Translations under genes and position numbers: made by a program
From: an uncultured Erysipelotrichaceae bacterium
GTDB taxonomy: Bacteria > Bacillota_I > Bacilli_A > Erysipelotrichales > Erysipelotrichaceae
Direction of reading: 5' to 3'
Assembly (NCBI GenBank): GCA_944327105.1
Contig: CALVGN010000002.1
Location: 1-39,767 of the forward strand
DNA: 39,767 nucleotides
Notes under the pieces: model-generated
What the model saw: the letters and a program-made list of their open reading frames with translations, nothing else
What the model was told of the DNA's origin: nothing
Databases searched by the model: none
Shown here: positions 1 to 39,767 of the stretch, in pieces
How the letters are laid out: each line of letters begins with the position of its first letter
Position numbering within the stretch: the first letter of the stretch is position 1

Positions 1-1222
1 TCAAATAAGTGATGTAACTGCCCGGTGTAATGATCCCGCTGCTTTGGATCAAGAAGAACTGACCATTTCTTAACAGATAATCCGCCAGCTGGACACAATT
101 GGTCTTAAAGACATAGTACCAGCGAAACGGTCCTTTGAAAAAGGTATACATTTTCGCGTGTGTCGCAGCATAGACCCTCGAAGCATAATCATGGGCTTTA
201 CCCTTCTTACCTTGATCCAATTCCCGTTTCAGCAAACAATCATAGATCTGACTATCCGCCATCAAGGTTTCGATCCGCTTTTTGAGCAATTCCTCATTTT
301 CTTCGCTTAACTGCAACGTATAGCTCAATATGGTCTCACCACTTTCAACGCAGAACCGTAAGAAAGCAACTCGATCGACCACCAGTAATACCCCTTTACC
401 AACCGATCCCGCAACTTCACGACTCAATGGATCATGGGCACCATAGGAATAGATGGTTGAACCATAGGCCACATCCACATGGCCGAATTGTTCAAATCCA
501 TGATCATTCAAATGGACCCACACTTCTACACAGTGGGGCGGGATCGGTTGGACATCATCGATGGAACAACCATATTCATCCTTTAGATCTTTGACACTGG
601 TATATACCACGATGGGAAGCAATGCTTCCATAAAAACCGGTGCGGATAAGGAAAAACGCGCATAAAAGTCATTGCGTACACGCGCTGGTAATCCGTTGAT
701 GATCTGACGTAAAAGATCACTGGTCCCTTTCAAAACGAAATAGATCCCGATGGTTAGATCAATGATATAGAAATCATAGGAATTGAAGATCATCATCGCT
801 ATCCCCAATACCAATGAAAATACAGCCGACATCAAAGTGGACAATGCACCAGCCGATGTGGCTTTTCGACGCACATAATAATCCACGAAATTGATCAATG
901 CGATCAATATCATGTAGATCCCAACCAAAATATTGAATGTTGAAACCAATAAACCACTGTAAAACACAGTAATAATGGTTCCACCCATACCAACGATCAA
1001 TCGCAATAGGGCATCATGATCATGATACTTCGGAAGACGGATCAAAGCAAAGATGGTCGAAACCAGAAAATACAAGGTCAATAAAATATGAATCAGTCGA
1101 ACCAATCGATGCGAATCGATGATGCATAACAACCCAATGATCACTAACAATACACTGGTCCCTAAATGCATATACCGCTGATCCTGGTTCAACCATTTCA
1201 ACAATGAACCGATCCACTTCAT
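1..1222 (-). CDS. DUF308-type membrane protein with possible papain-like C-terminal domain (partial)
   Basis: The frame opens with ATG at 1222 and runs without a stop off the window edge, giving about 407 residues. The ATG overlaps the sbcC stop as ATGA, so it is probably translationally coupled to sbcC. Residues 1-200 hold roughly six hydrophobic helices with the layout of DUF308/HdeD proteins. The remaining half is soluble. It has a His-containing stretch (FGHVDVAYGSTIYSYGAHD) and, about 120 residues later, a Cys in TNCVQLADYLL followed by GIITPGSYI. This His-then-Cys order recalls permuted papain/NlpC-P60-like hydrolases (YiiX type). That assignment is an inference from motif layout. The 3' end is outside the window. 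Confidence 0.7.
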   Translation of the reverse strand, partial: MKWIGSLLKWLNQDQRYMHLGTSVLLVIIGLLCIIDSHRLVRLIHILLTLYFLVSTIFALIRLPKYHDHDALLRLIVGMGGTIITVFYSGLLVSTFNILVGIYMILIALINFVDYYVRRKATSAGALSTLMSAVFSLVLGIAMMIFNSYDFYIIDLTIGIYFVLKGTSDLLRQIINGLPARVRNDFYARFSLSAPVFMEALLPIVVYTSVKDLKDEYGCSIDDVQPIPPHCVEVWVHLNDHGFEQFGHVDVAYGSTIYSYGAHDPLSREVAGSVGKGVLLVVDRVAFLRFCVESGETILSYTLQLSEENEELLKKRIETLMADSQIYDCLLKRELDQGKKGKAHDYASRVYAATHAKMYTFFKGPFRWYYVFKTNCVQLADYLLRNGQFFLIQSSGIITPGSYITYL

Positions 1223-4200
1223 ACAAGATGTTCCCATTGAATGGTTGAACCATGGATCCCCTTGCTCACGCCCAATTGATGTTTGATGGTTTCCTTCAAC
1301 GCATCCACATGGGAAATGATCCCGATCATCCGATAATCTCGTGCCATTTCACTTAACAACCTCAACGCATCCGTGCGTGCAGTTTCATCCAATGCGCCAA
1401 ACCCTTCGTCGATAAAGATCATTTCCAGTTTGACTTTCCCTTTTCCAGCCATCACCACATCGCTCATGCCAAACGCCATGGCAAGCGCGGCCATGAAGGA
1501 TTCCCCACCGGATAATGTTTTGACATCCCGATAAACCAATGTCGCATTATTGATCACATCCAGATCCAATCCCACTTCCCCTTGCAACCGCAAATTATCG
1601 ATCGAACGGGTCGCTAAGGAAAAAGAGACGTTCATTTGAGATAAACGGCGATTGGCAGCAGAAACGATGGCATTGAAATACTGACGCTGCACAAATGTTT
1701 CTAGATCCAATGAAGGTGCAGACTTGCATTTGCCAGCGACCAACAATGCCAATGGTTCGACCATGGATAACTGTTGCGTATCTTTTTTGATGGTCGTATC
1801 CAATACAGCAATGGATGCGATCAATGGTGCATTGAATTGAAGCATCGTGGTTCGATCCGTGATGGATCGCTGCAATGCAGCGATTTGGGATTTATAGGAT
1901 GCAATGGTGGATTCAAAGGATGATGTATCCATGATCTTTTCATTACCATCCAGATAACGTCGGTATTGACTCAATAATGCATTGGTTTCCCGTACCCGTC
2001 CATCATAGTCTTCGATGGTTTTGACCACATTATGATATGTGGTCTCATCCATGACATGATCCAACAGATACGCATCATCGATGATCCCATAGACTTCATA
2101 TTGCTTTACCAATTGCTGATGCAACGTATCGATCTGTAATCGAGCTGCCTGATCTTTTGCCATCACCTGATGATAGTGCTGGTGCGCCTGGTCGTATTTT
2201 GCTTGTATCGCGTTTTTTTCGTTTTCAAGCTGTTTCGCTTTGTTTTCTAAACTGAGCAATTGAGTGTGGATCGCTTCATGTTGGGTTTCAATACTGGATT
2301 GATCTTTATGATCCAATGCTTCATCTGCCAATTGGTATCTTGTGGTTGCACCATTGAGTTTACTGGTCATTTCCTGTTTATTGACATAGAGTTGATCTAG
2401 CTTTGACGTGATACCCTTCAGTTTGTCTTCCAAGACGATCAAAGCTTCCTTGGCGTTTCGGCTTTGAACAAGATCGGCTTCGACTCGATCCAGATCTTGA
2501 GCCAGTTTGGATAATTTCACATTCAATAAATGGATGCGATTTTTTAATGATTCTAAATTGAATTCACGTTCACCCAAGGCCGTCAATTGTTCAGTATACA
2601 GTGATGTTTTGGTTTTGATGGTGGCATCCATCTGTTCAATGGTTGCAACCAGTGACTGACATTGGTTCAACCATTGATTTTCTTTTTCTTTGGCATATTC
2701 AAGTTCACTTTCACTGATCGCTTGATCACTCAATCTCGCTTTATTGGGATGAGTGGTTGAACCACAGACCGGACATGGTTTGCCATCTTGCAATGATGCC
2801 GCCAATAAGCCCGCCTGTTGATCCAGATACTGACTTTCCATTTGGGTCACCACATCTTTGGCGCTCAACCATTTACCTTTTAAATGCGCATATTCATTGC
2901 GTTTCTGATTCAATTCCCTCGTCTGTTGATCCAATGACTGTATTTCTTTAATGATGGTTTCGATCGCTTTGATTTGGTCCATCCACGTTTTCTGTTGGTC
3001 AAGCAACGAATGTCGTTTTTCTGTGAGTTCAGATAACTGGTCCGCATAGTTTTTTGCACGTTTGATCTGATCTTCAATTGTTTGCTTACTGGTCTGACCA
3101 TGTGTGATCTGATCGGTTAACTCGGCAATATCCTTGGTCAGACCATCCATTTCCTGTTTTGCCTGGATGCGTTTTTCCAATGAAACCATCAACGCATTGA
3201 TCTGATTTTTACATTGGATCAATTCGTCTCTTTGATCCTGATACGATGCATGAAAGGCATCATACGCTTTCATGGTCAAATCCAGTTCTTTTTTCCTGGT
3301 TTCAACCATATTCTTTGCCAGATTGAGACTGCTGGATTCCCGTTCTCTGGCTTTGAGCGCTTGCTGATATTGGTTGTAATACGGTAACACGCCACGGTAT
3401 TGATGATGCACTTCCAGTTTATGGCGCAACTGATCGATTCGTGATCGATCCTGGATATCTTGCTTCTGGATCTCTTGACGGTTGTGATAAGCCTGCACCA
3501 TCTGGTTATGTTTTTCGGCTTCCCCACTTTGTCGGACCATCTCCATCATGGCCGTATTCAACTGATCCATTGCTTTAGTATCTTTTTCGATCGACTTTTC
3601 ACTTTGGATTTTCCAAGTTTGATACGTATCCAAAAACGATGCTGCATTGATATGCATCATGGATGCATCGATGGTTTCATCCAACCGCAATTGATCCAGC
3701 TGGCTATCCAAAAACCGTTGGTTATCGATCACCGTTTTTTTCAATTGTGCCACTTTAGCAACGATCGTATCCGTCAATCGGGAATAGATATGCGTATCAA
3801 AGAGATCTTTGAAGATCGTTTTGCGTTTTTTGCTGTCTGCTTGTAACAATTCGATGAAACGACCCTGTGCGATCATGGACAGTGAATCGAATTCGTTTTT
3901 ATTGATGCCGATCAATGCGATGATCCTGGCATTGATCTCATCGTTTTTACCATGAAATGGCTGGTGGTTTTCATCATAAAGCATCACGGATTCATTATCC
4001 GTGACCAAACCTTTTTCCCCGTTGACTTTGCGTTTGGAAAAACGTTGCTGCATGGGTTTGCGTTTGACGGTATAGTGGTGACCATCCTGGATGAATTCCA
4101 GTTCGACAAAGCTTTCCAGATCCCGGATGAAATCATTTTGCAGCATCAGACCCGATTTGATATTGCCACTGGTCTTACCATATAAGGCAAAGCAAATGGC

Positions 4201-4335
4201 ATCGAAGATGGTGGTTTTACCACTTCCGGTGGCACCATGGATCAAAAATAGACCGGATTGTACCATGGAAAAATCAATGGTGGTACATTGCTGGTACGAA
4301 CCAAAGGATTGAATGGTCAGACGATACGGTTTCAT
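1219..4335 (-). CDS. sbcC: SbcC, ATPase subunit of the SbcCD nuclease
   Basis: SbcC is an SMC-like ATPase of 1038 residues, close to the usual length of about 1050. With SbcD it opens DNA hairpins and protein-blocked ends. The Walker A motif GATGSGKT is at residues 34-41. A long coiled coil follows, split near residue 520 by the zinc hook CPVC. The signature LSGGES is near residue 937 and Walker B (IFIDEGFG) near 968. The ATG overlaps the sbcD stop by 4 nt. The gene carries several copies of the ATGGTYNRACCAT palindrome, one of them just before the stop codon. The hook CPVC is directly followed by a GTGGTTGAACCAC variant on the DNA. Confidence 0.97.
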   Translation of the reverse strand: MKPYRLTIQSFGSYQQCTTIDFSMVQSGLFLIHGATGSGKTTIFDAICFALYGKTSGNIKSGLMLQNDFIRDLESFVELEFIQDGHHYTVKRKPMQQRFSKRKVNGEKGLVTDNESVMLYDENHQPFHGKNDEINARIIALIGINKNEFDSLSMIAQGRFIELLQADSKKRKTIFKDLFDTHIYSRLTDTIVAKVAQLKKTVIDNQRFLDSQLDQLRLDETIDASMMHINAASFLDTYQTWKIQSEKSIEKDTKAMDQLNTAMMEMVRQSGEAEKHNQMVQAYHNRQEIQKQDIQDRSRIDQLRHKLEVHHQYRGVLPYYNQYQQALKARERESSSLNLAKNMVETRKKELDLTMKAYDAFHASYQDQRDELIQCKNQINALMVSLEKRIQAKQEMDGLTKDIAELTDQITHGQTSKQTIEDQIKRAKNYADQLSELTEKRHSLLDQQKTWMDQIKAIETIIKEIQSLDQQTRELNQKRNEYAHLKGKWLSAKDVVTQMESQYLDQQAGLLAASLQDGKPCPVCGSTTHPNKARLSDQAISESELEYAKEKENQWLNQCQSLVATIEQMDATIKTKTSLYTEQLTALGEREFNLESLKNRIHLLNVKLSKLAQDLDRVEADLVQSRNAKEALIVLEDKLKGITSKLDQLYVNKQEMTSKLNGATTRYQLADEALDHKDQSSIETQHEAIHTQLLSLENKAKQLENEKNAIQAKYDQAHQHYHQVMAKDQAARLQIDTLHQQLVKQYEVYGIIDDAYLLDHVMDETTYHNVVKTIEDYDGRVRETNALLSQYRRYLDGNEKIMDTSSFESTIASYKSQIAALQRSITDRTTMLQFNAPLIASIAVLDTTIKKDTQQLSMVEPLALLVAGKCKSAPSLDLETFVQRQYFNAIVSAANRRLSQMNVSFSLATRSIDNLRLQGEVGLDLDVINNATLVYRDVKTLSGGESFMAALAMAFGMSDVVMAGKGKVKLEMIFIDEGFGALDETARTDALRLLSEMARDYRMIGIISHVDALKETIKHQLGVSKGIHGSTIQWEHLV

Positions 4336-5489
4336 GGATTCACCTCATCGTAGATATGATCCAACCATTGGATCAAAGCATCGTCCATGCTCGAACCATA
4401 GATGGTTTGGTAAAGTTTGTGGATATTGGTGATGGGATCCAGATCCACTTGAAAGGATGGTTCATCCATGGTTGAACCATTATGATTCTGCTCAACCACA
4501 CTGACCGATAACAAGTTTGGATAAAGCAACGATAACTTTTGTAAATATTGAGGATCACCACAGGCTTTCGGTAATTCGATCGCCACATAGTCATCATGGT
4601 CCAAACCATCCTGATCATCAAGGATATCCATATAATCCATGGATAAAACACGGACATTGCGTTGAAAGGGAATGGATAATGGTTCGACCATCATATTCCC
4701 CTTTTCATTTAACTCAATGAAGATGATCCGTTTGGGTTTAACGGTTTCACTTAACGAATATGGATAGATCGACCCACTGTAATAGGCAGGAATGTCCTTT
4801 AATTTCTGATACGTATGCAAATGACCCAATGCCATATAGTCAAATGGTAAGACCATATCCTTCAGTGTGATCGCATCCAATCCTCCACTTAAAAGCACAC
4901 TGCTTTCACTTTCACTGGTGGTGACATCATCCATGGATGATGTCACATAAAACTGGTGGGATACCCAAATATTGCGCTGGTTGGAATCAATATCCTGATG
5001 GTTCAATAGATCCTGCATCATTTTGGTATAACCATAGTTATCTGTGGTTTTCCATCCTGGAAAATTCATGGGTCTGACAAATGGCGTACCATAAATATTT
5101 AACGGTCCATACGTATCCGTTAAAGATAATTTGAAAAACGAAGGATGTGTATCATCCAATGGTTTAGACCATATATGGATATGGTGGCTTTTAAACAGAT
5201 CCGAACCATAATCCAATTTGACAAATGAATCATGATTACCGGCAATGACCACCACTTCCACCGATGGTTCAACCATAGCCAATCGATTCAAAAAATCATT
5301 CCATAATTCGATGGCACCATTGTTTGGATTGGTCTTATCATAGATATCTCCAGCAACCAACAATACATCGATCTTCTTTTCTTTAATGGTTTCAACGATA
5401 AAATCCAGACTTTCTTTCTGCTGTTGCAGCAAAGAATAGCCATACAGTGTTTTACCCAGATGCAAATCGGATGTATGAAGCAATCGCAT
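4332..5489 (-). CDS. sbcD: SbcD, nuclease subunit of SbcCD
   Basis: This is a Mre11-type calcineurin-like phosphoesterase of 385 residues. It supplies the Mn-dependent nuclease activity of SbcCD, which cuts hairpins formed at palindromes. Metal-site motifs are visible in order: DLHLGK near the N-terminus, AGDIYD, GNHDS and GHLH. I chose the ATG at 5489 (MRLLHTSDLHLGK) because family members start here. A TTG start at 5504 is possible but lies inside the -10 box. A TATAAT at 5496-5501 ends only 6 nt before this ATG and no ribosome binding site exists, which suggests a leaderless mRNA. The gene heads the sbcD-sbcC-DUF308 operon. Confidence 0.96.
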   Translation of the reverse strand: MRLLHTSDLHLGKTLYGYSLLQQQKESLDFIVETIKEKKIDVLLVAGDIYDKTNPNNGAIELWNDFLNRLAMVEPSVEVVVIAGNHDSFVKLDYGSDLFKSHHIHIWSKPLDDTHPSFFKLSLTDTYGPLNIYGTPFVRPMNFPGWKTTDNYGYTKMMQDLLNHQDIDSNQRNIWVSHQFYVTSSMDDVTTSESESSVLLSGGLDAITLKDMVLPFDYMALGHLHTYQKLKDIPAYYSGSIYPYSLSETVKPKRIIFIELNEKGNMMVEPLSIPFQRNVRVLSMDYMDILDDQDGLDHDDYVAIELPKACGDPQYLQKLSLLYPNLLSVSVVEQNHNGSTMDEPSFQVDLDPITNIHKLYQTIYGSSMDDALIQWLDHIYDEVNP

Positions 5490-5495
5490 GCATAG

Positions 5496-5501
5496 ATTAT
5501 A
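5496..5501 (-). promoter_or_regulatory. -10 box of sbcD (leaderless candidate)
   Basis: Perfect TATAAT on the minus strand. The sbcD ATG begins 6 nt after it, so the predicted +1 falls at or next to the A of the start codon. No convincing -35 is seen. Confidence 0.6.
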
Positions 5502-5548
5502 CAATGAATATCCTGTACATTATTGAGTTGTCGGTGTTGGTGATTTTA

Positions 5549-5602
5549 TCAATTTTCATTTATAGAAACGTTTTGATACAAAACAATCTTTTTCACTTCC
5601 AT
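5549..5602 (-). CDS. Possible 17-residue small ORF upstream of sbcD
   Basis: An ATG at 5602 is preceded by AAAAGGAG at good spacing and opens a 17-codon frame (MEVKKIVLYQNVSINEN) ending in TGA at 5549. It lies on the same strand as sbcD, about 60 nt upstream. The strong ribosome binding site is the only support. It could be a leader peptide or a chance frame in a stretch of about 290 nt otherwise free of genes (5490-5778). Confidence 0.25.
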   Translation of the reverse strand: MEVKKIVLYQNVSINEN

Positions 5603-5764
5603 ATACGTTCTCCTTTTCACCAATGTTATCTTGCTTGATACAAAAACGCCATCAAGTGACTTCATGCTATCATTTCAATTTTTCAAATCAATGGATTCCA
5701 ACCCATCTATCTTCGGCTAATAGTGAGAATGAAACATCCCCATACCATTTTTAAATGAATTTGT

Positions 5765-5770
5765 TATAAT
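5765..5770 (+). promoter_or_regulatory. -10 box of tRNA-Arg
   Basis: TATAAT whose predicted +1 (about 5777) lies 2 nt before the mature 5' end of the tRNA. A -35 hexamer is not obvious. Confidence 0.6.
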
Positions 5771-5778
5771 TGTTGCAC

Positions 5779-5854
5779 GCGCCTATAGTGTAATGGATAA
5801 CGCGTTTGATTCCGATTCAAAAGAGTGCAGGTTCGATTCCTGCTAGGCGCGCCA
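5779..5854 (+). tRNA. tRNA-Arg (anticodon CCG)
   Basis: Seventy-six nt fold into a standard cloverleaf. The acceptor stem is GCGCCTA/TAGGCGC with discriminator G and encoded CCA. The anticodon stem TTTGA/TCAAA encloses loop TTCCGAT, giving anticodon CCG (reads CGG). The T arm is GCAGG/CCTGC with a TTCGATT loop. A terminator built around the palindrome follows 13 nt later. Confidence 0.95.
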
Positions 5855-5867
5855 GATGAATATATTA

Positions 5868-5892
5868 CGCCGTATGGTTGAACCATACGGCG
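5868..5892 (+). terminator. Terminator of tRNA-Arg built on the palindrome
   Basis: A perfect 12-bp inverted repeat with a single-base centre, CGCCGTATGGTT-G-AACCATACGGCG, is followed by TTTGTT. Its inner 13 bp (5874-5886) are a perfect ATGGTYNRACCAT element. A one-base centre means the top base pairs must open to form a hairpin loop. Confidence 0.75.
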
Positions 5893-5925
5893 TTTGTTAT
5901 ATGGTGAAACCAGGTAAAGATATCT

Positions 5926-5931
5926 TATAAT
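5926..5931 (+). promoter_or_regulatory. -10 box of the PMT-family gene (leaderless candidate)
   Basis: TATAAT is followed after 7 nt by the ATG at 5939. A near-palindrome, ATGGTGAAACCAG, lies upstream at 5901-5913. No Shine-Dalgarno sequence separates the box from the start codon. Confidence 0.6.
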
Positions 5932-5938
5932 GGTGTCC

Positions 5939-7894
5939 ATGGAATTTTTCAGTGCTGAAGTTTTTCAAAACGGAATGATCATTCCTATCGTTATCGGAGT
6001 GGGATTGATCGTTTTTTGTTGTACGAAATGGTTGAAACCAAAAGATGCAATGGTTCAACCAAAGCCGATATTAAGAAAGTCTTATTTCATCAAACGGGCA
6101 ATACCAAACCAGAAGTGGGATGGATGGGATAAATATTTCGTGGTGATGTTTACTTTATGCTATGGCTACATCTCCATTCTTCAACTTGGTCATACCAAGA
6201 TCCCAACAACCTATTGGCAACCGCAAGACGCGGGAAGTGAAGTCATCTTCAAAGTGGAAGATGACGCTATTTATGATGCGATCATGTTGATCGGTGGTGA
6301 AGGCGACAATAACAATAATCCAACGACCTATCAGATCGGGATGGATGATATCGAATTATATGGTTCATATGACAATACCACCTATGATCTGATCTCGACC
6401 ATCAGCGACAGTGCATATATGCAATATAAAACCATTGCCGTGGATCAACCCTATCCCTACATCAAAATGGTGGTCCCAAATCGTAACAGTGTGGTCAATG
6501 AGATCGCACTGGTCAATACCACGGATGAAATGGTTTTACCAGTAAGCATCGTGCAGGATACGCCCAATGCGGCGTATCCTGCCACATTGTTGATCGATGA
6601 ACAGGATCAAATCGTTATTGATCCGAGCTGGCAAGATGAATCCTATTTCGATGAAGTCTACCATGTACGTAATGCCGTCGAGATCGTCAATGGTCAATAC
6701 ATGTATGCTTCGGTCCATCCACTACTTGGGACCAATATCATGGCTTTTTTCATTGCCCTATTGGGCAATCATCCTTTTGGATGGCGTTTTGGTGGATGGT
6801 TGTTTGGGGTATTGATGGTTCCCTTATTCTATGCACTGGCCCGTTCATTGTTGCGCAATCGGCGCTATGCGGCGATTGGCACGGCCTTGTTCTGTGTGGA
6901 TTTCATGCATATCACCACATCTAGGATCGCGACGTTGGAACCATTTTCTGTATTTTTCATCATGGGGATGTTTTATTTCATGATCCAATATCTGCATACC
7001 TCATTGGTAGATACCCCATTAAAAAAACAATGGATGTATCTATTGTTCTGTGGTTTGACCATGGGATGTGCTTGGAGTACCAAGTGGACCGGATGCTATT
7101 CATCCCTTGGTCTGGCCATTTTGTTCTTCATTCATTTTTTTGGTCTGATCAAGGAATATTGCATCGCACGAAAAAAGAAAAACGAACTGGTCTATGAAGA
7201 TGTGATCGAAGAACAATGGGTGGATATCGTTGTGACCACTTATCTTAAAAAGCTGGTCTTGACCATCGTCTTCTGTGTTGTGGTATTTGTGATATTGCCC
7301 ATATTGATCTATTTTGGTATCCACATTATCGATCATATCTGGCGGGATGGTTATTCCATTTCCAATATGATCGATCAAATCATTTACATGTATGAATACC
7401 ACATCGATCTTCAAGCTACCCATCCATTCCAAAGTCAATGGTATCAATGGATCCTGGATATCCGTCCGATCTGGTATTACATCAAACGAAGCAATGATTT
7501 AGCCAGCAGTATTTCCTGTTTTTCCAATCCGATCATCACCTGGAGTGGTTTTATTGCCATGTTTTACTGTGGGTGGTTACTGTTAAAACAACGCAATGAT
7601 GGTTTGACCATTACCTGGATCGCTCTGCTTACGGCATTGGGGCCATGGATGCTGGTGACCCGTTGTGTATTCAGCTATCACTTCTATCCTTCCACTCCCT
7701 TTTATATTTTGTTAGTGGTCTATATGTTGCGGGATATTGAACGAAAAAGCAAAAATACGAAAACCACATCCATTGTGGTTTGGACCAGTATCATCGTCTT
7801 CATTCTGTTTTTACCAGCCATCTGTGGATTCTGGACCACCCAAGATTATCTTAATGGTTTCTTAAGCTGGCTTCCCAGCTGGAATCTGAATTAG
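5939..7894 (+). CDS. PMT-family (GT39) membrane glycosyltransferase
   Basis: A 651-residue polytopic membrane protein of the protein O-mannosyltransferase family, which moves a sugar from a polyprenyl-phosphate donor to acceptors outside the membrane. The acidic pair of the first outer loop is seen in DESYFDEVYHVRNA near residue 236, followed by HPLLGT and GWRFGGWLFG, typical of the family. About ten membrane helices follow. Between the first two helices is an insertion of roughly 140 residues, rich in beta-type sequence, resembling a carbohydrate-binding discoidin-like domain. I start at 5939 rather than 5930 because the earlier ATG overlaps the -10 box. A second GT-C type gene follows 9 nt later, so the two probably work in one glycosylation pathway. 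Confidence 0.85.
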   Translation: MEFFSAEVFQNGMIIPIVIGVGLIVFCCTKWLKPKDAMVQPKPILRKSYFIKRAIPNQKWDGWDKYFVVMFTLCYGYISILQLGHTKIPTTYWQPQDAGSEVIFKVEDDAIYDAIMLIGGEGDNNNNPTTYQIGMDDIELYGSYDNTTYDLISTISDSAYMQYKTIAVDQPYPYIKMVVPNRNSVVNEIALVNTTDEMVLPVSIVQDTPNAAYPATLLIDEQDQIVIDPSWQDESYFDEVYHVRNAVEIVNGQYMYASVHPLLGTNIMAFFIALLGNHPFGWRFGGWLFGVLMVPLFYALARSLLRNRRYAAIGTALFCVDFMHITTSRIATLEPFSVFFIMGMFYFMIQYLHTSLVDTPLKKQWMYLLFCGLTMGCAWSTKWTGCYSSLGLAILFFIHFFGLIKEYCIARKKKNELVYEDVIEEQWVDIVVTTYLKKLVLTIVFCVVVFVILPILIYFGIHIIDHIWRDGYSISNMIDQIIYMYEYHIDLQATHPFQSQWYQWILDIRPIWYYIKRSNDLASSISCFSNPIITWSGFIAMFYCGWLLLKQRNDGLTITWIALLTALGPWMLVTRCVFSYHFYPSTPFYILLVVYMLRDIERKSKNTKTTSIVVWTSIIVFILFLPAICGFWTTQDYLNGFLSWLPSWNLN

Positions 7895-7903
7895 GGAGGC
7901 ATC

Positions 7904-9613
7904 ATGAAGCAACGCTTAATGGAGTTGATGGTTTTAACCATACTGGCACTGGCCGTCGTGACCGTTGGATTGAATGATTCTGTATTTATCGGCCATGATA
8001 CTCTATTTCATTTATCACGGATCGAAGGCTATGCGCGATCCATTGCCAATGGGCAATGGATCCCGACAGTCTATCCCTTTAAAAATGATGGATATGGATA
8101 TGGTAGTGCATTGTTCTATTGTGATTTTACGTTGATCTTGCCGGCATTGCTGTATTTAAATGGTGTTTCCATTTCCACGTGTGCCACGATTTATTTATTG
8201 GTCATATCCTGGATATCTGGCTATACCATGATGCGTCTGGTCAAAACATTGACCAAGAATCCGTTTACCCCTTATCTGGCTGTGATCCTGTATTTATTTG
8301 CCAATTATCGCTTGACCAATATGTATTGCAGAGGGGCTTATGGTGAAACCAGTGCCATGATGGCTTTACCATTGGTGATCGAAGGGATCTATCGTATCTT
8401 GGTATTGAAACAGTCGAATCATTATGCTTTGGCTTTTGGATTGATCGGATTGATTTTTACCCATAATATTTCATTTTATCTGACCATGGTGGTGATCATC
8501 CTACTCATGATGGTCTATACCATCAATGGTACCTTGATTAGACAATACCGATTATGGATCCCCTTATTCAAGAATCTATTATTGGCCTTTGGTGTGACCA
8601 TGGTCTTTACATTCCCCATGCTCGAGCAGATCTATCACACGGATTATTATCTGTCCTGGTATGGTTCAACCAGTGATTTAGGGGAAAGTGCATTGCCCTT
8701 GTGGTCCTTGTTCAATCCATTATCCGTTACTGCCGGCTATGGTTCCAATACGATGGAATATTACCAGATCATGAATACTTCATTAGGGTGGCTGACGACA
8801 TTGGCACCATTGGGATGGCTGATATTATCCTGGAAACATAATGGTTTAACCACATTTATCAAAACGATCACCCTGATCGGATATGGTTTATTACTGATCA
8901 GCAGCGGTATCATCAATCTGGATCTGCTTCCCTTTTTAAAGATCATTCAGTTTGCTTTCCGTCTCAATGGGATCGCATTGGTATTGTTGGTACCATCTGC
9001 GGCAATGGTCATCGCCAATCGATGGTATTCCAAAAAGATACTGATCCCATTGATGATTGGTTTGACCATCGTTGGAATCGGACATCAGATCCCCTATTTG
9101 AATGAAGGGATGCATATCGATTCGTCCACCGCTTATTCTGCATTGATCGATGGCACTCTGTTTGATCCGTATTATGGTGATTCATCCTATGTTCGTACTG
9201 AAGTGGCAGGAGCGGATTATCTGCCCATTGGCGGTCTCAATACCAAAGATGTGGGACATGATGTTTTTTTAAATGATGGTTCGACCATTGTTGCGGATCA
9301 ACGGATTCCCTATACGTTTACCATCTCATCCAATGGGATCGTCCATATCCCGCTCACGTATTACTATGGTTATACCATCTGTGATCTGATAGATAATGGT
9401 CCATCCTTTTGCAAACCCGTGGATAAGGATACCAATGGAATGCTGTTAGCATCATTGCATCAACCGGGTACCTATGTGATCGTCTATCAACCCACAGATA
9501 TCCAAAAGTTCAGCAAGATCGGTTCTGGTCTGACCATCTTCGGATTTGGTCTTTATCAAATCATCCAACAGATCCGTAAGCGAAACGTCCATTCCGTGAA
9601 AACGCTTTCATAA
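7904..9613 (+). CDS. Polytopic GT-C-like membrane protein
   Basis: A 569-residue protein with about 11 hydrophobic helices and a C-terminal outer domain of about 150 residues, ending in one more helix and a basic tail. GHDTLFHLSRIEG follows the first helix, as in the 6-pyruvoyl-tetrahydropterin-synthase-related and YfhO-like membrane proteins thought to be GT-C glycosyltransferases; the Asp and His there are plausible catalytic residues. The start has a clear GGGAGG site, 9 nt after the upstream PMT gene, so the two form an operon. Substrate unknown. The gene carries a perfect palindrome at 9276-9288 and a 2-bp-centre copy near its start. Confidence 0.75.
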   Translation: MKQRLMELMVLTILALAVVTVGLNDSVFIGHDTLFHLSRIEGYARSIANGQWIPTVYPFKNDGYGYGSALFYCDFTLILPALLYLNGVSISTCATIYLLVISWISGYTMMRLVKTLTKNPFTPYLAVILYLFANYRLTNMYCRGAYGETSAMMALPLVIEGIYRILVLKQSNHYALAFGLIGLIFTHNISFYLTMVVIILLMMVYTINGTLIRQYRLWIPLFKNLLLAFGVTMVFTFPMLEQIYHTDYYLSWYGSTSDLGESALPLWSLFNPLSVTAGYGSNTMEYYQIMNTSLGWLTTLAPLGWLILSWKHNGLTTFIKTITLIGYGLLLISSGIINLDLLPFLKIIQFAFRLNGIALVLLVPSAAMVIANRWYSKKILIPLMIGLTIVGIGHQIPYLNEGMHIDSSTAYSALIDGTLFDPYYGDSSYVRTEVAGADYLPIGGLNTKDVGHDVFLNDGSTIVADQRIPYTFTISSNGIVHIPLTYYYGYTICDLIDNGPSFCKPVDKDTNGMLLASLHQPGTYVIVYQPTDIQKFSKIGSGLTIFGFGLYQIIQQIRKRNVHSVKTLS

Positions 9614-9623
9614 ATTATTTGAT

Positions 9624-9689
9624 CTATTCCGTTTGACTTGACGGATTCGTGCTATTGTATAGATGCAATGTGAGACTCTTGAGTTTCAT
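9624..9689 (-). CDS. Possible 21-residue small ORF
   Basis: An ATG at 9689 follows AAAGGAGTAATACT and opens a 21-codon frame starting MKLKSLTLHLYN, ending TAG at 9624. It is convergent with the GT-C gene. I see no clear promoter between the upstream terminator and the start. Support is the strong ribosome binding site only. Confidence 0.22.
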   Translation of the reverse strand: MKLKSLTLHLYNSTNPSSQTE

Positions 9690-9727
9690 TAGTATTACTC
9701 CTTTCTACTTTCACAAAAGTGAAAACG

Positions 9728-9758
9728 AAAAGCGTATGGCTGACCACCGTACGCTTTT
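9728..9758. terminator. Bidirectional terminator between GT-C gene and EcsC gene
   Basis: Stem AAAAGCGTATGG / CCGTACGCTTTT with one G-T pair, a 7-nt loop and T-runs on both sides. It can serve the plus-strand GT-C operon and the minus-strand EcsC gene. Confidence 0.75.
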
Positions 9759-9771
9759 TGTTTCATTTAGA

Positions 9772-10672
9772 TCATTCAACTATAGAAATAGTATCTTTAT
9801 TAATTGTCTGCTGCGGATCAGCAAGAATCGATGTTTTTAATGTATCCTTCAATCGATCGCAGCACGGTTTAAATGAGAGATAGGTCAATCCTCCACCAAG
9901 CACGCCACCTACAACCGGTATTGCCTTTTTGAAGAATCCGGCAAACACGCTTTTGGTCATTTTGACACCAAACCATTGGGCAGTTTTTTTAACAATTGGA
10001 TAAATAGTTCCTTTTGTTAATGCAGCCTTGATCAATTGCTTCTCGACCCCTTTAGCTAGCGCATTGCATACACCAAGTAACGCATTCTTTGCTCCAGCAA
10101 CGCCATACATTGTTCCTAGACAAATGATCAGCACATTCATCGTCGTCGAATCCATTGCCTGTTTTTCTTCGGATACATCGATTTGTTGGAATCCGTAGAG
10201 ATAAAATAATTTCTGCGCAGCCCGCAGCATATATCCATAATATTGAATAATATCTGCCGGAATGGTTGCTACCATTGCAAATCCACCTGGTGCACCCAAT
10301 ACGGCCGCAATACCAGAGACACAGGTGCGTTCAAATTGGATGACCTGATCCGTGATCGGATCGAGTTGCTCAATGGTAATTCCTGCTTGAGCCGGTGTGG
10401 TAGCAATTGCTTTTTGAACCACGGATTCATCAAACCGTTGTTTCAATTCCGCTTCAAGGAACTCATTTCGATCGATCCGTATGCCAGGAACCCTTAATCC
10501 ATGAATGATGATGTCCTGAATATCGATTTTTCCGTCATCATTGATATCGACATAATCAAACGTATCGGACTTTAATTGATCAAATTTCTCAAGAGGGTTA
10601 AATCGATGACCCCCCCCCCGTCTCGGCACCTTTTTCTGTTGCCTTTGCTGACGCCTTCGTTTTCTTTTTCAT
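9772..10672 (-). CDS. EcsC-family protein, out of frame at a ten-G tract (phase-variable candidate)
   Basis: The only well-placed start is ATG at 10672, 5 nt after GGGAGG, giving a Lys-rich beginning MKKKTKASAKATEKGAETG. The frame then enters ten Gs (10610-10619) and stops at TAA 10600-10598. The long downstream frame, from 10629 (GTG) to 9772, is reached only if the tract has 9 or 12 Gs, giving about 299 residues. Downstream of the tract is an EF-hand/dockerin-like loop, DINDDGKIDIQD, likely Ca-binding. An EcsC-like domain follows, with glycine-rich helices (GAPGGFAMVATIPADIIQYYG). EcsC proteins are membrane-associated, with poorly known function. No iterated palindrome occurs here, suggesting later acquisition. 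I read this copy as OFF; a one-base error in the tract is the main alternative. Confidence 0.75.
10610..10619 (-). repeat. Homopolymeric G10 tract in EcsC gene
   Basis: Ten consecutive C on the plus strand, the longest G/C homopolymer noticed in the window, directly inside the 5' coding part. Slippage by one base joins or separates the ribosome-binding start and the EcsC reading frame. Confidence 0.9.
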
Positions 10673-10716
10673 AATTTCCTCCCTTATCACCAAATGCATT
10701 TTCTGCGACTTGAAAA

Positions 10717-11562
10717 TCATTGCTTAAACTGTTCCCGATAATCCCGAGGCGATACCCCCATGTATTGCCGGAACACAACGGCATAATAACTGCCCGATTC
10801 AAATCCGACCTGTTGAGCGATCAAACGGATCGGAAGATCGGTATCCTTCAATAGATCCAATGACTGAAAGACACGGTATTGGTTCCAATACGTCAATGCA
10901 CTGGTACCATAAGTCAAACCAAAATAGCGATCAAAATCACTACGGGACATATGATAGGCTTTGGCCCATACATTGATGGAAGCATCCGATGCATAATGAA
11001 GGTGGACCCAGCGGATCAAACCGCTGCGTCCGCTTTCATCACTGGCTTTGACCCATAAAGGTGTCATCATCATGGCATCGTATAAAACAGACCAAAGATT
11101 CATCATGGTTGAAACCACGGATAAATGATAGCGGGATTGGGTCGAAGTCAAAGAAGCCAGATGGTTCATACCATAAAGCAATGCTTCATCGTGAAGGATC
11201 CATATTCCCTGGCCCATCGTGAGCAATGGTTCGATATAACGATGATAGATCAATGAATCTTTATCTGGATTGATCAAAGAAGATTCAAAACGAATGATAT
11301 GGATCGAACCATGAGTATTCGAAACGATCCGATAATCCATTTCAGCACCGATCACGATCACATCTTCTTTTTTAAAATGATATTTTTGCTGATGTGCGAT
11401 CAATGTGGCTTCACCATCCATCAGATGGATCAACGTGATCCAGGGAGAACAGATCAATGGATGAAACAGTTGATCATCGTTGCACTTAAAAATACCCTGA
11501 TTAAAGGGAAAGTCATGGGACAATGGTTGAACCATCCAATGATCATAATCCAGCGTTTTCAC
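10717..11562 (-). CDS. AraC-family transcriptional regulator
   Basis: A 281-residue protein with an N-terminal cupin-like sensing region (HQKYHFKKEDVIVIGAEM) and a C-terminal double helix-turn-helix of AraC type: LIAQQVGFESGSYYAVVFRQ and GVSPRDYRE. The start I prefer is GTG at 11562. The open frame runs further upstream but passes through the groEL terminator hairpin, so longer forms are unlikely. TAAGAT at 11570-11575 with extended TG ends 7 nt before this GTG and there is no ribosome binding site, so the mRNA may be leaderless. Targets unknown; it lies just upstream of the EcsC gene on the same strand. Confidence 0.9.
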   Translation of the reverse strand: MKTLDYDHWMVQPLSHDFPFNQGIFKCNDDQLFHPLICSPWITLIHLMDGEATLIAHQQKYHFKKEDVIVIGAEMDYRIVSNTHGSIHIIRFESSLINPDKDSLIYHRYIEPLLTMGQGIWILHDEALLYGMNHLASLTSTQSRYHLSVVSTMMNLWSVLYDAMMMTPLWVKASDESGRSGLIRWVHLHYASDASINVWAKAYHMSRSDFDRYFGLTYGTSALTYWNQYRVFQSLDLLKDTDLPIRLIAQQVGFESGSYYAVVFRQYMGVSPRDYREQFKQ

Positions 11563-11569
11563 AAATAAA

Positions 11570-11575
11570 ATCTTA
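11570..11575 (-). promoter_or_regulatory. Extended -10 box of the AraC-family gene
   Basis: TGATAAGAT on the minus strand, 7 nt before the proposed GTG start. It is the same TAAGAT hexamer as in the groES promoter. Confidence 0.5.
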
Positions 11576-11587
11576 TCATTGCAATGA

Positions 11588-11624
11588 AAAAAGCGACAGC
11601 GTTTTGTAAGCGCTGTCGCTTTTT
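11588..11624 (-). terminator. Terminator of groESL
   Basis: Stem AAAAAGCGACAGCG / CGCTGTCGCTTTTT with a 9-nt loop and a T-run. It lies between the groEL stop and the AraC-family start. Confidence 0.85.
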
Positions 11625-11659
11625 CATTATTCAATGGTCAAACCAAACTTATGGATGGA

Positions 11660-13279
<1,620 letters not shown>

Positions 13280-13300
13280 TTATTTCCTCCTGTTTCTTAT

Positions 13301-13585
13301 TTAGCGTTCAACCACGGCCAGAATATCCTTGCTGGCGATCAGCAGATATTCCTCATCATCGATTTTGACATCCGTGGTGGAATATTTCTTGTAAAGCACC
13401 TTGTCTCCGACTTTTACCGGCACTGGCACCAGTTTACCGTCTTGATAGCTGCCTTCACCGACAGCGACGACATTAGCATACGCCTGTTCCTTTTCCTTGG
13501 TAGAAAGGATGATACCGGAAGCGGTTTTGTCTTCGGTTTTTTCCTTTTCGAGCAAAACATTGTCATACAAAGGTTTAATTGTCAT
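13301..13585 (-). CDS. groES: Co-chaperonin GroES
   Basis: A 94-residue Hsp10 starting MTIKPLYDNVLLEK, which caps GroEL. The mobile loop (KTASGIILSTKEKE) and the C-terminal LLIASKDILAVVE strand are typical. ATG at 13585 is preferred to a GTG at 13597 because the latter is within the ribosome binding site and operator. GGAAGGAG precedes the ATG. It is under a vegetative promoter with two CIRCE-like repeats. Confidence 0.97.
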   Translation of the reverse strand: MTIKPLYDNVLLEKEKTEDKTASGIILSTKEKEQAYANVVAVGEGSYQDGKLVPVPVKVGDKVLYKKYSTTDVKIDDEEYLLIASKDILAVVER

Positions 13586-13590
13586 AGTTG

Positions 13591-13617
13591 TTAGCACTCC
13601 TTCCTTTCAAATGCTAA
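13591..13617 (-). promoter_or_regulatory. CIRCE-like HrcA operator, proximal copy
   Basis: On the minus strand TTAGCATTT-N9-GAGTGCTAA. The right arm matches CIRCE exactly; the left arm matches 7 of 9. It covers the untranslated leader and the Shine-Dalgarno region of groES, so HrcA binding would block transcript elongation or initiation. Confidence 0.85.
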
Positions 13618-13621
13618 AACT

Positions 13622-13650
13622 ATCTTAGTCAGTGTTTGGCACTCTGTCAA
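13622..13650 (-). promoter_or_regulatory. groES promoter
   Basis: Minus strand: -35 TTGACA (13650-13645), 17-bp spacer, -10 TAAGAT (13627-13622). It is the best sigma-A type promoter in the window. Confidence 0.85.
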
Positions 13651-13662
13651 GGAGTTTGCTAA
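13636..13662 (-). promoter_or_regulatory. CIRCE-like HrcA operator, distal degenerate copy
   Basis: Minus strand TTAGCAAAC-N9-GAGTGCCAA, with 6/9 and 8/9 arm matches and the correct 9-bp spacing. It overlaps the -35 element, so the promoter is flanked by two operators. Confidence 0.6.
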
Positions 13663-13732
13663 AAAGAGTGAACGTTCCCATCAATTCACATGTTTTGAAC
13701 GCGTTAACTTCAACTAAACATTCCCTTTTTCA

Positions 13733-14043
13733 TCACTTCAATAACCAACCATAATTCTGTTTAGCATAGACCACACGAGCGACTGTCTCCAATTTTTTTC
13801 TTCATCTACCCAGTAGAGCATCAGAAAATTTCGAGCCAAGATCTTTCGGTATTCATGTTTCAATGGAAGAATCAGCTGATAGATTGAATTAGCATACGGG
13901 ATTGTTGGCACATTCTCCGTCGCGTCAATCAACTCCACCGCCAAACGATCCACTGCAACAGGGTTTTGCAATTGCTCACTGAAATATCGCGTGATCTCAA
14001 GCATATCTTTTCAGGCAACAGTCAAAAACTCTAATTTATACAA
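13733..14043 (-). pseudogene. Decayed RelE/ParE-type toxin
   Basis: Remnant of a type II toxin (ribosome-dependent RNase or gyrase-poison fold). Reading from a TTG at 14043 gives LYKLEFLTVA, then a TGA stop, then KDMLEITRYFSEQLQNP and so on. At a run of seven A on the coding strand (13793-13799 as T) the frame is lost. Adding one A restores LETVARVVYAKQNYGWLLK, the normal end of the family. The nonsense codon and the frameshift together show it is not functional. It partly overlaps the antitoxin remnant, as in the intact pair at 25.2-25.8 kb. Confidence 0.85.
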
Positions 14044-14236
14044 CCTGTTCCCTTTCGATAGCTGCCTTCATCGCTTTGAGTACCTCTTTAGAGGAATAGC
14101 GTCGATCTGTAAGCGCAGCCTCTTCTTCTGCTTCCTGCGACTTGAAATATACCTCACTTTCGAATTGCAGGTTTTCAAAGGTCTCCATGCTCGGAACGAC
14201 CATATCGCCATAGCCATTCTTTGTTAAAGAAAGCAT
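14036..14236 (-). pseudogene. N-terminally truncated Phd/YefM-type antitoxin
   Basis: The 66-residue frame begins MLSLTKNGYGDMVV, which aligns with residue 30 onward of the intact antitoxin at 25536-25808 (LTKNGYGSMVLLS). The N-terminal DNA-binding part is missing and is replaced by the atp operon terminator region. The C-terminal toxin-binding tail (ALTDRRYSSKEV) is kept. It no longer has its own ribosome binding site. Confidence 0.8.
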
Positions 14237-14248
14237 CGTTGAACCATT

Positions 14249-14284
14249 TAAAAAGCAATCAACCTTGACATTGATTGCTTTTTA
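14249..14284 (-). terminator. Terminator of the atp operon
   Basis: Perfect 14-bp stem TAAAAAGCAATCAA / TTGATTGCTTTTTA with an 8-nt loop, just after atpC. Confidence 0.85.
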
Positions 14285-14290
14285 AACGGT

Positions 14291-15963
<1,673 letters not shown>

Positions 15964-16800
15964 TTATTGGCGGATCGCATCCGAACCGGATACGATCTCG
16001 CTGATCTGTGTGGTAATGGCAGCTTGTCTGGCCTGGTTGTACTCCAGTTTCAGATTTTCTACCATTTCATCCGCATTGCGATTGGCATTTTCCATTGCCG
16101 CTCTGCGCGCGGCATATTCCGCCAATCGAGCAGATTTAAGATATTCCAGACCATTCTGTTTGATCATTTTTGGGATCAATGCATCCAAAATGGTCACACC
16201 ATCGGGTTCAAATTCACAATAATGGGTGGATTGGATGGTTGGATCCATGGTAAACGGGAGCAACACGACATGTTCACTTTCAAATGAGAGGGCATTGACG
16301 AAGCGATTATAGATGATTTCTACCCCGCCGATCTCACCGTTTTCAAATGCGTCTAAAATGGTTTGAGCCACTTGGTTGAAACCATCGGCTTCTATTTCAT
16401 CCACACTCAATGGATCCTTGAACCATCGATACCCATGGCGCAGATAGGCGGATGCCCCTTTGGTTCCGATCAGCCATAATGGGCTTTCCACACTGACCTC
16501 TTTTTTGACTTTTTCCAGCAATGCATTGGTATAACCACCGCATAATCCGAAATCAGCACCAATGACAATAACGACATGATGTTGACCATTATCCACACTG
16601 TATCGGCTGCTCTGTTCCACATTGGCCGCAACCAGACTCGCCATATGGATCAAACCATCCGTGTAATCTTGACTGGCACCGGCCAGTTTTCTGGCCCGTG
16701 CCAGTTTGGCATTGGCCACCAATTCCATCGCTTTGGTGATCTTCTGGGTCCCCTGGATGGAACGGATGCGCTGTTTGATCTTCAACTGGGAGCCGCTCAT
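15964..16800 (-). CDS. atpG: F-ATPase gamma subunit
   Basis: A 278-residue central stalk subunit. The start [25 protein letters not shown] matches the family, and its ATG overlaps the atpA stop as ATGA. The C-terminal helix ([16 protein letters not shown]) is conserved. A longer frame from 16821 is open but lies within atpA. Confidence 0.97.
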
Positions 16801-18323
16801 ACGCCGCTCCGTGTATTCCATTGAATCTTGATCGCATCAATGGCTTGATCGAGTTGGGTGTTCAATTCATCCGACAAGACACCTTGTTGATCGATTTGTT
16901 GTAAAAGATCACCATGCACTTCATGGAAACACCGCAATAACATCGATTGGGCGTCATTGATTTTTTCCAATGGGGTATCATCAAAATAGCCATGGTTCAA
17001 ACCATAGAATACGACCACCTGTTCACTCATATCAAACGGTGCATATTGGCGCTGGATCAGCAATTGCGTGATGATGCGTCCTTTGTTGATGGTTTTGGAT
17101 GTCGCTTCATCCAGATCCGAACCAAATTGCGTAAAACTTTCCAATTCATGGAATTGTGCCAGATCCATCTTCAACGATGAAGATACGCTTTTCATCGCTT
17201 TGCTTTGGGCGGCTGAACCGACACGGGATACCGATAAGCCGGTATCGACGGCTGGACGGATGCCGCCATTGAATAAATCGGTTTGCAAGAAGATCTGACC
17301 ATCCGTAATGGAAATGACATTGGTGGGAATATAGGCGGAAATATCCCCGGCTTGAGTTTCGATGATCGGTAATGCCGTCAACGATCCGCCACCATTGGCA
17401 CCGCTTAATTTGGCTGCACGTTCCAATAATCTGGAATGCAGATAGAATACATCCCCGGGATACGCTTCGCGTCCAGGTGGTCGGCGCAATAATAACGATA
17501 ATGTGCGATATGCCACCGCATGTTTGGATAGATCATCATAAACGATCAGAACATGTTCACCCTGGTCCATCCAATATTCCCCCATGGCACAACCCGCGTA
17601 GGGGGCGATATATTGCAATGTCGCACTGGTGGCGGCGGAGGCATTGACGATCACGGTATAGCGCAAGGCATCCGTTTCTTTCAGTTTTTCAACCACACTG
17701 GCAACGGTCGATGCTTTTTGACCGATAGCCACATAAATGCATTTGACGTTTTTATCCTTTTGGTTGATGATCGTATCAATGGCCAATGCACTTTTGCCGG
17801 TTTGACGATCACCGATGATCAATTCACGCTGACCTTTGCCAATAGGTAACATGGTATCGACCACCTTGATACCAGTCATTAACGGTTCATTGACACTTTG
17901 GCGTTTCATCACACCGGGGGCAACTTTTTCGATCGGGGCATAACCATCATGTTCGATGGTCGAACCACCATCCAATGGATTGCCCAATGGATCGACCACC
18001 CGACCCAATAATCCATTACCAACGGGTACACGGACAACGGATTTGGTCCGATAGACCATATCCCCTTCACTGATCCCATTGGTATCATCCAAGATCACCG
18101 CACCGACATGATCACTTTCAAGATTCATCACCATCGCATGGGCACCATTTTCAAACTCCAGCAATTCACTGCTCATCGCATCTTTCAATCCTTGGATCAA
18201 CACGATCCCATCCATCACTGAAATCACCCGACCGTTATCTTTGGATTGGATGGTTTCGGCATAGTTGGCAATGCGTTGCTTGAGCAGCACCGTCAGTTCA
18301 TTGGGTTTCAGTGCATCACTCAT
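16797..18323 (-). CDS. atpA: F-ATPase alpha subunit
   Basis: A 508-residue non-catalytic nucleotide-binding subunit with P-loop [13 protein letters not shown] near residue 170 and the [20 protein letters not shown] block. The ATG overlaps the atpH stop by 4 nt. Confidence 0.98.
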
Positions 18324-18856
18324 ACCTGTTCTCCTTTCTTCAACTGGGTTTTCATGGCATCTAAACGGCTGCGCAATGAATAATTCATGAATGATCCATC
18401 CATTTCGATGGTAAAACCAGCGATCAGCGCTGGATCCAACTCACATTGCAACTGTACATCATGCCCACTTTTTTTGGATAATGCCGCTTTGATTTGATCC
18501 AATGACAATGGATCCAATGGACGGGGTGAAACCAACGTCGCAATGGTAATACCATGGGCATGACGATACATATCCAGATAATCCAACACAATGGCATGAA
18601 ACGATGCAAATCGATGATTATCGAGCAATAATTTCAAAAAATGGATCACCATCCCATCCACCTGATCGCTCAATATCGTTTCCAACACTTCTTTTTTTTC
18701 ATGGATGGTCGCTTCAATAGATGCCATGGCATCATAAATGGTTGGATCAAATGCCGCATCCAGTGTTTTCAATTGGGTCAAGATCTGTTGGTCCTTGTTC
18801 GATTCACATGCCAGCTGAAATAATGCAGTGGCATAAACACGCGATACGTTACTCAT
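18320..18856 (-). CDS. atpH: F-ATPase delta subunit
   Basis: A 178-residue peripheral stalk subunit (OSCP-like). [10 protein letters not shown] at the N-terminus and a C-terminal [25 protein letters not shown] block fit the family. It overlaps atpF by 8 nt. Confidence 0.95.
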
Positions 18857-19361
18857 GATCGCTCATTTCCTTTATAAATGCTTCAACGGCTTTACGATCG
18901 CTTTCACTGTCGGCTTTGGATGCCATCAATTTACCACTGGCTTCTAATGCGATATCCACCATTTCATCTTTGACTTCATCCAATAATGCCGCTTTGCGGC
19001 GTTTGGCCCATTGATCGGCATTATCCATCGTGGCTTTGGCACTTTCCCGTGCAGCCAAAAGGATGGCCTGCTTTTCCTTTTCCGCGCTGGTTTTGGCTGC
19101 GGAAAGCAATGCATCTGCTTTTTGCGTGGTGACTTTCAATTCTTCTGCTGCGGCATCCCGATCATTTTTGGCCTGGATTTTCAGCATTCGGGCATCGTCC
19201 AGCTGGCTTTCAGCTTCTTTTTGACGCGCTTGTAAAAATTCCATGATCGGCGTGTACAACAGTTTTCGTGCAGCCAGAAAAAGCACCAATGTGGATAACA
19301 GTTGGACCACAACAGTGGGCAGGGATGGGAATAACTGCCCCACGACATCAACATTGATCAT
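18849..19361 (-). CDS. atpF: F-ATPase b subunit
   Basis: A 170-residue peripheral stalk subunit with one N-terminal membrane helix (TVVVQLLSTLVLFLAARKLL) and a long charged coiled coil. A palindrome copy lies between atpE and atpF (19404-19416), overlapping the atpE stop codon. Confidence 0.95.
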   Translation of the reverse strand: MINVDVVGQLFPSLPTVVVQLLSTLVLFLAARKLLYTPIMEFLQARQKEAESQLDDARMLKIQAKNDRDAAAEELKVTTQKADALLSAAKTSAEKEKQAILLAARESAKATMDNADQWAKRRKAALLDEVKDEMVDIALEASGKLMASKADSESDRKAVEAFIKEMSDHE

Positions 19362-19415
19362 TCCTATACTCCTTGATTGACAGTGGTAAAACCACTGAAG
19401 TAAATGGTTGAACCA

Positions 19416-19652
<237 letters not shown>

Positions 19653-19704
19653 TTATCCTCCTTCAATACGGTTGTTAGCTTATATTCAACTGGTTGGACC
19701 AGTA

Positions 19705-20391
19705 TTAATCTTTCAATTCATCCGGGATCTCATTGCCGACAAAGACGACCGTCAATGTAATGAAGATCAAGGTTTGGATAAACCCGGCAAATACATCAAA
19801 ATATGCATGCAACACTGGGGCAATGATGGGACCAAGGAAATTGAAATCCACGATCAATCCCGATACAAATCCAGTTGCTGAATAAACCAGACTCATCAAG
19901 ATCCCACCGGCCAGTATATTGCCGAAAAGACGCAATGACATGCTTAAAAGGGATGAAAACTTTCCAAAGATATTCATGGGCAAAAACAGAAAGATCGGTT
20001 CGATAAAGCCATGCAGATACGCTTTGATCCCACCAAACTTGATACTGGCGATCTGCTGGGTGAGCCAGGTGATGAACGCCAATGTCAGTGTCACTGAAAA
20101 ATTACTGGTGGGTGAAGGAATCGAAAAAAGACCCAATATATTGCATAAAAAGATGAAACTGCTGATGGCTAGAAGATAGGGTGTCATGATCTTGGCATAT
20201 TTGTGGCCCATACTTTCAACAGCCATGGAATCAATGGCATTGACAAGCCAAAGAATGGGAGTCATCCATAAGGGAATCGTAGCCAATGGATCAGCCTTTT
20301 TGAATAATGATCCAACAAGGGCAAACAGGATGATCAACAGGATGGTGACACCGATGACCACCAATGCATCGATCTGAATTGAAATATTCAT
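19705..20391 (-). CDS. atpB: F-ATPase a subunit
   Basis: A 228-residue membrane stator subunit with the essential Arg in SLRLFGNILAGG and the C-terminal helix FIQTLIFITLTVVFVGNE. The ATG overlaps the atpI stop as ATGA. Confidence 0.96.
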   Translation of the reverse strand: MNISIQIDALVVIGVTILLIILFALVGSLFKKADPLATIPLWMTPILWLVNAIDSMAVESMGHKYAKIMTPYLLAISSFIFLCNILGLFSIPSPTSNFSVTLTLAFITWLTQQIASIKFGGIKAYLHGFIEPIFLFLPMNIFGKFSSLLSMSLRLFGNILAGGILMSLVYSATGFVSGLIVDFNFLGPIIAPVLHAYFDVFAGFIQTLIFITLTVVFVGNEIPDELKD

Positions 20392-20732
20392 ATCTCATCC
20401 TCCCTGTATTCGAATAAAAGGATCACCGGTTTGATCCATAAAAGACCAAGTGCCACGGTAAATGGATTGAACCATTGGGTAAATCGTAACGAAAGCAGAA
20501 ATGGTAAAACCATAACAGCAATGGATGTCATGGCGTAGAAGATCACACCGCCTTTGCTGTAGCGTGCGGTTTCAACCACAGCACTGCAATAGCGCACATT
20601 ACGGGTGTAATTATACCAAGAAGCCAATAGTCCTATCAACATCCCAAGGCCAAGGGGGATGGATAAAACCAATAAAACAATGGTGATGATCGTACCGCTG
20701 CGCAGCCATATTTGATAAGTTCGAGGTTTCAC
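20388..20732 (-). CDS. atpI: AtpI-like membrane protein
   Basis: A 114-residue protein with about four hydrophobic helices, first gene of the atp operon, in the position of AtpI, which aids c-ring assembly. Sequence conservation is weak, so the call rests on position and topology. The start is GTG (GTGAAACCTCG). A TATGAT hexamer ends 9 nt before the GTG without a ribosome binding site, so the leader is probably only 2-3 nt. Confidence 0.75.
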   Translation of the reverse strand: MKPRTYQIWLRSGTIITIVLLVLSIPLGLGMLIGLLASWYNYTRNVRYCSAVVETARYSKGGVIFYAMTSIAVMVLPFLLSLRFTQWFNPFTVALGLLWIKPVILLFEYREDEI

Positions 20733-20806
20733 GATGGTTCAATCATATCAAATCTGGAATCAAAACCCCATGCTTACAATGGTGTAAACCATACATATCA
20801 TGAAAA

Positions 20807-20836
20807 AACCACCGTCTGTTTCAACAGACGGTGGTT
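20807..20836 (-). terminator. Terminator of aminopeptidase P gene
   Basis: Perfect 12-bp stem AACCACCGTCTG / CAGACGGTGGTT with a 6-nt loop and a T-run on the minus strand. A TTGGTTCAACCAT near-palindrome overlaps its upstream edge. Confidence 0.88.
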
Positions 20837-20846
20837 GGTTCAACCA

Positions 20847-22640
20847 TTATTTATGGATCTTGCGTGTGGCGCGCTTCAGCCACGTCAGTTCTTTCCCTTT
20901 GAAATAACGGGATAAACTGCGATAAACATGCGCATGATACTGGTTCAAGGTGTTGATTTCTTCTTCACTCAATAACTTGACATCGACACCATCCAGATCG
21001 ATCGGACACATGGTCAGATTCTCCAAGTGCATGAATTGACCATATTCATTCTTCTTGCCTTTCATCACGATCATCTGGTTTTCATGACGGATCCCTAAAA
21101 CGCCAGGGATATAGATACCCGGTTCATTGGTGATGGTCATCCCTTGCTCAAAGACCGTATCTTCATGCCGACCGGCAGAAACCCGCCAGCGGAATGCTTG
21201 GGGACCTTCATGGACACCCAACACATAGCCAACGCCATGGCCGGTACCACATTGATAATCCATATCGTACTGCCATACTGGATTACGGGCTAAAATATCC
21301 AGGCTCAAACCGGTGCAACCATAAAGGAAATTGGCTTTCATCAGATCCAGATAACTCTTCAATGCTACGGTGAACCATTTTTTATGTTCCCGATCGGTTT
21401 TGCCCATGACAAAGGTACGGGTGATATCGGTGGTCCCGAATAAATATTGACCACCAGAATCGACCAACAGGAAATCTTTTGGTTCGACCATCGCACTGCC
21501 GTGTTCGGGTGCACTGTAATGCATCATGGCCGCATTGGGACCATAGGCACAGATGGTCGTGAAACTGGGTTCAAGGAATCCATTTCCCTGTTTTCTCAAT
21601 TCCAGTAATTTTTCTTGGGCTTCATATTCGGTGAACGTGTGCTTTTTGATGGTGGTTTTCAACCAATACATGAACTTGCTCACCGCCACCCCGTCGATCA
21701 CATGCGCTTTGCGCAAGTTTTTGATCTCGGTATCGTTTTTGATGGAACGCATCAAGGTAACAGGGGTAAAGGCATCATGAATGGAAATGGTCTTATCAAA
21801 ACGGGAAGATAATGCCACATTGGTACTGGTCAGATCACACCATAATGTGACTTTCTTCAACTTGGTGATATCATCGATCAATTTGGTTTCATCCACGGCA
21901 ATGATCCCATTTTCCTGTAAGTAGCAGGAAACATTGGTATCGACCTTGGTCAAATCACAATACAGTGTGGCACTGGTCAAACCAATGAGCATATAACCAT
22001 AGAATACCGGGGTACACTCCACATCATTGCCCCTTAAATTGGTGGTATACGCCACATCTTCCAATGCGCTCAATAACAGGACATCACAGTGGTTTTCCTT
22101 CATTTTGTTACGGATGGTATTCAACTTTTCCTTTGCACTTTGGCCACTGTAACGCTCATGCAATACCCAATATTTTTCATTTGGCAACTGCGGACGATCC
22201 ATCCAGATGTCTTTGGAAAGATCATAGCGGGTCTCATATTTGACTTTGACGTCTTTCAATTCATCTTTCAAACCATTGAAGAAGGTGGTCGAGACCACAT
22301 TACCGTCAAAGCCAAGGACCATCCCGTCTTTTAAAATGGATTGAAGATATTCCATTACGGTCGGTACCCCTTCCTGCCCCATTTTCCGTAACGTTACGGT
22401 GGTATCTTTCAATTGATTTTCCGCTTGGACGAAATAACGACCGTCGGTCCACAGATTGGCATGATCCATGGTCACGACCAATGTACCGGCACTGCCGGTA
22501 AACCCGCTGAAAAATTTGCGGACCGCAAATTTTGAAGCGGTATATTCACTATTGTGATCGTCACTGGTGGGGATGTAGTAGACGTCGATGCCATGGGCTT
22601 TCATGGCTTTTCGAAGTAAAGATAAACGCTGAGGTATCAT
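20847..22640 (-). CDS. Xaa-Pro aminopeptidase (M24B), three-domain form
   Basis: A 597-residue aminopeptidase P that removes an N-terminal residue before proline. Two creatinase-like N-terminal domains precede a pita-bread catalytic domain. The five metal ligands are visible: Asp in LLVDSGGQY, Asp in TTDITRTF, His in GTGHGVGYVLGVHEGP, Glu in TNEPGIY and Glu in GIRHENQM. The start ATG at 22640 follows AAAGGAAG; a TTG at 22655 is less likely. Monocistronic, ending in a strong terminator. Confidence 0.95.
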   Translation of the reverse strand: MIPQRLSLLRKAMKAHGIDVYYIPTSDDHNSEYTASKFAVRKFFSGFTGSAGTLVVTMDHANLWTDGRYFVQAENQLKDTTVTLRKMGQEGVPTVMEYLQSILKDGMVLGFDGNVVSTTFFNGLKDELKDVKVKYETRYDLSKDIWMDRPQLPNEKYWVLHERYSGQSAKEKLNTIRNKMKENHCDVLLLSALEDVAYTTNLRGNDVECTPVFYGYMLIGLTSATLYCDLTKVDTNVSCYLQENGIIAVDETKLIDDITKLKKVTLWCDLTSTNVALSSRFDKTISIHDAFTPVTLMRSIKNDTEIKNLRKAHVIDGVAVSKFMYWLKTTIKKHTFTEYEAQEKLLELRKQGNGFLEPSFTTICAYGPNAAMMHYSAPEHGSAMVEPKDFLLVDSGGQYLFGTTDITRTFVMGKTDREHKKWFTVALKSYLDLMKANFLYGCTGLSLDILARNPVWQYDMDYQCGTGHGVGYVLGVHEGPQAFRWRVSAGRHEDTVFEQGMTITNEPGIYIPGVLGIRHENQMIVMKGKKNEYGQFMHLENLTMCPIDLDGVDVKLLSEEEINTLNQYHAHVYRSLSRYFKGKELTWLKRATRKIHK

Positions 22641-22706
22641 AAAGCTTCCTTTCAAGTCATTTTTCGATCATTCAATGGTTCGACCATCAAATGCAATGGC
22701 TCTATC

Positions 22707-22712
22707 ATTGTA
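22707..22712 (-). promoter_or_regulatory. Probable -10 box of aminopeptidase P gene
   Basis: TACAAT on the minus strand, with a palindrome (22675-22687) between it and the start codon. The -35 is not clear. Confidence 0.4.
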
Positions 22713-22756
22713 ACGCAATGATAACAGGTACAACAAATGAAATGGTTCAACCATGT

Positions 22757-22762
22757 TAGAAT
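22757..22762 (+). promoter_or_regulatory. -10 box of the P-type ATPase-like gene (leaderless candidate)
   Basis: TAGAAT is followed after 7 nt by ATG at 22770. A perfect palindrome (22742-22754) ends 2 bp upstream of the hexamer. Confidence 0.55.
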
Positions 22763-22769
22763 GGAAGAC

Positions 22770-25040
22770 ATGATCACATACCGGCTGTTTCCTTATGGTA
22801 AAGACCATGATAATAAATTAGATCAATTAAAACACGATCATCCCCAATGGATGGTAAAACCATGGCTTTTTTCCATGGTCGTGATCCAGTCAGATCATGA
22901 TATCGCGACTGAATATGACCAATGGCTCTTACTCAATCATGCATATTCGACCGTATTGGGGTTATATGGTTTGACCACGGTATTATCGGCTTTGGGATTG
23001 ATCGTGGTTTCACTGACATTACCGGTATTATCCATGGAACTTTTACTTGGATTGATGATTCTTGTCCTGGTGATTACCATGGGCAGTGATGGTTTGACCA
23101 TAGTGATCGATCGGTTTAAAAATATCCGTTCACGCCATACTTTGCTGATTTCATCCGTATTCCTTTTATTCATCATTTGGTTTTTACCAGGCTTATGGTT
23201 CAAGTTGATCGCATTGCAAAGCCTTGGTTTGACCATCTTATGGTTCAACGTATCCCGTTTTGCCCATTGGTTTGCATACCGACCGCTTTATAAATATGTC
23301 AAGATTTTGGACAAACTCAAAAACGGAAGTAGTGCCTGCAAGCAAACGGATGGTTCTTATGAAAATCAGATGAATGCAACCATTGGTATCGATGATGAGA
23401 TCGCATTAAAGCGTGGTGAAACCATTCCTTTTGATGGGATCGTCATCCATGGCAATGCCGTAATCGAACCATGGATAAACCATATGCAATATGCCATCAG
23501 CGCCAATGATTCGATCCATGCCGGAAGTCGGATCGTGGATGGTTCGATCACATTAAAAGTGGTCAACTCCATCGATCACTCATTATTTGATCAGCAACTC
23601 CATCAATTGGTCACATCCAGTATGGTTGAACCAAATGATACCGTTGATGCATTGATCGCTATTGGATTTATATTGATCACTATCGTCGCGTTATTACTTT
23701 ATGGATGCAATGGTATGACCATGGTCATACTGATGAATACCATCGTACTGCTTACTGGCTGCAAGCCAGTAAGCAGTCTATCTGCCATGCATCGTTTGCA
23801 CCTCAAAGATCAAACCCGTCATGGTATCTTGTTCAACGGACCATTGGATGATCAAACGATCCATGATATCGATCATGTGATCATCGATACCGCATTGATC
23901 CATGGTTTAAACCAATTGGAAGTGGATCAAGTATGGTTAACCAAAGATGTCGATCATACCTTATTTTTCCATATGATCCTTTCTGCCATCAAAAAAGAAA
24001 ATGATCCTGCCAGTAAAGCGATCGAGGAATATATCCGTAATCAAAACATCAAAGATACGGATATTCGTCTAAGCCAAAGTATTTATAAAAAAGGATTGGA
24101 CAATCTTTTACATGGTCAAACCATTCATTATGGGGATCTCGCCACATTAAAAAACAGGAATGTGGATACATCCATCGTTTTAAGCATGGATGAAGATTTG
24201 AGAAACCACGGATCACTGATGCGTTATCTGGCCATTGATCAAACCATCATTGCCATCTTCAAATTAAAACCCATGGTTTATCCACGGTATCAACAATTGG
24301 TCCAATCATTGAAAAGCCATGGTTATACTACGATTCTTTATGATCATCAGTCCATAGATGGTTTGAACCATCTTCAAACCATTTATGGGTTTGATCAATC
24401 GATCCATGATTCGACCACATTGATCGATCTGATCCATAAGGATCAGATCGATCATCATCGCTATAGTTATATCCATGGAAAAGACCATGATCCCATATTG
24501 ATCACTCATGTGGATCTCTCCATATCATTCAATGATCCACTTACATTGGATGATATGATGCTCGACAATTTCAATCCACTAGTGATCGTATCCTGGTTAA
24601 CCCATCAGCATCGATGGTTTAGCCATTTGCATCGCTTTCGTACCCTATGGCCATGGATCATCATCATGGCCATGGGTTTATTGACATTATTGATGCCCAT
24701 GAGTGGGTATATCATCGAATCCACCTGGATCATCTTGGTTTTAACCATCGTGGATCTGTTGATCCTATCTGGCTTCTTTTATCGTGGGTATCCCATTGAA
24801 TCACTGCAGCCCGATCATTCCAAACATCTCACCCTTAAAATCGATGGCATTACCACCCATGATCATGATCGCGTGCAATCCATCCTGATTGGATTAGATC
24901 CAACCATCCATTATAGATGGATGGATGAAACCACCCTTTCCCTGGAATGTGCAGCTGATCTATCCCGATACACGATCTGTCAGACCATCCGTTCCAATGG
25001 GTTTGCGCCACGGCTGATCCATACAAAAAACGAGAAATAA
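22770..25040 (+). CDS. P1B-type ATPase-like protein lacking catalytic motifs
   Basis: A 756-residue protein with the domain order of a heavy-metal P-type ATPase, but all key motifs replaced. The actuator region is recognisable (GETIPFDGIVIHGNAVIEPW, residues about 215-235, and DSIHAGSRIVDGSITLKV), yet TGE is missing. The CPC metal site is GCKP near residue 330. The phosphorylation loop DKTGT reads DTALIHG, keeping Asp373 only. GDGIND is absent near residue 585. A C-terminal HMA-like domain has GITTHDHDR in place of GMTCxxC. Six to eight membrane helices remain. The protein is very rich in Asp and His. An intact frame of this length argues for a retained non-catalytic role. I prefer the start at 22770 to 22737, which lies before the -10 box. 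Confidence 0.75.
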   Translation: MITYRLFPYGKDHDNKLDQLKHDHPQWMVKPWLFSMVVIQSDHDIATEYDQWLLLNHAYSTVLGLYGLTTVLSALGLIVVSLTLPVLSMELLLGLMILVLVITMGSDGLTIVIDRFKNIRSRHTLLISSVFLLFIIWFLPGLWFKLIALQSLGLTILWFNVSRFAHWFAYRPLYKYVKILDKLKNGSSACKQTDGSYENQMNATIGIDDEIALKRGETIPFDGIVIHGNAVIEPWINHMQYAISANDSIHAGSRIVDGSITLKVVNSIDHSLFDQQLHQLVTSSMVEPNDTVDALIAIGFILITIVALLLYGCNGMTMVILMNTIVLLTGCKPVSSLSAMHRLHLKDQTRHGILFNGPLDDQTIHDIDHVIIDTALIHGLNQLEVDQVWLTKDVDHTLFFHMILSAIKKENDPASKAIEEYIRNQNIKDTDIRLSQSIYKKGLDNLLHGQTIHYGDLATLKNRNVDTSIVLSMDEDLRNHGSLMRYLAIDQTIIAIFKLKPMVYPRYQQLVQSLKSHGYTTILYDHQSIDGLNHLQTIYGFDQSIHDSTTLIDLIHKDQIDHHRYSYIHGKDHDPILITHVDLSISFNDPLTLDDMMLDNFNPLVIVSWLTHQHRWFSHLHRFRTLWPWIIIMAMGLLTLLMPMSGYIIESTWIILVLTIVDLLILSGFFYRGYPIESLQPDHSKHLTLKIDGITTHDHDRVQSILIGLDPTIHYRWMDETTLSLECAADLSRYTICQTIRSNGFAPRLIHTKNEK

Positions 25041-25192
25041 CTATCGATAGGGCTTACTCAGGAAGATATCTGTGGCAATTGAGTCGTTCCGTGGTCAGTC
25101 AAATTCAATGCTTTTATTGCGTCCTAAAATTCCACTACTATAAGCAGCAAGGCGTTACGCAATATCTCTTATGCTTTTCATTCCGGTTACTA

Positions 25193-25242
25193 AAAACAAC
25201 CATCCAATTTATACTCATAAAGCGTTCTGGGATGGTTGTTTT
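25193..25242. terminator. Bidirectional terminator between P-ATPase-like gene and toxin gene
   Basis: Arms AAAACAACCATCC and GGATGGTTGTTTT enclose a 24-nt loop; T-runs exist on both strands. The minus-strand toxin stop overlaps it. Confidence 0.7.
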
Positions 25243-25555
25243 AAATATTTGCTTTCCAATTTCGACGGTTATACAAAATCCTCCGTACTTCCATAACATT
25301 TTCGATCACAACATAGAAAACAGTGAAATTTCGTACGTGGATGCGATAATAAGGATAATTACGTTCACGTATCGAATGGAAAGACTCAAAAGATTCCGCA
25401 AAAGAGAGTCTTTCTAAAATGGCGTTTTCGACATCATCTACGAGACGTTCAGCCGCATCTGGATTCTTCAAACGATAGGTGATGTAATCGACGATTTCAT
25501 TCATATCCTCTTCAAATAACGAAATATAGCGTAACTTATAATGCTTTTCGTTCAC
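25241..25555 (-). CDS. RelE/ParE-family toxin
   Basis: A 104-residue toxin with typical layout: an N-terminal helix pair (FEEDMNEIVDYITYRLKNPDAAERLVDDVENAI) and C-terminal strands (YYRIHVRNFTVFYVVIE, VRRILYNRRNW). Such toxins cleave mRNA or poison gyrase. The start is GTG at 25555, inside the end of the antitoxin gene (20-nt overlap), which is usual for the family. Intact, unlike the related pair at 13.7-14.2 kb. No iterated palindrome. Confidence 0.9.
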   Translation of the reverse strand: MNEKHYKLRYISLFEEDMNEIVDYITYRLKNPDAAERLVDDVENAILERLSFAESFESFHSIRERNYPYYRIHVRNFTVFYVVIENVMEVRRILYNRRNWKANI

Positions 25556-25808
25556 GAATACGTCTCCTTAACCGACTAAAGACCTCATCGGAAGAATAGC
25601 GGGAATCGGAGAGAGTTGCAGCTCGATCTGCTTCATCAAGCGCTAACTCTATATCATTTGTCAATTCTTCGTATTGTTCCAAGCTAAGTAGAACCATAGA
25701 ACCATAACCGTTTTTTGTAAGAAAAATTGGTTCTTTTTTAATTAAAACTTCTTCCTCAACCTCAGAATAATGATTTCTTAAATCTGAAACGGGGCGAATA
25801 TTCAGCAT
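25536..25808 (-). CDS. Phd/YefM-family antitoxin
   Basis: Ninety residues: an N-terminal Phd/YefM fold (IRPVSDLRNHYSEVEEEV, PIFLTKNGYGSMVLLS) and a C-terminal toxin-binding tail (TLSDSRYSSDEVFSRLRRR). GGAGG lies 6 nt before the ATG. The pair probably represses its own promoter; TAGAAT upstream (about 25830) may be the -10. Confidence 0.9.
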   Translation of the reverse strand: MLNIRPVSDLRNHYSEVEEEVLIKKEPIFLTKNGYGSMVLLSLEQYEELTNDIELALDEADRAATLSDSRYSSDEVFSRLRRRIRERKAL

Positions 25809-25884
25809 GACGCTTCCTCCTTTATGACATAATTCTATCTAAATTTTATCATAGATACGCCTGCAAATATATTATTTTCATAGA

Positions 25885-25946
25885 CGACTTGGCAGTCTTT
25901 GAATATGACTGAAACTTTTATACTGCATAAAGCTGCCTAGAAGTCG
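25885..25946. repeat. Imperfect inverted repeat in the gene-free stretch 25809-26062
   Basis: CGACTTGGCAG and CTGCC-TAG-AAGTCG form an 11-bp stem with a 3-nt bulge around a 37-nt interior. No T-run follows. The rest of the 254-nt gap holds the antitoxin leader and nothing else I can identify. Confidence 0.35.
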
Positions 25947-26062
25947 TTTCATTACACATCAGTTGAATAGTGTGGCTGAGCCAATGACACACATATGATT
26001 CGAAATAGTGTCGTTTCGGACGAACGTCTTTCATTAATATCGTTGGGTAAGGTTGCATCCAT

Positions 26063-26338
26063 TCATTCCATATCCTTCTGATATGCTTTCGCTTGATCCA
26101 TGATGCTTTGATAAATCGTACGAATATACGGGATATATTCTTGGTTTTTCACCAAAGTCGAAATCTGATCCAAAACCACTTCTTCCCGTTTGGGATCAAA
26201 AATATCCATACCCTGTTCCTTTTTGATCTTCCCGACATGAACCACTGCATCAAAACGGGATTCGATGGCAGAGACGATGATTTGATCCGCTTGATCGATC
26301 TTTTCACGATAAGGTTTTAATAATTCGGTTGGGTTCAT
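26063..26338 (-). CDS. Chorismate mutase, AroQ type
   Basis: A 91-residue all-helical AroQ domain converting chorismate to prephenate for Phe/Tyr synthesis. It shows the standard pattern YREKIDQADQIIVSAIESRFDAVVHVGKIKKEQG, with Arg and Lys of the active site, and a later DPKREEVVLDQI helix. The ATG follows GAAAGGAAAG, 11 nt after the upstream oxidoreductase gene, so the two are co-transcribed. Confidence 0.9.
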   Translation of the reverse strand: MNPTELLKPYREKIDQADQIIVSAIESRFDAVVHVGKIKKEQGMDIFDPKREEVVLDQISTLVKNQEYIPYIRTIYQSIMDQAKAYQKDME

Positions 26339-26349
26339 GCGCTTTCCTT

Positions 26350-27534
26350 TCAATCAAAATACTTCAAGATATTATTCACACTGTTGACGGCTTCAACGAC
26401 TGTTGCGGGTTTTAACAAAGCGTCGCCAATGACATAAACGTGGGGATCGCTGGTTGAACCATCTTCATGAATGGTCAAACCATCATCTTTCCATAAGGTA
26501 TCATCCACGCTTTGGGATATCGCCGATATAGCGATATCACACGCGACAAAATATTCGCTGCCTTCCACCATACGGGTATATTTCTTTCCCTTTTCATCGA
26601 TCAACGTTTCCCCTTTGGAAAAGATGATCCCATTTTGTGGAGAATCCACGAAGCGCACGGGAGCCGCCAGTTCATGGATTTCGATTCCTTCATCTTTGAC
26701 CGCTTGGATCTCATCGGGATTTGCCGGCATATCCGCGATTTGCTTGCGATAATAAAGCAATGTGTTTGGACTATCGCGATGGCAATGGCGCACGGCATCC
26801 ATGGCCACATTGCCACCACCTAGGACAATGATTTTCTGGTTTGAATCAAAGTGAATATGATTTTCCAATACATCCAATGCACTATAAACAAACGGCAGTT
26901 CGTCCCCCTGGCCCAGTTTACGGGCGATCCATGCCCCATTGGCATAGATCAGATCATCATGCATGGCTGCAATGGTTTTGACCATTACCGGATCAACTAT
27001 GGTCGAACCATGGAAACAGATCCCGCATTCTAAAAGAATGCGTTGATACTGATCCACGATCGTCTTATCCAATCGAAAGTCCGGTATCCCATAGCGTAAT
27101 ACCCCACCCATTTGTTCATGCTTGTCATATAAATCGATGGTATAACCACGGCATGCCAGTTTAAATGCCACTGTCATACCCGCAGGCCCAGCACCAATAA
27201 TAGCTACGGATTTTTGATTGGATGGTTGAACCATTGGATGATAGTGACGCAGATAATCCAAAGACAATGCTGCTTCGAGTTGATAAAACGGAACCGGATC
27301 ATTTTTGAAATTCAAAATACAATGCCCATAGCATTGCCTGGAATGATCACACACGATCGCACAGATAGCCGAAAAGAAATTGTGATCAAATAAGTACTGT
27401 TGTGCTTGACTTTCTTTACCCTGTTGCACCCATTCGATGACTTTGGGTATATCCGTATGGATCGGACACGCTGCCTGACAACGTGCATTTTTACAATGCA
27501 GGCATTGTGATACGATCGTGGTATCCACTGACAT
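26350..27534 (-). CDS. GltD-like Fe-S/FAD pyridine nucleotide oxidoreductase
   Basis: A 394-residue protein of the glutamate synthase small subunit / dihydropyrimidine dehydrogenase N-terminal family. Two cysteine groups near the N-terminus (CLHCKNARCQAAC and CAIVCDHSRQCYGHC) bind [4Fe-4S] clusters. GAGPAGM (about residue 113) is the FAD site, GGGNVAMD the NAD(P)H site, and VYVIGDAL the C-terminal flavin motif. It is shorter than GltD (about 470-490), and no large glutamate synthase subunit is near. It probably passes electrons to an unknown partner. Three perfect palindromes lie in the gene. Confidence 0.85.
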   Translation of the reverse strand: MSVDTTIVSQCLHCKNARCQAACPIHTDIPKVIEWVQQGKESQAQQYLFDHNFFSAICAIVCDHSRQCYGHCILNFKNDPVPFYQLEAALSLDYLRHYHPMVQPSNQKSVAIIGAGPAGMTVAFKLACRGYTIDLYDKHEQMGGVLRYGIPDFRLDKTIVDQYQRILLECGICFHGSTIVDPVMVKTIAAMHDDLIYANGAWIARKLGQGDELPFVYSALDVLENHIHFDSNQKIIVLGGGNVAMDAVRHCHRDSPNTLLYYRKQIADMPANPDEIQAVKDEGIEIHELAAPVRFVDSPQNGIIFSKGETLIDEKGKKYTRMVEGSEYFVACDIAISAISQSVDDTLWKDDGLTIHEDGSTSDPHVYVIGDALLKPATVVEAVNSVNNILKYFD

Positions 27535-27610
27535 GATGTTTCACATCCTTTCACGTTAACTGCTAAGTCTATTTTAACGCAATTCATGATTTAACCGTAG
27601 ATAAAGTTAC

Positions 27611-27644
27611 AAAAGCGGAACTGTTTCACAAACGGTTCCGCTTT
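27611..27644 (-). terminator. Terminator of tRNA-Leu
   Basis: Stem AAAGCGGAAC / GTTCCGCTTT with a 13-nt loop region, 14 nt after the tRNA 3' end on the minus strand, ending in T-rich sequence. Confidence 0.75.
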
Positions 27645-27657
27645 GTTGATTTTGAAT

Positions 27658-27740
27658 TGGTGCGGGCAACAGGACTCGAACCTGCACGCCGAAGCAATAG
27701 ATCCTAAGTCTATCGTGTCTGCCAGTTTCACCATGCCCGC
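27658..27740 (-). tRNA. tRNA-Leu (anticodon TAG)
   Basis: The acceptor stem GCGGGCA/TGCCCGC has discriminator A and encoded CCA. The anticodon stem ATAGA/TCTAT has loop CTTAGGA, anticodon TAG. The extra arm (about TGCTTCGGCG) and T arm (GCAGG...CCTGT) fit a class II leucine tRNA of 83 nt. No clear own promoter is seen upstream. Confidence 0.93.
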
Positions 27741-27765
27741 ATACATTCAACTGAATGCGGGTTTT
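27736..27765. repeat. Hairpin overlapping the tRNA-Leu 5' end
   Basis: CCCGCATTCA / TGAATG-TA-TGCGGG forms a 10-bp stem with a 2-nt bulge. One arm is the 5' acceptor strand of the tRNA. On the plus strand it is followed by TTTT and could act as a terminator. Confidence 0.45.
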
Positions 27766-27797
27766 ATGTTAGGTGATTTATGCAAAAAAGTAAAGTG

Positions 27798-29669
27798 CTA
27801 CAAAGCATTTGCAGAATTGACTGATGTCTCGATCGCAACATTTTTGCCACTAAATGCCATGCCATAAAGAATGATCGATTGATTTTGAATCAGAATATCA
27901 TCTTCGAAATACTTTTTTTCGTTGATCTGGCGTACTGCTTTCTTGGCAACTGTCCTCAGATAATCCGGTTCCGATTGATCACATTGTTTCAATTCAATAA
28001 TGATACAAGGAAGATCGACTTTCTTTGGATATAGTAAAAGATCAAATCTTCCCATTCCACTTTCACGATTTGATCGCACCTGATAATCCGAAAACACGGC
28101 ACATAGTCCGAGGGTCAACCCATGATAGAAGCTTTCATTCGCCGTATCGAAATACGACACCGATCTTACCAATATATGCTCCAGTTGATATTTTATGCGA
28201 TCCGGTTTACCACTTTGCATCGCTTGTTCCAAATCATGAATCGTCGAATAATCAAATAATGGATCCATATATTCCAGTATTTCACGGCGAAAAACCGTTT
28301 TGATTTCCAAGTTCGGAATATTCACTTTAAATACCGGCGTCAACCCATCATGAACGGTTTCAATCAATTGTGCATTCAAATATCCGGTCACAACCAGAAA
28401 ACTGAAAATCGATTCTGTCTTGCTTTCTAGATTCGGATAGACGACATTGGTGTCAATCGGTAATGTTAGCGATCCATCAGACAACAATTCGCACATTTGA
28501 TCGTAAATCTTTCGATTACTGTTGCTTAAAATCCGTTTTATCAATGTATTGATTGACACATTTTGCCAATAAGTCCGCGCTACACAATTTCGGTTAAAAT
28601 AATTGATGACAGACCATGGATTGAATAAACGATGATTTCCAAAGGTATACCCATCATACCAGCGACATACCTCGTCATACTTTTCGGCAACCCCATAATA
28701 ATCACACATTTGTTTCACTTCTTCAGGGGTAAAACCAAAATATTCGCTGTAACGATCGTCCAAAAGTGAATAAACATTCAAATTATTCAATCCGCTAAAA
28801 ATACTTTCTTTTGCTACTCGCAAAATTCCGCTTAAAACTCCCAGTTCAAGATATGGATTATCTTTGAAACCACCCATAAACAATGGGCGCATAAAAGAAA
28901 GTACTTGATCGTAAAAGCTATTATCAAACCCAAGTTGCACCGGTGCATCATATTCGTCGATCAATATGATCGGTTTGATGCCATGATGTTGATACAACCA
29001 ACGAGTCAAAAATTTTAAGCTAAAAGCCATATCCGTTGAGGATAGATCGCCGTGAATCATACTTTGATACAGCTTTGAATCAACCTCATTCAAATGTGGG
29101 CTATGCATCAATTCGTCGTGACGTGCCGCTTCTAAACATATGATTCGCTTTAACGACTGATATACCGAATCCCAATTTTGATCCGAAAGTTCAGCAAACG
29201 AAAGATAAATAACCGGATACTTTCCTTGATATTGTCGATACTTTTCACCGGCCGACCAAATCTTAAGATTTTCAAAATACAAAGCGGTTGAATGATCGGA
29301 ATGTTCGAAAAAAGTTTTCAACATATCCATATTCAATGACTTGCCAAAGCGACGTGGTCGCGTAAATAAATATGCTTGCGATTTTTCATCCAATATATCT
29401 TTGATCAGCAGTGACTTATCGACATAATAATAATTTGATATCGTATCAATAAAATTAGAAAATCCGATTGGCATCGGTTTGATCTCTCGATTATGGAACA
29501 CCGAACGATTGTCTGACGGTTGTTTTGCACCACTAGGTATTTTCCATTTTCCATTTTCCTTAACTGCACCCAAAATACGTCCTTGAACACAGTATTCGGT
29601 GATACGTCGTGGTGACACATTCCATAACTTCGCCATCGTTTTGACACTTAAATAGGATTCATAGTTCAT
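27798..29669 (-). CDS. HTH - AAA-ATPase-like - PD-(D/E)XK nuclease-like protein
   Basis: A 623-residue protein. Residues 5-45 form a MerR-like helix-turn-helix (SVKTMAKLWNVSPRRITEY). The AAA-ATPase-like domain (PF09820 type) follows, with FTRPRRFGKSLNMDML as P-loop and ILIDEYDAPV as Walker B. A C-terminal PD-(D/E)XK domain has GRFDLLLYP and IIIELKQCD. Such proteins are common, multicopy and of unknown function, found in gut Bacillota and Bacteroidota. The N-terminal HTH fusion is less usual. GAGG precedes the ATG; TATACT upstream is a possible -10. No iterated palindrome occurs in 1.9 kb, suggesting acquisition. Confidence 0.88.
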   Translation of the reverse strand: MNYESYLSVKTMAKLWNVSPRRITEYCVQGRILGAVKENGKWKIPSGAKQPSDNRSVFHNREIKPMPIGFSNFIDTISNYYYVDKSLLIKDILDEKSQAYLFTRPRRFGKSLNMDMLKTFFEHSDHSTALYFENLKIWSAGEKYRQYQGKYPVIYLSFAELSDQNWDSVYQSLKRIICLEAARHDELMHSPHLNEVDSKLYQSMIHGDLSSTDMAFSLKFLTRWLYQHHGIKPIILIDEYDAPVQLGFDNSFYDQVLSFMRPLFMGGFKDNPYLELGVLSGILRVAKESIFSGLNNLNVYSLLDDRYSEYFGFTPEEVKQMCDYYGVAEKYDEVCRWYDGYTFGNHRLFNPWSVINYFNRNCVARTYWQNVSINTLIKRILSNSNRKIYDQMCELLSDGSLTLPIDTNVVYPNLESKTESIFSFLVVTGYLNAQLIETVHDGLTPVFKVNIPNLEIKTVFRREILEYMDPLFDYSTIHDLEQAMQSGKPDRIKYQLEHILVRSVSYFDTANESFYHGLTLGLCAVFSDYQVRSNRESGMGRFDLLLYPKKVDLPCIIIELKQCDQSEPDYLRTVAKKAVRQINEKKYFEDDILIQNQSIILYGMAFSGKNVAIETSVNSANAL

Positions 29670-29711
29670 GTCATATACCTCATTGACAGTATATCAAATG
29701 CAGAAGGATGT

Positions 29712-29761
29712 CGGAAGGATATAACCAATTTTTATACCTCTATCGTTCCGATATCCTTCCG
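29712..29761. promoter_or_regulatory. Inverted and direct repeats upstream of the AAA/nuclease gene
   Basis: CGGAAGGATAT (29712-29722) and ATATCCTTCCG (29751-29761) are perfect inverted repeats. A further GAAGGATG copy is at 29703. They lie just upstream of the presumed promoter of the HTH-containing gene and could be its operator. Confidence 0.45.
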
Positions 29762-29775
29762 ATACCTTTATATAA

Positions 29776-29808
29776 AAAGCAACATGCGATTTTCAAGCAT
29801 GTCGCTTT
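29776..29808 (-). terminator. Terminator of the MATE-feoA-feoB operon
   Basis: Stem AAAGCGACATGC / GCATGTTGCTTT with one mismatch or wobble and a 9-nt loop, followed by TTTATAT on the minus strand. Confidence 0.8.
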
Positions 29809-29825
29809 GATCATTAAAAACCCGA

Positions 29826-31829
29826 TCAAAAGAGCAAATTTCCGATTTGATAAACCACAAATGTGACCAACCATGCCACACCCAGTTGAAACAAGGCACA
29901 TTGGATCATGAATTTCGTATCACTTTCCCGTTTGATGGTGGCCAATGTGGCCACACAGGGAGTATACAACAGACAGAACACCATCAAGGCAAACGCATTG
30001 AGTGTGGTAAAACCAATGGATGATAAGGTTGCGGCCATCGTGACCATCCCATCGGCTGAATTGATATTACCAATACCGAATAAGACAGCTGTGGAAGATA
30101 CCACCACTTCTTTGGCCGATATTCCGGCCAATAATGCCACTGCGATCTGCCAGAAGCCTAATCCAACCGGTGCCAATACCACTGCCAACCCATGACCGAT
30201 GGTCGCACCAAAGCTATCCGTCATATTCGTCACGAATCCATTTGGACCAAGATTGAGCAATACCCACATGATGATCGACGCGACAAAGATGGTCGTACCT
30301 GCTTTAGTCAGATAATCTTTTACCTTCTCCCACACATAAACGAATACAGTAAATGCACTGGGTAATTTATAATCCGGCAATTCGATCAATAAAGCATTTT
30401 CTTTGGCGCTCGGTTTGAGTCGATGCATGATCGCAGCCACTAAAATGGCTACACCTAAACCAATGACATACATCAAATAGGCCACGATCATGGCATACGA
30501 CCCAAAAAACATACTGCTAAAAAGAATGTAGATCGGCAAACGGGCCGAACACGACATGAATGGTGTGATCAGCATCACCCTTCGTCGATCGGACACACTT
30601 TCAAGCGTACGGCTGGCCATGATGGCCGGCACCGTGCAGCCAAAACCTAAAATCATCGGGATGAACGCTCTTCCGGATAAACCGAACTTGCTCATGATCC
30701 CTTCCATCACATAGGCCACACGGGCCATATACCCACTATCTTCCAACAATGCCAATGCAATGAACAAGATCACGATATTGGGCAAAAACGTCAATATGGT
30801 CCCGACACCGTTGATGATGCCGTCCACCAAAAGGGAGATCAACCATGGCGAAGTATGAAGGGAAGTGAGCAATACGGAAGCATTGCCGCTGATCCATTCC
30901 AATCCAAGTTCAAAATACCCTTTGATCCAATCGCCGATGGTAAAGGTCAACATGAAAACGATGGCCATGATCACCAAGAAAATGGGAACACCCAGTTTGG
31001 GATGAGTCAGCCAATGGTCGATCGATTCCGTTAATTGTTCGTTACGGTTTTTGTTCATGACCACTTCATCGCATAATTCTTCGATCCATGCGAATTTGGC
31101 ATTGAGCACGCTTTGAGCGACTTCGACTAGATCAAGATCATGTTCCAAGGGATACATGGATTGGACCACCGTATCATTTTCTAAGGTTTTCAATGCGATC
31201 CAATACCCATCTTGATCGGGATATTTTTCATTGGCTTGTTTTTCCAATGGTTTCAACCATTGCTGAAACGATTGAGTATATGGCAAACATCGATCAAAGG
31301 CTTCATGTTGATTTCTCTGAGTGGTCAAACCATCCGCATGGTGGATGCAATTGTGCAATAAAATATCCAGACCACTTTTTTTTCGGGCCGATACGGGAAT
31401 ACATGGGACACCCAGAATATCGGATAAGCGGTGGAAATCGATTTCCATGCCCCGCTTGTTGACGATATCCATCATATTGAACGCCAGAACCAATGGGCGA
31501 TTCAATTCGATCAGCTGCAATGCCAGATACAGATTGCGTTGCAGACAGGATGCATCGATGACATCCACGATCACATCAACATCATCACTTAAAATAAAGT
31601 CTCGGGAGACTTTTTCTTCCATGGTGTAAGCATTTAAAGCATAGGTGCCGGGAAGATCAACCAGATGGATGGTCAAACCATGTTTACGGATGGCCCCTTC
31701 CACCTTTTCCACCGTTACTCCCGGCCAATTGGCAACTTTGAGATTGGCACCGGTATAAGCATTGAACAAGGTGGTCTTACCACAGTTTGGATTGCCGATA
31801 AATGCAATGGTCATCTGCTTTTCACTCAT
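29826..31829 (-). CDS. feoB: Ferrous iron transporter FeoB
   Basis: A 667-residue membrane protein for Fe2+ uptake. The N-terminal G domain has G1 GNPNCGKTT (residues 10-18), G3 DLPGTY and G4 NMMD. About eight membrane helices follow, with the Cys-containing GFGCTVPAIMASRTL and SCSARLPIYILFSS gates. ATG 31829 overlaps the feoA stop as ATGA; a longer open frame to 32081 is within feoA and is rejected. The palindrome occurs three times (one perfect at 31669-31681), all in the N-terminal half. Confidence 0.96.
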   Translation of the reverse strand: MSEKQMTIAFIGNPNCGKTTLFNAYTGANLKVANWPGVTVEKVEGAIRKHGLTIHLVDLPGTYALNAYTMEEKVSRDFILSDDVDVIVDVIDASCLQRNLYLALQLIELNRPLVLAFNMMDIVNKRGMEIDFHRLSDILGVPCIPVSARKKSGLDILLHNCIHHADGLTTQRNQHEAFDRCLPYTQSFQQWLKPLEKQANEKYPDQDGYWIALKTLENDTVVQSMYPLEHDLDLVEVAQSVLNAKFAWIEELCDEVVMNKNRNEQLTESIDHWLTHPKLGVPIFLVIMAIVFMLTFTIGDWIKGYFELGLEWISGNASVLLTSLHTSPWLISLLVDGIINGVGTILTFLPNIVILFIALALLEDSGYMARVAYVMEGIMSKFGLSGRAFIPMILGFGCTVPAIMASRTLESVSDRRRVMLITPFMSCSARLPIYILFSSMFFGSYAMIVAYLMYVIGLGVAILVAAIMHRLKPSAKENALLIELPDYKLPSAFTVFVYVWEKVKDYLTKAGTTIFVASIIMWVLLNLGPNGFVTNMTDSFGATIGHGLAVVLAPVGLGFWQIAVALLAGISAKEVVVSSTAVLFGIGNINSADGMVTMAATLSSIGFTTLNAFALMVFCLLYTPCVATLATIKRESDTKFMIQCALFQLGVAWLVTFVVYQIGNLLF

Positions 31830-32044
31830 GCTTCCACCTCGATCCCTTTGCTGATATCCGCACCAATGGCCAATCGTGTTCCTCGAACCATGATCACCAT
31901 GATCCCATCCCCTTTTTTCGTAATGACCTTCAATGGTGTATGCTCGATCAATCCCAATATGGATAAGCGTTGTTCCAATGCCGCATCCAGATGCAACTTG
32001 GATACATTGACGATCGCGCCGATCTTGCTTTGATTCAATGTCAT
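31826..32044 (-). CDS. feoA: FeoA-like SH3-fold protein
   Basis: A 72-residue protein with typical FeoA pattern (LEQRLSILGLIEHTPLKVI, GTRLAIGADISKGIEV). It supports FeoB. ATGA overlaps exist on both sides, with the MATE gene and feoB. Confidence 0.9.
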   Translation of the reverse strand: MTLNQSKIGAIVNVSKLHLDAALEQRLSILGLIEHTPLKVITKKGDGIMVIMVRGTRLAIGADISKGIEVEA

Positions 32045-33432
32045 GCACTTTTCTCCCTTTGTGCCTTGGCAACGATTTCATTTAAATGGCGATAGGTTCG
32101 AGCAAACAATGTGGCTGTTACCGTGACGGCGATCACATCACATACCGGTTCGGCCATAAAGACTGCCATCGCTTGATCATGGGTCAACAAAAGTGGCATG
32201 ATATAGATCAATGGGATCAATAAGATCACCTTACGCAACACCGCCAGAAACAATGATGTTTTGGCATTGCCCATCGCAACGAACGTCTGCTGACACGCAA
32301 CTTGGATACCAAAGATGCCGGAAACGGCCATATAGGTACGCAATGCAGCACTACCATAGTCCATCATGGTCGCATCATTGCTAAATAACATCACAAACAA
32401 TTGTGGAGTAAATACCGAAATCGCCCAGATCAGCATGGAATAGCTCACACATAAGATCAAAAGCCATTTAAAATTGGCTTTGATCCGATCCACCCTTCCG
32501 GCACCCAGATTAAACGAAACGATGGGTTGGGACCCTTGCGTCAAGCCTTGCAACGGCAACATAGAAAATTGCATGACACTGCTTAAAATGGTCATCGCAC
32601 CGACCGCCATGGTCCCACCATATTTCAATAATTGTGTATTGAAGCAGATGTTGATCGCCGCTTCGGTAAACTGCATGACAAAGGGGGATAATCCAAGCGC
32701 GATACATGGCAGCATGATCGATGGATCAAATCCAAAAAAGCGATGTTCCAAGCGCACATAGCTACGCCGGCTGCTTAAAAATACGATCACAAAAACACAG
32801 GATAACGCCTGAGAAATGATCGTTGCCCATGCGGCACCCGCTACACCCATATGGAATACAAAAATAAAAATCGGATCAAGAATGATATTGGCAATGGCAC
32901 CGATCAAAACAGATAACATCCCGGTCGTGGCATACCCTTGTGCATTGATGAATGCATTCAACCCAAGGGCGCCTTGGACAAAAACGGTACCTAACGCATA
33001 AATACGCATGTATTCCCATGCATAACCAATGGTCGAATCATCCGCACCAATCAACAACAAGATGTCCCGACCAAAAAAGAGAATGAATATGGTCAAAATC
33101 AAGCCAAGGACGAATAAAACCACAAAAGAATTTCCTAAGATGCGCTGTGCCATTTCTTTTCGACCCCGACCTAATTCAATACTGGCCCGCGGGGCTGAAC
33201 CAAACGACACCAATGCAGCAAAAGCGGATATACATAAAATAAACGGCATGCATACGCCCACACCGGTCAATGCCAATGTACCGATGCCTTCGATATGTCC
33301 GATATATGCGCGATCAACCACGTTATACAGCACATTGATCAATTGCGCGACAATGGCCGGTAAGGCCAGTTTGATGAGTAATTTCAACGGATCACCACTG
33401 GATAGATCCACTGCTTTGGATTCACTTGTCAT
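32041..33432 (-). CDS. MATE-family efflux transporter
   Basis: A 463-residue protein with 12 membrane helices. Starts MTSESKAVDLSSGDPLKLL; LPAIVAQLINVLYNVVDRAYIGH and GSQPIVSFNLGAGR are MATE hallmarks of the DinF/NorM-like branch. GGGAGG lies 6 nt upstream of the chosen ATG. It overlaps feoA by ATGA, so it is the first gene of an operon with feoAB. The substrate cannot be read from sequence. Confidence 0.92.
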   Translation of the reverse strand: MTSESKAVDLSSGDPLKLLIKLALPAIVAQLINVLYNVVDRAYIGHIEGIGTLALTGVGVCMPFILCISAFAALVSFGSAPRASIELGRGRKEMAQRILGNSFVVLFVLGLILTIFILFFGRDILLLIGADDSTIGYAWEYMRIYALGTVFVQGALGLNAFINAQGYATTGMLSVLIGAIANIILDPIFIFVFHMGVAGAAWATIISQALSCVFVIVFLSSRRSYVRLEHRFFGFDPSIMLPCIALGLSPFVMQFTEAAINICFNTQLLKYGGTMAVGAMTILSSVMQFSMLPLQGLTQGSQPIVSFNLGAGRVDRIKANFKWLLILCVSYSMLIWAISVFTPQLFVMLFSNDATMMDYGSAALRTYMAVSGIFGIQVACQQTFVAMGNAKTSLFLAVLRKVILLIPLIYIMPLLLTHDQAMAVFMAEPVCDVIAVTVTATLFARTYRHLNEIVAKAQREKSA

Positions 33433-33524
33433 ATGCATCCTCCCTTATTGCGTTTGATGCAATCAAAACTAAACGAAAACGAATTAATGTTAATCCAAAT
33501 GGATGATGGTTTCAATCCATTGAC

Positions 33525-33566
33525 AAAAACCACCCGCTTGCCCTATGGGACAAGCGGGTGATTTTT
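33525..33566 (-). terminator. Terminator of hsp20
   Basis: Long stem CCACCCGCTTG-CCC / GGG-CAAGCGGGTG with a TAT loop and one internal mismatch, T-runs on both sides. Confidence 0.88.
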
Positions 33567-33572
33567 GATCGA

Positions 33573-33977
33573 CTATTCGATGGTGATCCCACCATTGCGT
33601 GAGGTTTCAGTGGGTTTTCTTAGGGATAATACCAAGTTGAAGCCGTCATACTTGGCAGTGACATCTGCAGAAGTGATACGTCGATCCACAGCAAAATGAC
33701 GAGTCATATTGGGATAAATGCGTTCCTTATGGAGCAGTTCTCCATAGTTTTTTCGTTCGTTATCGGATGCGTGAGTGGCACAGACCACCAAATCTCCATC
33801 TTTAAGATCAACGTGGATCTCACCCTTGTTGAATCCAGGCAATTCAATATCGTAGATATAATATTGACTGGTCTGGTAGATATCGGCACGCATCAATGGT
33901 TTGACCACGTTGGCAAAATCCGGAAACTGTTCCATCATCTTGCGGAATGCATTGTTGAATTCATCAAAATAATTCAT
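33573..33977 (-). CDS. Small heat-shock protein Hsp20
   Basis: A 134-residue holdase with an alpha-crystallin domain (YIYDIELPGFNKGEIHVDLKD, and the C-terminal FNLVLSLRKP). It prevents aggregation of unfolded proteins. GGAGAG precedes the ATG. Upstream are TATAAT and a CIRCE element, so it is under the same HrcA control as groESL. Confidence 0.95.
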   Translation of the reverse strand: MNYFDEFNNAFRKMMEQFPDFANVVKPLMRADIYQTSQYYIYDIELPGFNKGEIHVDLKDGDLVVCATHASDNERKNYGELLHKERIYPNMTRHFAVDRRITSADVTAKYDGFNLVLSLRKPTETSRNGGITIE

Positions 33978-34013
33978 GGTTCTCTCCTTGTTTCATTCAA
34001 TTGAAACAAACCC

Positions 34014-34019
34014 ATTATA
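34014..34019 (-). promoter_or_regulatory. -10 box of hsp20
   Basis: TATAAT on the minus strand, preceded by TGTG. The -35 region falls inside the CIRCE element. Confidence 0.7.
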
Positions 34020-34027
34020 CACAGTTT

Positions 34028-34054
34028 TTAGCAATCACATTACTAGAGTGCTAA
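34028..34054 (-). promoter_or_regulatory. CIRCE element of hsp20
   Basis: Minus strand TTAGCACTC-N9-GATTGCTAA; the left arm is perfect and the right arm matches 8 of 9, with exact 9-bp spacing. It overlaps the promoter, so HrcA would block RNA polymerase. Confidence 0.9.
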
Positions 34055-34071
34055 ATTCACATATTTTTCCA

Positions 34072-34910
34072 CTATCCGATGCCGTGCCATTCCTGTTCTT
34101 TCTTGTAGGAATGCCTGTCATACCATGTACTCGATACAGCCGACATCCCACCATCGCAGACCAATGACATCCCGGTGATGTTTTTGGCCTTATCACCTAA
34201 CAGAAATAATACGGCATCCGCCACGTCTTCCCCGCTGCCATAGCGGTTCAATGGGGTATGTTTGAGCAAACTGTCGAAGTGATAAGACGTTATCGGATCG
34301 ACCGCTTTGACATATTGGACGATCTGCTCGGTCAGGATCGTTTTCGGGAAGCACCACGTTGCAACGGATATTCTGATTGCCATATTGCACGGCAACTTCT
34401 TTGGAAAGACAATTCAATGCAGCCTTGCAGGCACCATAGGCGGCTGCTCCATCCTCTGCGCCAAGGGAAGCCGTAGAACTGACATTAACGATCGATCCGC
34501 CACCGCCTTTGATCATATGCGGCAGTACATATTTCATCAACAGAAAATACCCGCGAAGATCGATACTGAAATGTTTGTCCCACAACTCGGCCGATGTGTC
34601 GATGATCTGCCCTTCCGGCGCTTGGAAATAGGCGCAATTGGCCAATAAGTCGATCCGTCCGAAATGGGCAATGGTCTTTTCGGCCAATGCGTTCAAGGAC
34701 TGCTCATCGCCAAGATCGATGGGAATGAAGATGGCTTCTGCCCCAAGCGCACAGAGTTCTTCCGCGCGTTACGCGCCACTGGAATCTAAATCAGCGACGA
34801 CGACTTTAGCGCCATTTTCAGCTAATTTTTGGCGATTTGGGAACCGTTCCCGCCGGCGCCTTTGCCGGCAGCTAAGGAAACGATGGCAACTTTGTCTTTA
34901 AGTCAATAAT
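34072..34910 (-). pseudogene. Short-chain dehydrogenase/reductase pseudogene
   Basis: Fragments of one NAD(P)-dependent SDR can be joined across frames: LKDKVAIVSLAAGKGAGG with GNGSQIA (cofactor site), KLAENGAKVVVADLDSSGA, ANCA, the SSTAS and YGACK catalytic block, and the end ITGMSLVCDGGMSAV. Lesions: no usable start codon, a lost A near 34825 (five A where six restore the frame), an in-frame TAA near 34770, and an extra A near 34350. Four defects make sequencing error unlikely. It was probably a carbohydrate or steroid-type dehydrogenase, but this cannot be resolved. Confidence 0.9.
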
Positions 34911-35026
34911 CGATCCTGTTCACCCACCGATATGTGATCATCTGGAATAGATGCGATACATTCACGCTAAAGCAGACATATATCAAATACAATGGATAGA
35001 TATATCATTTCACAAAGAATTCAAAA

Positions 35027-35052
35027 AATGGTTTAACCATAATGGTTAAACC
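35027..35052 (-). terminator. Terminator of uppP made of two palindromes
   Basis: Minus strand TGGTTTAACCAT-T-ATGGTTAAACCA followed by six T. Each arm is itself a copy of the palindrome (35028-35040 is perfect). The uppP stop codon lies within the first arm. Confidence 0.75.
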
Positions 35053-35897
35053 AGATGCATCCCAAAACTGACCAATACGACAATACCGAGAATGATGCGA
35101 TAATAGCCAAACACAGTAAAGTCATGCTTGCGAATGTATCCCATCAAAAAGCGGATCACCACAATCGAAGTGATAAACGCCACGACCATTCCTGTCAATA
35201 AAATCATCGCTTCACTGGTGGTAAACACCAAACCAAACTTGATCAATTTGAGCAAGGAGGCACCAAACATGACCGGTATGGCCAGAAAAAACGTGAATTC
35301 TGCAGCGACTGAACGGGATACTCCCAGCATCAATGCCCCGACGATGGTTGCACCAGAGCGGCTGGTTCCCGGGAATATGGCCGCAATCAACTGGAAAATC
35401 CCAATAATCAATACCGTTTTGTAATCCAGTGCTTCCAATGATGCAACCAACGGCGTCTTGTGTTTTTGGATCCGCTCCACGATGATAAATGCCACACCAA
35501 ACACGATCAATGCCAGTGCAACCACCACATAGTTATAGAACAATTCCTCCAACACCTCATCAAGCAACAATCCAACGATCGCTGCCGGCACACAGGCCAC
35601 CAGTATTTTCAACCATAAATCAAAAATCGGTTTTTTGACGTGGGATAACCATCCACTTTGAGTCAATGGCGTATCGGTGGTTTTAGCAAACGGCCAGATC
35701 TGCTTAAAATACAAAACCACCACCGCTAAAATCGCGCCCAGCTGGATCACCACTTCAAACATGGAATAGAAATCGTCTGAAACATTCAGTGGCATGATTT
35801 CGTTGAGCAATATCATATGTCCGGTACTGGAGATCGGCAACCACTCGGTAATACCTTCCACCAGACCAAAAAAAATGGCTTGGATCAATTCGAGCAT
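35046..35897 (-). CDS. uppP: Undecaprenyl-diphosphatase UppP (BacA)
   Basis: A 283-residue membrane enzyme that recycles undecaprenyl diphosphate for cell-wall synthesis. EGITEWLPISSTGHMIL (catalytic Glu and Ser region) and FPGTSRSGATI (Arg) are diagnostic. ATG at 35897 follows AAAGGAAG; a start at 35924 is less likely. TACAAT about 30 nt upstream may be its -10. Confidence 0.96.
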   Translation of the reverse strand: MLELIQAIFFGLVEGITEWLPISSTGHMILLNEIMPLNVSDDFYSMFEVVIQLGAILAVVVLYFKQIWPFAKTTDTPLTQSGWLSHVKKPIFDLWLKILVACVPAAIVGLLLDEVLEELFYNYVVVALALIVFGVAFIIVERIQKHKTPLVASLEALDYKTVLIIGIFQLIAAIFPGTSRSGATIVGALMLGVSRSVAAEFTFFLAIPVMFGASLLKLIKFGLVFTTSEAMILLTGMVVAFITSIVVIRFLMGYIRKHDFTVFGYYRIILGIVVLVSFGMHLV

Positions 35898-35940
35898 AAC
35901 TGCTTCCTTTCTGATACAAGCCATTATTGTACGGATTCTT

Positions 35941-36540
35941 CTACTTCACTTCAACTGTTTCACAAAAACGTTGATACGCATGTTCGATCGTATCGACCGC
36001 AAAATCCAAGCCACGGTCGGTATTGATCAGTAAATCAAAGTTATACACGGCGCCCCATTTGTAACCAGTGAAATATTCATAGTAGCCGCTGCGCTTTTTA
36101 TCCATTTTTTTGACATAGGCGCGGTAATCATTGGTCTCGACGCCGTATTCTTCCTTGACCCGCTGGATGCGTCGATCCAATGATCCGTAGCAATACACTT
36201 TCAACGCCACTTCATTGGGCAAGATATAGTCAGCACAGCGTCCGACGATGATACAAGGCTTTTGTGCCGCCTCACGAATGACTTCGCTTTGGGCAATGAA
36301 CACCTGATCGCTCAGTGGTACGGCCAATCCGTTGCCGGCCAGTCCCAGATCGAAATTTGCAAAGAAACCATGGGTTTCCCGTGATTCGATATCTTTGATG
36401 TACTCTTTGCTCAAGCCGGTCACTTTGGCCGTTTCCTCGATGATCTTTTTATCATAGAGCGGTAGATTGAGCTTTTCGGAAAGCTTTTCGGCAATCAAAT
36501 GACCGCCTGATCCGTATTGACGTCCGATAACGATGACCAT
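35941..36540 (-). CDS. Cytidylate kinase-like family protein
   Basis: A 199-residue P-loop protein of the AAA_26/cytidylate-kinase-like family (PF13189 type): IGRQYGSGGHLIAEKL is the P-loop, with IIVGRCADYIL and a basic RRIQRVKEEY lid. These proteins are common in Bacillota and may be nucleotide kinases; the true substrate is unknown. AAGGAGG precedes the ATG at 36540. Confidence 0.85.
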   Translation of the reverse strand: MVIVIGRQYGSGGHLIAEKLSEKLNLPLYDKKIIEETAKVTGLSKEYIKDIESRETHGFFANFDLGLAGNGLAVPLSDQVFIAQSEVIREAAQKPCIIVGRCADYILPNEVALKVYCYGSLDRRIQRVKEEYGVETNDYRAYVKKMDKKRSGYYEYFTGYKWGAVYNFDLLINTDRGLDFAVDTIEHAYQRFCETVEVK

Positions 36541-36656
36541 ATGTTCTATCCTCCTTGAAACGTTGATCTCTACTTTTATTTTAATACGAAATGACAATCA
36601 TGCGCGTTTGTTTTCACATCATCGCATTTTTGTTTCATCAATGGTTCAAGCCATTT

Positions 36657-36683
36657 AAAAAGGTGATGTGTGAAACATCACCT
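36657..36683 (-). terminator. Terminator of rubrerythrin gene
   Basis: Stem AGGTGATGT / ACATCACCT with a 5-nt loop and TTTTTAAA on the minus strand. A CTGGTTGAACCAT near-palindrome directly abuts it. Confidence 0.85.
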
Positions 36684-36698
36684 GGTTGAACCATACGA

Positions 36699-37241
36699 TC
36701 AATAGTTTTCGACCAATACCTGGAAGTAGCTTTGAGCATGGTGGCAGACCGGGCATTCAGCCGGTGCGGATTTGCCGACCACAACATGACCGCAATTGCG
36801 GCATTCCCAAACGACTTCGTCGTCTTTTTCAAAAACTTTCTTGGTTTCGACATTGCTTAACAGTTTGTTGTAGCGTTCTTCATGACGTTTTTCGATCGCG
36901 CCGACGCCTTCAAACTGAGCAGCCAGTTCGTCAAAGCCTTCTTCACGGGCTTCTTTGGCCATGCGCGCATACATGTCGGTCCATTCGAAGTTTTCACCGG
37001 CCGCAGCATCCTTGAGGTTTTCGCTGGTCGTGGGGACGGCACCGCCATGCAATGCTTTGAACCATAATTCAGCATGTTCCTTTTCATTGGCAGCGGTTTC
37101 GGTGAAGATGGCAGCAATCTGTTCGTAGCCTTCTTTTTTGGCTTTTGAAGCATAGAACGTGTACTTGTTGCGTGCTTGAGATTCACCGGCAAATGCTTCT
37201 TTCAGATTGGCTTCGGTTTTGGTACCTTTCAAATCTTTCAT
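36699..37241 (-). CDS. rbr: Rubrerythrin
   Basis: A 180-residue non-haem iron peroxidase that protects anaerobes from peroxide. The four-helix domain carries two ExxH-type motifs ([14 protein letters not shown]) and Glu ligands. The C-terminal rubredoxin domain has CRNCGH and CPVCHH. AAGGAGG lies upstream of the ATG. A perfect palindrome (37281-37293) sits between this gene and the membrane gene upstream. Confidence 0.96.
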
Positions 37242-37296
37242 GTGTGTTCCTCCTTGCTTGATTTGAATCTTGATTTGAATATGGTTGAACCATCGT

Positions 37297-37857
37297 TTAA
37301 TGATGGTTGGATCGATAGATCAATGCTTTGATGTAGGTAAAGGATGCAATGGTCAAACCAATGCCAAATGCCCAACAGCACAGTGTCATGAACCAGTCAA
37401 AGTGCGAAATATAGGCATTGGCAACGATCAATATGGCCAATAACAATAATAAAACGGTTTTGGTGATCAGCCGGCCTTTGGACTCGGAAGCATTGAGTTC
37501 ATCTTTACCGATCCATTCGTCTAATTTGACCGGGATCTGGCTGCAGGTGGATAAAAATGAGCGAAATCGCCATTCCATCAATGCATAGACCAATAAAGCC
37601 AATAGTGGTCCAACCACCATCAAATGGGGATATTTTTCATACGAGAGGGACATCACCAATACCGCCAATGCCAGGGCGATGAAAAAGCGCTGGGCATAGA
37701 TGGTATACGTCTTAGTGTCGACGGTGGTGATCACATAGGCTTTTTTGAAGATCACATCGTAATAGATCGCTCTGTTTTTTTTGTCGCGATAAATATGCAT
37801 CCCCCTTAACGGTGGGGTTTGATTTTTGTTGGAACTGGGATTGCGTTGAATCATCAT
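37297..37857 (-). CDS. Unknown membrane protein
   Basis: About 186 residues. A soluble N-terminal stretch ([20 protein letters not shown]) is followed by two hydrophobic helices ([15 protein letters not shown] and [15 protein letters not shown]), a charged segment and two more helices ([17 protein letters not shown] and [18 protein letters not shown]). I do not recognise the family. TATAAT at 37886-37891 is a good -10; the start is uncertain because GAGG is rather far from the ATGs at 37857 and 37854. Divergent from the PAP2 gene. Confidence 0.7.
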
Positions 37858-37885
37858 AATGTCGAAAACACCTCGTCTCAAAACC

Positions 37886-37921
37886 ATTATAGCAAGTTAT
37901 GGTCAAACCATGGCATATAAT
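37886..37921. promoter_or_regulatory. Divergent promoters around one palindrome
   Basis: Minus-strand TATAAT (37891-37886) and plus-strand TATAAT (37916-37921) flank a perfect ATGGTCAAACCAT (37899-37911). The palindrome therefore occupies the spacer region of both promoters. Confidence 0.6.
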
Positions 37922-37927
37922 AGTTTT

Positions 37928-38455
37928 ATGAAATATCAATGGATGGTTGCAACCAATATCTATTTGAAGAAACATCTGGGTATCGCTATCCCGATGGCGC
38001 TGATCTTATTATGGCTGACCCGCTTGTTTTATGTTTCGTTTGCATTGCAGATCATCATCCTTTTATGGTTCAAACCATGGCATGCAGTGGTATTGACCAT
38101 TCTCAGTGCGCTTGGATTTTTATTATTGACCATAATTCGGGATAAGATCAATGCCCCACGTCCCTATGAATTACTCAAGATCACCCCAGTCATGCCCAAA
38201 GATACCAACGGGCACTCGTTTCCATCCCGGCATACATTTTCTGCGGTATTGATCCTTGGTAATTGGATATTGATCCATGGTTTGACCACCAGTAGCTGGA
38301 TGGTTCCGGTCATCGGGCTTCATGTGGTTTTAACCATCTATATCATGATTTCTCGTGTATTGCTGACATTGCATTTTCCCAAAGATATCCTGGCTGGGTT
38401 ATTATCCGGCATATTCTGGGTCATGGTTGAAACCCGGATATTATCGTGCTTTTAA
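37928..38455 (+). CDS. PAP2-family phosphatase
   Basis: A 175-residue membrane phosphatase with the three acid-phosphatase motifs: KINAPRPYE, SFPSRHTFSA and SRVLLTLHFPKDILAG. It probably acts on a lipid phosphate such as undecaprenyl diphosphate or phosphatidylglycerol phosphate. I start at ATG 37928, which lies 6 nt after TATAAT, so the mRNA would be leaderless. A longer frame to 37859 runs through the promoter. The stop overlaps the convergent small gene by 4 nt. Confidence 0.9.
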   Translation: MKYQWMVATNIYLKKHLGIAIPMALILLWLTRLFYVSFALQIIILLWFKPWHAVVLTILSALGFLLLTIIRDKINAPRPYELLKITPVMPKDTNGHSFPSRHTFSAVLILGNWILIHGLTTSSWMVPVIGLHVVLTIYIMISRVLLTLHFPKDILAGLLSGIFWVMVETRILSCF

Positions 38456-38709
38456 CCATGCAATCCTTGCGCTTGTCGACCCATATGTTCGACCACGATG
38501 TCATAGATGGTGCCATAATCGGCACATAATTCCAATACCTTCCAGGGAACATTGGTATGGAAATGGACTTTGATCAATTCATCATCCCCAACGACCAACA
38601 AACAATCTCCTTCGATATTCTCCATGATGGCATCATGGATGACATCTTCATCCAGGTTTTCCCCTTCGATCAGCAATTGGGTATCATAGGCATAATTCAA
38701 TTCTTCCAT
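38452..38709 (-). CDS. Stand-alone FakA C-terminal-like domain protein
   Basis: Eighty-five residues matching the region after the DhaL domain in FakA/YloV fatty-acid kinase: YDTQLLIEGENLDED, GDCLLVVGDDELIKVHFHTNVPW, YGTIYDIVVEHMGRQ. The HFHTN motif and the closing NM-like HMGRQ are typical. The kinase domain is missing, and no kinase gene is near. AAGGAGAG precedes the ATG at 38709. It follows the HAD gene by 28 nt, with a palindrome in the gap, so they may form an operon. Confidence 0.8.
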   Translation of the reverse strand: MEELNYAYDTQLLIEGENLDEDVIHDAIMENIEGDCLLVVGDDELIKVHFHTNVPWKVLELCADYGTIYDIVVEHMGRQAQGLHG

Positions 38710-38737
38710 TCTTTCTCTCCTTATGGTTTGACCATGG

Positions 38738-39544
38738 TTATATCGAAAACAGTTTACGGATGGTACAAACACATCCGTTTTCATTATTGGTTTTATCCGT
38801 GATATAAGCTGCTTTGGCTTTCAGGTTATCCGTGGCATTTTTCATGGCAAAACCATGGCTGACCGATTCGATCATGGTCAGATCATTATCCTGATCCCCG
38901 AATGCCATGCATTGCTCCTTGGTCAAACCATAGTAAGCCATGATTTCTTTTAATGTATTCCCCTTGGATACCCCTTTGGGATTAAAATCTACCCATTGAT
39001 CACCCGCAACGACCACATCCATGGTCGCACCAAGATATTTCAATGGTTCATAGATCGTATTTCGGGAATCACGCCATGCAAATGCCGAAACTTTGAATAC
39101 ATCATCATTCAATTCATCCAATGAATCCAATTTGATCGCATCATAATAAACGCGGATATGATCAAAGAATTGGGGATCATCGCTATCCATGACATATCCA
39201 TGGTCCAAACCACTCATCACCGATGGGATCGATAATGGTTTCAATGCATCGATCACCTGATGAATACATGATCGATCCAGATAATGCTGCACTATGGTCG
39301 AACCACGATCCACCACGATCCCGCCATTTTCCGCCATCAATACGAATCGATCCACGTAATCCTTAAAATCCCGTTTTAGTGCCATCAATGATCGACCGGA
39401 AGCAATGATGATCTTGATATTTTTCTTTAACAACGCATCCATGGTCAAACCAAAATCATGTGGAAATTCCTTTTGATCATTGACCAATGTGCCGTCGATA
39501 TCCAATGCGATCAATCGGATATCATTCACGTTTATATCCTGCAT
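38738..39544 (-). CDS. Cof-type HAD phosphatase
   Basis: A 268-residue HAD hydrolase of the Cof/YidA group, acting on sugar phosphates, FMN or PLP. Motif I is LDIDGTLV (Asp nucleophile), motif II SGRS, the conserved Lys is in GVSKGN, and motif IV is FGDQDNDLTMI. ATG at 39544 lies 6 nt after TATACT (39556-39551) without a ribosome binding site, which suggests a leaderless mRNA. Confidence 0.92.
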   Translation of the reverse strand: MQDINVNDIRLIALDIDGTLVNDQKEFPHDFGLTMDALLKKNIKIIIASGRSLMALKRDFKDYVDRFVLMAENGGIVVDRGSTIVQHYLDRSCIHQVIDALKPLSIPSVMSGLDHGYVMDSDDPQFFDHIRVYYDAIKLDSLDELNDDVFKVSAFAWRDSRNTIYEPLKYLGATMDVVVAGDQWVDFNPKGVSKGNTLKEIMAYYGLTKEQCMAFGDQDNDLTMIESVSHGFAMKNATDNLKAKAAYITDKTNNENGCVCTIRKLFSI

Positions 39545-39550
39545 ACAATC

Positions 39551-39556
39551 AGTATA
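39551..39556 (-). promoter_or_regulatory. -10 box of the HAD gene (leaderless candidate)
   Basis: TATACT on the minus strand, 6 nt before the ATG. Divergent from the small transcription unit at 39601, with a palindrome between them. Confidence 0.55.
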
Positions 39557-39600
39557 CCCTTTCTCTTTGATTTAATCATTTACTTTATGGTCCAACCATG

Positions 39601-39692
39601 TATAATAAATCTCGCGTTACGGGACTTTGACAAAATCCAACCCTATAAATAATCCAAAAATAGAAAAGAAGCTCGATTTTATCGAGTTTTTT
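39601..39692 (+). ncRNA. Possible small RNA unit
   Basis: TATAAT at 39601-39606 is preceded by a perfect palindrome (39587-39599). The predicted +1 is about 39613, and a terminator hairpin CTCGAT-TTT-ATCGAG with seven T ends near 39692. The transcript would be about 75-80 nt with no good reading frame. It is not a class I recognise; it could also be a leader of the gene starting at 39762. Confidence 0.4.
39672..39692 (+). terminator. Terminator-like hairpin
   Basis: Six-bp stem CTCGAT/ATCGAG, 3-nt loop, followed by TTTTTTT. Confidence 0.6.
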
Positions 39693-39717
39693 TATTGTCA
39701 AGTCAAAAAATTTTTGC

Positions 39718-39745
39718 GTTCTTAATGTTCTTAATCGTTCTTAAT
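39718..39745 (+). repeat. Three tandem GTTCTTAAT repeats
   Basis: GTTCTTAAT occurs at 39718-39726, 39727-39735 and 39737-39745, directly upstream of a TATAAT. The spacing of 9-10 bp places them on nearly the same face of the helix, as in an operator or activator site. Confidence 0.7.
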
Positions 39746-39749
39746 ATGG

Positions 39750-39755
39750 TATAAT
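39750..39755 (+). promoter_or_regulatory. -10 box of a gene beginning at the window end
   Basis: TATAAT followed after 6 nt by ATG at 39762. No ribosome binding site, as at the other leaderless candidates. Confidence 0.55.
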
Positions 39756-39761
39756 AAGGCC

Positions 39762-39767
39762 ATGTAT
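39762..39767 (+). CDS. Start of a gene leaving the window
   Basis: Only ATG TAT is visible. The call rests on the TATAAT 6 nt upstream, the same spacing as at five other genes here. Product unknown. Confidence 0.35.

Follow-up and report, generated by a model that had tools for sequence, protein, structure and literature searches.

In the stretch of DNA analysed here (the window, 39,767 nucleotides from the genome of an uncultured Erysipelotrichaceae bacterium), a minus-strand gene starts behind a strong Shine-Dalgarno sequence, runs into ten consecutive Gs and is closed by an early stop, while a long open frame begins directly beyond the Gs. The question raised by this locus is whether the tract is a slippage switch by which the gene is turned off and on, or whether the gene is misread, dead, started elsewhere or rescued at the RNA level. 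The features of the locus are as follows:

10670..10672, minus strand: ATG start with a strong Shine-Dalgarno sequence (AAGGGAGG at about 10678-10685); its N-terminal length matches homologues
10610..10619, minus strand: G10 tract, candidate slippage switch from its sequence, the run counts and the recomputed frames
10598..10672, minus strand: OFF frame at ten Gs, 24 codons and stop TAA, from the recomputed frames
9772..10609, minus strand: intact frame 3' of the tract, 278 codons and stop, PDC-S30/EcsC-like protein
10627..10629, minus strand: GTG, alternative start in frame at ten Gs, without a well-placed Shine-Dalgarno sequence
10513..10548, minus strand: single EF-hand-like loop DINDDGKIDIQD, residues 28-39 of the 285-aa ORF
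10717..11634, minus strand: AraC-type regulator gene, directly upstream of the tract gene with a 44-base gap

Read along the minus strand, the order is AAGGGAGGAAATT-ATG (A = 10672), 53 bases counted from the ATG, G10, and then TCATCGATTTAACCC. At the assembled length, translation from this ATG yields MKKKTKASAKATEKGAETGGGSSI and ends at a stop at 10600-10598, after 24 codons and not after the 22 given in an earlier note on this DNA. The rest of that description was confirmed when the frames were recomputed: the Shine-Dalgarno start does run into ten Gs, and the long frame is joined at nine Gs, with the expected product of 299 aa, and at twelve (300 aa). It is also joined at six (298 aa). The products at the other lengths are short, namely 23 aa at G7, 32 at G8, 24 at G10, 33 at G11 and 25 at G13. 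A change of length near the start therefore switches an intact frame, from 299 aa at G9 to 24 aa at G10. The tract itself encodes Gly-Gly-Gly inside a variable, lysine-rich N-terminal linker of the protein, and extra triplets should consequently do no harm.

The G10 run is likely to be a contingency locus, with phase variation by slippage. DNA polymerase slippage in replication would add or remove Gs. With nine Gs (or six, or twelve), translation from ATG 10672 would pass through the Gly-Gly-Gly linker into the full protein (299 residues at G9), and with 7, 8, 10, 11 or 13 Gs it would stop after 23-33 codons. The assembled state of ten Gs would be the OFF state. Cells would differ in making the PDC-S30/EcsC-like protein, through a change that we infer to be reversible and to affect expression.

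The abundance of G runs across the genome bears directly on this reading. The genome comprises 1,614,838 bases in 59 contigs, is 97% complete, belongs to the GTDB family Erysipelotrichaceae and is the sole member of its genus in the comparison. G runs, counted from overlapping pattern matches, number 22 of six, 2 of seven, none of eight, 2 of nine and 2 of ten. The length distribution is bimodal, with only four runs of at least eight, all of them G9-G10, set against the G6 and G7 runs. In shuffles of the window, 0.25 G9 matches are expected on average, and extrapolation from G6 and G7 predicts fewer than 0.3 runs of at least nine in the whole genome; the probability of four or more ranges from 4e-9 to 1.5e-4 with the assumed decay. 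The G10 run is thus a homopolymer of slippable length that exceeds chance, and the four long tracts are a separate class in this genome. Each of the four is placed at a 5' end or in a candidate promoter spacer: two fall within 5' coding sequence, and the other two in promoter spacers that are certain or possible. The other three are:

G000:C26:22963-22971 (L037, L007): G9 just 3' of a signal peptide, gene start MSKKFCHALKVFFLCIMTALSSVS
G000:C12:9528-9537 (L036): G10 as promoter spacer, TTGACA-19-TACCAT
G000:C30:114810-114818 (L038:6811-6819): C9 as possible promoter spacer, TTGATT/TAAAAT with an 18-base spacer

At nine Gs the C26 gene meets a stop nine codons from the start of its tract, and at ten it is open to 116 aa, so that the assembly shows a second tract gene out of frame. 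The C12 promoter precedes a secreted protein of about 900 aa with a Big_2 domain; its spacer is 19 bases, and eight Gs would be needed to reach 17. The C9 tract lies about 80 bases 5' of a DUF4230 gene, and its assignment to a promoter is weaker because the region separates divergent genes.

An assembly or sequencing error at a tract whose true length is fixed at nine, leaving an ordinary, always-on gene, is an unlikely explanation. The assembly is in 59 contigs, a single wrong base would produce exactly the same picture, and Illumina chemistry struggles with G tracts (PMC9187656). However, a tract of nine Gs would still be among the four outliers of the genome, and slippage would remain likely at a genuine G9. 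Moreover, an error leaves unexplained both the G10 spacer of a homologue and the promoter-spacer placement in relatives with its zero-count control, which are described below.

The state of the frame beyond the tract speaks to a second alternative, a fixed frameshift in a gene recently inactivated for good. In favour of a young pseudogene, the gene is out of frame as assembled, and the one strain in the comparison shows only the OFF form. Against this, the 278 codons 3' of the tract carry no other lesion and retain 58 of the 61 residues that are invariant in 39 homologues, from which it follows that the gene is not decayed, and a one-base change within a G run is easily reversed. Recent permanent loss is accordingly quite improbable. 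It is very unlikely that translation starts at GTG 10629, so that the tract alters only the level or the N terminus of the product. At ten Gs this GTG shares the frame of the long ORF and would give a 285-aa protein; yet the one Shine-Dalgarno-like stretch near it lies 12 bases off, compared with the very good one at ATG 10672, and the homologues have longer N termini, consistent with the ATG.

By sequence, the product is clearly a member of the PDC-S30 candidate family, a phage-defence candidate in PADLOC, whose model matches nearly the whole protein (E 1.9e-90, positions 9-250 of 268). The label of a surface or defence gene, offered in the earlier note, is plausible. Its assignment to the EcsC family holds as a resemblance but is a weak label, as the Pfam score (PF12787) is 17.6 bits against a gathering cut-off of 30.4. 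The EF-hand/dockerin-like loop reported just after the tract exists and has been conserved among homologues; however, it is single and unpaired and reaches no Pfam EF-hand cut-off, its best score being 12.2 bits where 25.9 are required. Across 40 sequences, D39 of this putative calcium loop is invariant, and its ligand positions D28, N30 and G33 are conserved in at least 90%. The loop is followed by a helical, hydrophobic domain, and the AlphaFold model of the 285-aa ORF is all helical (pLDDT 73.5). No match for this model was found by Foldseek against the PDB at E<=0.001, none by a sequence profile search for the fold at E<=0.1, and nothing above cut-off in NCBIfam. The PDC-S30/EcsC-like protein is probably membrane-associated. 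In the literature searched, no functional test of PDC-S30 was found, and the open-access literature held no report of phase variation of EcsC proteins.

Within the window, no match to a minus-strand promoter consensus was seen in 9600-11000, and the tract gene may therefore be transcribed from further upstream. From the other side, a protein O-mannosyltransferase family gene (PMT, PMT_4TMC; 5930-7894, plus strand), followed by a 569-aa membrane ORF without a Pfam match, converges on the tract gene. Elsewhere in the window, an SDR-like ORF of 167 aa (34193-34696, minus strand) has an un-SDR-like C-terminal part and is possibly truncated or frameshifted.

A homologue of the tract gene in another genus (G002, L019), 34-37% identical, also has a G10 run, placed in its promoter: the layout is TTGACA-9-G10-TAATAT, with a spacer of 19 bases including the G10, 30 bases 5' of the ATG. 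No 5' G run of at least seven occurs in the 80 homologues from public genomes, nor in closer homologues within the family other than that of G002. This counts against a slippage switch, and it rules out phase variability as a general property of the tract gene. The tract looks like a local acquisition that would have occurred twice by two routes, as a coding run and as a promoter spacer. Although two cases are few, such a double acquisition would be the most specific hint that the gene gains from switching.

A DUF4230 gene lies close by in five of the 80 homologue loci: it directly follows the homologue in L133, L147 and L163, comes about 700 bases further on in L142 and lies upstream in L201. 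The PDC-S30/EcsC-like and DUF4230 genes are apart in the genome of the window, each with a long 5' tract, a striking coincidence that was noticed after the fact. A few genes neighbouring the homologues fit defence models, BrxL, ZorD and DpdE among them; no PADLOC match was obtained for the DUF4230 protein, the AraC regulator or the C12 secreted protein.

The placement of G tracts in relatives extends the comparison from single genes to the family. For 92 distinct tracts of nine or more Gs with enough flank, taken from family genomes, TTGAC starts no more than 18 bases upstream on the same strand in 21 cases and on the other strand in one. In the same stretches, the same-strand motif precedes none of 96 runs of G5-8 (Fisher P 8e-8) and 3 of 502 G4 runs (2e-15). 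Erysipelotrichaceae relatives thus have tracts of this kind placed as the spacer between -35 and -10. Of 392 phylum genomes, 34 have the pattern TTGACA-N0-12-G9, as do 18 of the 273 family genomes, and the reversed control pattern occurs in none of either set. Signal-peptide-like starts, called by a crude hydrophobicity rule, were found in 18 of 25 genes behind such promoters and in 12 of 98 other ORFs, with a P of 1e-8 that is optimistic because some of the 25 genes are paralogues. The window G10 is probably one case of a more widespread use of G-tract switches across Erysipelotrichaceae and further Bacilli, mostly at genes predicted to encode secreted proteins. Promoters with the pattern are seen in many Bacilli, and some genomes (G343, G490) have six or more such loci. 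Long homopolymers can slip both RNA polymerase and the ribosome, and the shift required here is +1; still, such an RNA-level effect, giving a low and constant proportion of full-length protein in every cell, is highly improbable, as it leaves the equivalent tracts in promoter spacers unexplained and no shift-stimulating element was noticed.

The differences in tract length among relatives separate gene copies or species; they are not differences among the cells of a single culture. Two copies in G181 (L087 and L089) have G9 and G10 with flanks 99% identical, and promoters that correspond to each other in G160 (10 Gs) and G002 (11 Gs) precede almost the same gene. Three paralogues in G024 (L068, L106, L107) carry G10, G10 and G11 about eight codons past the ATG, and just one of the three is in frame. 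MutS_I is absent from 39 of 192 family genomes, some of these absences being possible assembly gaps, and TTGACA-G9 promoters occur in 9 of the 39 against 6 of the 153 with MutS (Fisher 5e-4, phylogeny ignored). In the genome of the window a MutS_I gene was found, and MutS loss is thus ruled out as a cause there; its MutS would damp slippage and, like the GTG start, which could bypass the tract, counts against the switch. The phase variation proposed in the earlier note is nevertheless favoured by the excess of tracts at 5' ends, the second out-of-frame tract gene, the homologue with a G10 spacer and the intact conserved frame, all of which support it indirectly. As to the benefit of switching, escape from phage or from host- or envelope-directed pressure is a guess.

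Slippage switches have been studied thoroughly in Gram-negative pathogens but seldom described in Erysipelotrichaceae and the Bacilli that neighbour them in animal guts. In the porA-type promoter of Neisseria a poly-G spacer separates -35 from -10. That layout is common to G000:C12, L019 and the promoters of relatives; the window tract differs in lying in coding sequence, where it forms no promoter spacer. Homopolymer contingency loci of Campylobacter, Helicobacter and Neisseria, many of them in envelope genes (e.g. PMC2823697, PMC8355987, PMC5084427), resemble the present ones in having G or C runs at coding 5' ends and in promoters, several per genome, but they are far more numerous than the four here and belong to a different phylum. 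Bifidobacterium breve UCC2003 offers a precedent in its sortase-pilus genes, which have intragenic G tracts: in this gut commensal, too, the coding sequence contains near its start a G run of about 9-12 whose length sets the frame (PMC9187656). It is an Actinobacterium with pilin genes and measured slippage, whereas the gene here is EcsC/PDC-S30-like and its slippage is inferred. In Candidatus Mycoplasma girerdii, repeat length varies in metagenome reads and several genes are mainly OFF, though its repeats are mostly dinucleotides, with only two homopolymers (PMC5476646). No paper on slippage switches in Erysipelotrichaceae or neighbouring gut Bacilli was found in the open-access literature. 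G-tract contingency loci are already known, and within that literature this gene and this clade appear new.

A broader proposal can be made tentatively, and we regard it as possible but doubtful. Gut Bacilli, in Erysipelotrichaceae and several other families, may have in common a repertoire of G-tract switches that has not been described before, consisting mainly of promoters with a G-run spacer (TTGACA-N8/9-C-G9..14-TA...T) before secreted proteins, favoured where MutS has been lost. Two members in the genome of the window would be the PDC-S30/EcsC-like gene and the DUF4230 gene, and a function in the envelope or in phage defence that has two parts might then be switched at two separate loci. 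With the TTGACA-N-G9 pattern, whose reversed control gives zero counts, slippage switches in these Bacilli can be tested directly in existing reads, and the family-wide G-tract promoters are a more interesting result than the window locus. If such switches are real, many "broken" genes and weak promoters in such genomes would be OFF states, secreted proteins would differ between cells of one population, and a candidate phage-defence protein would be under stochastic control.

Follow-up and report, generated by a model that had tools for sequence, protein, structure and literature searches.

Among kinases and proteases, pseudoenzymes are a familiar phenomenon. Bacterial pseudokinases (PMC12599244), for example, are paralogues of active enzymes in which the fold is kept, the catalytic residues are replaced and selection is retained, and the proteins described here, which we call pseudo-pumps, are of the same kind. 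Their best matches, both in sequence and in fold, are the CopA-type Cu(I) P1B-ATPases (TIGR01511/TIGR01525; structures 7r0g, 3rfu and 3j09). The domain order HMA-membrane-A-membrane-P/N-membrane is common to CopA and the pseudo-pumps, with the HMA domain lying C-terminal in the copy of the window, i.e. of the whole 39,767-nucleotide stretch of DNA that was analysed. Unlike CopA, the pseudo-pumps lack TGE, CPC, DKTGT, HP, TGD, GDGxND and CxxC, and the transmembrane Tyr-Asn of CopA is either Tyr-His, as in the members from genus g32, or absent. Furthermore, the members checked fall under the NCBIfam cut-offs, and the locus opposite a gene for an M24 aminopeptidase P, which harbours intact copA in sister genera, is occupied by the pseudo-pump in the carriers.

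Motif-less P-type ATPase sequences have been described before. According to PMC3355532, PF00122 also matches sequences that have no phosphorylated Asp and cannot be active; the plant and algal entries of this type are PF00122-positive, as are the pseudo-pumps. In that paper, these entries are isolated cases (fragments, splice forms and probable pseudogenes), whereas the pseudo-pumps are 26 full-length genes from three genera and are further set apart by the purifying selection measured in four pairs of them. With the terms searched, the review PMC10654040 showed no pseudo-ATPase entry. Searches of the open-access literature for 'P-type ATPase' with 'pseudoenzyme', or for 'inactive P-type ATPase', returned no paper, which is not proof of novelty, and the open-access literature searched did not yield any description of a P-type pseudo-pump from bacteria.

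The gene of the window, which belongs to a draft genome of 1.61 Mb in 59 contigs, is an intact frame of 767 codons counted from the first ATG, with no internal stop (Table 1). Possible in-frame starts are the ATG codons at 22737, 22761 and 22770; the first-pass annotation had used the last of these, which is in frame but corresponds to M12 of the longer protein. Its description of the frame as intact was borne out. Base-shuffled copies of the gene contained at least 28 stops (mean 45), and simulated neutral drift to a comparable divergence introduced about 35 stops, with no stop-free sequence in 100 runs. The frame is open under table 11, and its synonymous codon usage is genome-like in the correct frame only and matches that of the neighbouring genes. 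Retention of the frame is real. Profile searches identified the protein as a homologue of CopA-type P1B-ATPases (TIGR01525, E=2.5e-18; PF00122, E=9e-8), with a TIGR01525 score of 66 bits that does not reach the curated NCBIfam cut-off of 346. This homology is above chance, since 20 residue shuffles of the protein scored below 0 bits on P1B profiles, as compared to 79-109 bits for the real protein.

Table 1. Coordinates of the pseudo-pump gene, its domains and its divergent neighbour in the window
Feature	Position	Residues	Strand	Evidence
M24 aminopeptidase P, divergent	20847..22655		-	PF00557 E=1e-46; synteny marker
Divergent intergenic region, 81 bp	22656..22736		.	Between M24 gene and pseudo-pump
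Pseudo-pump CDS	22737..25040		+	ORF, TIGR01525 match, motif loss, coding test, fold Z 22.6 to Cu P1B-ATPase
N-terminal membrane helices (MA, MB, M1, M2 region)	22893..23324	53-196	+	AF2 helices 53-94, 100-127, 133-148, 153-196
Actuator (A) domain	23328..23567	198-277	+	PF00122 residues 203-323; match to 2hc8
NHM in place of TGE	23478-23486	248-250	+	Alignment to intact CopA
Membrane helices around lost CPC site	23637..23819	301-361	+	AF2 helices 301-322, 327-341, 344-361
P and N domains	23850..24590	372-618	+	CopA/CopB ATP-binding domain matches, Z 17-18
DTALI in place of DKTGT	23886-23900	384-388	+	Alignment to intact CopA
HGKDHD in place of GDGIND	24474-24491	580-585 region	+	Alignment to intact CopA
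Last two membrane helices	24597..24767	621-677	+	AF2; alignment
HMA-like ferredoxin fold at the C-terminus, CxxC lost (GITTHDHD)	24813..25037	693-767	+	AF2, Foldseek

A direct motif search of the protein found none of DKTGT, CPx, TGE, GDGxND, SxHP or the HMA CxxC. Alignment to intact CopA showed what stands in their place: besides the three replacements listed in Table 1, HP has become DP, the C-terminal GMxCxxC reads GITTHDHD, both HMA CxxC motifs are lost, and CPC is replaced by GCK (342-344) or PVS (344-346), depending on the alignment. The Tyr-Asn and Met/Ser residues of the metal site are absent from the last two membrane helices. Thus all known metal ligands (CxxC, CPC, the transmembrane Asn and Met/Ser) are gone, and the only catalytic residues kept are D384, the Asp of DKTGT, and D585, the last Asp of GDGxND. 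These losses support the view, already expressed in the first-pass annotation, that this P1B-like protein is probably catalytically dead; the claim that everything had been replaced holds for the motifs and not for each residue, as the two Asp show.

Structure prediction against CopA had been proposed as a check. The AlphaFold2 (AF2) model of the whole protein (pLDDT 67.7, pTM 0.54) aligned with the Cu(I) P1B-ATPase 7r0g_B over 596 residues with a Z score of 22.6, a model that may lean towards the active P1B fold because active P1Bs were included with the window and related-locus proteins in the input alignment. The model predicts a P-type ATPase fold with A, P, N and membrane domains, the architecture being retained, and its A domain superimposes on that of Archaeoglobus fulgidus CopA (2hc8) with a Z score of 18.1 and an rmsd of 1.4 over 110 residues. 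The suggested C-terminal HMA-like domain was confirmed as a fold: residues 693-767 modelled alone gave 75 residues of beta-alpha-beta-beta-alpha-beta topology with a pLDDT of 91.4, and the nearest structures in Foldseek were GolB, HAH1 and Atx1.

We then looked for orthologs with the same losses. With the full protein as query, 272 genomes of the family yielded only intact P1Bs of 20-26% identity, and the degenerate relatives were reached only through synteny with the M24 gene. Motif-less P1B homologues divergent to M24 were found in two genomes of genus g18 and in many of g32. In total, 25 further species carry such a gene, 24 of them adjacent to M24 at the orthologous position in two related Erysipelotrichaceae-like genera; the copy of G110 lies elsewhere. 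Counting the window, divergence from M24 thus holds for 25 of the 26 members. The homologues have open frames of about 570-750 amino acids (about 570-770 for the family with the window) with the catalytic motifs lost. A pseudo-pump profile run on 315 genomes of the order separated 23 g32 species, G295 and the window (553-1048 bits) from intact CopAs (at most 465 bits). The 567-aa copy of G017 scored 354 bits, inside the range of CopA, and was recognised by locus and motifs. Five members outside the training set (G107, G101, G117, G115 and G116) were found by the profile and proved to be M24-linked and motif-less. The member of G123 reached 227 bits on TIGR01525, under the cut-off of 346. No members at threshold were present in f2, a family of the same order, or among 382 sampled genomes of the phylum at E<=1e-125, a threshold that would also miss the weakest known member (G017) and that distant members could escape.

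This recurrence bears on the possibility that the gene is a chimera created in assembly or binning, or was read with the wrong genetic code. The genomes are indeed draft assemblies, but the same divergent locus occurs in 25 genomes of three genera, including the single-contig assembly G072, and the window frame is open in table 11 with the codon usage of its neighbours. Recurrence across genomes refutes an artefact of this type, whose probability we regard as negligible.

The replacements in the family follow a regular pattern. In an alignment of the 26 members, window included, the phosphorylated Asp is changed to Glu in 19 and the Lys of DKTGT to Gln in 21, giving a family pattern E/D-Q-x-x. 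CPC is absent throughout (26/26), its Pro being Leu in 19; the Asp of TGD is Gly in 20 and the second Cys of the HMA motif is Ser in 24. The Glu of TGE is present at the aligned column in two members, and the Met of the metal site in none (0/26). The transmembrane Asn is His in 23 of the 26, and 24 retain the Tyr beside it. Tyr-His is found in the membrane of L308:4399-6543 and other g32 members where CopA has Tyr-Asn; it is possible that this conserved pair forms a new ligand site.

Selection was estimated by dN/dS on four g32 pairs, whereas for the window gene the evidence is the open frame and codon usage. The two closest pairs gave 0.11 and 0.10 (dS 0.56 and 0.61), the next two 0.19 and 0.16, and active CopA within the same genus 0.08-0.11. 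The A domain of the g32 pseudo-pumps had the lowest or near-lowest values (0.02-0.10), and TM1-4 were the least constrained. The relatives are thus under purifying selection, and neither the dN/dS near 1 nor the frame breaks that the first-pass annotation had named as marks of a fresh pseudogene were encountered: all 26 frames are open. A decaying copA still open by chance would account for the loss of all motifs and for the branch of the window protein, the longest in the tree, and it would fit the clean lack of the gene in sister g32 species and the short G017 member. However, dN/dS is comparable to that of active CopA, the replacements are regular and not random, and the window gene combines a frame with none of the roughly 35 stops expected under drift, genome-like codon usage and a C-terminal domain foldable alone. 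A fresh pseudogene is rejected by dN/dS for the g32 family and is unlikely for the window gene from its frame and codon usage; overall we consider decay improbable.

We also considered that the protein might still be an active P-type ATPase, of a very unusual type in which other residues do the work, such as a Glu acceptor or the membrane Tyr-His. D384 and D585 are kept in the window protein, Tyr-His is conserved in the g32 membrane region, and the A, P and N folds are retained. Nevertheless, TGE, the Lys and Thr of DKTGT, the Asp of TGD, GDGxND and CPC are lost in nearly all members, and the acceptor is Glu in 19 of 26; no precedent for such a pump was found in the literature searched. Such activity appears even less probable than decay. 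Regular replacements together with purifying selection are, as judged from sequence, what a re-purposed pseudo-enzyme looks like. Since dead copies are kept at the same locus under strong selection, the pump fold seems to be reused for a non-pumping job, and we hold the existence of a conserved family of non-pumping P1B pseudo-ATPases to be very likely.

The neighbourhood of the gene points to its origin. The divergent M24 gene accompanies the pseudo-pump in the 24 other species and a CPC-bearing CopA in four: intact copA in G067, G030 and G252, and a CPC-bearing CopA in G020. In G030, G252 and G020 this M24-linked copA, with CPC and GDGIND, is the sole CopA of the genome. The G020 protein (L156:4717-7185) has DKTNT for DKTGT, with CPC and GDGIND intact and a CsoR-like promoter box, and is possibly an early step or an active variant. 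PepV-ExoA-M24 synteny is common to the intact-copA loci and the g18 pseudo-pump loci, ExoA being found in g32 as well, and the window locus shares M24 only, the PepV and ExoA neighbours missing. Many g32 species have CopA but no trace of a pseudo-pump gene: M24 and the far-side NudC or PrfB genes remain and the pseudo-pump is gone. Because of this clean absence in sister species, the pseudo-pump can be dispensable.

Other genes of the window were recorded as well. A ParE/Phd toxin-antitoxin pair (25241-25808) and an AAA-ATPase_like/PDDEXK_9 gene (27798-29669) contain no site of the iterated palindrome described below, and the pair is also poor in GATC, so that both are likely recent arrivals. 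A 537-aa Cpn60_TCP1 protein (11660-13273, E=5e-72) lies beside an AraC-type regulator, without groES context in the window, and a 569-aa ORF without Pfam match (7904-9613) directly follows a PMT-family mannosyltransferase-like gene.

The window copy may share its losses with the g32 and g18 copies or have acquired them separately. By locus, it belongs to the pseudo-ATPase family with good probability. It is by far the most divergent member, with 12-17% identity to the others and a branch of 6.3 substitutions per site. In the tree, the degenerate proteins all fall together on the same side (96 SH-aLRT), a grouping to which a long-branch warning applies. A pseudo-pump profile built without the window gave 108.7 bits to the window protein, as compared to 79.3 bits for the CopA profile and 82 for a g32-only profile, a small margin over CopA that profile diversity may explain. 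Both results speak against the motifs having been lost independently, from the same ancestral copA locus, by parallel formation of pseudo-enzymes. On the other hand, the HMA-like C-terminus is present in the window copy and missing from the other 25 members, the M24 tree unites the genus g54 (G067), with intact copA, with g1, g18 and g32 in one clade, the window branch is very long, and its locus is without PepV and ExoA. Given this divergence and the long branches, we regard the parallel course as quite possible, if somewhat short of probable. The window gene is probably this genome's copy of a P1B pseudo-ATPase family that is conserved and descends from the copA of the M24 locus.

The richness of the protein in His and Asp had suggested metal sensing. 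The data did not support this. His makes up 5.7% of the window protein and 0.6-3.9% of its 25 relatives, and the known metal ligands are lost. The enrichment goes along with the word usage of this genome. A palindrome, ATGGTTSAACCAT, is present in 130 exact copies in the window genome and in 0-1 copies in ten related genomes, with 0 for a control; in the window, 85 sites with at most two mismatches were counted versus 2.1 in shuffles (for example 453-465, 1241-1253, 4468-4480, 22742-22754 and 37281-37293). It occurs within and between genes and is dense in weakly constrained proteins: the pseudo-pump gene is among the richest (13 sites, 5.6/kb), the ATP synthase genes have few sites and cpn60 has none. 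GATC reaches 13.5/kb in the window versus 3.7 expected (about 3.6 times), CCATGG 1.3/kb versus 0.2, and ATGG/CCAT are about threefold over-used; CATG, like GATC, is over-used genome-wide. In the protein, the words GLT and His-Asp accompany the over-use of GATC, CATG and the palindrome. Metal sensing is thus unsupported, the His richness being private to this genome, and we rejected it. The palindrome is highly iterated, species-specific and HIP1-like, and the HIP papers found in the literature search were cyanobacterial. A methylase-linked or mutational drive may lie behind the over-used words. GATC enrichment without the palindrome was seen in two other Erysipelotrichaceae-like genomes (L145 and L152).

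An intact CopA was found elsewhere in the genome of 19 of the 21 carriers searched; none was seen in G119 and G123, whose assemblies are incomplete. In the window genome, contig C22 encodes an intact CopA in which the two HMA domains are present, and C3 a 628-aa P1B. Inspection of four carriers (G017, G295, G072 and G124) showed the intact copA directly after a gene for a CsoR-family repressor (PF02583), in a csoR-copA operon. A CsoR-type palindrome precedes the M24-linked copA of G030, G252 and G020 (matched by at most 2 of 1000 shuffles), and none was found before that of G067. No significant match to a CsoR-type operator was detected in the 81-bp region of the window or in the pseudo-pump promoters tested, the half-sites CTATAGGGG in the G123 and G137 promoters are at chance level by shuffling, and CopY-type TACANNTGTA boxes were missing from the intergenic regions examined.

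These observations are compatible with the following scenario. A second copA would have taken over copper export, and the M24-linked copA, then released from pumping, would have been retained in a non-catalytic membrane role. In most relatives, the Glu fixed at the phosphorylated Asp, next to Gln, may hold one conformation without cycling. Action through protein contacts is the most likely mode, and a contact-based role is the most plausible because no nucleotide chemistry or metal ligands are left while the A domain and the Cys-less HMA fold are conserved; the contacts may be made by the HMA-like fold still present and by the actuator domain, which is under the strongest constraint, and could serve to regulate or sequester the active CopA or its chaperone. 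As P-type ATPases such as MgtA can form dimers (PMC10925321), heteromers of pseudo-pump and active pump are, by analogy, conceivable. That the pseudo-pump is a regulator or partner of CopA is nevertheless doubtful, given the many g32 species with CopA alone and the two carriers with no CopA seen in their incomplete assemblies. Taken together, we tentatively propose that a pump fold, frozen by Asp to Glu and Lys to Gln changes and stripped of its metal ligands, was reused as a membrane regulator or scaffold, possibly of CopA, and that this arose at least once, perhaps twice, in Erysipelotrichaceae after a second copA had taken over export.

Matches to PF00122 or to 'heavy metal ATPase' can be non-pumps. 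In the P-type ATPase literature searched, only isolated motif-less entries were found, whereas here a family is under selection in many gut bacteria. The intact and dead copies in sister genera constitute a natural before/after series for a non-pumping pump fold, and the family raises the question of whether dead paralogues regulate pumps in trans.
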